Shown here: piece by piece, positions 1 to 46,076 of the stretch
How positions within the stretch are numbered: position 1 is the first letter of the stretch
Layout: each line of letters opens with the position of its first letter
NCBI RefSeq assembly: GCF_000337675.1
Contig: NZ_AOIB01000031.1
Coordinates: 101,695-147,770 of the forward strand
Direction of reading: 5' to 3'
Source: Natronococcus amylolyticus DSM 10524
GTDB lineage: Archaea; Halobacteriota; Halobacteria; Halobacteriales; Natrialbaceae
Length of the DNA stretch: 46,076 nucleotides
Translations under genes and position numbers: made by a program
The notes under the pieces: model-generated
Databases searched by the model: none
What the model saw: the letters and a program-made list of their open reading frames with translations, nothing else
Told to the model about the DNA's origin: nothing

Positions 1-5
1 ATCAG

Positions 6-24
6 AGATGTGTATAAGAGACAG
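6..24 (+). other. Tn5/Nextera mosaic-end adapter sequence (artefact)
   Basis: Bases 6-24 read AGATGTGTATAAGAGACAG, the 19-bp Tn5 mosaic end used in Nextera tagmentation libraries. It is not genomic. In the frame that continues into the first gene it encodes V-Y-K-R-Q, a residue string often seen as a false N-terminus in contig-end proteins. True genomic sequence probably begins at base 25, so the first gene is truncated and the apparent GTG start at base 10 is false. Confidence 0.97.
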
Positions 25-528
25 GACGAACTCGGTGACGGCGAGGACGACGGTGCCCTCGAGGACGCCGCCGAGACGATCGTCGACGAGGGCACCGACC
101 TGATCGGCGACGAGGACGGCGACGGCCTCCTCGACGATATCGACGCCAGGGAGGCGGCGATGGAGGCGTTCGAGAAACCCGACATCGAGGAGGATCCGGA
201 GGCCTACCAGGTGTTCATCCAGCAGCAGGCGATGCGCGGGATCGACGCCTTCCGCGACGCCCTGCTCGAAACCCACGAGACGTTCCAGGGGCTCTACGAG
301 ACCAACCGGGAGAAGATGCGACGGGAGGACACGAGCCCGTCCTCGCGAAATCCGACCGCCGCCTCGACGCTGCCGACGGAACGACGCGACATCGGCACCA
401 GCGACACGCGCCACTCGACGGTCCCAAAGCAGGTCAAGCTCTCGACGGCGCCGACCCGCAGGCGAATCTATGGCCGTCGGTTCGAACTCGAACTCGAGCG
501 AAAACGACGCCAACAGAACAATGACTAA
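25..528 (+). CDS. gvpI: Gas vesicle protein GvpI-like, 5'-truncated
   Basis: This frame is open from the adapter junction to a TGA-bounded end at 528 and leaves about 167 residues of a truncated protein. The visible part is acidic (many Asp/Glu over roughly the first 70 residues), has a helical middle, and ends in a strongly basic tail rich in Arg and Lys. A basic small protein directly before gvpJ matches GvpI in the canonical haloarchaeal order gvpD-E-F-G-H-I-J-K-L-M. GvpI is an accessory protein needed for normal gas-vesicle shape. The assignment rests on position and the basic C-terminus rather than a diagnostic motif; part of the acidic region could belong to GvpH. The start codon lies off the contig. 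The 134 bases between this stop and gvpJ hold no convincing gene. Confidence 0.6.
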   Translation, partial: DELGDGEDDGALEDAAETIVDEGTDLIGDEDGDGLLDDIDAREAAMEAFEKPDIEEDPEAYQVFIQQQAMRGIDAFRDALLETHETFQGLYETNREKMRREDTSPSSRNPTAASTLPTERRDIGTSDTRHSTVPKQVKLSTAPTRRRIYGRRFELELERKRRQQNND

Positions 529-662
529 CACCCTATCCAACAGCCGACCGAAGCAACCGAGTATCGCCGACCGATCCTCGAGCGGCAACGCTCGCGCGAT
601 CGGAACGGTCGCGGCTGAACGGCCGAGCGGAGACAGCGAGCGACACGGCGGGGGTGATCGGT

Positions 663-1169
663 ATGGTCGATGAGTTCCAGCCCAGCCGACAGAAGGCCGA
701 CCTCGCGGAGGTCGTCGAGATGCTGCTCGACAAGGGGATCGTCATCAACGCCGACATCGCCGTCTCGATCGGCGACACACAGCTGCTCGGCGTTCAGCTC
801 CGGGCCGCGATTGCCTCCTTCGAGACCGCGGCGAAGTACGGCCTCGAGTTCCCCGAGGGGACGGACATGCAACGCCTCGCCGAGGCCGTCGACGACCCCG
901 AACTCGCCGAGGAGCGACAGTCGACCGCCCCGATCGATCCGACCCGAGGCGTCAACGTGACGGCCGAATCCGACGGGGAGGAAGGCGATTCGAACGGCGA
1001 GGCCGAATCCGACGGTGGAGACGGCGTCGTGGCGGCCGACCACCCCGGGCTGAGTCCCGACCCTGATCAACCGACCAGCGGCGGGTTCGACCTGCTCAGC
1101 GACGACGCCGACGACGAGTCGGCGGACGAATCGACCGACGAGGAGACCGAGGAAACGGAGGAGGACTGA
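663..1169 (+). CDS. gvpJ: Gas vesicle protein GvpJ
   Basis: A 168-residue protein whose first ~75 residues are a GvpA/J/M-family domain: an L-A-E-V-V-E-M-L-L-D-K-G helix, the I-V-I-N-A-D-I-A-V-S-I-G strand region, then Q-L-R-A-A-I-A-S-F-E-T and A-A-K-Y-G-L. GvpJ is a minor GvpA homologue thought to act in nucleating gas-vesicle assembly. The ATG at 663 is preferred over the GTG at 654 because GGGGGTGAT lies just before it and the family N-terminus begins close to here. The last ~80 residues are a low-complexity Asp/Glu/Ser tail, so the protein is longer than typical GvpJ (about 110-115 residues). It precedes gvpK by 3 bases. Confidence 0.92.
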   Translation: MVDEFQPSRQKADLAEVVEMLLDKGIVINADIAVSIGDTQLLGVQLRAAIASFETAAKYGLEFPEGTDMQRLAEAVDDPELAEERQSTAPIDPTRGVNVTAESDGEEGDSNGEAESDGGDGVVAADHPGLSPDPDQPTSGGFDLLSDDADDESADESTDEETEETEED

Positions 1170-1172
1170 TCC

Positions 1173-1517
1173 GTGTCGACGATCGACGTCGGCGACGGCG
1201 AGAACGCGCGCGACGGGCTGTTGACGCTCGTCATCGCCGTCGTCGAGATCCTGATCGAGGCCCTCGAGGGCGAGGCCGTCCGACGCATGGAGTCGGGCGA
1301 CCTCACCGACGAGGAGATCGAACGCCTCGGCGGTCAGCTCGCGACGATCGAGGCCGAAATCGAACAGCTCAAAGAAGACGAGGGGATCGAGGACGGCGTC
1401 GACGACCTCCGCGGCGAGCTGGACGGACTCGTCACCGACGCGATCGAACAGCTCCAGGGCGAGACGACCGCCTCGAACAAGCCCGGCTACTCCGTGTTCG
1501 GGGGTGAAGAGCAGTGA
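1173..1517 (+). CDS. gvpK: Gas vesicle protein GvpK
   Basis: A 114-residue protein with a GTG start 3 bases after gvpJ. It carries the GvpK signature: a hydrophobic helix [17 protein letters not shown], then [11 protein letters not shown] and a coiled-coil-like stretch with E-I-E-Q-L-K. GvpK is an essential minor gas-vesicle protein, probably part of the early assembly complex with GvpF-M. Its TGA overlaps the GTG start of gvpL (GTGA), which implies translational coupling. Nothing in the sequence looks damaged. Confidence 0.95.
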
Positions 1518-2413
1518 GTTCCGACGACCACGACGACCGGTCCGAACGCGCAGATCCGGAGCCGGGGGTCGACGCCGACGAGGTTCCCGAGATCGACGAG
1601 GGGCGCTACCTCTACTGTCTCGTGCGGGCGGACGCGAACGCCGACCTCGAGCTGACGGGGATCGACGACGAGCCGGTCTCGATCGTCGTCGAGGACGGGA
1701 TCGGCGCGGTCGTCCACGCCTGCGAGGGGATCTACGATTCGGCCGATCTCGCGCAGGTCAGACGCTGGCTCGTTCGTCACCAGACGGTCATCGACGAGGC
1801 CAGCGAACGGTTCGGGACGCCGATCCCGTTCCAGTTCGACACGATCCTCCGGGGCGACGACGAACGCGTCCGGGAGTGGATCGACGGCGAGCGGGATACG
1901 CTCGAGCGCGCTCTTTCCGGACTGGCCGACCACTGGGAGTACCGCGTCGAGGTCGTCGAGGTCGACCCCGTCGACGACGAGACGCTGATCGAACGGGACG
2001 ATCGACTCCAGGAACTTCACGGCAAGATCGCCGACTCCGAGGAGGGGACGGCGTTCTTGCTCGAGAAGAAACTCGATCAGCGTCTGGCCGCGGTGCGGGC
2101 GAACCGTCGGGAGTCGGCGACCGACGACCTCGAGGAGCGCCTCGCCGCCGAGGCCCGGGAGGTTCACTCCCTCGAGCGCTCCCCTTCGGCGTCGCTCTCC
2201 GACGAGGTCGCCGACGAGGACGACGGTGAGGGAGAGACCCTGTGTCGACTCACGCTGCTGGCCCACGAGGACGACGAGGAGGCCATCGGCTCGATACTCG
2301 ACGACGTGGCGGCGACCGACGGGCTCGAGGTCCGGTTTACGGGGCCGTGGCCGCCGTACACGTTCGCACCGGAGCTCGGCAGCGGCGAGGCCGAGGGGGG
2401 ACGGCAGCCATGA
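1514..2413 (+). CDS. gvpL: Gas vesicle protein GvpL (GvpF/L family)
   Basis: A 299-residue acidic GvpL/GvpF family protein. The family N-terminus appears as G-R-Y-L-Y-C-L-V-R, followed by [15 protein letters not shown] and the P-I-P-F-Q-F-D-T-I segment. The C-terminal domain ends with the typical G-P-W-P-P-Y-T-F-A. In haloarchaea GvpL is reported to bind several accessory Gvps and act as an assembly platform. The GTG start overlaps the gvpK stop, and the stop overlaps the gvpM ATG (ATGA). The ~30-residue N-terminal leader before the conserved region is acidic and poorly conserved, so the exact start is slightly uncertain. Confidence 0.94.
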
Positions 2414-2703
2414 GACCGCGAAAGGACGAGGACGCGCTGGTGGACGTACTCGACGTCGTGCTCAGAGACGGGGCGATCCTCCGGGCCGACGTGATCATCT
2501 CAGTCGCAGACGTGCCGCTGGTCGGGATCAAACTCTCGGCGGCGATCGCCGGGATGGAGACGATGACCGAGTACGGACTGTTCCAGAAGTGGGACGTCGA
2601 CCGCCGGGCCAGAGCGGTCGAACGCCGGCAGTACGGTCGGGGGCGCGACGACGATCGCGAGTCGATCACCGTCAACGGCCGCGAGCGAGACGAACTCGAG
2701 TAA
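2410..2703 (+). CDS. gvpM: Gas vesicle protein GvpM
   Basis: A 97-residue GvpA/J/M family protein and the last gene of the operon. The family core is visible as L-V-D-V-L-D-V-V-L-R-D-G, then A-D-V-I-I-S-V-A-D-V-P-L-V-G-I-K-L-S and T-M-T-E-Y-G-L-F. GvpM resembles the structural protein GvpA and probably acts with GvpJ in nucleation. The ATG at 2410 overlaps the gvpL stop by 4 bases and sits exactly before the family N-terminus; longer upstream readings of this frame run inside gvpL and are not needed. The convergent zinc-ribbon gene ends 34 bases downstream. Confidence 0.94.
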   Translation: MRPRKDEDALVDVLDVVLRDGAILRADVIISVADVPLVGIKLSAAIAGMETMTEYGLFQKWDVDRRARAVERRQYGRGRDDDRESITVNGRERDELE

Positions 2704-2736
2704 CGGGACGCCCGATCCGGAGGAGGTACCGAGCGG

Positions 2737-2952
2737 TCAGGCGAACGTCGGTCGCTCGGTCGTAAGTTCGACCTCCCCGGAGACGGTTTCCTCGTCGCGG
2801 TCCTCGTCGTAGACGTACTGTCCGGAGCCGCCACAGAGCGTACACTCGTAGTTCTCGGAAATCTCGTTGATCATCTCGCCGTCCTCGAAGTAGACGCGGC
2901 TCTGGACGATCTGCAGGAACTGCGGCGTCTCGCAGTTGGCACAGGTGATCAT
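2737..2952 (-). CDS. Small haloarchaeal zinc-ribbon protein
   Basis: A 71-residue protein with two Cys pairs, C-A-N-C at residues 4-7 and C-T-L-C-G-G at 37-42, which together should bind one zinc. Between them lies a Q-S-R-V-Y-F-E-D-G-E-M-I segment, and the tail is acidic. The ATG at 2952 puts the first Cys pair at the very N-terminus, as in other short haloarchaeal zinc fingers; the frame stays open upstream, but that extension has no family-like sequence. It converges on gvpM. Nothing links it functionally to gas vesicles beyond proximity. Likely roles are protein-protein or nucleic-acid binding; the specific function is unknown. Confidence 0.8.
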   Translation of the reverse strand: MITCANCETPQFLQIVQSRVYFEDGEMINEISENYECTLCGGSGQYVYDEDRDEETVSGEVELTTERPTFA

Positions 2953-3794
2953 ATCGGTGAGGTAGCCGTGACCGGTTGTAGTTATCCGGCTTGTAACCAA
3001 TGGATCGGGACCCCCTATGGACGTCTTACCTGTCAGGCGTCGACTGGCAGAGGGCCCGGCTGGACACCCTTCCTCTCGAGCAATTGTGAAGCGGCGCAAA
3101 CTCCGAGTAAACGAGTCATAATCACAAGACGGGAGCGGGATCGTTCGGGTATCGAGAGCCGAATTAGTGACCGAACAACCGTCGGTATGCCGGACGCGAA
3201 CGACGAGATACTGACGTCGGACCGAACCATCGGCCGGCGACTCCGATCCCAAACCACCGACCGGAGCGAACCCGGCTGACTGCAGGTCGAATCGGTCGAC
3301 GGCGCGGCGGAGAGAGCGTGTTTCCGCACCGGAGTCAGCCCCCCGTCGGAGGGGCGGTTCGCCCGTCAGTTCACACGCTGCTGGCAGCAGATCGCCACCG
3401 ACCGGACGTTCGCTCCCGTAGCCGAGTACTACGTCTGCGGTATACGCCCCCTGTCGAGAGTTCGGCCGTACTAGTGGGTGACAAGCCGCCGCATAACAAT
3501 GTCGCTCTCGAGCGAGTCTTCGTCCGCGGGGATACCCCCCGCCGGGTGCGCGCTCGGCCCGGACGCCGACGCGCTGACCGGCCGACTACGTGCGGTCGTA
3601 CCCGGAACGCTCGGATGTGGACTCGCCCCCGCTTCGAGTACGCTCATGTCTCTCACGCCAGGGTGGGTTTCCCGCCCCCACCCGGTTCCAATACACTCGT
3701 GAGCCCCGGGCTCATACGGTCCGCCGTACGTCACTGCCGAAGCGACCGTGAGGCGGCATCCGGTCGCTCCGGCGAACAGGTACGGCAAACCGCA
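2953..3794. other. Gene-poor interval between gas-vesicle region and alcohol dehydrogenase
   Basis: About 840 bases without a convincing gene. Several frames stay open because of the GC content, but none has a recognisable domain, consistent acidic haloarchaeal composition or a supported start. A short hairpin (CCCCCC, GTCGG, GGGG near 3340-3357) and AT-richer patches near 3115-3130 and 3490-3500 could belong to promoters or terminators. I see no tRNA, repeat array or mobile-element end here. Confidence 0.5.
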
Positions 3795-4856
3795 TCAGAA
3801 CTCGGTAACGACCGGAATGCCGATCGTCCCGTAGTCGTCCATCGCGGCCAGGGTCTTGGGCAACTCCTCGAGCGAGAGTCGCTCGCCGATGATCTTGCTC
3901 GGCTCGAGCGTTCCCGCCGCGATCAGCCGGAACAGTTCCTCGTAGCGAACCAGCGGCATGCCGAAGGAGCCGTGGAAGTCGATCTCCTGCATGGTCATCG
4001 CGTCAACCGGGAGGGAGACTTCGCCGCCCTCCTCGCCGGTAGTGAGGCCGACCTGGACGTGGTGGCCGCGTTTGCCCAGGCTGCCGATCGAGTTGCGGCA
4101 GGTCTCGGCGATTCCGAGCGCGTCGATCGAGACGTCGGCGCCGCCGTCGGCGAGCGCCTTCACCTCACTGGCGGGGTTGTCGGCCTCGGCGGCGTTGACC
4201 GTATCGGTCGCGCCGAGCTCGCGGGCGCGCTCGAGTTTGTCCTCGCGAACGTCGACGGCGATCGGGTGTGCACCGAGTGCACTCGCGATGTGGATCGCGG
4301 AGAGTCCGACGCCACCGCAGCCGTGGACGGCGACCCGATCGCCCGGCCGCAGATCGGCGCGATCGGCCAGCGCGTGGTAGGCGGTCATGAACCGACAGCC
4401 GAGCCCCGCCATCTCGGCGAACTCGACGTCATCGGGGAGTTTCACGCAGTTGAAATCCGCCTCCCGGACCGGGAACGCCTCCGCGAACGCGCCGGGGGCG
4501 ATGCTCGTAAACCCGAGCGGAACGACCGTCTCACAGACGTTTGCCCGTCCCGTCTGACAGTGTCGGCAGCTTCCGTCGGCGAGGTGAAACGGGACGGTGA
4601 CGCGGTCGCCTTCCGCGAGGGTCTCGACGTCCTCGCCGACTGCCGCCACGACGCCGGCCGGCTCGTGACCCAGAACCTGTCCCGGCTGGGCCTGCGCGCC
4701 GACCCACCCCCAGTCGCCCTGCCAGGCGTGCCAGTCGCTTCGGCAGACCCCGCAGGCTTCGGTCTCGACGACGACCTGATCGGGCTCGGGTTCCGGGTAG
4801 TCGACGGTTTCGATCTCGAGCGGTTCGCCGTACTCCGCGAGCACTGCAGCTCTCAT
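3795..4856 (-). CDS. Zinc-dependent alcohol dehydrogenase (MDR family)
   Basis: A 353-residue medium-chain dehydrogenase/reductase. The N-terminal GroES-like domain holds the catalytic-zinc motif C38-x-x-D-x-H (in A-C-G-V-C-R-S-D-W-H) and G-H-E-P at 63-66. The structural-zinc loop reads D94-G-S-C-R-H-C with a further Cys at 108, so the usual first Cys ligand is Asp. The Rossmann motif G-C-G-G-V-G-L-S lies mid-protein. It should oxidise an alcohol or reduce an aldehyde with NAD(P); the substrate cannot be read from sequence. The ATG at 4856 gives a normal length; the 40 extra open codons upstream do not resemble the family. It is divergently oriented to the KaiC-like gene, so the ~180 bases between hold both promoters. 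Confidence 0.92.
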   Translation of the reverse strand: MRAAVLAEYGEPLEIETVDYPEPEPDQVVVETEACGVCRSDWHAWQGDWGWVGAQAQPGQVLGHEPAGVVAAVGEDVETLAEGDRVTVPFHLADGSCRHCQTGRANVCETVVPLGFTSIAPGAFAEAFPVREADFNCVKLPDDVEFAEMAGLGCRFMTAYHALADRADLRPGDRVAVHGCGGVGLSAIHIASALGAHPIAVDVREDKLERARELGATDTVNAAEADNPASEVKALADGGADVSIDALGIAETCRNSIGSLGKRGHHVQVGLTTGEEGGEVSLPVDAMTMQEIDFHGSFGMPLVRYEELFRLIAAGTLEPSKIIGERLSLEELPKTLAAMDDYGTIGIPVVTEF

Positions 4857-5008
4857 ATGCAGGGAGTACACACACCGCGTACAAAACTGTACGCGAACCG
4901 ACCGATCGCACGCCACTGCGTTACCGGGTTCGTCCCGATCCGGTGCCGTTCGTGATCGCGTCGGCTCCGGTGACATTCATACAGACCATCTTACAGGGAA
5001 TCAATTGA

Positions 5009-5015
5009 TTAATAC
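5009..5015 (+). promoter_or_regulatory. TATA-box-like element of the KaiC-like gene
   Basis: TTAATAC lies about 27 bases upstream of the GTG at 5040, the spacing expected for an archaeal TATA box and a leaderless or nearly leaderless transcript. This supports a start at 5040 rather than the ATG at 5061. Confidence 0.45.
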
Positions 5016-5039
5016 CTCTCAATTTCGTTTGGTTTGGCT

Positions 5040-6509
5040 GTGGCATCCGATATTACGCTGATGAACAGCGGGATCAACGGCCTGGACGAGATCCTTCACG
5101 GAGGGCTCGCGAAGGGACGGATGTATCTCGTCCACGGCCAACCCGGTACCGGGAAGACGCTGCTCGGAATGCACTTTCTGGAACGAGGCTTGCAAAACGG
5201 CGAGACGGTGCTGTTCATCCACGGAGAGGAGTCCAGAGCGGAGATTCTGGCCAACGGCAATGCGGTCAACATCGATGTCAGCGATGCCGAATTTCTCGAT
5301 CTGGGTCCGGAGTCGGACTTCTTCACCGACGACGACTCGTACGACTTAGTCGAGCCGAGCGACATCGAGCGCGATCGCTACACCAAGCGAATCCACGAGG
5401 CGATCAGGGAAATCAACCCCTCCCGCGTCGTCGTCGACCCGATCTCACAGCTCAGGTACGTCGAGGCCAACGAGTACCAGTTCCGCAAGCGGATCCTCTC
5501 GTTTATGCGGTTTCTCAAGCAACACGAGATCACCGTTCTCGTCACGGCGACGCTCAACTCCAAACCCGAGTACGACACCGAGTTGCGCTCGCTCAGCGAC
5601 GGCATCATCAAGCTTACTCGCAACAAGGAAGGACGGCGCGTCGAGGCGACGAAACACCGCGCGCTCGGTCAGATGGGCGGCGATCACGGGATGGCGATCC
5701 GTGAGAACGGTCTCGAGATCTTTCCGCGGATTATCCCCGAATCACACCACCACACGTTCAAGCCCAAACGGATCCACTCGGGGATCGACGAACTCGACGA
5801 GCTGCTCGGCGGCGGGTTCGACCAGCGCACCGTCACGTTCATCAGCGGACCGACGGGTGCCGGCAAGACCTCGACGGGAACGCAGCTGCTAGCGCAGGCG
5901 GCCAGAGACGGGCTCAACTCTGCGATCTATCTGTTCGAGGAGAACATGGAGACGTTCACCCATCGCTCGGAGTCGATCGACATCCCCGTTACGGAACTGC
6001 GTGAGGAGGGGACGCTCTCGGTAAACGAAGTCGAACCGCTCGCGCTCTCGAGCGAGGAGTTCGCCCACATGGTTATCGAGCAGGTCGAAGCGGAGGGCAC
6101 CGACATCGTGATGATCGACGGGATCGACGGCTACACGATCTCGATCCAGGGACAGGAGTCCGAACTCGTTCGAGAGCTCCACGCGCTGGCGCGCTACCTG
6201 AAGAACAAGGGCGTCACGGTGTTGATCACGAACGAGATCTCCGAGATCACCGGCATCACGGAGGCGACCGACAATCAGCTCAGCTACATCGCGGACAACA
6301 TCGCGTTCGTCAGCTATGTCGAGATGGACGGGAGCCTGCAGAAGGTCATCGGCGTGCTCAAAAAACGCACCGGCAGTTTCGAGAAGACGCTTCGGGAGTT
6401 CGAGATCACCGGCGACGGTATCCACGTCGGCGAGCCGCTAACCGGCCTTCACGGTATCTTACAGGGCTCGCCGATGGGACGAACGATCGATCCCGCACAG
6501 AACGAATGA
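5040..6509 (+). CDS. KaiC-like double RecA-domain ATPase
   Basis: A 489-residue protein with two tandem KaiC/RAD55 RecA-fold domains. Domain I has Walker A G-Q-P-G-T-G-K-T at 33-40 and the catalytic pair E63-E64. Domain II has G-P-T-G-A-G-K-T at 270-277 and E300-E301, so both sites look ATPase competent. The region aligned with cyanobacterial KaiC S431-T432 reads Q-L-S415-Y416-I-A-D: the Ser is kept and the Thr is Tyr. No kaiA or kaiB lies nearby. GTG 5040 was chosen from the upstream TATA element; TTG 5034 and ATG 5061 remain possible. A histidine kinase follows 40 bases later on the same strand, which suggests a signalling pair rather than a canonical clock. Confidence 0.93.
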   Translation: MASDITLMNSGINGLDEILHGGLAKGRMYLVHGQPGTGKTLLGMHFLERGLQNGETVLFIHGEESRAEILANGNAVNIDVSDAEFLDLGPESDFFTDDDSYDLVEPSDIERDRYTKRIHEAIREINPSRVVVDPISQLRYVEANEYQFRKRILSFMRFLKQHEITVLVTATLNSKPEYDTELRSLSDGIIKLTRNKEGRRVEATKHRALGQMGGDHGMAIRENGLEIFPRIIPESHHHTFKPKRIHSGIDELDELLGGGFDQRTVTFISGPTGAGKTSTGTQLLAQAARDGLNSAIYLFEENMETFTHRSESIDIPVTELREEGTLSVNEVEPLALSSEEFAHMVIEQVEAEGTDIVMIDGIDGYTISIQGQESELVRELHALARYLKNKGVTVLITNEISEITGITEATDNQLSYIADNIAFVSYVEMDGSLQKVIGVLKKRTGSFEKTLREFEITGDGIHVGEPLTGLHGILQGSPMGRTIDPAQNE

Positions 6510-6549
6510 TCACACCATACCGCAGTACGACGAGATCCCGAGTCCGCGT

Positions 6550-7650
6550 ATGAGTCGGAACGACCAGCGGAACACGATCCAACTGCTCATCAACGAGGAG
6601 GGAAATCGCGCTGCGGTTCGGGAACTGCTCACCGACTACTACGAGGTCGAGACCGACTCGTCGCTCGTCGAGGCCGACCTCTATCTCGTCGACGACTACT
6701 CCTTTCACGACTACCACAGCGCGCTCCGCGAGCACGTTGACGAGAGCGACCCGGTCTTCTGTCCCGTCGTCCTCGTCCGCCGCGACGACGACCCCCACAG
6801 GGTTCCGCTACCGAACCCTGACGAACGCGATCCACCGCTGCTCGTCGACGACATCGTCGAGGCACCGATCGATCGAACGCTGCTCTTTCGGCGACTGAAC
6901 ACGCTGCTCGTCCGACGCAGCCAGTCTCAGGAGCTGATGCACTACATCTCGAAGCTCGAGGAGTCGAACCGCTCGCTCGAGCAGTTCGCCTACGCCGCCA
7001 GCCACGACCTTCAGGAGCCGTTGCGGATGGTCTCGAGCTACCTCCAGCTCATCGACCAGCGCTACGAGGACGAGATCGACGAGGAGGGCCAGGAGTTTCT
7101 CAGCTACGCTATCGACGGTGCTAACCGGATGCGGGATATGATCGAGGGACTGCTCGAGTACTCCCGGGTCGACACCCGCGGCAGTCCGCTCGAGCCGACG
7201 GATCTCGGGGCCGTTCTCGACGAGGCGCTCGCGGATCTCAGGATGAAGATCAGCGAGCACGACGCCGAGATCGAAGCCGAACCGCTCCCGACCGTGCTGG
7301 GCGACGACGATCAGCTCCGACAGGTGTTCCAGAACCTGCTGAACAACGCGATCGAGTACAGCGGCGACGAACCCCCTCGGATATGGGTCAGTGCACGGCG
7401 GGAGGGTAGACAATGGCGGATCGACGTCTCCGACGACGGCGCCGGGATCGATCCCGAGGATCAGGACCGGATCTTCGAGCTGTTCCAGCGGCTACACAGC
7501 CACAAGGAACACGCGGGAAGCGGAATCGGGCTCGCCCTCTGTAAACGGATCGTCGAACGCCACGACGGACGGATCTGGGTCGACTCCGGCTCGAGTTCGG
7601 GTGCGACGTTTTCGTTTACGCTCCCGGCACTCGACACGCAACAGGACTAA
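6550..7650 (+). CDS. Histidine kinase with N-terminal receiver-like domain
   Basis: A 366-residue soluble sensor kinase. Residues 1-120 resemble a receiver-type alpha/beta domain (D-L-Y-L-V-D-D near 43-49) but lack a clear set of receiver acidic and Lys residues, so it may be a pseudo-receiver. A helical linker follows, then HisKA with H-box S-H152-D-L-Q-E-P-L-R. The ATPase domain shows the N-box F-Q-N-L-L-N-N-A-I-E-Y, G1 D-D-G-A-G-I, and G2 G-S-G-I-G-L-A-L. There are no transmembrane helices, so the signal is cytoplasmic. It is probably co-transcribed with the KaiC-like ATPase 40 bases upstream. No cognate response regulator is adjacent, as is common in haloarchaea. Confidence 0.93.
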   Translation: MSRNDQRNTIQLLINEEGNRAAVRELLTDYYEVETDSSLVEADLYLVDDYSFHDYHSALREHVDESDPVFCPVVLVRRDDDPHRVPLPNPDERDPPLLVDDIVEAPIDRTLLFRRLNTLLVRRSQSQELMHYISKLEESNRSLEQFAYAASHDLQEPLRMVSSYLQLIDQRYEDEIDEEGQEFLSYAIDGANRMRDMIEGLLEYSRVDTRGSPLEPTDLGAVLDEALADLRMKISEHDAEIEAEPLPTVLGDDDQLRQVFQNLLNNAIEYSGDEPPRIWVSARREGRQWRIDVSDDGAGIDPEDQDRIFELFQRLHSHKEHAGSGIGLALCKRIVERHDGRIWVDSGSSSGATFSFTLPALDTQQD

Positions 7651-7763
7651 CCGCCGAGGTGCCAGCTGCGACTCGGCGAAAAGCGTGGTAACCGCACTAT
7701 TGTTCTACCACTTGACCCGAAGATGGGAAGGTGCTTGAGGATGGATCCACTTCGATTAGCCGA

Positions 7764-8567
7764 ATGAGGCGACGTCGAACCCTGGCCGCCTGCGGAGCGT
7801 TCGTCGGAACAGCCGTCGCCGGCGCGGTGAGCCGCCCAACCGACGGCACGGAGCTGGTAGCGAGAGCCCGCGACTCGAGCGACGGGAGCGGGCTCGAGAC
7901 GACCACCGAGACGCTGCTGTCCGAGACGGTTCACGAGACGACGCTGTACGAGATTGACGCGCCGAGGGACGGCCCGACGGCGATGATCTTCGGCGGCGTT
8001 CACGGTGACGAGTACAACGGGATCGACGTCGCACACGAGGTAGTCGACTGGGCTCCCGACGCGGGAACGCTTGTCATCGTTCCCGAAACCGACCGCGTCG
8101 CGGTCGAAAACGACGAACGGGAGGGTGTCGATGGCGACCTGAACCGTCACTTTCCGGCCGAGGAGGAACCGACGAGCGACCTCGCAGCCGGCATCTGGGA
8201 TGCGATCGAACGTCACGATCCCGACGTCGCACTGGACCTCCACCGGTCGCTCGGCGTCTACGGCGTTCACCAGGAGTACGTCGGCCAGGCGCTGTTCTAC
8301 TCACCGGGTGCGGACGGCGCGTCCATCGCGGCGACGCTCAACGACGAGGCCGTCCCGTGGTATCTTCCGTTGCACCGGTTCGTCGCCCACGAGAGCCACC
8401 TCTCCGGGCCGGTGCTGTTCCACGAGGTTGCACGGGAACTCGACGCCGCGTCGTACCTCTTCGAGACGACTAACTTCCTCCTCGATCGTGAGACGAAAAA
8501 CGAAATGACGCGAATCGCGACCGCAGCGGTGCTCGACCGACACGGGCTGCTCGAGGAGGGTCGATAA
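7764..8567 (+). CDS. Tat-exported succinylglutamate desuccinylase/aspartoacylase-type deacylase
   Basis: A 267-residue zinc hydrolase of the AstE/AspA (M14-like) family. Motifs seen are G-G-V-H80-G-D-E83 (zinc His and Glu), D-L-N-R-H-F-P for substrate binding, and D-L-H-R-S with the third zinc ligand; a Glu in Y-L-F-E-T-T is a candidate general base. The N-terminus M-R-R-R-R-T-L-A-A-C followed by a hydrophobic Ala/Val/Gly stretch looks like a Tat leader, unusual for a family that is mostly cytoplasmic. The Cys at residue 10 lies before the hydrophobic core, so a lipobox is not supported. The ATG at 7764 was chosen because it starts the leader. The stop overlaps the next ATG by one base, so the two genes are probably coupled. 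Confidence 0.85.
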   Translation: MRRRRTLAACGAFVGTAVAGAVSRPTDGTELVARARDSSDGSGLETTTETLLSETVHETTLYEIDAPRDGPTAMIFGGVHGDEYNGIDVAHEVVDWAPDAGTLVIVPETDRVAVENDEREGVDGDLNRHFPAEEEPTSDLAAGIWDAIERHDPDVALDLHRSLGVYGVHQEYVGQALFYSPGADGASIAATLNDEAVPWYLPLHRFVAHESHLSGPVLFHEVARELDAASYLFETTNFLLDRETKNEMTRIATAAVLDRHGLLEEGR

Positions 8568-8851
8568 TGGCGCCGTCGCTTCGACGGGTGCTGACCGCCC
8601 CCGTCACGGTCGCGACGTTTCTCTTGCTTGTTGTCCCGCTGGCGCTGGGGTGGCTCAGAACGTCCCTGCTGTCACCGCTCGCGCTGCCGGGGTATCTGAT
8701 CTACACGATCGGATCGGCGATCGGCAATCTCGTCGCGCCGCGGCTCGACCTCTGGGTCTACTGGATCCCGTTTCTGGCGGGCTGTTACGGCATCGCCGTA
8801 ACGATCGGCTACGTCTTCGAGTTCCTGGCCGATCGGCTCGAGTCGCGCTGA
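8567..8851 (+). CDS. Small integral membrane protein
   Basis: A 94-residue protein with two to three hydrophobic segments: roughly residues 12-28 (T-V-A-T-F-L-L-L-V-V-P-L-A-L), 37-55, and 62-86 (W-V-Y-W-I-P-F-L-A-G-C-Y-G-I-A-V). Its ATG shares one base with the stop of the deacylase gene. I do not recognise a family. It could anchor or assist the exported deacylase, but that is only inferred from the overlap. Confidence 0.75.
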   Translation: MAPSLRRVLTAPVTVATFLLLVVPLALGWLRTSLLSPLALPGYLIYTIGSAIGNLVAPRLDLWVYWIPFLAGCYGIAVTIGYVFEFLADRLESR

Positions 8852-8926
8852 CGGTCTTCGGTCTCGCTGACCCATCTCCACCGACTCCTCACGCCGAGCT
8901 TTCGTTCTCTGCATGTGAACTGCTAG

Positions 8927-8958
8927 CAAGGCTTATGACGGGTGGACCCATAGCCTTG
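8927..8958. promoter_or_regulatory. Imperfect inverted repeat upstream of the 8970 gene
   Basis: CAAGGCTTATG (8927-8937) and CATAGCCTTG (8949-8958) form an inverted repeat broken by one missing base, separated by 11 bases, ending 11 bases before the ATG at 8970. A GCTAGC palindrome lies just upstream at 8922-8927. The position in the likely promoter or leader suggests an operator for a dimeric regulator, or an RNA hairpin over the start region. Confidence 0.4.
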
Positions 8959-8969
8959 CGTACACACCG

Positions 8970-9308
8970 ATGCCATCCAGGTCCCGACCGCCCCGATCGA
9001 CTACCCTCTCGCTGTCACACGACGAGCACTGGACGCTTCATCACGTGTTGCTCCACCGAATCGAACAGGAAGAAACCGCCACCGACCCGACCGACATTGA
9101 CTCGCCTCCGCTCGAACTGTTTCAGGCGTTCGAGACGATCGACGGCGGAGCGGTTCGGTTCACCGACCCCCAGCTCGAGGCGGTCCAGACGACGCTGGCC
9201 AGTTACCAGCGGTCGACGGACTGGTGGGAACTCGAGCGCGGCGCCCTCGAGTCACTACTCGAACATGTTACGAACGCCCTCGAGACCGATCGGGTACCGG
9301 CCGACTGA
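8970..9308 (+). CDS. Conserved haloarchaeal-type hypothetical protein
   Basis: A 112-residue soluble protein with a helical profile. It opens with a basic Ser/Arg/Pro stretch, then S-H-D-E-H-W-T-L-H-H-V-L-L-H-R-I-E, and later W-W-E-L-E-R and an amphipathic C-terminal helix. The composition and the pattern (His-rich helix, then an acidic middle) resemble short uncharacterised haloarchaeal proteins, but I cannot name a function. It stands alone between the deacylase pair and the convergent DsbA-like gene, behind the inverted repeat at 8927-8958. Confidence 0.7.
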   Translation: MPSRSRPPRSTTLSLSHDEHWTLHHVLLHRIEQEETATDPTDIDSPPLELFQAFETIDGGAVRFTDPQLEAVQTTLASYQRSTDWWELERGALESLLEHVTNALETDRVPAD

Positions 9309-9493
9309 GACGGCTCCCGTCGCGGTTCCGAGAGCTCGAGACTGTCCTGTAGCTACGCAACGGTACGGCAGCGTTCAGCTCGAGGCCGTTCGAAGAACGA
9401 GATAACGGTCCCGATCGATACCGCGGGCGACAGCACGGCGTTCGTCAGTCAAATCCGGGCGACGGACGGCGACTCGTCTCGACGGATCGCGGG

Positions 9494-10627
9494 TTAGCAG
9501 TCGACCGGAAGGTCGTCGACGGTGCGGTCGCCGCTGAGGTCGTAGTCCTCGCCGGCGCCGATGCTGCCGTCCGAGCTCCCGCCGCTGGTGTCGTCATCAG
9601 CGTCGTCGGCATCGTCGGAGCCGTCGTAATCGTCGTCAGCGTCCTCGTCGTCGGCATCGTCGTCGTAGTCGTAATCGTCGTCAGCGTCCTCGTCGTCGTA
9701 GTCGTCGTCAGCGTCCTCGTCGTCGTAGTCGTCGTCAGCGTCCTCGTCGTCGTAGTCGTCGTCGCCTTCCTCAGACTCCTCGGTCTCGTCGGACTCGGCA
9801 GTTTCCTCGTCGTCCTCGTCCTCGGCGTCCTCAACCTCGGACTCCTCCTGTGGTTCCTCGGCTTCCTCGTCGCCGTCGTCCACGTCGGAGTCGTCGTCCG
9901 ATTCGGAGTCGTCCTCGAGTTTCTCCTCCGATTTCTCTCCCTCGGGCGCGTCGTCGAGACGGCTGTCGAGCCAATCGATGACCGCCTGAGTGCCGTGGTG
10001 TGGCGCGGTCGTGTCACCAGCCAGCTCGAGCTGTGGCGTGTAGGTGATCCCGTCGTTGCTGGCCAGGGTAGCGACCTCCTCGACGTCTGCGTCGTACTCG
10101 CCAGCTTTCGCGCGCTCGATAACGGCGTCGACGTTCGATACATCAGCGGCGCGCGCTCGGTTCTCGAGCTCGTCGTAGCTGATGTGTCCCGACGGCATGT
10201 CCGTGTAGGTCTCGGTCACGAACTGCCAGTAGCTGTTCGGGTCCTCGTCCCAGACGGCCAGTCCGACGGCCGCGAGCCGCGAATCGGTGCCCGAAATGAA
10301 CGACTGCGAGGTGTCGCCCGGCTCGTACGCGAGGTTGCAGAACTCGACGTTGAGCTGTCCCTCAGTGACGAACTCGGAGATTATCTCCTGGAGGTTTCCG
10401 GAGACGAAGTCCTGGCTCGACGGACACTTGAAGTTCCCGTAGAAGGTTGCGGTCGGCGCGTCGCTGTTCGATCCGATCGTCGGATACGTACGCTCGCCTG
10501 CGTCGTCCGGAATCGGTACCCCATCGGACGATGCGCTTCCGGACGCGACCCCAGCGAGTCCGAGCAGCGAGACGGCCCCAGTAGTTGTCAGTACACTTCG
10601 ACGTGTCATCTGCGGCTTCCGTGACAT
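9494..10627 (-). CDS. Secreted DsbA/thioredoxin-fold protein with acidic repeat tail
   Basis: A 377-residue protein with a Tat leader (M-T-R-R-S-V-L-T-T-T-G at 7-17, then a hydrophobic core to about 32). Residues ~40-225 resemble haloarchaeal DsbA-like thioredoxin folds: F-Y-G-N-F-K-C68-P-S-S71, and later I-T-Y-T-P-Q-L-E-L as the cis-Pro loop. The usual C-x-x-C is C-P-S-S, so the resolving Cys is Ser. Residues ~230-360 are an Asp/Glu-rich low-complexity tail with D-D-D-Y-D-D-E-D-A repeats, ending D-L-P-V-D-C with Cys as the last residue. Disulfide exchange would need C68 alone, the Cys in V-E-F-C-N-L or the terminal Cys. An alternative start is the ATG at 10609, directly before the twin Arg. 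Confidence 0.85.
   Translation of the reverse strand: MSRKPQMTRRSVLTTTGAVSLLGLAGVASGSASSDGVPIPDDAGERTYPTIGSNSDAPTATFYGNFKCPSSQDFVSGNLQEIISEFVTEGQLNVEFCNLAYEPGDTSQSFISGTDSRLAAVGLAVWDEDPNSYWQFVTETYTDMPSGHISYDELENRARAADVSNVDAVIERAKAGEYDADVEEVATLASNDGITYTPQLELAGDTTAPHHGTQAVIDWLDSRLDDAPEGEKSEEKLEDDSESDDDSDVDDGDEEAEEPQEESEVEDAEDEDDEETAESDETEESEEGDDDYDDEDADDDYDDEDADDDYDDEDADDDYDYDDDADDEDADDDYDGSDDADDADDDTSGGSSDGSIGAGEDYDLSGDRTVDDLPVDC
9617..9768. repeat. 27-bp coding tandem repeat in the acidic tail
   Basis: Three in-frame copies of a 27-bp unit encode D-D-D-Y-D-D-E-D-A on the minus strand, flanked by degenerate copies on both sides. Near-identical units point to recent expansion by slippage, so copy number may vary between strains and may be collapsed in a short-read assembly. 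Confidence 0.85.
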
Positions 10628-10652
10628 CGACTGCTTCTCATCAGGGAGGGAG

Positions 10653-10658
10653 TATAAA
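10653..10658 (-). promoter_or_regulatory. TATA box of the DsbA-like gene
   Basis: Read on the minus strand this is TTTATA, centred about 28 bases upstream of the ATG at 10627, a good spacing for a leaderless haloarchaeal transcript. Confidence 0.55.
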
Positions 10659-11184
10659 CCGACTCAGCCGTTCTGTACGCTTCCCCGAACTTTACGAAAC
10701 TTCTACCCGCTCCAGACATCTCTCGGAACCACAACTGATCGGGACACTGTTTCAGTCTAACTCGAATCGTCGACACCGCAATCAGCAAACCGCAAGCAGG
10801 CGACGTCGTTCGCGAGAGCGAACGATTACTCGCACCCCCAACTCGAGTTTCGATTCTCGAAATGATGTAAGTACAGCAGGCGTTTCCGACTATCCTAACT
10901 TCTATTTTGCTGACTGTTATCTAGAGATCGAATGTCGTGGTAACGACTGTCAGTATCGACCGAGCTCCGGAACTGTATCGGCTCTCGAGCGGAGGATTCT
11001 GTCGTCTAGACTACCAAAACCTGCGGCGAGATCGTTCGTTCGGAGGTGGTTTCGGCGACGATCGACCGTTCCGCTACCGTGCCGTGCGGACTCGCCCCGG
11101 AACGGTTGCGAGGAGCGGGGTTCGTCCGAACGGTTGCGTTCTCCGGCAAGGAGACGGTTCCCTCCCGGCGTCGACGACTCGATC
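10659..11184. other. Intergenic region, no supported gene
   Basis: About 525 bases upstream of the DsbA-like gene and downstream of pirin. Base composition is mixed, with an AT-richer patch near 10890-10930 (CTAACTTCTATTTTGC). Open frames here overlap pirin in antisense or lack protein-like composition. I see no tRNA or mobile-element ends. Confidence 0.45.
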
Positions 11185-11949
11185 TCAGCGGCCGATCGTT
11201 CCGCTACGGGTGACCGGAGCGTCGGGATCGATACGAAACGCGATCACTGTCGATTCCTCGGTTGCGGCGACGGACGTGTCGCTCTCCCCGGTCACGAGCG
11301 CGCTCTCCGTGTACCCGACCGGCACGCCGTCTACCGTGACCCCACCCTCGAATACGTATAGGTAGGTGTCCCATCCCGACTGAGAGGGGAGCGTAACGGT
11401 CGCTCCGGCGTCGAGACGGCAGTCGTAGCAGTGGACGTCGTTGCGGACGGACAGCGGGGCCTCGCTGCCTTCGGGGCCGAACAGGTGACGCCACTCGTTG
11501 CGAGCCGCGTCGGGAATCCGCTCGTGCTGGATGCCCGGCTCGAGCTCGAGGCTGTGGGGTCGGACGAATATCTGGAGCATCCGCAGCGGCGGATCGTCGG
11601 CGGCAGTTTCCTCGGCGTGCCAGAAACCGCTGCCGGCGTTCATCACCAGTAGGTGATCCGGATCCGTGATCAGCTCGTTTCCCTGCCGGTCGTCGTGGCG
11701 CATCACGCCCTCGGGAACCCACGAGACGATCTCCTCGTTGCGGTGTCCGTGCATTCGGATCACCGTTCCCGGGTCCATGAACGACTCGACGACGGTCGCC
11801 AGCGGCCCGTAGCCGTGATCGTCGTGACCGGGAACCGCTCGGCCGGGAAAGTTGAAGTGCGTCCTGAAGTTGTCCTGGTCCTGTGAAACCGCCGTTCGTG
11901 GGGCTGTATGGATCTGGGGGCTCGAGCGTGCCGATCCGGACTCGTCCAT
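11185..11949 (-). CDS. Pirin family protein
   Basis: A 254-residue double-cupin protein of the pirin family. The N-terminal cupin carries the metal motif M-H-G-H-R-N-E-E-I and later F-W-H-A-E-E; the C-terminal half has G-A-T-V-T-L-P and Y-L-Y-V-F-E-G-G-V. Pirins are Fe-binding, and some have quercetinase activity or act as redox-linked regulators; which applies here cannot be told. The ATG at 11949 was chosen because the 18 upstream open codons are basic and unlike the family. The Bat-type regulator ends 133 bases upstream on the same strand, so the two may be linked in transcription. Confidence 0.9.
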   Translation of the reverse strand: MDESGSARSSPQIHTAPRTAVSQDQDNFRTHFNFPGRAVPGHDDHGYGPLATVVESFMDPGTVIRMHGHRNEEIVSWVPEGVMRHDDRQGNELITDPDHLLVMNAGSGFWHAEETAADDPPLRMLQIFVRPHSLELEPGIQHERIPDAARNEWRHLFGPEGSEAPLSVRNDVHCYDCRLDAGATVTLPSQSGWDTYLYVFEGGVTVDGVPVGYTESALVTGESDTSVAATEESTVIAFRIDPDAPVTRSGTIGR

Positions 11950-12082
11950 TACCGGCGCTAGCGACCCCGTGGCTAAATGCGTTCTGCGCGTTCGGATCTC
12001 CACGGACGATGCAACACGCGTCGTTGGTGTTCAGAAGTATGCACTCTTCGCTGGCTCCCGTTTCTCGGAGCCCGAACGACGG

Positions 12083-12757
12083 TTAGTCGGAGAGCCCCGG
12101 AGAGGGCGTCGGCTCCGCTTCCTCGGCCGAAACGTCGAGCTCCGACGCGACCAGCGACCGGTACGCGCGACGAAGCCGCTCGGAAAGGGCCTGGTGAGAG
12201 ACATCGAGCTCCTCGGAGAGTTCCTGCATCGAAACGTCCCGCGGAATTTCGAAGTAGCCGTGGTTGATAGCCGCGACGAGCGTTTCGTACTGGTTCTGTG
12301 TGAGGCCGGACTGCGAACCGGTTTCACCGTTCGTATCGTAGAGGCGGATCACCGTCGGTTGGAGGTCGTGCTCCTCGAGTCGGGTGTGAATCGAGCTCGC
12401 GTCGCTGCGCTCTTGCACTCGAATATCGAGAACCCAGGAGCGCCCCGTGGCCGAGGCGTCTAGGATGGTTCCGCCCTCCTCGAGCACCAGCTCGAAGAGG
12501 TCGATCGTTTTCGGCGCAAACTCGACGTTGTACAGCCACTGTTCGTCGTCCCCGCTGACCAGCGCGTACTCCTCGATCGTCGAGGCTTCCGCTAGGCCCG
12601 TCTCGATCTCCGCTTTCGGTGCCCCGGAGAGCCACAGGTCGTACCCGCTCGAGACGACCCCGGCCTCCGCTTCGCACGTGAGCGACGGCACGGATTCGAA
12701 CAGTTCCGCCAGCCCGGTCCCCTCGCTCGAGATTTCGAGATTGACGATCGAGGTCAT
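12083..12757 (-). CDS. Bat-type (bacterio-opsin activator) HTH transcriptional regulator
   Basis: A 224-residue regulator with the Bat-family architecture. The N-terminal ~150-residue domain is acidic (W-L-Y-N-V-E-F-A-P near residue 85), and the C-terminal HTH_10 domain reads L-T-Q-N-Q-Y-E-T-L-V-A-A, G-Y-F-E-I-P-R-D-V-S and L-S-E-E-L-D-V-S-H-Q-A-L-S-E-R-L-R-R. These proteins activate or repress haloarchaeal genes in response to environmental or redox cues. The ATG at 12757 is preferred. An AT-rich TATA-like stretch at 12802-12812 would place transcription start near 12782, upstream of this ATG. Pirin, downstream on the same strand, is a plausible target. Confidence 0.88.
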   Translation of the reverse strand: MTSIVNLEISSEGTGLAELFESVPSLTCEAEAGVVSSGYDLWLSGAPKAEIETGLAEASTIEEYALVSGDDEQWLYNVEFAPKTIDLFELVLEEGGTILDASATGRSWVLDIRVQERSDASSIHTRLEEHDLQPTVIRLYDTNGETGSQSGLTQNQYETLVAAINHGYFEIPRDVSMQELSEELDVSHQALSERLRRAYRSLVASELDVSAEEAEPTPSPGLSD

Positions 12758-13102
12758 ATGTTCGATTCGAACGAGACGGCCCAGTTCCATAGGGGCGGCT
12801 CCAAATTTATTAGCACTGTCGATAGAGAAAGTACGGTCGTGTTACATCTGACGCTGTAACGGCGACCGAGGCGATTCGAATCCGATCGTACAGCCGTCTT
12901 GCGGCCGGACGCCTACCGTCCCGTGGCTGCTGTAGACACCTATTTGAACCTTGTCACGAAGAATCGGCGCCGACACCGTGTCGGATCAGTCTCCGAGCTG
13001 GAGCGACGAGGGAGATGCCGTTCCACTGCGGCCTCGGAATCGGTCTCTCCGGTTGCCGGACGCTTCAGTCCTCGAGCGAAGGATACGCCGCAGCGGGGCC
13101 GA
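12758..13102. other. Intergenic region between two regulators
   Basis: About 345 bases. It contains the AT-rich promoter-like patch at 12802-12812 for the Bat-type gene and a tight hairpin near 12968-12982 (CCGACAC, G, TGTCGG). No gene is supported. Confidence 0.5.
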
Positions 13103-13567
13103 TCAGTCGTCGGCGTCGGCCCCGAGTCGGAACTGCTCGTTTTCGGAGATGGTCTCGAGGACGATACTGGTGTTCGATCGGGTAAGGTCGGGATCGGTGA
13201 TCAGGGCCTTGATCTGGTCGTTCATATCGTCCGTATCCTCGAACTTCCCGATCGCGATGATATCGTAGTCGCCGGTGACCTCGTAGACGGAGATGATCTG
13301 AGCGTGGTCCCGGAGCGTGGCGGTGATCTCCGACAGGGCGCTTCCTTCCACCTTGAGCTGCATGATGGCGGTAACGTCGTATCCCGCCGCGTCGTAGTTG
13401 ACGACCGGTGTGTACCCCTGGATGACGCCCTCCGATTCGAGATCCGAGAGGTGGTTCGAGACGGTCGTGACGGAAACGTCGAGCTCCTCGGCGAGGCTCC
13501 GAAGGCTGGCACGTCCGTTCTCGAGCAGTTCGTTTACTAGCTCCGTATCGAGGTGTTCGTAGGCCAC
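13103..13567 (-). CDS. Lrp/AsnC family transcriptional regulator
   Basis: A 154-residue Lrp regulator. The N-terminal HTH reads [23 protein letters not shown], with V-T-T-V-S-N-H-L as recognition helix. The C-terminal RAM ligand domain has [16 protein letters not shown]. It closely resembles the haloarchaeal Lrp that usually sits beside glnA, but no glnA is in the window. The GTG at 13567 matches the family N-terminus; the ~40 upstream open codons do not. TATA-like AT-rich sequence occurs just upstream (13570-13604). The gene borders the decayed integrative element, which may explain separation from its usual neighbour. Confidence 0.93.
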
Positions 13568-13858
13568 TGCATAATACGATCTCTCCACTCCGTCTAAACA
13601 GTTACGAACAGTCAGTTTTTCGCTCTCGTATTTGAATTTGCAACTACCACCGGCGGCCGGTCGTTCCCGTTCTGACGAGACGTCCACTCGAACCGGCCTT
13701 CGTTCTCGCGCACAGCGGTCGATCGGGTGTACGACACCGACCCCCTGGCACCGATCCTGGCGCGACGGACTCCTCGCTTCACCTACGACTTCGTCGCTCG
13801 CGTTCTCGTGGGACCAGCGCGCTACGCCTCGGTCATCGTCGTCAGGCCGTCGAAGGGA

Positions 13859-13934
13859 TCGGGCAGAGTTGAACGACGCTCGAGAACCTGCTCGCGTTGC
13901 TCACAGAGTCTCGGTCCAGTTCGAAATTGCCGTA
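13859..13934. repeat. Degenerate tRNA-Val-end palindrome (copy C)
   Basis: The left arm at 13861-13877 begins GGGCAGAGTTGAAC and resembles the antisense of the tRNA-Val T-arm. The right arm at 13917-13931 (CAGTTCGAAATTGCC) is its imperfect reverse complement. It is a decayed relative of the copies at 13987-14093 and 15707-15776. Confidence 0.45.
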
Positions 13935-13986
13935 ACGATCTCTGACGGAACGATGACTTGCTTCGCTCGTCAGTTTGTTTCGGCAG

Positions 13987-14093
13987 AAATGGGCTGGGGC
14001 AGATTTGAACCACGCCGAGACGGTCTCGCTCGCTCCCTGCGGTCGCTGCGCGAGCTGCGACTCGCCTGGTTCAAACTGCCGACTTCCTCCGTG
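13987..14093. repeat. tRNA-Val-derived fold-back repeat / att remnant (copy A)
   Basis: Bases 13990-14010 match the antisense of the last 21 bases of the tRNA-Val(CAC) gene with one mismatch. Bases 14074-14093 match the T-arm through anticodon-stem part of the same tRNA over 20 identical bases. Between them lie 63 foreign bases. The inner ends are also an inverted repeat: GGCAGATTTGAACCA against TGGTTCAAACTGCC. The relic integrase begins 46 bases downstream, so this is probably an attachment-site remnant. Confidence 0.75.
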
Positions 14094-14138
14094 ATTCGGT
14101 CGGAACTCCCCTCTGTGGCGCGGTTTCGACTCAAAACC

Positions 14139-14694
14139 ATGCCCGAATCAATCGCGCCGGAAGAAGCGATCGACCAGTAGAGTTCGATGATATGAGTGAT
14201 ATGACCGGGAAACGGATCTATGAATACAAGATCCACCGTCGAGATGAGGGAGACGTAAATGCGGTTACGCTTTCGATCAACTTAGCACCTTCCGGGTATT
14301 CCTACGCTTCTGTGAGAAGCTCGATTTCGTCGCTGAAGGAACTGCAGAGAGTGTGATGATCCCGGATATCGATCCCAACGAAAACGCGCGAGACACTGCT
14401 ATCGGGCCAGAGAGAGCCGGTGAGATACTCGAGTACTTAGAGAAGTTCGAGTACGGATCTCTCCGTCACGCTCTCTTCTACGTCCTCTGGCATACTGGGA
14501 TGCAAACTGGGAGCGTTCACTCGCTTGATATCGAAGATTCCCATTCCGATGAACAGTATCTCGAAGTCCGCCATCGACCGGAGAAAGGGACTCGGTTGAA
14601 GAACAAACAAGGAGGGGAACGAGAAGTAAATCTGAAGCCAGAAATCTGTGTTGTCTTGGATGACTACATTCAGGTTCTGCCTTCGTCTCGATGA
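14139..14694 (+). pseudogene. Tyrosine-recombinase integrase relic (XerC/D-like), multiply broken
   Basis: Three reading frames together rebuild a haloarchaeal integrase. ATG 14139 gives M-P-E-S-I-A-P-E-E-A-I-D-Q, then TAG at 14178. The next part lies in another frame from about 14180 (E-F-D-D-M-S-D-M-T-G-K-R-I-Y-E-Y-K-I-H), so an internal segment of the core-binding domain is deleted. Near 14288 one base is missing and the frame shifts to S-T-F-R-V-F-L-R-F-C-E-K, continuing into L-W-H-T-G-M-Q-T-G-S-V. The catalytic Arg of the T-G-M-R motif is Gln. The protein stops at 14694 before the H-x-x-R and Tyr motifs. It cannot be active. Adjacency to tRNA-derived att sequences shows how the region was acquired. 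Confidence 0.85.
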
Positions 14695-14758
14695 TTCGAA
14701 CCTCGGTTGAATCAGGATATTGCTAACCTTTTTTGTCAAGAACCCGTTATTCGCTACT

Positions 14759-15409
14759 ATGGCACCCAATCGCAGTCGGAGGCGATCGTTCCTCCAGGCT
14801 GCTGGTTGTTTGGGTATCGCCTCACTCGCTGGCTGTATCGATCGGACACTGCGCCGACTCGAGAACATACCTGAACCGCTTGAGGGCCCTCATCTACTCA
14901 CCATCGAGGAGGCAACGGAAGGTTCAGACCACGACCTCCCTGTCGAACTCTCGTACGAGGTCGATGATAGACGGATCGCTGCAGACAACCCTGCGCGGCT
15001 CTCGGTCCACCTGAGAAACACGAGTGATCGAACGCTGTTGTTCCGTGCTAATACCCCTCCGTGGCCGTTCGGTGTCGTCACGTTGTTTCCAGAGGATAAT
15101 GACGAGGATGATATTGATATGGAGTCGGTTACGCTGTGGACTGATGCGTACGAAGAGTCCGATGGGGTCACGACAACACGACATCGTGAGGTTCGCAGTG
15201 CTAGTGATAAGCACGTTCATGAAGAGGTACCAAGTGGAGCATCGGTCACGGAAAACTACCGACTCTACCTCGATTCCGCGCACCTCGCCGTCGGAATATA
15301 CCGTACGAGTGTGTCAGCACGAGTAGATGGCTGGGTCGCAGAAGGCTCGCATCGAATCGAGTTTGACAAGATCACCATTGAACCAGAGGGCTCTGGTGAA
15401 TCGCTGTAA
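14759..15409 (+). CDS. Tat-exported putative lipoprotein, cargo of the decayed element
   Basis: A 216-residue protein with a Tat lipoprotein leader: R-R-R-S-F-L-Q-A-A-G-C near residues 7-17, then L-G-I-A-S-L-A-G-C with the lipobox Cys at about residue 25. The mature part looks like an extracellular beta-sandwich: L-S-V-H-L-R-N-T-S-D-R-T-L-L-F near the middle suggests a domain that tolerates unpaired Cys-free secretion, and the C-terminal half has Y-R-L-Y-L-D-S-A-H-L-A-V-G-I-Y. I do not recognise the family. Codon use is visibly less GC-rich than neighbours, consistent with transfer. ATG 14759 begins the leader; the 13 upstream codons are not needed. It lies between the integrase relic and a transposase scrap. 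Confidence 0.8.
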   Translation: MAPNRSRRRSFLQAAGCLGIASLAGCIDRTLRRLENIPEPLEGPHLLTIEEATEGSDHDLPVELSYEVDDRRIAADNPARLSVHLRNTSDRTLLFRANTPPWPFGVVTLFPEDNDEDDIDMESVTLWTDAYEESDGVTTTRHREVRSASDKHVHEEVPSGASVTENYRLYLDSAHLAVGIYRTSVSARVDGWVAEGSHRIEFDKITIEPEGSGESL

Positions 15410-15440
15410 GGCGGCGGGATAGGTCGTCAAACCAAAAGAA

Positions 15441-15562
15441 GTGAAGCGGGAAATCGGCGATGCTCTATGTCGAAGATCTCCCGCTTCACTCGCAAGGCGG
15501 CTGTCTCCAGAATATGTTCCTCGCCTTTCATTGGTTCTGGTTCTCCCATGACTCTGCTCTAA
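15441..15562 (+). pseudogene. Transposase N-terminal fragment, IS5-like (ISH type)
   Basis: ATG at 15467 opens M-S-K-I-S-R-F-T-R-K-A-A, typical of the start of haloarchaeal IS5-family transposases, then diverges and stops at 15562 after 31 codons. Upstream, GTGAAGCGGGA (15441-15451) and TCCCGCTTCAC (15479-15489) form a perfect 11-bp inverted repeat spanning the start codon, which in an intact element could sequester translation initiation. No terminal repeats or remainder of the transposase are seen. Confidence 0.55.
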
Positions 15563-15706
15563 TCTCCCGAATCAAGGCCCATAATGCTGCGTAACCGCAC
15601 CACGGTAGGGGGAGAAACATAGTAAACCTACTCGGATCGTATGTCGGACGTTTGGGGGGATATATACGCCCTCTACGCCGTACTGTGATTCAGTCGGAGC
15701 CGTTCA

Positions 15707-15776
15707 AAATGGGTTGGGGCAGATTTGAACCACGGTCGTTTCGCTTCGCTCCACTCCCTGGTTCAAACTGCCCAAC
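15707..15776. repeat. tRNA-Val-derived fold-back repeat / att remnant (copy B)
   Basis: Bases 15710-15730 are identical to the antisense of the last 21 bases of the tRNA-Val(CAC) gene found at 15819-15893. The arm 15712-15732 pairs with 15759-15776 (two single-base gaps) around a 26-base loop. With copy A it shares flanking bases outside the tRNA match (AAATGGG before, CCACG after), so A and B belong to one repeat family and are not just independent tRNA pieces. Confidence 0.75.
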
Positions 15777-15818
15777 GTAACGAATTTGCTGCTCCCGGAT
15801 TGCTCGCAGCAAAATTAG

Positions 15819-15893
15819 TGGGTTGGGGCAGATTTGAACTGCCGACTTCCTCCGTGTGAAGGAGGTATCATAACCGGACTAGATCACCAACCC
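15819..15893 (-). tRNA. tRNA-Val (anticodon CAC)
   Basis: On the minus strand the acceptor stem GGGTTGG pairs with CCAACCC. The anticodon arm is CCTCC-TTCACAC-GGAGG, giving anticodon CAC. The T-arm is GGCAG-TTCAAAT-CTGCC, and the discriminator base is A. There is no intron and no encoded CCA. The gene is intact. Its 3' end faces the decayed integrative element, and partial copies of that end lie at 15710 and 13990, so the tRNA has served as an integration site. Confidence 0.97.
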
Positions 15894-15956
15894 GCATCCC
15901 GTGATATCCGTGCGCTCGACTTAAGCCTTCCTTTCACTCCCGAACGTCTCGAGCGA

Positions 15957-16490
15957 TCAGTACTGCGGCGCCTCCTCGGGTTCGCCCTCGCGCTGGTTGA
16001 CCAGTCGGGCGACGGTGAACAGCCCGTCCGAGAGGCGGTTGAGGTACTCGACGGTCCGCTCGTTGATCTGCTCGCTCGAGGCCAGCCCGACGGTGCGGCG
16101 CTCGGCGCGCCGACAGACCGCGCGGGCGTGATGAAGCCGCGCACCGTGTTCGCTGCCGGTCGGCAGGATAAACGAGGTCAGGGGCTCGAGTTCCTCGTCG
16201 TACTCGTCGATCCAGTTCTCGATCGTCTCGACGTGGTCGGCCCGGATCTCGGGGTCGCCCTCGTCGGGGTCGGGGTTCGCGAGGTCAGCCTGGACGACGT
16301 GGAGGTGGTTCTGGACCGTTCGCAGTCGCTCGTCGACGTCGTCGTACCCGGTGGGGCGAACGGTGCCGACCAGCGCGTTGAGTTCGTCGACGGTGCCGTA
16401 GGCCTCGATTCGGGGATCCGTCTTCGAGACACGAGTCATGTCTCGGAGGTCGGTCTCGCCGTCGTCGCCGCGACCAGTGTAGATCGTCAT
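15957..16490 (-). CDS. pduO: ATP:cob(I)alamin adenosyltransferase, PduO type
   Basis: A 177-residue PduO-family enzyme that transfers adenosyl from ATP to cob(I)alamin to make coenzyme B12. The ATP-binding N-terminus reads I-Y-T-G-R-G-D-D-G-E-T-D-L, followed by E-A-Y-G-T-V-D-E-L-N-A. The C-terminal helix carries C-R-R-A-E-R-R-T-V and L-N-R-L-S-D-G-L-F-T-V-A-R. The ATG at 16490 puts the nucleotide motif at the N-terminus as usual. The length is typical. It is divergent from the zinc-finger gene at 16602 and ends about 60 bases from the tRNA. Confidence 0.94.
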   Translation of the reverse strand: MTIYTGRGDDGETDLRDMTRVSKTDPRIEAYGTVDELNALVGTVRPTGYDDVDERLRTVQNHLHVVQADLANPDPDEGDPEIRADHVETIENWIDEYDEELEPLTSFILPTGSEHGARLHHARAVCRRAERRTVGLASSEQINERTVEYLNRLSDGLFTVARLVNQREGEPEEAPQY

Positions 16491-16601
16491 GGCGGGATCG
16501 ACGGACGGTTCGCACTTAACTTCGCCGTCCACGACGGCGACCGGTCGTCCCCGCTCGCCCGAATCAGTACGTTAAACACGCTCGATTCGGTAGTGACCGG
16601 T

Positions 16602-16766
16602 ATGGCCCTGGAACTCGACCACGAGTGTCCGAACTGCGGCGACGAGAAGACGTTCTACCGCGCCGCGAGCACGACGCTGCACCTCGGCAAGAAGGTCAAG
16701 TGGCACTGTCCGGACTGCGACTACGGCTTCGTGCAGATCAACGGCATCGACTCGAGCGCGGCCTGA
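16602..16766 (+). CDS. Small two-CxxC zinc-ribbon protein
   Basis: A 54-residue protein with C-P-N-C-G at residues 9-13 and C-P-D-C at about 36-39, which should form a single zinc ribbon. Between them is F-Y-R-A-A-S-T-T-L-H-L-G-K-K-V-K-W-H. This matches the haloarchaeal class of very short CPxCG-type zinc fingers, several of which affect growth or biofilm in other species. Its particular role is unknown. The ATG at 16602 follows a GACCGGT context; the AT-rich GTTAAAC at 16571-16577 may serve as the promoter. The NAD-kinase fusion follows 124 bases later on the same strand. Confidence 0.85.
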   Translation: MALELDHECPNCGDEKTFYRAASTTLHLGKKVKWHCPDCDYGFVQINGIDSSAA

Positions 16767-16890
16767 AACGGATCGAACTTTCGACTTCGTCGTTTCGGAC
16801 GGCGCGGAGCACCTTCTTGCGGCGTCGAACGCGACTTTCGATCGGGGGCGAACGCCAGACCCATAGTCTCGCGGTTCGACGACCCACTCG

Positions 16891-18588
16891 ATGCAAGGAC
16901 GTCGGCTCGCAACCACCGAGGAGATCATCGCGATCGTCAGTCCCGACAGCGACGACGTCGTCGCCCGCCTCGCGGCCTGGGCCGACGACCGCGGGATCGG
17001 GCTTTCGACGGTCGACGTCGGCGAGTCGATCGACGAGGTCTACGACGGGAACCGGGCCACACTCGGCGTCACGATCGGCGGCGACGGAACCTTCCTCGAG
17101 GGGATCAAGACCTTCGCCCCGAGAGGCGTTCCCCAGCTCGGCGTCAACACGGGAACGCTCGCCTTCCTCTCACGGATCGAGCCCGAAGACCTCGAGGCGG
17201 CCCTCGACGAGGTGATTCACGGTCGGGCGACGATCGACAGCCGCCAGCAGGTCGCCGTCCGCGGATCGGGGCTCGAGGCGACCGGGATCAACGACGTCAT
17301 GATCGAGCACGTCCCGCCGGAGAACCCGATCGACCGGAAGATCACCCGACTGGACGTCTACGCCGACGACGAGTACGTCGGCGAGTTCGAGGGGACGGGG
17401 ATCGCCGTCTCGACGCCGACGGGGTCGACGGGCGTCTCGCTGTCGGCCAACGGGCCGATCCACTACCCCGCGAACAACCACACCCTCCAGCTGATTCCGT
17501 TGCACACCCACCAGCTCGGAGTGCGACCGATCGTCGTCTCGCCCGAGACCGAACTCCGGATCCGTACTCAGGGACCCGCGAGCCTGCTGGTCGACGGCGG
17601 ACGAGCCAACGCGCTGCTCGAGGAGGGCGAGGAGGTGCTGGTCACGGGAGCCGAACAGCTCGCTCACGTCGTCCACACCAGCTACGACGACCACTTCTTC
17701 ACCGCGATTTCGAAGAAGCTCGGCTGGGACGTTCGCGGCGACGACGAGCCCCCGCGGGTTCCCGCGTCGCGGTCGGAAACCGGCGTCGACGGTGACGGCC
17801 TCCTCGAGCGCGCGCGGACGATCGCCACCGAGGCGGCCGAGGCGGCCGGCGAACCGCTCCGGGAGCTCCACGGGCAGGTCGAGTCCGTCGGGGTCAAAAG
17901 CGACAAATCCGACATCGTCACCGAGGCCGACTACCAGGCCAACCGGATCATTACGACGGTGATCGAAAACGAGTTCCCCGACCACGGAATCGTCTCCGAA
18001 GAACAGCCGCGAGACGTCCGCGAGGGCGGCTACACCTGGGTAGTCGACCCCCTCGACGGGACCGGGAACTTCGCCCACGGCAACCCCAACTACTCGATCG
18101 CGATCGCGCTGCTCGAGGACGAGTATCCCGTCGTCGGCGTCGTCTACGTCCCCGAGACCGACGAGCTGTTCAGCGCGATCGCCGGCGGGACGGCCCGCCG
18201 GAACGGCGATCCGATCGAGACCACCAGGCGGGACCGCCTCGACGAGAGCATGCTCATCTCCGGCTACGATCCCGACGGCTCCTTTCTCACGCGGTTCTAC
18301 CAGGAGACTCGCGGCGTCAGACGGCTCGGTTCGACCGCACTCAATCTCTGTTACCTCGCCAGTGGGAGTGCCGACGCCACATGGGAGTACGACACCTACC
18401 CCTGGGACGTCGCCGCCGGACTGGTGATCGCTCGCGAGGCTGGCGCCCGGCTCACCGACGAGCGAGGCGAACCGTTCGTCTTCGAACTCGAGACGGAGGG
18501 CCGGTCGGCCCTGCTGGGCTCGAACGGCCCGCTTCATCCGGCTCTGCTCGAACACCTCGAGGGTGGGCACGACGGCTGCGGGCGGTAG
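16891..18588 (+). CDS. Bifunctional NAD kinase / inositol-monophosphatase-family phosphatase
   Basis: A 565-residue fusion. Residues ~10-285 are an NAD(P)+ kinase: G-G-D-G-T-F-L-E near 63-70, G-V-N-T-G-T-L-A-F-L, and the P-T-G-S-T-G loop. Residues ~300-560 are an inositol-monophosphatase domain: metal-binding E-E-Q-P, D-P-L-D-G-T-G-N-F and W-D-V-A-A-G near the end. Fused NAD kinase/NADP phosphatase enzymes are known in archaea (for example MJ0917), so one protein may set the NADP/NAD balance both ways. The phosphatase could alternatively act on inositol phosphate or fructose bisphosphate. All key motifs are present in both halves. DedA converges 25 bases downstream. Confidence 0.93.
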   Translation: MQGRRLATTEEIIAIVSPDSDDVVARLAAWADDRGIGLSTVDVGESIDEVYDGNRATLGVTIGGDGTFLEGIKTFAPRGVPQLGVNTGTLAFLSRIEPEDLEAALDEVIHGRATIDSRQQVAVRGSGLEATGINDVMIEHVPPENPIDRKITRLDVYADDEYVGEFEGTGIAVSTPTGSTGVSLSANGPIHYPANNHTLQLIPLHTHQLGVRPIVVSPETELRIRTQGPASLLVDGGRANALLEEGEEVLVTGAEQLAHVVHTSYDDHFFTAISKKLGWDVRGDDEPPRVPASRSETGVDGDGLLERARTIATEAAEAAGEPLRELHGQVESVGVKSDKSDIVTEADYQANRIITTVIENEFPDHGIVSEEQPRDVREGGYTWVVDPLDGTGNFAHGNPNYSIAIALLEDEYPVVGVVYVPETDELFSAIAGGTARRNGDPIETTRRDRLDESMLISGYDPDGSFLTRFYQETRGVRRLGSTALNLCYLASGSADATWEYDTYPWDVAAGLVIAREAGARLTDERGEPFVFELETEGRSALLGSNGPLHPALLEHLEGGHDGCGR

Positions 18589-18613
18589 CCGGCCGGAGAG
18601 CGCCGACGGCGGT

Positions 18614-19135
18614 TCAGGCCAGGACCGCCACGCTGGCGAGCGCGGCGCCGACGTAGACGCTGTGATAGAGCGCGGTCGCGATCGACATGTGGAACGCGTA
18701 CCGACCCGCCGAGTACGAACTCAACGCCGCGGGAACGGCGATGATGCCCCGACTCACTGGAACGATGTTGGTCGTGAAGATCGCGAGTCCGCCGTACCGT
18801 TGGAACCAGCGATCGAGCCGACGGTACCGCGGCGACTGCGGGTCGAGTTCGACGTACGGGAGCTCCTCGAGAACGGACCAGCCGTAGCGGCTGACGGCGA
18901 GATACAGCGCCAGCTGCCCGAGGACGTGGGCGATCGTGACGACGACGACGACGAGTGCGGCCTCGCGGCCCGTGAAGCCGCCCCCAACGACGTAGCCGGG
19001 GAGGAAGACGCTCGTCGGAAAGACCTTGCCGACGAGCGCTCCCTTCAGCACGAACACCCCGAACAGCACTGGGAGGCCGAAGGCTCGGATCGCGGCCTGG
19101 AGGACATCGACGGACGTCGCCGTCGATCCGATCAT
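18614..19135 (-). CDS. DedA/VTT-domain membrane protein
   Basis: A 173-residue membrane protein of the DedA (SNARE-associated, VTT) family. It has about five hydrophobic segments, the family loop F-P-T-S-V-F-L-P-G-Y-V-V-G-G near residue 40, and the amphipathic R-Y-G-G-L-A-I-F-T-T-N-I-V-P-V-S-R-G segment with its conserved Gly, Pro and Arg. DedA proteins act in envelope homeostasis and lipid-carrier or small-molecule transport; the substrate here is unknown. It converges on the NAD-kinase fusion and is divergent to the double-hotdog gene. The AT-rich 19210-19230 stretch between may hold promoters. Confidence 0.87.
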   Translation of the reverse strand: MIGSTATSVDVLQAAIRAFGLPVLFGVFVLKGALVGKVFPTSVFLPGYVVGGGFTGREAALVVVVVTIAHVLGQLALYLAVSRYGWSVLEELPYVELDPQSPRYRRLDRWFQRYGGLAIFTTNIVPVSRGIIAVPAALSSYSAGRYAFHMSIATALYHSVYVGAALASVAVLA

Positions 19136-19386
19136 CGCTCAACTTCGGCCGGCCCCGTTCGGACGATTTGTTTCACTACCAACATTCCCGTTAACTGTTC
19201 GTTCCCGCCCGACACATTATTTATTTTGTGGTGATCCTAACAACGATCTAACCGGCCGACTCGACCGGGGACGGGACGATCCGGGGGCGGTCGCCGACCA
19301 CGGTCGGTCCCAGCTTTTCCCTTCCCTCGAGCATCGCTTGCCGGTTCCTGTACGATCCTAACTGGCGGGGACGTACAGCCACACAC

Positions 19387-20229
19387 ATGCAAACGATCGA
19401 CGACCGCCGGGTACAGTTCGGCGAGTTCGCCGGCCCCCTCGCGCACGGAGCGTCGTTTTTCGACTGGCAGCTGATCTCGACTCAGGAGATCGCCGCCGCC
19501 TTTGACTACTCCTTCGCGGAAATCCTCGGCGACGACGGGATTCCCTACGCACCGGTGGTCGTCAGTACTTCCGTCGACCGCTACCCCCGAATCGGCGAGA
19601 CGATCTCGGTCGAGACGGTCCCCCGACACGTCGGGGACTCGAGCGTGGAGCTGGTCTACGAGATCAACGACAGCGACGGGGAGCGACTGGCGACCGCCCG
19701 GATGACCCACGTGACGATCGGTCCCGAGGGTGCCGCGCTGGAACTGCCCGAGGACGTTAAGGCAGCGTTCGCGGACGCCAGCGTCGATCGCGATCCGTCG
19801 GTCGGTCCCCACGACGGCACCGATACGGGCGAGGGGCTGGCGTCGTTCTCCTCGTCGTTCGAGATCCGCAGCCCCCACATCGAGGGCGCCGAGTTGGCCT
19901 ACTTCGAGGAGTATCCACGTTTCGCCGACGTCGTCCTCGAGCGTCACCTCGAGACCCGCGACACGACCCTCGACGACCTGCGGGGCGACAAAGAACCCTA
20001 CCGAATCCGGGACTGGCGCTGGGAGTTCAAGGCGCCAGTTCTGTTCGGGACGACGCTGCGGGTCGACTGCGACGTCCTCGAGGTTACCGACGAGACGATC
20101 CGGATCGCCCACGAGCTCTCGAGCGACGGTCGAACGAACATCGAAGGAATCACCGAGTACGGCTGTTTCGATCGCTCCGGGGCGCCAGTCGCGTTCGACG
20201 AAGCGATGCTCGAGCCGTTCCGGGCGTAG
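19387..20229 (+). CDS. Double hotdog-fold protein, probable acyl-CoA thioesterase/dehydratase family
   Basis: A 280-residue protein built of two similar ~140-residue halves with hotdog-fold features. The first half has F-D-Y-S-F-A-E-I-L, then V-V-V-S-T-S-V-D-R-Y-P-R-I-G-E-T-I-S-V and V-E-L-V-Y-E-I-N. The second has F-A-D-V-V-L-E-R-H, then F-G-T-T-L-R-V-D-C-D-V-L-E-V and I-R-I-A-H-E-L. This is the helix-plus-strand pattern of YbgC/4-hydroxybenzoyl-CoA thioesterase-like proteins. The likely substrate is an acyl-CoA, but no specific one can be named. It is convergent with gcvPB, whose end lies 8 bases away. The ATG at 19387 follows an intergenic stretch and gives a normal N-terminus. Confidence 0.75.
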   Translation: MQTIDDRRVQFGEFAGPLAHGASFFDWQLISTQEIAAAFDYSFAEILGDDGIPYAPVVVSTSVDRYPRIGETISVETVPRHVGDSSVELVYEINDSDGERLATARMTHVTIGPEGAALELPEDVKAAFADASVDRDPSVGPHDGTDTGEGLASFSSSFEIRSPHIEGAELAYFEEYPRFADVVLERHLETRDTTLDDLRGDKEPYRIRDWRWEFKAPVLFGTTLRVDCDVLEVTDETIRIAHELSSDGRTNIEGITEYGCFDRSGAPVAFDEAMLEPFRA

Positions 20230-20237
20230 CCCGCTCT

Positions 20238-21731
20238 TTACGACTCGTCGCTCTCGAGGGCGTGCCAGGAGAGCTGCGGACTTCGGGCGGCGTCGGTCTG
20301 GTCGATCCGACGGGCGGCCGTCCGCTCGGGAGCTGCCTCGAGGGTCTCGTCGTCTTCCTCGGCGACGGCGTTGAACGCGGCGGCGAGCCGATCCAGCGTG
20401 TCCTTGCTCTCGACCTCCGTCGGCTCGGTCATCAGCGCCTCGGGAACGATCTCGGGCCACTTCGTCGTCGGCGGGTGGACGCCGTAGTCGAGCATCCGCT
20501 TTGCGACGTCGGCCGCGTCCTGGTCGCCCGCGCTGGCGACGAACTCGTGGTGGAACGGCTCGTAGGGAACGTCGTACTCGATGCGACTCGCGAGGTAGTT
20601 CGCGTTGAGCACGGCCGTCGCGCTGGCATCGAGGAGGCCTTCGTCGCCCAGCCGGGCGATGTAGGCGAACGTCTTGACGAGCACGAGCCAGTTACCCTGG
20701 TAGCCGTGAACCTTGCCGATGGTGTGGTCGGGGTCGAACAGCTCGTAGGTCGGTTCGGAGCCGCTCGAGTCGTCGCCAGCCTCGCGGACGCGGGGTGCCG
20801 GCAGGAACGGCGCCAGTTCGTCGACGACGCCGACCGGGCCCGCGCCGGGGCCGCCGCCCCCGTGGGGCGTCGCGAACGTCTTGTGGACGTTGTAGTGCAT
20901 CACGTCGAAACCCATGTCGCCCGGCCGAGCCCGCCCCAGCAGGGCGTTGAGGTTCGCCCCGTCGTAGTACAGCAGCCCGCCCACGTCGTGGACCATCTCG
21001 GCGATCTCGGTGATGTCGCGCTCGAACAGCCCGAGCGTGTTCGGATTCGTGAGCATCAGTGCTGCCGTGTTCTCGCTCAGGGCGGCCTCGAGCGCCTCGA
21101 GGTCGACCCGTCCCTCATCGTCGCTGGGCAGGGAGACGACGTCGTAGCCGCCGAGTGCGGCGGTCGCGAAGTTCGTTCCGTGGGCGCTCTCGGGAACGAT
21201 CACCTCGTCGCGGTGGCCTTCGCCGTTGTGTTCGTGGTAGGCCGCGGCGACGCGGATGCCGACGAACTCGCCGGCGGCGCCCGCGGGCGGCTGGAGCGTC
21301 ACCGCGTCCATTCCGCCGATCCGACCGAGGTAGTCCTGCAGCCGGTACAGGAGTTCGAGGCTGCCCTGGACCGACCGTTCGGAGCGATCGGGGTGGACCG
21401 CGGCTTTGGGCAGCGCCGCCACGTCCTCGGTGAACTTGGGGTTGTACTTCATCGTACACGAGCCAAGCGGGTAGGGTCCAGTGTCGATCCCGTAGATCAT
21501 CTGCGAGAGGCGCGTGTAGTGGCGGGCCAGTTCGGGCTCGGAGAGGGCCGGCAGCTCGAGGGAGTCCCGCGTCAGGTCGTCGGGCAGCGGGGAGTCGTCG
21601 TCGCCGCCGATCTCGACTCGCGTCCGATCCTTCTCCGAGAGAAGGGGTTCGTACTGGCCGTCCTCGACGTATCGGGCCTGATCGTACCGGACCTGGTCGT
21701 CGGTCGCCGGTTCGGATTCGTCGCGGCTCAT
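20238..21731 (-). CDS. gcvPB: Glycine dehydrogenase (decarboxylating) subunit 2
   Basis: A 497-residue PLP enzyme, the C-terminal half of the two-subunit P protein of the glycine cleavage system. It contains [10 protein letters not shown] at 90-99, Q-P-P-A-G-A-A-G-E near 148, and the PLP lysine K284 in [14 protein letters not shown]. With GcvPA it decarboxylates glycine and passes the aminomethyl group to lipoyl-GcvH. ATG 21731 overlaps the gcvPA stop by 4 bases, so the two subunits are coupled. The T and H proteins are encoded at 37063-38546, not in this operon. Confidence 0.96.
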
Positions 21732-23065
21732 CGGGCCACCTCCGCAAAGGCGTCGACGAACGGATCGATCCGCTCGTCGGGGACGCCGGCGACGCACACC
21801 TGAATCTCGTGTTCGCCGACGACGTGGACGGCGAAGCCGCGATTCTCGAGGTCGTCGGCGACGGCTCGTGCGGGTTGGTCGACGCGGGCGACGAACTCTC
21901 GGAGGTGGTGGCGATCGTGAACCGGGGCCGTGACGCCGACGATCTCGTCCAGCCGTTCGGCGAGGTCGTCCGCACGCGTCACTCCGCGGTTCGCGAGGTC
22001 GACCATGCCGTCGGGTCCGAGGTACGCGGCGTGCATTGCGGTTCGCAACGCGACCCAGGCCTGGTTCGTACAGATGTTACTCGTCGCGCGCTCCCGACGG
22101 ATGTGCTGTTCGCGGGTCTGCAGCGTCAGCGTGTACGCCCGTCGGTCGGTCGCGTCCTCGCCGGCGCCGACGAGTCGGCCCGGTACCTGTCGGAGGTAGT
22201 CCTCGCGGCAGGCGAACAGGCCAAGCCCCATCCCGTAGCTCGTCGGCAGTCCGAGCACGCTCGCGTCGCCGATGACGACGTCGATGCCGACGTCGGCAGG
22301 GCGCTGGAGTACGGAGAGCGCGACCGGGTCCGAGCCGAGGACGAACAGCGCGTCGGCCTCGCCCGCGAGGTCGCCGATCTCGGCGAGTCGCTCCTCGACC
22401 GTCCCTCGCACCGTCGGGTTCTCGGCGTAGACCATGACGGTGTCATCGTCGACGGCATCCGCGAGGGCGTCGAGATCGGCGTTCGCGTCGTCGGTCGGGT
22501 ACGTCTCGACTTCGAGGTCGGTGCCGGCGACGTAGTTCTCGAGCGTCGAGCGCCGTCCCTCGAGCAGGAGGTCGGGGACGAGCACGCGGTGGCCGCTCGT
22601 CGAGCGAACCCGTTCCGCGAGCGTCGCGGCCTCGCCCAGCGCGGTGGCCGCGTCGTACATCGAACAGTTCGCGACCTCGAGGCCGGTTAGCTCGACCAAA
22701 AGCGACTGATACTCGAACAGCGCCTGCAGGAAGCCCTGTGAGACCTCGGGCTGGTACTGCGTGTAGGAGGTGAGAAACTCCGAGCGATCCGCCAGGTGGT
22801 CGATCAGCGAGGGGACGTAGTAGCCGTAGTGGCCCCGCCCGAGCAGCTCGGTTAGCTCGTCGTTGCGTCCCAGCACCGATCGTACCAGTCGACGGGTCTC
22901 CCGCTCGCTTCGCGCGTCGATCCCGAAGGCGTCGTCGAAGCGAACGTCGTCGGGGATGTCGAACAGTTCCTCGACGTCGTCGACGCCGACCGACTCGAGC
23001 ATCGCCGTCCGTTCGTCGTCCGTGTAGGGAGCGTAGGGGCTCCCGGTAGCGTGTGATCCGTTCAT
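21728..23065 (-). CDS. gcvPA: Glycine dehydrogenase (decarboxylating) subunit 1
   Basis: A 445-residue subunit 1 of the P protein. Typical features are [10 protein letters not shown] near the N-terminus, [22 protein letters not shown], and [18 protein letters not shown]. The ATG at 23065 is used; the frame remains open far upstream through the antisense of the permease gene, but that part is Arg/Pro-rich and is not protein-like. The stop overlaps the gcvPB ATG. An upstream interval of about 130 bases before the permease gene end holds the promoter. Confidence 0.96.
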
Positions 23066-23196
23066 GTGTAGCGAGGGTCCCGATCGTCTCGGCTCCGCCC
23101 GTTGCGATCGCGGCGAGTCCGGGTTTCGTTCCGAGACACGATACGTGGTAGTTGCGGACACGGGGTAATGAACGCACCTCTTCGCGGAGGCGACGA

Positions 23197-24456
23197 TCAC
23201 TCTGTGGAGTCCGTCTCCGACCCCGTCGACTCCGGCCGATCGGCGTCGGCTCCGGACTCCGGTTCGGGTTCGGGTTCGGACTCGGACGGAGGCTCCGGGG
23301 TCGGCTCCTCGTTCGGGTCGTCGCTCTCCGCGTCGGGGATCGGCGACTCGTCGGTGATCCCCGTGTTCGGAGCCGTGTCGGCCGCGGGATCGGCTGCGGG
23401 AAGCGGTCCGACCGGCGGGTTCCCCTCGCTGATCGCCCACTCCCGGGCGAACAGGTCGAGGGTGATCTTTGCGCCGCCGAGGACGACGGGGCCGATAAAG
23501 AGCCCGACCGCGCCGAAAACGACGAGGCCGCCGAAGATTCCGACGACGACGATCGCCGAGTTGAACGCGCTCGTCCGCCCGATGAGGGCGGGCCGGAGGT
23601 ACGTATCGGAGGCGCTGACGAGCAGGCCGTAGCCGACGAGGATCGCCGCTGGGACGGTTTCGCCGATCACCGCCAGGTAGATCGAAACCGGCATCCAGAT
23701 GGCGAAGACGCCGATCAGGGGAAGCAACGCGGCGACGAACGCGGCGACGGTGAGCAACACGACCGCCGGCACGTCGAGGAACATGAGCCCGACGCCCAGC
23801 AGGACGGCCTGGATCATCGCGACGACGACGTTGCCGACGACCGACGCCCACATGAGCTGATCGAGTTCGGTGAGGAGTTCGCGCTGGACGTGGTCCTCGA
23901 CAGGGAGGACGTACTGCACCCAGCTGACGAGCCGATCGCCGTCCCGGAGGAGTGCAAAGAGCACGAACACCGTCACCGTTAGCCCGATCGCGATCGACGG
24001 CACCCCGCCGACGAACTCGAGCGTACCGGTGGCGACCTCCTGTAATCCGGTCGCGATCGGTTCCTGGTAGGTTGTGTACGTCTCCTGAAGATCGACCGAG
24101 TAGCCGAACTCGGTTTCGATCTGCTGTTCGATATCCTGGACGTTGAGCGTCCCATCCTGGACGTCCATGGCGATGTCGAGCGCCTGCCCCAGCGCGACCG
24201 CGAGCACGTACATCACCGGGAGCAGGATCGTCAGGATTGCGACGACGACGAGCACGAGCGCGGCGGTCATCGACCGGACGTACCTCTCGAGTTGGCGCTG
24301 GGCGGGCATGAGGATGTACGCGAGGATCACGCCGAGCAGGACGTACTGGAGATACGGCAGGACGATGAGCGCCGCGAGCAGGACGCTGATGAGAGTGAGA
24401 ACGACCAATCCCGCTCGGTCGGAGAGCCACTCCGACAGCTCCGGACGCGTAGACAT
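23197..24456 (-). CDS. AI-2E family (PerM/YdiK-type) transporter
   Basis: A 419-residue membrane protein with about eight transmembrane helices and the AI-2E/PerM signature around [14 protein letters not shown] and [12 protein letters not shown]. The last ~75 residues are a hydrophilic Glu/Pro/Ser/Asp tail, an extension not typical of bacterial members. Some family members are Na+/H+ antiporters in haloalkaliphiles, others autoinducer exporters; which applies is unknown. The ATG at 24456 begins an amphipathic N-terminus before the first helix. It is a single gene between gcvPA and the copper ATPase. Confidence 0.88.
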
Positions 24457-24594
24457 AGCCCCCGATTGGATGTCCAGGACTAATTAGTTCGCGTTGAGAT
24501 CGCGCCGCTGTCGCCGAAGGAGCGCCGTCGGTCGGTTCCGACGCGACCGCGAGCCGTCCTCCGATCGCCCGGAAAACTGGGACGCCAGCCGGTC

Positions 24595-27069
24595 TCAGTC
24601 CTCGAGCAGCGACCGCGAGGAGTTCGTGACGACCAGCAGGCTGCTGGCGCCCATCGCGAGTGCCGCGAACAGCGGGTTGAGCAGTCCTGTTACGGCAAGC
24701 GGGATCGCGATCCCGTTGTAACAGAACGCCCAGCCGATGTTGCCCTTCACCCGGCGGTCGGTCGCCCGCGCGAGTTCGAAGACGGTGTCGACCGAGCCGA
24801 GGTCGTCGTCGACGAGCGCGACGTCGGCCGCGTCGGCAGCCATCGCCGTCCCGCCGCCGAGTGCGATTCCGAGGTCAGCGGCGGCCAGCGCCGGGGCGTC
24901 GTTGGTTCCGTCGCCGATCATGACCGTCCGGCCCGTCTTCTTGAGCCGGTCGACGGTCTCGGCTTTCCCCTCCGGCGGGACGCCCGCGAACACCCGGTCG
25001 ACCGACGGCTCCTCGCGGAACCGACGGGCTGCGCGGGCGTCGTCGCCGGTGAGGACGACGACGTCGGTGTCCGTCTCCGCGATGGCCGACAGCGTCTCCG
25101 ACCAGCCCTCGCGGAGGTCGTCGCCGACGACGATCACGCCCTCGGCGACGCCGTTTCGGCCGACGGCGACCGGGACGCGTCCCGTCTCGCGACCGTCCTC
25201 TATTCGGCGGGCGACGTCGTCGGGAACCGTCCACCCCCGACCGTGAAGGAGATCGGGGTGGCCGACGACGATCTCGTCGCCGTCGACGACGCCTGAGACA
25301 CCGTTGCGGTGGCTCTCGAAGGATTCGATACCGTCGTCGGCTCCCCCCTGAGCCTCGAGGGCGTCCTCGGCCTCGCCGTCGGCTCGAGCCGAGTCCGGGG
25401 GTGACTCGGTTTCGAGCGTGCCGCCGTCAGCGACGGGGCGCTCGGCGGCGATCGCCCGCCCGATCGGGTGGGCCGAACGGCGCTCGAGCCGGGCAGCTTT
25501 CTCGAGCAGTTCGTCCTCGAGGTCGGTCTCGACGACGGTCATCTCTCCGGTCGTCAGCGTCCCCGTCTTGTCGAAGACGACGGTGTCGGCGTCGCGGATG
25601 CGCTCGAAGACGGTGTCGTCGAAGACGACGATCGACTGCTCGAGGGCGTCCCGAACCCCCGCTGCGACGGCCAGCGGGGTCGCCAGCCCGAGCGCGCACG
25701 GACAGGAGACGATCAATACGGTGAGCCCGACCAGCAGGGCGTCGGCGACGCCCGCACCGGTCAGCAGGTAGACGCTCGTCACGACGACTGAAAGGACGAG
25801 GACGAGCGGGACGAAGATCGTCGCCAGCTTGTCCGCGAGCTTCTGGATTCCGTGGCTCGAGCTCTGGAGGTCCCAGACGAGCTCGGTGACCCGATCGAGG
25901 CTGCTCGTGGCATCCTCGCCGACGCGGACGGTGACGGCGCCGTCGGTGACCAGCGAGCCGCCGACGACCTGGTCGCCGGCCGTCTTCCCGACCGGCAGGG
26001 ACTCGCCGGTGACGACGGCCTCGTCGACGGCGACCTCGCCCTCGACGACCTCGCCGTCGACGGGGATCCGCTCGCCGGCCCGCACGAGGAGCCGGTCGTC
26101 GGGCTCGAGGTCGTCGACGGCGACCTCCTCGTGGCTCCCGTCCGGGCCGACGCGACGGGCCTCGTCGATCTGGACGGCTGTGAGATCCGAGAGGCGCTCG
26201 GTGGCCTTCTCCTTGATCGTCGATTCGTAGTAGTTGCCGACCGAGACGATGACGATGATCGCGACGGTGACGTCGTAGTAGATGTGGTCGCCGCCGACGG
26301 CGATCGACAGCGTGCTGTAGAGGTAGGCGCTGACGGCCGCGATCGTCACCAGCAGGTCCATGTTCGGCGACCGGGTCTTCGTGGCGACGTAGGCACCCTG
26401 CAGGATCGGCTTGCCGGTCACGCCCAGTACGATCGTCGTCAGCGCGGCGATCATCAGGTAGAACGGCGTCGCGAGCTCGCTCGCCAGCGCCTGACTGAGG
26501 AACTCGTACGTCCGCTGGTCGTAGAACAGCCCGCCGAAGTAGGTGGGGTAGATGATCAGCAGGTACTGCATCATCACCATCATCCCCATGAGGACCCCGA
26601 CGATGATCCGGCCCATCATCCAGTTGTCGGCCTTCCGGCGCATGAACGCGTCCTCGCGGTCGTAGGCGCTGTAGCCCAGCCCGCTGATCGCCTCCTGGAG
26701 ATCGACCTGTGAGACGGCGTCGGGATCGTGGTCGATCCGCACCGTGTCGGTGACGTAGCTCGAGTCGGCGTTACTGACGCCCTCGGTCCGCAGCGCCGCG
26801 GACTCGATGAACGCCTCGCAGGTCGCACAGTGCATCCCGTCGACCTCGAGGTAGGTCGACTCGTGGTCGTCGGGTACCGCCCGACCCTCGTCGTCGTCCC
26901 GCTGGCGACGGACGTCCTCGGGGGCGACGTCCTCGACGTCGCCGAGCGCGTCGTAGACGTCCCGGCAGCCGACACAGCAGAAGCGGTTCCCCTCGTCGTC
27001 GGTGACGTCGCTGCCCTCGACGGGGAGCTCACACAGCATGCAACCGGTTTCGTGGGTGTGATCGGTCAT
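24595..27069 (-). CDS. Copper-transporting P1B-type ATPase, CcoI/FixI-like
   Basis: An 824-residue heavy-metal P-type ATPase. The N-terminus has a metal-binding module with C10-x-x-C13 and C31-C32-x-x-C35, then an HMA domain with G-M-H-C81-A-T-C84. The channel motif is [11 protein letters not shown], the phosphorylation site D-K-T-G-T-L-T, and the hinge [10 protein letters not shown]. The CPC motif indicates Cu(I). The extra N-terminal Cys cluster is typical of CcoI/FixI-type exporters that feed copper to cytochrome oxidase rather than detoxify it. The next gene, a UreH-like membrane protein, starts 3 bases upstream in the operon and supports that role. A ~45-residue acidic insert in the ATP-binding domain is unusual. 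Confidence 0.94.
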
Positions 27070-27072
27070 GAG

Positions 27073-27870
27073 TTAGTGATCGTGGGCGTCGGCGCCCGGT
27101 GCGTCGATCCCGTCGTAGAACGGGAGTTCGGGATGGGGCAGGTGGATCCCGATGCTCATCAGCCCGTGGGCGAAGAGGACGTAGCCCAGCACGACGAACG
27201 CGACCCCGAGCAGGCGGTGGACCCGCTGGCGGTGGACGACGTCGACCGACTCGATGACGGTGCCGTAGAGAAACACCGCGGGAACGGTCCCGATCCCCAG
27301 CGCTGCGAGCGCGAGGGCACCCCCGGCCGGCGACCCGGTCGCGAACGCGTAGAGGAAGGCCGGGTAGAGGATCGGACAGGGGAGCAGCCCGTGAAGCGCG
27401 CCCAGTCCGACGATGCCGGGGCCGTTCGCGAGCCGATCGACACGGCTCATCAGCCAGCCGGTCAGGCGCTCGAGGCCGGGCAGGTGGATCCCACCTGTGG
27501 TTCGGCCGAGCAGGTAGTAGATCCCGGTGGCGATGACGAACCCGCCGACGAGCAGGCCGACGCCGCCCCGGATCGGTTCGACCAGGGGCGTCAGCGAGTC
27601 GGTCGTGACAAAAAGGAGGCCGCCGAGCGTGCCGAAGAGGGCACCGATGAGCGTGTAGCTCGCGGTTCGACCGAGGTTGAACAGCGCGTGCTGGCGCACC
27701 TCGTAGGTCGACAGGTGAGAGCCGCGTTTCCCGGTCGTCGCGCCGTCGTCCATCCGACCCGCGTAGACGGTGACCAGCGGTCCACACATTCCGATACAGT
27801 GGGCGCCGGCCAGCAGGCCGATAAGCAGGAACAGCGCGACGTCGATACCGAGGAGGGTGAACGGATCCAT
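27073..27870 (-). CDS. UreH/TauE-SafE-like membrane protein, copper/cytochrome assembly
   Basis: A 265-residue membrane protein with about six hydrophobic segments of the UreH/DsbD-like transmembrane family. It has the diagnostic H-C-I-G-M-C-G-P-L near residue 25, and a second half-repeat with L-H-G-L-L-P-C-P-I-L-Y-P. The two Cys/Pro motifs sit in paired helices as in copper-handling homologues found with ccoI/ccoG genes. The copper ATPase follows it with a 3-base gap, so they are probably one transcript. The likely role is transfer of copper or reductant for a haem-copper oxidase. A sulfite/sulfonate exporter is a less likely reading. The cytoplasmic loop around G-A-T-T-G-K-R-G is basic. Confidence 0.85.
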   Translation of the reverse strand: MDPFTLLGIDVALFLLIGLLAGAHCIGMCGPLVTVYAGRMDDGATTGKRGSHLSTYEVRQHALFNLGRTASYTLIGALFGTLGGLLFVTTDSLTPLVEPIRGGVGLLVGGFVIATGIYYLLGRTTGGIHLPGLERLTGWLMSRVDRLANGPGIVGLGALHGLLPCPILYPAFLYAFATGSPAGGALALAALGIGTVPAVFLYGTVIESVDVVHRQRVHRLLGVAFVVLGYVLFAHGLMSIGIHLPHPELPFYDGIDAPGADAHDH

Positions 27871-28050
27871 GTGTAGTCGGAGTCGAGAGCGATCGGGAGG
27901 CGATACTCGTTGCCCGAGCTATCCGCCGGACAGGGTAATCGGTTTCGCCTCGAGCCACGCTCGGCCGCGGCGTCGGGGAGCGAGCGCCGAACGGCCGTAC
28001 GCGTTCGGGTTCGAACCGGTACCACGTCACGACCGAACCGGACAAATAGT

Positions 28051-28058
28051 TATCATAT
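28051..28058 (+). promoter_or_regulatory. TATA-like element for the 28079 gene
   Basis: TATCATAT is centred about 24 bases upstream of the ATG at 28079 in an otherwise GC-rich stretch, which fits a leaderless transcript and supports this short gene. Confidence 0.45.
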
Positions 28059-28078
28059 TCGCGTCCGAACGAGGGCGT

Positions 28079-28300
28079 ATGCTTCGAACCCTCCTCTCGC
28101 GCGTGCTCCCCGGGTCCGACGACGGCCGCGACGAGACGGACTCGGATCGGGACGGGGCCGACTCCGAGTTCGCGGGCTCGCGGCTCGACGCGTCCGTGGT
28201 ACACGCTCACGGCGGGGACGTCACGCTCGAGAACGACGCCGACGCCGACGAAATCGAGTCGCAGGTGCGGGCGGCCGAGCGGGAGTGGTGGCGGGAGTAA
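28079..28300 (+). CDS. Small acidic hypothetical protein
   Basis: A 73-residue acidic protein. The N-terminus is M-L-R-T-L-L-S-R-V-L-P-G, followed by an Asp-rich stretch, then S-V-V-H-A-H-G-G-D-V-T-L-E-N-D and a terminal helix ending E-R-E-W-W-R-E. No known domain is recognised, though the pattern is typical of short haloarchaeal proteins. The TATA-like sequence at 28051-28058 supports the ATG. It converges on the first Dps-like gene with an 18-base gap. Confidence 0.7.
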   Translation: MLRTLLSRVLPGSDDGRDETDSDRDGADSEFAGSRLDASVVHAHGGDVTLENDADADEIESQVRAAEREWWRE

Positions 28301-28318
28301 GTCGGTCCTGACGATCCG

Positions 28319-28888
28319 TCAGTCGAGGGCCTCGCGCCGAACGAGTGTGTCCTCGGCGAGATACCGCTCGAGGACGTGGGCGTCGTCCTCGATGACCACG
28401 AGGCGTTCGCGAAGCAGTTCGCCGGTGGCCGTATCGCCCAGTCGTTCGACCTGCTCGACGTGGTCGCGAAACAGCGCCGCGAGCGTCGCGTAGCCGTCGA
28501 GATCGCGCTCGAGCGACGACCGCACGTCGTAGTGGTGGGGAGCTTCGATGCGGAGCGGGGCGTGCTGGCGGATCCCCATCGGACCGCAGACCGGCACCCC
28601 GCCGAGGGCGTGGACGCGAACCGCGAGGGCGTCGGTCGTCTCCGCGAGTCGATCGGCGGCGTCCTCGAGAAAGCTCCCGAGATCCTCGCGTTCGGCTCCC
28701 TCGAGCAGCCAGTAGTGTTTGCGAACCTGGTTGAACAGGATGTACAGTCCCGAGAGCTCGTCGTTCAGCGCGTCGACGATCCCTTCCGCCACGTCCCGGT
28801 CGATTCCGAGCTCGTTCTCGCCGATCGTGTTCCACTCCTGGCGGACGCGGTCCGCGCCGGGGCTTCGGAGGTGTGGCTCGCTCGCCAT
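28319..28888 (-). CDS. Dps/ferritin-like protein, copy 1, degenerate ferroxidase site
   Basis: A 189-residue Dps-superfamily four-helix-bundle protein resembling haloarchaeal DpsA in length and in segments such as L-F-N-Q-V-R-K-H-Y-W, L-A-V-R-V-H-A-L-G-G-V-P and the C-terminal I-E-D-D-A-H-V-L-E-R-Y-L. Aligned without gaps to the E. coli Dps ferroxidase ligands, H51 is Y59, H63 is G71, D67 is E75, D78 is D86, and E82 is V90. Only D78 is kept exactly. Iron oxidation by the usual inter-subunit site is therefore doubtful; a structural, DNA-protection or different-ligand role is possible. It ends the tandem pair, one base from copy 2, and both are probably co-transcribed. Confidence 0.85.
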   Translation of the reverse strand: MASEPHLRSPGADRVRQEWNTIGENELGIDRDVAEGIVDALNDELSGLYILFNQVRKHYWLLEGAEREDLGSFLEDAADRLAETTDALAVRVHALGGVPVCGPMGIRQHAPLRIEAPHHYDVRSSLERDLDGYATLAALFRDHVEQVERLGDTATGELLRERLVVIEDDAHVLERYLAEDTLVRREALD

Positions 28889-28889
28889 G

Positions 28890-29465
28890 TTACTTCGTCG
28901 CCTCCGTCAACACGAGCGTGTCGCTCTCGAGGAACTGCTCGATCGCGTGGGCGTCGTCCTCGAGGGTCGTCAGGTGGTCGTCCAGTCGCTCGGCCGTCCC
29001 GAAGTCGCCCGCCTCCCGGGCCAACTCGACGTGGTCGCGCACGCTCGCGACCAGCGTCGCGTACCCCTCGAGGTCGCCCGCGAGCGACGCGCGCAGATCG
29101 TACAGATCCTCCGCCTCGAGGTGGACCGCGGCGCGCTCCTGGATCGTCGGCGGCGTGTTCGGCGGGATCCCGCCGAGTTCGACGATCCGGACCGCGAGGT
29201 CGTCGTTGATCGCGCGGACCCGTTTGTACGCTCCCTGCAAGAAATCCGCGACCTCGCGGAACTCGGCACCCTCGGCCGTCCAGTAGTGCTTTCGAAGGAG
29301 ATAGAAGAGGTTGAACGAGCCGGCACAGTCGACGCCGAGGGCGTCGACGATCGCCTCGGCCGCCTCGGGCTCGATCCGGAGGTCGTTCGTCCCGACGGTG
29401 CCCCACTCCTGGCGGCGGTCGCCGGTTTCCGGTTCGCGAACCAGCCCGATCTCTCGTCTCGACAT
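28890..29465 (-). CDS. Dps/ferritin-like protein, copy 2, degenerate ferroxidase site
   Basis: A 191-residue paralogue of the gene 1 base downstream, with the same fold markers: L-F-Y-L-L-R-K-H-Y-W, L-A-V-R-I-V-E-L-G-G-I-P, and L-E-D-D-A-H-A-I-E-Q-F-L. Against E. coli Dps, H51 is Y61, H63 is A73, D67 is Q77, D78 is D88, E82 is V92. So both copies share loss of the His and Glu ligands but differ at the H63 and D67 positions. The His one residue before the tyrosine (H60) is kept in both. The ATG at 29465 is followed by a basic N-terminus, and an AT-rich TTATATTCT at 29490-29498 lies about 28 bases upstream as a TATA box. Confidence 0.85.
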   Translation of the reverse strand: MSRREIGLVREPETGDRRQEWGTVGTNDLRIEPEAAEAIVDALGVDCAGSFNLFYLLRKHYWTAEGAEFREVADFLQGAYKRVRAINDDLAVRIVELGGIPPNTPPTIQERAAVHLEAEDLYDLRASLAGDLEGYATLVASVRDHVELAREAGDFGTAERLDDHLTTLEDDAHAIEQFLESDTLVLTEATK

Positions 29466-29949
29466 ACCTGCTGTCTTTCGCCGGACGACTTATATTCTCT
29501 CTCCGGCAGATACATCGTCGTCTACGTCACGGTCCGTGGCACCCAGTCGGAACTGATACCTGATCCGGTTCTCGAGCCGACCGGCGAGTCGCTCGAGATC
29601 ACCGAGACAGAGTTCGACCGCTCCGAGACGGAAAGTCGGCTACCCTACGACACGCTCGGCTTCACGGGGTAACTCGGTGCGCTCGAGACGGGCCACCGCC
29701 GTCGAGCAGTAGCTCGGTCGCGTTCGCGGTCCTCACTTTCCCTTCGCTGTCCGCTCACGGGGCGCTACCAGCGTTCCTCCTTCCTCGCTCGCAAACGCAC
29801 TCGTCTGCTCACGGACGCGTAGTGTCCTCTGTTCACGGACACACAGCGTCCGTTCACACGGTATGCGAGACCAGAGGTCTCGCACTATTCGCACGGTCCG
29901 CGGGACCTTCGGTCTCACTCGACTCGCAAAAATCTATGCTAAAAAACCG
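29466..29949. other. Intergenic region with short repeats and hairpins
   Basis: About 480 bases. The first ~35 bases hold the TATA-like promoter of Dps copy 2. From 29505 to 29672 a plus-strand frame reads plausible acidic protein (Y-I-V-V-Y-V-T-V-R-G and L-P-Y-D-T-L-G-F-T-G at the end) but has no start codon. From 29753 to 29860 the octamer-like GCTCACGG/GTTCACGG recurs four times. A perfect 9-bp hairpin lies at 29864-29884 (TGCGAGACC, AGA, GGTCTCGCA). T-rich sequence just after the HMG-CoA synthase stop (minus strand, about 29931-29949) is a likely terminator. Confidence 0.5.
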
Positions 29950-31287
29950 CTACTCCACGTACCGGTACTTGCGCTCGCCCATGCGGCCCCAGCCGTCGAA
30001 GACGAACTCCTCCTCGGGCGTCGTGAACTCCTCGACGTCGACGTCCATCTCGTGGTTGTGGGCGTCGTGGACCTCCTCGTAGTCCTCCCAGCTCATGTCG
30101 TAGCGGGCCGCGAGCTGCTCGTCGACGTTCAGCGCCTCGATTTCCTCACTCCAGCTCTCACAGACGGTTTCGGCGTGGATCTCTGCCTGGGCGCCGCTGC
30201 CGTAGGAGCCGACCAGCAGCGTCTCGCCGGTCAGGTCGCGGCCGTTCTCGAGGGCGTGTTTCATCGCGCTGATACGGGCGATGTGGACCGAACCGGTGTA
30301 CCAGTTGCCGACCTCCCGGGAGACCGTCAGCGTCGGATCGATCGTCCGGGCGTACCACTCCTGGTACTGGTCGGTACCCTTGAGGGCGTCCGTGTACTCT
30401 CGAACCGCCTCGTGGTAGTCGTCCTCGGTGCCGAACGCCTCCTCTCGAGGCTGGCGGCCGATCTCCTCCGCGAGTTCCTCCTCGATGGCGGTATCGCGGG
30501 TGATGTAGCGATAGCCCAGCAGGCCGGCCTTGCGAACCATTCCGGGGAACGGGGTGTGGAACGGGATAAAGGCGATGTCGTCGGGGTGGACGTCGCCCGC
30601 GACGCTCTCGAAGTCCTGCAGGGCCTCGCGCATCCGGGCGAGGTAGACCTGCACCGATCGCTTCCCGTCGACCGAGGGGAACTGCTGGTTGGGTTTCAGG
30701 AAGTCCGTCTCGTCGGCCGAGCCGTACCCCTGCTCGGGCGACAGTTCGACGAGGTCGGGGTCCTCGGCGATGTACATCGCGACGGCGCCCGCACCCTGGG
30801 TCGCCTCGCCGGCGTCACCGCGGGCGTAGAGGGCGGTGTCGGTCGCGATCACGATCGCGCCCCGGCCACGGTTGCGACCCGCGCGGATCCAGTTGTAGGC
30901 GTCGTCGAGGCTCTGCGTGCCAGCGATGCAGGCGAACTTCCGTTCGCCCTTGTTCGCGTGGTGGAAGTCGCCCTCGTAGACCTGCTCGAGACAGCCCGCG
31001 ACGTACGTCGAGACGGGCTTCGAGTTGTCGAAGGCGCTCTCGGTCGCGACGTCGATCCGGCCGACGTCGTCTGGCTCGAGGCCCTTGCGGTCCATCAGTC
31101 GGTGGGCCGCGTTCGCCGCCATCGTGACGATGTCCTCGTAGCTGTCGGGGAACGAGCTGGCGTTGAGCCCCAGCCCCTTCGTGTACTTCTCCGGAGCCTC
31201 GCCCTTCTGGGGGGCGAAGGTGCCGGGGAGGTCGAGTTTGAGGTTCCCGGTCCAGATCTCGACGGCGTCGATACCAACTGTGGTCAT
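29950..31287 (-). CDS. hmgB: Hydroxymethylglutaryl-CoA synthase
   Basis: A 445-residue HMG-CoA synthase that condenses acetyl-CoA with acetoacetyl-CoA in the mevalonate pathway for archaeal isoprenoid lipids. The catalytic residues are visible: E83 in A-T-E-S-A-F-D-N-S-K-P, nucleophile C120 in K-F-A-C-I-A-G-T-Q, and the His in P-F-H-T-P-F-P-G-M-V. The start is exact because the N-terminus M-T-T-V-G-I-D-A-V-E matches the family and a TATA box lies 24 bases upstream. The length is longer than bacterial MvaS (about 390) and typical for haloarchaea. It is a single gene; DUF2150 lies further upstream on the same strand. Confidence 0.96.
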   Translation of the reverse strand: MTTVGIDAVEIWTGNLKLDLPGTFAPQKGEAPEKYTKGLGLNASSFPDSYEDIVTMAANAAHRLMDRKGLEPDDVGRIDVATESAFDNSKPVSTYVAGCLEQVYEGDFHHANKGERKFACIAGTQSLDDAYNWIRAGRNRGRGAIVIATDTALYARGDAGEATQGAGAVAMYIAEDPDLVELSPEQGYGSADETDFLKPNQQFPSVDGKRSVQVYLARMREALQDFESVAGDVHPDDIAFIPFHTPFPGMVRKAGLLGYRYITRDTAIEEELAEEIGRQPREEAFGTEDDYHEAVREYTDALKGTDQYQEWYARTIDPTLTVSREVGNWYTGSVHIARISAMKHALENGRDLTGETLLVGSYGSGAQAEIHAETVCESWSEEIEALNVDEQLAARYDMSWEDYEEVHDAHNHEMDVDVEEFTTPEEEFVFDGWGRMGERKYRYVE

Positions 31288-31306
31288 AGTACGGGAATAC
31301 TGTCCG

Positions 31307-31314
31307 ATCTATAT
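31307..31314 (-). promoter_or_regulatory. TATA box of HMG-CoA synthase
   Basis: On the minus strand ATATAGAT is centred about 24 bases before the ATG at 31287, indicating a leaderless transcript. Confidence 0.55.
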
Positions 31315-31474
31315 GATATTGTCGTTCGTCGTTTCGACGGTCGTCGAACACCGCGTCGACGGTGCGAGTCGCTCCGGGAGCGACGATCGACGAACCGGTC
31401 GGTCCGGACGAGGAGTGGCGCGGGAGAATCGCTCGTCGGCTGTCGAACCAATCGGAGAGAAAGCGCTACGAGAG

Positions 31475-32056
31475 TCAGTCCTCGTCTTCCTCGACGACCT
31501 CGGGATCGCTCATCGCGCTCTGGAGGCTGTCGAGGCCGTTGATCCACTCGGTGACGAGTCCGTACTCGAACTCCTCGGCGACGCCCATGTCGAGTTCCTC
31601 GTCGTCGATGACGAGGGTGCCGGCCTGGGCGGCGTACCCCAGTGCCGCGTCGAGGTTCTCCTCGGCCTCGGCGTCGGCGGCCGCGCCGAGGTAGTCGGTG
31701 ACGGTCCCCTCCTCGGCCGGACCGTTGGCGACGTACTCCTCGGCGGCGAAGAAGACACAGACCAGACTCGTCTGGACGCCGTCGACGAGGATCAGCTTCT
31801 CCTCGTCCTCGATGTCGACCTCGCCGAGGACGACCTCGCGGACGTCCTCGATCTCGGCCAGTGCCGCTTCCTGCTCGAGCTCGCCGTCGTCGTAGTCGGC
31901 GACGATCTTCGCGATCGCGATCGCGGTGTCGTCCTGCAGATTCAAGAGGAGCCGCGCCGAGTCCTCGTCCTCCGGATCGATCTCCTCGTCTTTGATGCGA
32001 TCGATCCAGTTCTGCCAGCGTTCCGCCGAGTAGTACTCGGTGGGGGGATTGCTCAT
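31475..32056 (-). CDS. DUF2150 family protein
   Basis: A 193-residue very acidic soluble protein matching the archaeal DUF2150 family: it begins M-S-N-P-P-T-E-Y-Y-S-A-E-R-W-Q-N-W-I-D-R, has helical repeats such as L-L-N-L-Q-D-D-T-A-I-A-I-A-K-I-V, and a C-terminal W-I-N-G-L-D-S-L. No catalytic motif is visible and the function is unknown. The ATG at 32056 gives the family N-terminus. It lies between HMG-CoA synthase and the TatD-like gene on the same strand, with gaps of 187 and 75 bases, so it probably has its own promoter. Confidence 0.82.
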   Translation of the reverse strand: MSNPPTEYYSAERWQNWIDRIKDEEIDPEDEDSARLLLNLQDDTAIAIAKIVADYDDGELEQEAALAEIEDVREVVLGEVDIEDEEKLILVDGVQTSLVCVFFAAEEYVANGPAEEGTVTDYLGAAADAEAEENLDAALGYAAQAGTLVIDDEELDMGVAEEFEYGLVTEWINGLDSLQSAMSDPEVVEEDED

Positions 32057-32131
32057 ACAGACACCTACACCGGCCGCTTGAAATGCCTTTCTCTACCTGT
32101 ATTCCGTGACGACTGTCCCCAAACGGTCGTT

Positions 32132-32983
32132 TCAGGCCCGCTCGAGCGTCGATTCGGTGTCGATACCGTACACCCGCTTTGGGGTCTCGACGTGGGCGTT
32201 TCTGACGGCGTCGTCGTACCCGTTCTCGAGCAGCCATGCGACCCGCCGAGGGACCGTCTTCGGGCCCAGGACGGCGCCCGGGCGGTCCGGATCGTCGATG
32301 TAGTCGGTCTCCATCAGGAACGGCTCGCCGCGTTCGGCCGCGCGCTCAAGTTCGTCCTTCTCGCCGATGACGCTCGGGATCGGTCCCTCGAGGCGCCCGC
32401 CCGCGTAGTGTTTGACCACCCTGTGGGCAGGGAGCCCGGCCTCTTCGGCCCACTCCGTGACCTCGGTGAGATCCTCGCCACCCTCGGCGTGGAGCTGGAC
32501 GGCACAGTCCAGGTCCGCCCCGCGCTCGAACGCGCGACGCATGACGGCGTTCGAGGCCGACCAGACGTCGTCGTCGACTGCGTAATGAGGCCGACCGGAT
32601 TTCAGCGCCAGCGCCTCTCCCGACTCGACGTACTCCGCGGCGACGTCGATCCCGCCTCGCATGATCTCTCGAGCCTCCTCGGGGGCGTACCCTCGTTCGT
32701 CCACGAGCCGCGAGATCAGACCCGGATGGACGCCGAGGACGGGCCAGGCCCGACCCGGCAGTTCGGCCGAGGCGTCGGCGACGATCTCGAGGGTTCGTTC
32801 GAAAACGGGTCTGAAGTCCTCGCCTGCGTCGGCCTCGACTCCGAGGTGCCAGGAGGGTTTGTTCACCACGAGCATGTGGGTGCCGTCGACGCGAACGAAG
32901 TCGCGGACGGCGTCGATACCACGATGGTTGTCCGGATCGAGGTGCAGGTGATTGTCCAGAACCGGCCGCTCGTCGTCGATCAT
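32132..32983 (-). CDS. TatD-related metal-dependent hydrolase
   Basis: A 283-residue TIM-barrel hydrolase of the TatD-related archaeal group. Metal-binding motifs are N-H-L-H-L-D at 11-16, V-H-P-G near 103, Q-L-H-A-E-G-G, K-H-Y-A-G-G, and the terminal acidic ligand in M-E-T-D-Y-I-D. Family members are deoxyribonucleases or phosphoesterases; the substrate here is not known. Compared with bacterial TatD the region after the first His pair is enlarged. ATG 32983 begins just before the first metal motif. It stands with DUF2150 and the NYN gene in a same-strand row. Confidence 0.87.
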   Translation of the reverse strand: MIDDERPVLDNHLHLDPDNHRGIDAVRDFVRVDGTHMLVVNKPSWHLGVEADAGEDFRPVFERTLEIVADASAELPGRAWPVLGVHPGLISRLVDERGYAPEEAREIMRGGIDVAAEYVESGEALALKSGRPHYAVDDDVWSASNAVMRRAFERGADLDCAVQLHAEGGEDLTEVTEWAEEAGLPAHRVVKHYAGGRLEGPIPSVIGEKDELERAAERGEPFLMETDYIDDPDRPGAVLGPKTVPRRVAWLLENGYDDAVRNAHVETPKRVYGIDTESTLERA

Positions 32984-33049
32984 AGCCGACCCTGGGGCGT
33001 CCGCGGCCGAAAAGTCACCGACTCGTTCGCGTCCGAGTCGCCGACGGCG

Positions 33050-33505
33050 TCACTCGCCGAGCGTCACCGCGTCGTCGGCCGCGTTCCGCAGCGCATCCGA
33101 GCGGCCGTAGCTGCCCGGGGCGATGGCGATCGTCTCGACGCCGTTTCGACCCGCGTGCTCGAGGACGGGTTTGAAGTCGGTGTCCCGGGAGGCGATCGCG
33201 AGGCGGTCGATCGCGCCCTCGCCGGTCAGGGCGGTCGCGTCGACGGCGAGTTTGACGTCGACGTCGCCGCTGGTGACGATCACCTCGAAGCCGCGAGCCT
33301 CCGCGGCCTGGATGAGGCCGGGCGTCGCGTGCTCGTCGAGGTAGAGCCGGAGGACGCCCACCCGACCGAGTTCCTCGGCCGCGGTTCGCAGGTCGTCCAG
33401 ATCGACGTCGAACTCCTCGCGGAAGACGTTCGGCCCGTCCACGAAGAGGCCCACCGTCGGTCCGTCAGTTCCGGTCCCGAACCGAGACCGGAGGCGGTCG
33501 AACAT
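33050..33505 (-). CDS. NYN-domain (LabA/DUF88-type) putative ribonuclease
   Basis: A 151-residue NYN/PIN-like protein. Acidic active-site motifs are F-V-D-G-P-N-V-F-R-E near residue 21, S-G-D-V-D-V-K-L-A-V-D near 80, and S-R-D-T-D-F-K-P near 107, which is the usual NYN set of Asp residues for a metal-dependent RNase. The archaeal family is thought to act in RNA processing or decay. The ATG at 33505 precedes a short basic leader. It ends 66 bases upstream of the TatD-like gene start on the same strand. Confidence 0.87.
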   Translation of the reverse strand: MFDRLRSRFGTGTDGPTVGLFVDGPNVFREEFDVDLDDLRTAAEELGRVGVLRLYLDEHATPGLIQAAEARGFEVIVTSGDVDVKLAVDATALTGEGAIDRLAIASRDTDFKPVLEHAGRNGVETIAIAPGSYGRSDALRNAADDAVTLGE

Positions 33506-33913
33506 GCCGTTGAATTCCTCTCTGCGAAAAAAGGTGTGACGAAACGTCGCGGAAGAGCGTCGGGCTGCGCTCCTCGAATGACCGACCTGTTCCGCCTCGG
33601 AACGAAGATCCTGATGGCAATATCTGGTCGAAATCGCCGTCTGCCTTGTGAAGGGCCGTTCTGCGAGGAGCAGCTCCTATCGGCCCGACGAGCGACCCAC
33701 TGCCGACAGTCGCTGGCAAGTATTGCTAACACAAAACAAATTTTATGCTGGTTTATTTTTTGATGCGTGAGGAACTCGAGAATCAAACATTGTTCACAGA
33801 GCCATCTTAGAAGCATTCTTCTACGTAAATCTAATCAGATTAACTTTCGGGCGGTAAATTGTACTCTGTTCCATAAGAATTTAATAGACTCTTGTGGTCC
33901 GACTGTATGCGTC
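33506..33913. promoter_or_regulatory. Intergenic region with AT-rich promoter of the exoprotease
   Basis: About 400 bases between divergent genes. Bases 33720-33890 are strikingly AT-rich for this genome. A TATA-like TTTAATA lies at 33880-33886, about 31 bases before the protease ATG at 33914. AATCT-AATC-AGATT near 33825-33840 is a short inverted repeat that could be an operator. No gene is supported here. Confidence 0.5.
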
Positions 33914-35521
33914 ATGACAGATGGTGACATTCACAGCGCCGATCGACGAACGGTACTCCAAGCAGCGGGCACACTGGGCGCACTCTTCGGTCTGAGTGGT
34001 GTCGCAGCGGCGGGGCCCGGCCGGGAGCCGGGACCGAAGAAGGAGGAGATCCTCGTTGGCGTCGACGACTCCGTCTCGGACGCGGAGGGGACGGTCGAGC
34101 CGAAGATCCCGAACAACGCTGCAATCGTCCACGCGAACGAGACGCTCGGCTACGTCGCGGTGGAGTTTCCCGAAAACGCAAACGAGCGGGCGAAGGAGAA
34201 CTTTATGCAGAACGTGCTGGGCGACCGCGATATCGCGTACGCCGAGGAGAACGCGACCGTCGAGGCGTTCTCCGCGCCGGACGACCCCCAGTACGGCCAG
34301 CAGTACGCCCCCCAGCAGGTCAACTGCGAGGGTGCCTGGGAGACGACCTTCGGGGATCCGGACGTGACGATCTCGATCATCGACCAGGGGATCCAGTACG
34401 ACCACCCCAACCTCGAGGAGAACATGGACGACAGCGTCCCGGACTACGGCGAAAACTTCGCCGGTTCCGGGAGCGATCCCTACCCGGTCAGCGGGGGCGA
34501 GGACCACGGCACCCACGTCGGCGGGATCGCCGCCGGCGGCACCGACAACGGAACCGGCCACGCCGGAATCTCGGACTGTTCGGTGCTGTCGGCCCGCGCG
34601 CTAGACGACAGCGGCGGGGGTTCGCTGTCGGACATCGCCGACGCGATTCAGTGGTCTGCCGACCAAGGTGCCGAGATCATCAACATGTCCCTCGGTGGCG
34701 GTGGCTACTCGAACACGATGGACAACGCCTGCGAGTACGCCCGAGAACAGGGGTCGCTGCTGGTCGCGGCTGCCGGCAACGACTTCGGCGGGAGCGTCTC
34801 CTATCCGGCGGCCTACGACAGCGTAATGGCCGTCTCCTCGCTCGACGAGACCGAGTCGCTGTCGGACTTCTCGAACGTCGGGCCGGAGATCGAACTCGCC
34901 GCACCCGGCACGGACGTACTCTCGACGGTCAACTGGGACGACTACGGCGAGTACTCGGGAACGTCGATGGCCTCGCCGGTCGTCGCGGGCGTCGCGGGAC
35001 TCGCACTTTCGGCTCATCCGGGGCTCTCGAACGAGGCGCTCCGCGACCACCTGCGGGCGACCGCCGTCGACGTCGGACTCCCAGAGGACGAGCAGGGTGA
35101 CGGCCGCGTCGACGCCGATCTCGCCGTCAACACCGACCCAGACGAGGAGCCGGACAACGGCGATGACGACGATGACGACGGCGGAGACGATCCCGGCGAG
35201 GGCGAGGAGACGGCTACGGTAACGGACACCCTTACGAGCTCCTGGGATAGCGACTGCTGGACCTACGGCTGGCAGTTCGACGATACGCGACGGGTCGTGA
35301 TCGACCTTGAGGGACCGGGCGACGCCACGTTCGACCTCTACGCCAACGAGCGCAGTAGCTGCCCGACGACGTCCGACTACGATCACATCTCCTACACCTG
35401 GGGCAGCGACGAGGAGATCGTCGTCGAGGATCCCGACACGGCGGCGGACCTGCACGTGCTCGTCGACGCCTACAGCGGCAGCGGCGAGTACACGCTGACG
35501 ATCACCGAGTACGAGGGGTGA
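33914..35521 (+). CDS. Halolysin-like secreted subtilisin-family serine protease
   Basis: A 535-residue exoprotease. The Tat leader shows [10 protein letters not shown] near residue 10, then a hydrophobic core to ~33. A propeptide (about 45-120) precedes the S8 catalytic domain with D157 in I-I-D-Q-G-I, H198 in D-H-G-T-H-V-G-G, N289 in A-A-G-N-D and S351 in S-G-T-S-M-A-S-P. After an Asp-rich linker (about 415-440) comes a PPC-type beta domain ([14 protein letters not shown]). The whole layout matches haloarchaeal halolysins. ATG 33914 starts the leader and fits the TATA element. The TnpB element begins directly after the stop codon. Confidence 0.95.
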
Positions 35522-35525
35522 ACTA

Positions 35526-35640
35526 CCCCTGCCTACTCACTCACGGCTTGCGCTGTTCGTTCCTTGAGGCAGGGGCTTCCTGTTTCAACGACGCGACTTG
35601 CAGACACGGTAAGTGTATCCACAGCGGTCGCAGTCTCCGC
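35526..35640 (-). ncRNA. Candidate omega RNA (reRNA) scaffold at the 3' end of tnpB
   Basis: TnpB nucleases use a guide RNA transcribed from the tnpB 3' end through the right end of the element. Here the tnpB stop (TAG at 35533-35535) falls inside a perfect 9-bp stem (35526-35534 with 35567-35575, 32-base loop). That placement fits an omega RNA scaffold overlapping the gene end. The bases just past the stem would be the guide and would come from the protease 3' end. The 5' limit given is a guess. Confidence 0.4.
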
Positions 35641-36807
35641 AGGCGTGTCTTCGGAGTGAACCACTCCTAGTCGATTCCAACCGCGTTTTTGGACGTTGAA
35701 CGCAGCGTTCCAGTCACGGTCTATTTCGAATCCACACGATGGACACGAATGTTCGCGCATCCACAGCGGCTTTGCGGTTTCCACACCACACTCCGTACAC
35801 TCTTTCGTGGTGCCTCTCGCTTCGACTTCCACGACGTGACAGCCGTTCTTATCTCCGTGGTGTTCGAGGATGGTGAGGAAGTCTCGCCACCCAATTTCAG
35901 CCTTGTTCCGGGCGTTCTGCTGGCCTTCCAGCATGCTTTTGACCTTGAGGTTTTCGACGAGCACCGCGTCGTACTCGGTGGTGTAAAAATGCGCGAGCTT
36001 GTGCTTGAAGTCACTCTTCTTGTTCGACATCCGCTGGTGGATTGCAGCGACGCGGAGACGTTGTTTCTCCCAGTTGTTCGAGCCTTCTCGCTTTCGAGAT
36101 AGCGACCGCTGTTCGCGTTCGAGGCGCTCTCGGTCATCCGACAGGTCAAGACGATCAACGGAGCGTCCGTCGCTGTCATGGATGAAGGTGAGGACACCGA
36201 GGTCGAGGCCCACTGTGTCCTCGGGGTCGATCGCTTCGGGCTCGGGTTTCTCGGGAGTAGTGGTCTCGATGGTGAACGACGCATACCACGCGCCCGTCGT
36301 GTCTTTCTTGAGCGTGACTTCTTTGATGGCGTCGTGCTCGGGAAGGTCGCGGTGCAAGCGAATTGGAACCTCGCGGGTTTCGCCTTTGAGTTTTTTGAGG
36401 GTTAGAAGTGCGTGTCCGTCAGGGCCACTCTTCTTGTCGAGTTCGAAGCCTGATTGACGGTATGTAAAACTCCTGAAGTCACGCGGGTTCTTCCAGTTGA
36501 GCGAGCCTACTTTATGTCCTTGCGCTTTGAGTTTCCCGAGATTGTTGATATTATCGCGGATGCGCTCGACGGCTTTCTGTAACACGGTGGAGTAGACCTT
36601 GTTCAGGTCTGTCCACCAGTCTTTCAGATCGGGGATGGTGTCACGCACCATCCAGACGCGTTGTCTGAGCGTGCTCGCATCCTCTGGGATTTTGTTGAAT
36701 TCCCTGAGTGCGTGGTTGTAGAGTTGTCGGACAGTGTCGCGTTACCAGTCTATTGCTTGCTGTTGCTCTTCGGTGGGAAAGAGCCGGTAACGTGGACTGT
36801 ACTTCAT
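35533..36807 (-). pseudogene. tnpB: TnpB (RNA-guided nuclease/transposase accessory), one nonsense codon
   Basis: From ATG 36807 the frame reads M-K-Y-S-P-R-Y-R-L-F-P-T-E-E, typical of haloarchaeal TnpB, reaches TAA at codon 22 (36742-36744), then resumes in frame with R-D-T-V-R-Q-L-Y-N-H-A-L to a natural end. Counting through the stop, about 424 codons remain. The RuvC residues are intact: D202 in V-G-L-D-L-G, E285 in V-L-V-E-N-L, D365 in D-R-D-W-N-A-A-F-N. The zinc ribbon C-T-E-C-G and C-P-S-C-G is also intact. The stop replaces what is usually Gln (CAA to TAA). It is either a recent inactivation, or translation restarts at M53 (36651) and yields a 372-residue form lacking the first part of the wedge domain. 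Confidence 0.85.
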
Positions 36808-36884
36808 GCGACGTGCTATCGTCTACGACTTATGGTTAGTTGAAAATTCTGATTGAAGACGTTTGTGACTCGTGCGGGCGCTGT

Positions 36885-36933
36885 ATCCCCGCTCTACTCG
36901 CTCCCTTCGGTCGCTCCTTGAGGACGGGGGCTT
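36885..36933. repeat. Second copy of the tnpB-end hairpin
   Basis: CCCCGCTCT (36887-36895) pairs imperfectly (7 of 9) with AGGACGGGG (36921-36929). The sequence resembles the hairpin at the other end of the element (shared TCCTTGAGG and GGGGCTT, same orientation). It may be the left end, or the leftover right end of another copy. Confidence 0.55.
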
Positions 36934-37032
36934 AGCGCCCTCTTTTACAGCTAACCCGCGCTCGTTCGCGGTCCGTTTTCTACTATCGGCGGCCGGGTTC
37001 CGCGTGCGAGACGGCCACGGCCGACGAAAAGA

Positions 37033-37040
37033 CATTACTA
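37033..37040 (+). promoter_or_regulatory. TATA-like element of the gcvT-gcvH operon
   Basis: CATTACTA is centred about 26 bases upstream of the gcvT ATG (37063). The mobile element ends about 100 bases further upstream, so it has not separated gcvT from this core promoter but may have removed upstream control sites. Confidence 0.45.
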
Positions 37041-37062
37041 CCCCCGGAGTGTGAGGCCGACT

Positions 37063-38160
37063 ATGCCGCTTCAGACGCCGCCGTTGCGTGGGATCCACGC
37101 CGATCGTGGAGCGAAGTTTACGGAGTTCGGTGGCTGGGATATGCCCGTGGAGTTCGACTCGATCCAGACGGAACACCGGGCCGTCCGGGAAGACGTCGGG
37201 ATCTTCGACGTCTCTCACATGGGTCAGATCCACGTTACCGGCCCGGACGCCACGACGTTGATGCAGCGGCTCACGACCAACGACGTGACCCGACTCGAGG
37301 TCGGTGACGCCCAGTACGCCGCGATCACCGACGAGGAGGGCGCGATCATCGACGACACCGTCGTCTACCGCCTTCCCGACGAGGACGGCCACGCGACGTA
37401 CCTCTTCGTCCCCAACGCGGGCACCGACGAGGCGACCCACGAGCGCTGGATCGGCTACCGCAACGAATTCGGGCTCGAGGCGACCGTCGACAACCAGACC
37501 GACGAGTTCGCGATGTTCGCCCTGCAGGGACCGAACGCGGCCGACCTGCTCGAGGACGTCTCCGAGGACGCGCCGACCGAGCTGGGTCGGTTCGAGGCCA
37601 CCTATGCGACCGTCGCCGGCGTCGAGTGCTGGACCGCCCGCACAGGGTACACCGGCGAGGACGGGTTCGAACTCGTCGTCCCGTGGCCCGAATCCGAGAC
37701 GGTCTGGTCCGAACTCGAGTGTCAGCCCTGCGGGCTCGGCGCCCGCGACACGCTCCGGATCGAAGCGGGGCTCCTGCTCGCCGGCCAGGAGTTCGACCTC
37801 GAGTCGAATCCGCGAACGCCCTACGAGGCGGGGATCGGCTTCGCGGTCGACCTCGACACCGAGTTCGTCGGCCGGGACGCCCTGGTCGAGGCGAACGAGG
37901 CGGGCGTCGAGGAGCAGCTGGTCGGCTTCCAGCTGATCGACCGCGGCGTCCCGCGTCACAGCTACGACATCACGAACGCAGAGGGTCGAGTCGTCGGCGA
38001 GGTCACGAGCGGCACGATGAGCCCGACCCTCGAGCAGCCGATCGGACTCGGCTACGTCCCGGTCAAGTACGCGGACCCGGGAACGACGCTCCAGGTCGTC
38101 GTTCGCGGCCGATCGAAGAAAGCAAGAGTTGAGACCACGCCGTTTATCGACACAGCATAA
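37063..38160 (+). CDS. gcvT: Glycine cleavage system T protein (aminomethyltransferase)
   Basis: A 365-residue GcvT that moves the methylene group from aminomethyl-lipoyl-GcvH to tetrahydrofolate (or the archaeal equivalent) and releases ammonia. Typical segments are G-G-W-D-M-P-V-E-F near residue 23, F-D-V-S-H-M-G-Q near 50, [18 protein letters not shown], and the catalytic-region [11 protein letters not shown]. The C-terminal barrel has [14 protein letters not shown] 37063 matches the family start; four extra upstream codons are open. gcvH follows 2 bases later. Confidence 0.96.
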
Positions 38161-38162
38161 CC

Positions 38163-38546
38163 ATGAGTTTCGACGTTCCAGACGACCGACGGTACCGCGA
38201 ATCGCACGAATGGGCGCTCCCGACCGACGACGGAATCCGCGTCGGCATCACCGACTTCGCACAGGACGAACTGGGCGACGTCGTCTTCGTTGAACTTCCC
38301 GACGAGGGCGAGTCGATCGCTCAGGAGGAGGAGTTCGGCGTCATCGAGTCGATCAAGGCCGTCTCCGACCTGTATGCGCCGGTCGGCGGCGAGGTGCTCT
38401 CGGTCAACGAGGCGCTGTTCGACTCGCCCGAACTCGTCAACGAGGATCCGTTCGGCGAGGGCTGGATGCTCGAGATCGAGGGCGCCGACGAGGCCGAGCT
38501 CGACGAGCTGCTGTCGGCCGACGAGTACGAGGATCAGATCGCCTGA
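38163..38546 (+). CDS. gcvH: Glycine cleavage system H protein
   Basis: A 127-residue lipoyl carrier. The lipoylated lysine is K65 in [11 protein letters not shown]. Other family marks are E-S-H-E-W near the N-terminus, [13 protein letters not shown], and [10 protein letters not shown]. It carries the aminomethyl group between the P and T proteins and is regenerated by dihydrolipoyl dehydrogenase. Its ATG is 2 bases after the gcvT stop, so they form one operon. Its partners gcvPA-gcvPB are encoded at 20238-23065 on the other strand. The small membrane-protein gene converges on it with no gap. Confidence 0.97.
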
Positions 38547-38735
38547 TCAGGGCTCCTGGGGCGTCTCCCGGTTGAAAAGCACCATTACCGCTCCGGAGAC
38601 GACGACGGTCAGAACTGCCCAGACGAGCCACAGTTCCGGCTCGTCGACGACGTAGACGACGACGAGCGTCGCGAGAAAGACGGCAGTCAGCGCCGCCGTC
38701 CACAGATCCTTTCGGCGGGCCGGTGTCTCCGACAT
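38547..38735 (-). CDS. Small two-helix membrane protein
   Basis: A 62-residue protein with two hydrophobic helices (about residues 12-29 and 34-53: A-A-L-T-A-V-F-L-A-T-L-V-V-V-Y-V and L-V-W-A-V-L-T-V-V-V-S-G-A-V) and a charged N-terminus. I know no assigned function. The stop directly abuts the gcvH stop. The HTH regulator gene lies 3 bases upstream on the same strand, so the two are probably co-transcribed. Confidence 0.72.
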   Translation of the reverse strand: MSETPARRKDLWTAALTAVFLATLVVVYVVDEPELWLVWAVLTVVVSGAVMVLFNRETPQEP

Positions 38736-38738
38736 TCC

Positions 38739-39449
38739 TTACTCGAGCGTGACGAGATGATCGAGCAGTTCCTCAAGCGGTTCGGTCGTCACGGCCAGCG
38801 AGTAGCCGTCGATCCGGGCGAGGTCGGCGGCGTGCTCCCAGAGATCGTCCTCTTCGATGCCGTGGAGGACGACGGCGTTGGGCGTCGGGTTGACGACCCG
38901 CAGCGCAACGGCGACGGCCTCGCCTCGCGTGACGCCGGTAAAGACCAGTACACGGTTGGTGCTCTGGCCGTACAGCCGGAAGAACTCCTCGCTCGAGAGG
39001 CGGGTGATCGCCCCGATGCTGTCGATGACGGTGTGGCCGCTGACCTGATCGGTGCTGCCCGCTGCGACCTCGGTCGCGCCGATCTCGTCGTACAGCTGCA
39101 CGAGCGGTTTCGAGGTCGCGTACTCCCGGAGGTCGTAGACGACGTCGCTCTCGAACCCCGCCGAGAGCACGCGCCCGTACTGACGGATGCGATCACCGCC
39201 ACGTCGTTCGTCGATCGCGAGCAGCCCCTCGACGAGCCGACCGACGACGCCGATCCCGGGACTCTCCCGGCGCCCGCTCTCGTAGTCCGAAATTACCGAG
39301 GAGGACACCTCGAGCTCGCTGGCCAGGTCGGTCTGGGAGACGCCGAAGTCGGTGCGCCACTTTCGCAACGTCGCACCGGGGTCGTCGCTCAGCGTGATCT
39401 CTCCGGCGATCTTCTCGGCGAGCTCTCGCTTGGGTCCACGGCCGCCCAT
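38739..39449 (-). CDS. Archaeal XRE-type HTH transcriptional regulator
   Basis: A 236-residue regulator. The N-terminal Cro/XRE HTH lies at about 27-80: L-R-K-W-R-T-D-F-G-V-S-Q-T-D-L-A, V-S-S-S-V-I-S-D-Y-E-S-G-R-R. The remaining ~150 residues form an archaeal C-terminal domain (F-F-R-L-Y-G-Q-S-T-N-R-V-L-V-F-T-G-V-T) found in conserved archaeal predicted transcriptional regulators; ligand unknown. The ATG at 39449 gives M-G-G-R-G-P-K-R-E-L, matching the family start. It is the first gene of a two-gene unit with the small membrane protein. Confidence 0.87.
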   Translation of the reverse strand: MGGRGPKRELAEKIAGEITLSDDPGATLRKWRTDFGVSQTDLASELEVSSSVISDYESGRRESPGIGVVGRLVEGLLAIDERRGGDRIRQYGRVLSAGFESDVVYDLREYATSKPLVQLYDEIGATEVAAGSTDQVSGHTVIDSIGAITRLSSEEFFRLYGQSTNRVLVFTGVTRGEAVAVALRVVNPTPNAVVLHGIEEDDLWEHAADLARIDGYSLAVTTEPLEELLDHLVTLE

Positions 39450-39528
39450 ACGCGACGGTCGTCCGGTCGGCCCAAGTAGCTACCGGAGTCGGCGTCCTCG
39501 AAACCGGCGGCCGTCGGCGGGATCGCGG

Positions 39529-40284
39529 TCAGTCGGTCGACTCCGACGGCGCGGGATCGACCGTCTCGATCCGCGCGTTGATCCAGCTCGCGGCGGCCTC
39601 GAGGGTCTCCGGGTCCGACCCCGAGAGACGGATCCGGCCGGGTCGATCCTCCCCGCGGGGGTAGCTCCCGACGGCAACGTCGAACTCGTCGGTCACACCC
39701 TCAAGGACGGCCGTCAGCGACCCCTCGGGTGCTGGCGTGTAGACGGTCCGGGAGCGCGCCTCACCCGCGAACTCCCCGGCGACCTCGCGAAACATCGCCC
39801 GCATCTCCTCGGGGATACCCGCGAAGACGGAGACGTTCTCGACCGTACACCCCGGCGCCCAGGCCTCCTCGACGACGATCGGCACCGCCCCCTCAGGGAG
39901 TGAGGCCGCAGCCTCGAGATCGATCTCGAGGTCGTACTCCGCGACGAGATCCGGGTTCTCCTCGCGGAACCGCCGGGCCTTCTCGGTTAGGCTGTCGTAG
40001 ATCTCCTCGCGGACGACCAGCTCTCGGTCGAGCCCTTCGGCGACGGCCTCGATCGTGACGTCGTCCGGGGTCCCGCCGAGCCCGCCGGTGACGAGCACGG
40101 CGTCGAAGGCCTCGCTCCAGTCGGCGACGGTGGCGGCGATGAGCCCGCGGTCGTCGGGGATCGTCAGGATGCGCTCGACGGTCGCGCCTCGCTCGGTCAA
40201 CTGCTCCGCCAGCCAGGCGGCGTTGGTGTTGGTGGTCGTCCCCGCCAGCAGCTCGTCGCCGACGGTGACGATCGCGACGTTCAT
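39529..40284 (-). CDS. CinA/MoaB-type molybdopterin-binding-domain protein
   Basis: A 251-residue protein whose first ~170 residues are a molybdopterin-binding (MoCF) domain as in CinA: V-T-V-G-D-E-L-L-A-G-T-T-T-N-T-N and V-L-V-T-G-G-L-G-G-T-P-D-D-V. The C-terminal part is a small alpha/beta domain with V-G-S-Y-P-R-G-E. Archaeal members lack the CinA deamidase domain, as here. Possible roles are nucleotide pyrophosphatase (ADP-ribose type) or cofactor handling; neither can be confirmed. The ATG at 40284 begins directly with the first strand. The gene is divergent to the HTH gene at 40465. Confidence 0.88.
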   Translation of the reverse strand: MNVAIVTVGDELLAGTTTNTNAAWLAEQLTERGATVERILTIPDDRGLIAATVADWSEAFDAVLVTGGLGGTPDDVTIEAVAEGLDRELVVREEIYDSLTEKARRFREENPDLVAEYDLEIDLEAAASLPEGAVPIVVEEAWAPGCTVENVSVFAGIPEEMRAMFREVAGEFAGEARSRTVYTPAPEGSLTAVLEGVTDEFDVAVGSYPRGEDRPGRIRLSGSDPETLEAAASWINARIETVDPAPSESTD

Positions 40285-40426
40285 GGCTCGGGTTGGGGCT
40301 CGAGTCAGTTAGCGACTGCGCCGGCGGGATCCGGTCTTCGACGGCGTTCGCATCCGTCCGCGATTCCGACCGATATCCTCGGCAACCGAAGATCGATTCG
40401 GTGAGGTAATTATACTAAGCGGTGGC

Positions 40427-40437
40427 AAATTATATAG
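40427..40437 (+). promoter_or_regulatory. TATA-like element for the HTH/DUF6516-like/AbrB island
   Basis: AAATTATATAG is centred about 33 bases before the ATG at 40465. A second AT-rich patch (TAATTATACTAAG at 40407-40418) lies 20 bases upstream and could be a second TATA or an operator. Confidence 0.5.
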
Positions 40438-40464
40438 TGCGATAGGCCGTTTTTCCATGCAGGT

Positions 40465-40992
40465 ATGAGTTCGGACGACCCTCCGAGCGAGCTGCCCGGA
40501 CTGGCCGACGAGTGGAGCGAGCGGACGGATGCACAGTCGACCAGGGAACGAGTGTACGCCGCCGCCCTCCAGCTGTACGAACCGACGCGCGTCGCTACCG
40601 TCTCGGAACGGGCCGACGTCTCGAAAGAAACCGCCCGCGAGTACCTCCGCTGGTTCGCGGAGATCGGACTGGTGACCCACGACGCCGAGTCGCCGGATCT
40701 GTTCAGTCGAAACGAGGCGTACTTCGAGTGGCGGCGCATCCAGCGTCTGCAGTCCCGCCCGCTGGAAGACCTCGAACGGGAGCTGAAGCGACTTACCGGG
40801 AGCGAACGCGAGTATCGCGAGCGGTACGATGCCGACGGGCCCGACACGGTCGACGCGCTCGACCACGCCGACTACGACGAGCTCGAGTCGGTGTGGATGG
40901 AACTCCAGGAGTGGCGAACGGTCCGACGACGGATTCGCGAACTCGAGCAGGCACGACGGAACAGGGACAGAAGCTCGAAAGCACCGGCGTGA
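40465..40992 (+). CDS. Haloarchaeal winged-HTH protein, first gene of a small island
   Basis: A 175-residue protein. An N-terminal winged HTH shows R-V-Y-A-A-A-L-Q-L-Y-E-P-T-R-V-A-T-V-S-E-R, then V-S-K-E-T-A-R-E-Y-L-R-W-F as the recognition helix. The C-terminal half is a charged coiled-coil-like helix (L-E-R-E-L-K-R-L, V-R-R-R-I-R-E-L-E-Q). It resembles haloarchaeal HTH proteins that pair with a DUF6516-like partner. The next gene begins 9 bases later. It may repress its own operon, as antitoxins do. ATG 40465 follows a short leader after the TATA element. Confidence 0.8.
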   Translation: MSSDDPPSELPGLADEWSERTDAQSTRERVYAAALQLYEPTRVATVSERADVSKETAREYLRWFAEIGLVTHDAESPDLFSRNEAYFEWRRIQRLQSRPLEDLERELKRLTGSEREYRERYDADGPDTVDALDHADYDELESVWMELQEWRTVRRRIRELEQARRNRDRSSKAPA

Positions 40993-41001
40993 CTGCGCAG
41001 T

Positions 41002-41430
41002 ATGAACGATACAGGACGGTCGCTTGACGAAGCGCTGTTGCGAGCGGTCGCTCGACGGCTCGGTTCGTTGACTGTAATCGACACTGTCCGGGTGTTTCCG
41101 CGGCAAAAGCCCGAGTCGGTCGTCGCGACGCTCGAGGACGCGTACTACCCCGAGGAGATACGGCGGATTGAACTCGAGGCTCGCGCGTACCGCAACGGCG
41201 ATTTCAACGTTACGTACCGGGAGGCGAGGGGCAACGACGACTGGATGGCCAGATGGGACCGTCACGACAATCCGCACAATTCCCGGGACCACTACCACCA
41301 GCCGCCGCGCGCTCGGGCGACGGACGCGGTCGATAAATCGTATCCCACGGATTTTTTCGACGTCGTCGAACTGGTTCTCGCCGAGGTCGACGCTCGACTC
41401 GGCGAACTGTGGGAGCAGACCGACGACTGA
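41002..41430 (+). CDS. DUF6516-like protein, candidate toxin or effector partner
   Basis: A 142-residue protein with the DUF6516-like pattern: beta strands with R-I-E-L-E-A-R-A-Y-R-N-G-D-F-N-V-T-Y, then W-x-x-R-W-D-R-H-D-N-P-H and a His-rich D-H-Y-H-Q-P-P, then Y-P-T-D-F-F-D-V-V-E-L and a C-terminal helix. Members occur next to HTH genes, and the family is suggested to be part of toxin-antitoxin-like modules. The invariant-looking Trp, Arg, Asp, His set could be an active site. It is 9 bases after the HTH gene and 30 before the AbrB gene. Function is inferred only from family context. Confidence 0.72.
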   Translation: MNDTGRSLDEALLRAVARRLGSLTVIDTVRVFPRQKPESVVATLEDAYYPEEIRRIELEARAYRNGDFNVTYREARGNDDWMARWDRHDNPHNSRDHYHQPPRARATDAVDKSYPTDFFDVVELVLAEVDARLGELWEQTDD

Positions 41431-41460
41431 CTTTCGTGTGTCGCTATCGTAGGGTCGCGT

Positions 41461-41691
41461 ATGCCCGAAGCGACGGTGGACGATCTAGGTCGTCTCACAC
41501 TCCCGGAAGAGGTCAGAGAGCGATACGGTGAGCGCTACTACATTGTTCAACTTCCCGACAGAGTTACGCTTGTTCCGATCGCTGACGATCCGCTCGAGAC
41601 ACTCAAGGATGAGTTCGCGGACGTTGACGGATCGGCTCGCGACCTTCGTGACGCGGCACGGAAGCGGGCGCTCAACGAAGTCGACGACTGA
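41461..41691 (+). CDS. AbrB/SpoVT-type antitoxin-like DNA-binding protein
   Basis: A 76-residue protein with a swapped-hairpin AbrB domain: V-D-D-L-G-R-L-T-L-P-E-E-V-R-E-R-Y, then Y-Y-I-V-Q-L-P-D-R-V-T-L-V-P-I. The C-terminal helix, D-P-L-E-T-L-K-D-E-F-A-D-V-D, is the part that binds a VapC-type PIN toxin in classic pairs. No PIN gene follows; rfcL starts 62 bases downstream. It is either an orphan antitoxin or the third member of the island with the HTH and DUF6516-like genes. ATG 41461 fits the family N-terminus. Confidence 0.85.
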   Translation: MPEATVDDLGRLTLPEEVRERYGERYYIVQLPDRVTLVPIADDPLETLKDEFADVDGSARDLRDAARKRALNEVDD

Positions 41692-41753
41692 GCGACGGAC
41701 GCGACGATCCCTGTCCGCAACCACTAAACGCGGCTCGTCCCAACCACGAGTCA

Positions 41754-43247
41754 ATGAGCGACTGGACCGAGACGTACCGCCCGACGACGCTGTCGGAGGT
41801 ACGCGGCAACAACAAGGCCCGGGACCAGCTGAAGGAGTGGGCCGAGAGCTGGGACGACCACCGGAAGGCGGTGATCGTCCACGGCAGCCCCGGCGTCGGG
41901 AAGACCTCCGCGGCCCACGCGCTGGCCAATGACATGGGCTGGCCAGTAATGGAGCTCAACGCCAGCGACAGCCGCGGCGCCGACGTGATCGAGCGCGTCG
42001 CGGGCGAGGCCGCAAAGAGCGGGACCCTCACCGCGGGCGGCTCCGGGCGTCGGCTCGTAATCTTGGACGAGGCGGATAACTTCCACGGCAACGCCGACTA
42101 CGGCGGCTCGCGCGAGGTCACGCGGGTCGTCAAGGACGCGAGCCAGCCGATGGTGCTGATCGCCAACGAGTTCTACGACATGAGCCAGTCGCTTCGCAAC
42201 GCCTGCGAGACGGTCGAGTTCCGGGACGTCTCGAAGCGCTCGATCGTCCCGGTGCTGCGGGACATCTGCCGGCGTGAGGGCGTCGAGTTCGAGGAGGAAG
42301 CCCTCGAGCAGATCGCCGACTCGACCAGCGGCGACCTCCGGTCGGCGGTCAACGATCTTCAGGCGATCGCCGAGGAGGCCGAGCGACTGACCGTCGAGGA
42401 CGTCGTCACGGGCGAGCGCGACACCACGGAGGGGATCTTCGACTTCCTCGACGCGCTGATCAAGGAGGAAGACGCACAGGGAGCGCTGTACGCCTCCTAC
42501 GACGTCGACGAGACGCCCGACGATCTGCTAAACTGGATCGAGGACAACGTGCCGAAGGACTACGCGGGCGAGGAGCTGGCCGACGCCTACGGCTTCCTCT
42601 CGAACGCCGACCGCTGGCTCGGTCGGGTGCGGGCCACGCAGAACTACTCGTTCTGGCGGTACGCCACCGACAACATGACCGCGGGGGTCGCGGCCTCCCG
42701 CCGTGAGCCGAAGGGTGGCTGGACCCGCTACGGACCCCCGAGCTACTGGTCGAAGCTCGGCCGCACCAAGGGGACCAGAAACACTCGCGACGCCATCGCC
42801 GAGCGCATCGCCGAGCGCGAGGGAACCAGCGTCGCGACGGCCCGTCGGGAGATTTTGCCGTTCCTCTCGGCGATGACCCACCACTGTAAGAACCGCGAGC
42901 TGACCGTGCGGATGGCCGCCACGTACGAACTCGACGAGGGCGAGGTCTCCTTCGTCACCGGCAGTGGGAAAACGACCAACAAGGTCGAGTCGATCGTCGC
43001 CGACGCTGCGGAGCGCCGCGAGGAGCAGACGGTCGCACACTCCGGGAACGCCTTCTTCGGAAGCGCCTCGAGCGACGTCGACCTCGAGGACGTCGAGGAA
43101 GCTGACGAGGATGATGGGGACGACCAGCGGTCGCTTGAGGCCGTCGCCCAGACGGACGACGCCGAGGACGGAGCGCCCTCGGAGGGGGCGGCCGACGAAC
43201 CCGCGGAACCCGACGACGATCAGTCCGGTCTCTCGGATTTCATGTAA
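41754..43247 (+). CDS. rfcL: Replication factor C large subunit
   Basis: A 497-residue archaeal clamp loader large subunit that loads PCNA onto DNA. The N-terminus W-T-E-T-Y-R-P-T-T-L-S-E-V is typical. Walker A is G-S-P-G-V-G-K-T at 44-51, Walker B L-V-I-L-D-E-A-D-N. The sensor region, S-G-D-L-R-S-A-V-N-D-L, follows. The C-terminal collar domain is followed by an acidic linker and a PIP-box Q-S-G-L-S-D-F-M as the last residues, which should bind PCNA. ATG 41754 is the family start. All key features are present. Confidence 0.97.
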   Translation: MSDWTETYRPTTLSEVRGNNKARDQLKEWAESWDDHRKAVIVHGSPGVGKTSAAHALANDMGWPVMELNASDSRGADVIERVAGEAAKSGTLTAGGSGRRLVILDEADNFHGNADYGGSREVTRVVKDASQPMVLIANEFYDMSQSLRNACETVEFRDVSKRSIVPVLRDICRREGVEFEEEALEQIADSTSGDLRSAVNDLQAIAEEAERLTVEDVVTGERDTTEGIFDFLDALIKEEDAQGALYASYDVDETPDDLLNWIEDNVPKDYAGEELADAYGFLSNADRWLGRVRATQNYSFWRYATDNMTAGVAASRREPKGGWTRYGPPSYWSKLGRTKGTRNTRDAIAERIAEREGTSVATARREILPFLSAMTHHCKNRELTVRMAATYELDEGEVSFVTGSGKTTNKVESIVADAAERREEQTVAHSGNAFFGSASSDVDLEDVEEADEDDGDDQRSLEAVAQTDDAEDGAPSEGAADEPAEPDDDQSGLSDFM

Positions 43248-43345
43248 CTGCGGCTGCTGTTGGTGTCCAGATATGTTCGAATGTGAACTGATCGACACTA
43301 TTACGGCAGTCGATGTGGACACCAACTCCTGGTGAGTGTAGAATA

Positions 43346-43531
43346 ATGACCGACTATGACTGTCCGCTCTGCTCGAACGGCTACGAGGAACGTACGGATC
43401 TCCGGATCCACCTCGAGGTCAACCATCGGAAGTCGACGATCGTCTCCCAGCTCGTGGAGGCGACGACCGACTCGGCGGTGGGAACCGACGATCCCGTTCT
43501 GGAGGGCGACCGACCGGCACCGACGCTGTAA
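43346..43531 (+). CDS. Small C2H2 zinc-finger protein
   Basis: A 61-residue protein with one C2H2 finger: C-P-L-C at residues 5-8 and H-L-E-V-N-H (two His spaced by four) about 15 residues later, then K-S-T-I-V-S-Q-L and a short acidic tail. Short haloarchaeal C2H2 proteins bind DNA or RNA; this one has no assigned role. The ATG at 43346 is preceded by GAATA and gives the finger at the N-terminus. The bioD end is 7 bases away on the other strand. Confidence 0.82.
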   Translation: MTDYDCPLCSNGYEERTDLRIHLEVNHRKSTIVSQLVEATTDSAVGTDDPVLEGDRPAPTL

Positions 43532-43538
43532 CCGGTAG

Positions 43539-44225
43539 CTACGCTTTTTCGACGAGCCGATCGGCGAACGACCGCGAGAGCCCGTCGCGAACGCCGTCCG
43601 CGAGCGCCGCCGGGTCCGAACCCGAAAGCGGCGGCACCGTTTCCACGGGCCGCTCTGTCATGCGCTCGAGCTCCCTGGGGTTCGTCCGCTCGGCGACCGA
43701 GGCCCCCTCGTACTCGTTGCAGACGATCCCGGGAACGTCGACCCCGCGTCGCTCGAGCGCGTCGACGGTGAGCGCGGTGTGGTTCAGCGTACCCAGTCCG
43801 GAACGAGTGACGACGACCGCGCTCGAGGCGAGGTCGGCGACCAGATCGATCACCTCGCGGTCGCCCGCCAGCGGAACCCGGAGCCCGCCGATCCCCTCGA
43901 GGAGGGCGACCGGTACCTGCTCGCACTCGCGACGGCAGTCAGCCAGCAGCGGCTCGTACTCGAGGGGATCGTCCGCCCGTTCGGCCGCGACCCGCGGCGC
44001 CAGGGGTTCCTCGAGGTAGCGCAGACAGATCGCCGCCTCGTCGGTTCTGCAGGCGTCAGCGACGAACGCCGCGTCGTCGTCGGGCGGGTGTCCCGTCTGT
44101 GCGGGTTTGATCGCACGGGCGTCGACGCCGCGGTCGCGAAGTTCGTGGGTGAGCCCGGCCGTGACGACGGTCTTGCCGACCCCGGTGTCGGTGCCGACGA
44201 CGGCGACCGTCGTCGAGTCGCTCAC
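43539..44225 (-). CDS. bioD: Dethiobiotin synthetase
   Basis: A 228-residue BioD that carboxylates 7,8-diaminopelargonate to dethiobiotin with ATP. The nucleotide loop is G-T-D-T-G-V-G-K-T-V at 11-20, the substrate Lys is in A-I-K-P-A-Q-T-G, and V-A-L-L-E-G-I-G-G-L supplies the metal-binding Glu. The GTG at 44225 overlaps the bioF stop (GTGA), so translation is coupled. It ends near the zinc-finger gene. The downstream bioB partner is not seen on this side. Confidence 0.94.
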   Translation of the reverse strand: MSDSTTVAVVGTDTGVGKTVVTAGLTHELRDRGVDARAIKPAQTGHPPDDDAAFVADACRTDEAAICLRYLEEPLAPRVAAERADDPLEYEPLLADCRRECEQVPVALLEGIGGLRVPLAGDREVIDLVADLASSAVVVTRSGLGTLNHTALTVDALERRGVDVPGIVCNEYEGASVAERTNPRELERMTERPVETVPPLSGSDPAALADGVRDGLSRSFADRLVEKA

Positions 44226-45439
44226 AGGAGTCCGACCTCCGTCCCGGCCGCCTGGAACGCCTCGAGGCAGGCGACGACGTCGTTGCGGTCGTGAGCCGCG
44301 GTCGGCGCGACGCGGATCCGGCAGGTTCCCTCGGGGACCGTCGGCGGTCGGATCGCCGGCGCGATCACGTTCCGATCCCGGATTCCGGCCTCGAGCGCCA
44401 GCGCGTCCTCGCGGTCGCCGACCACGATCGGCAGGATCTGGGACTCGCCGGGCACCTCGAACCCCATCGACTCGAACCCGTCCCGGAGGTGGGCGACGTT
44501 CTCCCAGAGCCGCTCGCGGGCGTCGCTGTGGCGGGCGAGGTGGAGGGCCTCGCTGGCGGCCGCGGCCGCCATCGGCGTCAGTCCCGTCGAGAAGACGAAC
44601 GGCCGGGCCTCGTTGACCAGCAACTCGACGAGCGCGTCGCTGCCGGCGACGTACCCGCCCTGGCTCGCCAGCGCCTTCGAGAGGGTCCCGAGCTGGACGT
44701 GTACCCGATCCTCGAGCCCCTCGGCCTGGACAATTCCACCACCGTCGGCGTACAGCCCCGTCGCGTGGGCCTCGTCGACCATCACCCACGCGCCGAACTC
44801 CTCGGCGACGTCGCAGATCGACTCGAGCGGGGCGACGGTGCCGTCCATGCTGAAGACGGTGTCGGTGACGATCAGCCACGACTCGCCGTCGGCGCCCGGT
44901 CCGTCGGCTCGGTCGGCTCGGTCGGCCATCTCGGCCCGGAGGCTCGCGGCGTCGCAGTGATCGTAGACGACCGTCTCGGCGCCCGAGAGGCGACAGCCGT
45001 CGACGATGCTCGCGTGGTTGCGCTCGTCGGAGAAGATCACGTCCGGCTCGAGGGCGGTAATCGTGCCCACGTTGGCGGCGTACCCCGAGGAGAAGGCGAG
45101 CGCGCGGTCGGTACCTTTGGTCTCGGCGAGCAGCCGCTCGAGGTCCTGGTGGACCAGCGTGTCGCCGGTAACGAGTCGGCTCGCGCCGGCGCCGGTGCCG
45201 ACGGTCGCCCCGGCCTGGCGCGCGGCGTCCTGGACGCGCTTGTCGGCGGTCAGTCCGAGGTAGTTGTTCGAGGCGAACACGAGCGCCTCCTCGGAGTCGA
45301 GCACCGGGAGCTCGCCTCCCGACGGCGACGCGAAGTACCCCCGCTCCGCGACCCGATCAGCGGGCGCGAGCGATCGTTTCAGGTCGTGCTCGACGAGCGC
45401 GTCGAGTCGACCCTCGAGGTCGAACCCGCGGTCTTCCAT
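44222..45439 (-). CDS. bioF: 8-amino-7-oxononanoate synthase
   Basis: A 405-residue PLP-dependent alpha-oxoamine synthase. It joins pimeloyl thioester and alanine in biotin synthesis. F-A-S-N-N-Y-L-G-L is at 55-63, the D-E-A-H of the PLP site at 222-225, and the PLP lysine K255 in G-T-L-S-K-A-L. The ATG at 45439 begins the usual short N-terminal helix. A small hydrophilic insert around residues 174-186 (R-A-D-R-A-D-G-P-G) is likely a haloarchaeal surface loop. It forms an operon with bioD. Confidence 0.95.
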   Translation of the reverse strand: MEDRGFDLEGRLDALVEHDLKRSLAPADRVAERGYFASPSGGELPVLDSEEALVFASNNYLGLTADKRVQDAARQAGATVGTGAGASRLVTGDTLVHQDLERLLAETKGTDRALAFSSGYAANVGTITALEPDVIFSDERNHASIVDGCRLSGAETVVYDHCDAASLRAEMADRADRADGPGADGESWLIVTDTVFSMDGTVAPLESICDVAEEFGAWVMVDEAHATGLYADGGGIVQAEGLEDRVHVQLGTLSKALASQGGYVAGSDALVELLVNEARPFVFSTGLTPMAAAAASEALHLARHSDARERLWENVAHLRDGFESMGFEVPGESQILPIVVGDREDALALEAGIRDRNVIAPAIRPPTVPEGTCRIRVAPTAAHDRNDVVACLEAFQAAGTEVGLL

Positions 45440-45516
45440 TCGAGTAAACGGAGTCAGCCGCGTGCTTTCACTGTCACGGTTCGCGTCGGAGCGGCCGCGG
45501 GGGTCACTCGAGTCGG

Positions 45517-46076
45517 TTACAATCGGGGCATCAGCTCCGCCGGGCCGACGACGCCGTACTCGCCGGCGCGGTTGCGGCGAACGCCGGCCCGCAGGTAGCC
45601 CAGCGCGGGGCCGTTGACGTTCGCTTCCATGCTCGTCGCGTCGTCGAGCTGGAACGTGTTCGTCCCCCGCTCGCCGTCGAAGGTCGTTCCGGTCACGGAG
45701 ACGGTCGTCGTGGTCGGTTTCTCGTCGCTGCGAACGTCGAGAAGCCCGCCGACCGTGACGTCCTCGGCGTCGCAGACGCCTGCGCGCTCGAGCAACACGT
45801 CGTCGGCGTGCTCCATGTCCTCGAACTCGATGACGCCGTCGTGGTCGTCGACGATCGCCTCGATCTCCTCGGCGGAGAGGTCGCGTGCGGTCTCGATGTC
45901 GTATCCGGGCAGGTGGGCGATGTCCTCGCGAACCGTGCCGCGGTTGTCCTCGTACCCCGACTCGAGACCGACGCCCCACCAGATCTCCACTTCTTCGATC
46001 TCGACGAATGACTGGGCCGCGAGCGCGGCCGCACCCGTCAACAGCCCCGGCGTCGCGCCGGCGCCACAGACGAAGG
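45517..46076 (-). CDS. Partial gene: conserved NAD(P)-binding-type protein, 5' end off window
   Basis: An open frame of about 186 codons enters from the right edge on the minus strand and stops at 45517. It begins F-V-C-G-A-G-A-T-P-G-L-L-T-G-A-A-A-L-A with the look of a dinucleotide-binding glycine loop or a mid-protein glycine motif, continues W-W-G-V-G-L-E, and ends in P-A-L-G-Y-L and E-L-M-P-R-L. It resembles the C-terminal part of haloarchaeal saccharopine-dehydrogenase-like oxidoreductases, which I offer with low certainty. It is in the same orientation as bioF, 77 bases upstream of it, so the three could share a transcript. Confidence 0.5.
   Translation of the reverse strand, partial: FVCGAGATPGLLTGAAALAAQSFVEIEEVEIWWGVGLESGYEDNRGTVREDIAHLPGYDIETARDLSAEEIEAIVDDHDGVIEFEDMEHADDVLLERAGVCDAEDVTVGGLLDVRSDEKPTTTTVSVTGTTFDGERGTNTFQLDDATSMEANVNGPALGYLRAGVRRNRAGEYGVVGPAELMPRL

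Follow-up and report, generated by a model that had tools for sequence, protein, structure and literature searches.

Paired, ferroxidase-deficient Dps paralogues of haloarchaea as candidate subunits of a heteromeric Dps shell

We analyzed a 46,076-nucleotide stretch of the Natronococcus amylolyticus DSM 10524 genome, referred to as the window, in which two Dps-like genes lie in tandem on the minus strand, as the original prediction had described. The first-transcribed, upstream gene of the pair, c2 (28890..29465), encodes a ferroxidase-deficient Dps-like protein of 191 amino acids, and the second gene, c1 (28319..28888), encodes another of 189 amino acids. Both frames are intact, a gap of 1 bp separates the c2 stop from the c1 start, and the two proteins are 46% identical to each other. 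A TATA-box-like element, AATATAAG, is located on the minus strand at 29489..29496, approximately 31 to 24 nt upstream of the c2 ATG, and is the probable leaderless promoter of the c2-c1 pair; the same element is found at equal distance in a Natronococcus relative (L036) and is slightly altered at another locus (L037). Both proteins match the Pfam Ferritin domain (PF00210; 4.8e-19 and 5.1e-18) and score 188.8 and 182.2 bits against the NCBIfam DpsA model NF041388, an equivalog model with a curated cutoff of 170 bits. Both also align without gaps to the H. salinarum DpsA structure 1MOJ (8e-40 for c1 and 8e-41 for c2). The AF2 model of c1 (pLDDT 83.3, pTM 0.79) is a whole Dps four-helix bundle with the BC helix, for which the closest PDB structure is 1moj (TM 0.84/0.88), and profile and four-helix bundle together place the proteins in the Dps/Ferritin domain family (PF00210).

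The pair is patchily distributed and strictly linked. Of 391 Halobacteria genomes sampled in a class-wide search, 40 carry c1 and 39 carry c2, covering about 20 of 86 genera; in a family-wide search, both genes were present in the same 20 of 125 genomes, and in a phylum-wide sample, the pair was confined to the window's own order. The class-wide gene sets coincide, with the lone exception of a genome with a frameshifted c2. In all loci read, c2 precedes c1 and the two are directly adjacent; 42 of 43 loci have a spacing of -4 to +6 bp, and translation of the two genes is probably coupled. The only locus in which c2 and c1 are a few hundred bases apart is from Saliphagus (L052, 8037-8411). In 29 of 43 loci, a site-complete dpsA gene immediately precedes c2, ending no more than 13 bp before it; in the other 14, the window among them, it is nonadjacent. 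In two Halogranum genomes, Halogranum amylolyticum (L100:7380-8567) and Halogranum rubrum (L103:7314-8555), c2 and c1 are fused in one open frame of about 396 to 414 amino acids, with an acidic linker and without the c1 start codon. The AF2 model of the Halogranum fusion contains two four-helix bundles and a disordered linker, with a pTM of 0.55 at which the relative placement of the domains is not fixed. Gene fusion is classical evidence of physical association.

A Natrialbaceae locus (L038, about 7110-7650; G001:C3) appears to hold an ancestral c2-c1 fusion broken near the c1 N terminus by an insertion of approximately 0.5 kb, the hairpin-like ends of which (CCCACGA...TCGTGGG) resemble those of nonautonomous IS200/IS605-type elements. 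A frameshift splits c2 at L104 (7672-8219) and L118 (Halarchaeum rubridurum), where neither c1 nor the upstream dpsA is disrupted; the split would be due to either sequencing error or decay. Recoding at the in-frame stops listed for some c1 matches was rejected, as the frames are open over nearly their full length, and the stops are taken as lying at or near the C terminus. Apart from the Dps genes, no conserved neighbor was common to most genera among the loci compared. Downstream of c1 in the window, a CcoI/FixI-like heavy-metal P-type ATPase and a TauE/SafE-like membrane protein are encoded on the minus strand (24595-27870). Three further lineages (L040, L105, L118, and L128) also have heavy-metal P-type ATPases within approximately 6 kb downstream, some of which clearly belong to other subfamilies; this proximity may be due to chance.

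Each ferroxidase center of Dps is shared between two subunits, one contributing H51, H63, and D67 and its twofold partner contributing D78 and E82 (PMC9140674, PMC6675082). An alignment including E. coli Dps bears out exactly the residues originally read at these positions, which are Y59/G71/E75/D86/V90 in c1 and Y61/A73/Q77/D88/V92 in c2. The accompanying claim that most ligands are missing and D78 alone is kept holds for the loss of H51, H63, and E82, but the D67 column is an unfair marker. In the normal, site-complete DpsA copies of tandem loci, this column is occupied by Glu (12), Gly (13), Asp (4), or Gln (1), and by Gly in H. salinarum; because it is also variable in normal haloarchaeal DpsA, it should not be counted as a loss. 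Glu is kept there in most c1 and c2 proteins, and the Gln of the window c2 is an outlier. The common loss comprises three ligands: H51 is replaced by Tyr, H63 by a small residue, and E82 by Ile or Val.

We counted these columns in 47 c1 and 46 c2 sequences and in 42 sequences of normal haloarchaeal DpsA, of which 30 came from tandem loci and the remaining 12 did not. H51, H63, D78, and E82 are invariant in all 42 normal sequences. The H51 column is Tyr in 37/47 c1 and 42/46 c2 sequences; His is found in the H63 column of no c1 or c2, with Ala in 43/46 c2; and the E82 column (position 90 of c1) is Ile, Val, or Leu in 46/47 c1 and mainly Val or Ile in c2, where Glu is retained in 6/46. The D78 column is Asp in 47/47 c1 and 45/46 c2, and D78 is the only one of the NF041388-type intersubunit ligands (H51, H63, D78, and E82) present in the window c1 and c2. 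This pattern of ligand loss is far beyond chance, since it is common to 46 to 47 orthologues per gene from many genera. Other columns of H. salinarum DpsA have changed as well. The inner-face residues E72 and E75 of helix B correspond to Asp plus a small residue in c1 and to Lys or Arg plus Arg in c2, H46 corresponds to Asn in c1 but to Tyr in c2, and E131 corresponds to Val or Ala. E154, the threefold nucleation residue of H. salinarum DpsA (PMC12532284), is partly kept, as Glu in 15/47 c1 and Asp in 32/46 c2 (Glu and Asp, respectively, in the window copies), and the His164 column is Val or Thr in c1 and a mixture of Val, Ala, Glu, and Thr in c2. We rejected a heme site at the conserved His preceding the Tyr: every normal haloarchaeal DpsA carries the motif KHHW, so the His is ancestral and gives no sign of a new site.

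In a maximum likelihood tree, c1 and c2 each form one clade (SH-aLRT of 97 to 98 and 98 to 99, respectively), and together they form a joint clade with an SH-aLRT of 99, which becomes 100 in a reduced tree from which nine site and inner-face columns were left out. The joint clade does not group with normal DpsA but stands separate on a long stem (support of 99 to 100). The expectation that the pair would define clades with near-fixed Tyr and Ile/Val was borne out, as was that of a selected change: the clades are supported, their nonancestral residues are near invariant, and dN/dS between close Natronococcus relatives is 0.06 to 0.22. The loss of the ligands is ancient and has been selected. 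Because c1, c2, and c1 plus c2 each form a clade, a single ferroxidase-dead ancestor duplicated into c2 and c1 before their spread. The window copies are placed near Haloferacaceae sequences, away from the copies of Natrinema relatives, which suggests that the pair was transferred as a cassette.

That c2 and c1 are strictly paired, probably coupled in translation, fused in Halogranum, and complementary in charge points to a heterodimer. We derived the facing columns at the twofold axis from the published site geometry rather than from coordinates; helix-B columns summing to 161 oppose each other, so that in c1 numbering, 71 pairs with 90 and 75 with 86, and 79 is expected opposite 82. The combination of D79 in c1 and R82 in c2 is found in 43/46 pairs, whereas a c2-c2 contact at the axis would set Lys or Arg against Arg in 33/46; the axis of normal DpsA is Glu-Glu in 27/30. 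This suggests that a salt bridge selecting for the heterodimer has taken the place of an acidic, metal-binding axis. We consider it likely that c2 and c1 form an obligate heterodimer from which a Dps shell lacking its own ferroxidase center is built. In such a shell, c2 and c1 would be two specialized Dps subunits derived from the single ferroxidase-dead ancestor, and their obligate heterodimer would be the building block of a cage made either of six c2:c1 dimers or of a mixture with ordinary DpsA. At the twofold interface, Tyr together with small and aliphatic residues would stand where the iron ligands had been, and the Asp of c1 and Arg of c2 would take the place of the acidic axis pair, favoring the heterodimer. 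Among the selected new roles originally listed, a hetero-oligomeric shell is strongly favored by the pairing, coupling, fusion, and charges, and the DNA-binding and heme alternatives lack support.

It could instead be argued that c2 and c1 form separate homododecamers with distinct structural roles, their linkage reflecting only tandem duplication and coregulation. Most Dps proteins are homododecamers (PMC7762939), tandem paralogues are common, and the neighboring normal DpsA could in principle be a separate homo-oligomer. However, c1 and c2 always occur together apart from the single frameshifted c2, they are probably translationally coupled and are fused in Halogranum, and a c2 homodimer would bring Lys or Arg against Arg at the twofold axis; we therefore regard separate homododecamers as unlikely.

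A normal DpsA is encoded by all 23 of the 23 carriers checked. The original prediction had proposed looking for a normal dpsA elsewhere, and one was indeed found in this genome at C21:30454-30975, unlinked to the pair. By itself, a c2:c1 cage should show no fast iron oxidation. A mixed cage of catalytic DpsA and noncatalytic c2 and c1 is plausible because the carriers all encode normal DpsA, often in the same operon; since dpsA is unlinked in 14/43 loci, c2:c1 would be the constant unit and mixing with DpsA would be optional. The pair would serve the shell and storage or modulation, in the manner of the animal ferritin L chain or of the site-deficient subunit in a heterobacterioferritin, and normal DpsA would oxidize iron. 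A more tentative proposal is a three-part mini-ferritin in which DpsA and the obligately paired c2 and c1 form a heterododecamer whose interior is asymmetric in a defined way, a Dps equivalent of H/L ferritin, or else a pure c2:c1 cage in which the Cys and His residues of c1 hold another metal.

Known systems resemble the pair in part. With haloarchaeal DpsA (H. salinarum 1MOJ; NF041388), c1 and c2 share the fold, a gap-free alignment at 44 to 47% identity, the KH-x-W motif, Asp78, the C-terminal core, and a score above the family cutoff. Unlike DpsA, they lack the equivalents of H51, H63, and E82 and the inner acidic pair (E72/E75 in H. salinarum), and they form a separate, long-stem clade of always two coencoded kinds. 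The Magnetospirillum genes for Bfr1 and Bfr2 lie 11 nt apart, one product is site deficient, and a heteromeric cage is formed (PMC6529640). Like this pair and Shewanella Bfr12, in which adjacent, cotranscribed paralogues need each other and one subunit has altered site residues (PMC6529640, PMC12120770), c2 and c1 are two adjacent ferritin-like paralogues. However, the heterobacterioferritins are heme-containing 24-mers of the Bfr family in which one subunit keeps a working center, whereas both c2 and c1 are deficient and a 12-mer cage is expected. The animal ferritin L chain has no catalytic site and coassembles with the catalytic H chain (PMC7762939). Likewise, c1 and c2 have lost the catalytic site and kept the fold under selection, and a catalytic paralogue is present in the genome (23/23). 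Unlike c1 and c2, the L chain is of a single kind, forms a 24-mer, and carries acidic nucleation residues (PMC12532284); this acidic gain on the inner surface is absent from c1 and c2, where inner columns 79 and 82 are Asp or neutral in c1 and Lys or Arg in c2. The His-type ferroxidase Dps proteins Nostoc Dps4 and T. elongatus DpsA also depart from the canonical site (PMC6675082). However, Nostoc Dps4 retains a functional site that includes His78 and His164, the latter from a third subunit, whereas c1 and c2 have Asp at 78 and mostly Val, Thr, Ala, or Glu in the His164 column, and so are not of this type.

A new metal or redox role in place of iron storage, for example, at a c1 Cys/His site (Cys101 and His118, with His93 and His109) that perhaps binds copper, has only a slim chance of explaining the pair. 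Cys101 (36/47) and His118 (35/47) largely co-occur in c1 and are absent from normal DpsA, and a few lineages, that of the window included, have heavy-metal P-type ATPases within approximately 6 kb downstream. However, all Halarchaeum and Halolamina c1 sequences have Asn101 and Asp118, so the site is not defining, and the ATPases belong to differing subfamilies and are missing at most loci. The exchange of Cys101/His118 for Asn101/Asp118 is a concerted swap between two clades of c1. Loss of the ferroxidase site is also compatible with a Dps that binds DNA and structures the nucleoid but carries out no iron chemistry, but we consider this highly improbable: the tails lack the basic charge that a DNA-binding N terminus would have, with mean net charges up to position 30 of -0.4 (c1) and +0.3 (c2), and both proteins, like normal DpsA, have a strongly negative overall charge (-19 and -20). 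Decay of dpsA into pseudogenes would account for the loss of three ligands, the insertion in the L038 orthologue, and the frameshifted c2 of L118 but has next to no probability and is ruled out for the family as a whole by frames intact at nearly all loci, the low dN/dS, and the near-invariant, nonancestral site residues.

The open-access papers searched contained no account of this pair or of any heteromeric Dps. The NF041388 DpsA equivalog model also takes in ferroxidase-deficient paralogues, and in one RefSeq record, all three tandem genes are named dpsA (NZ_CP054708.1, 360916-362598; L129). If the obligate c2:c1 heterodimer is real, public annotation of three genes as DpsA would mask a distinct protein pair. 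Such a pair would also make available a two-component cage that is stable in salt and whose subunits can be addressed separately. Dps is usually described as 12 identical subunits, and a two-part Dps shell would be a kind not known. The division of labor between catalytic and noncatalytic subunits would then also exist among the mini-ferritins, independent of animal ferritin and the heterobacterioferritins.
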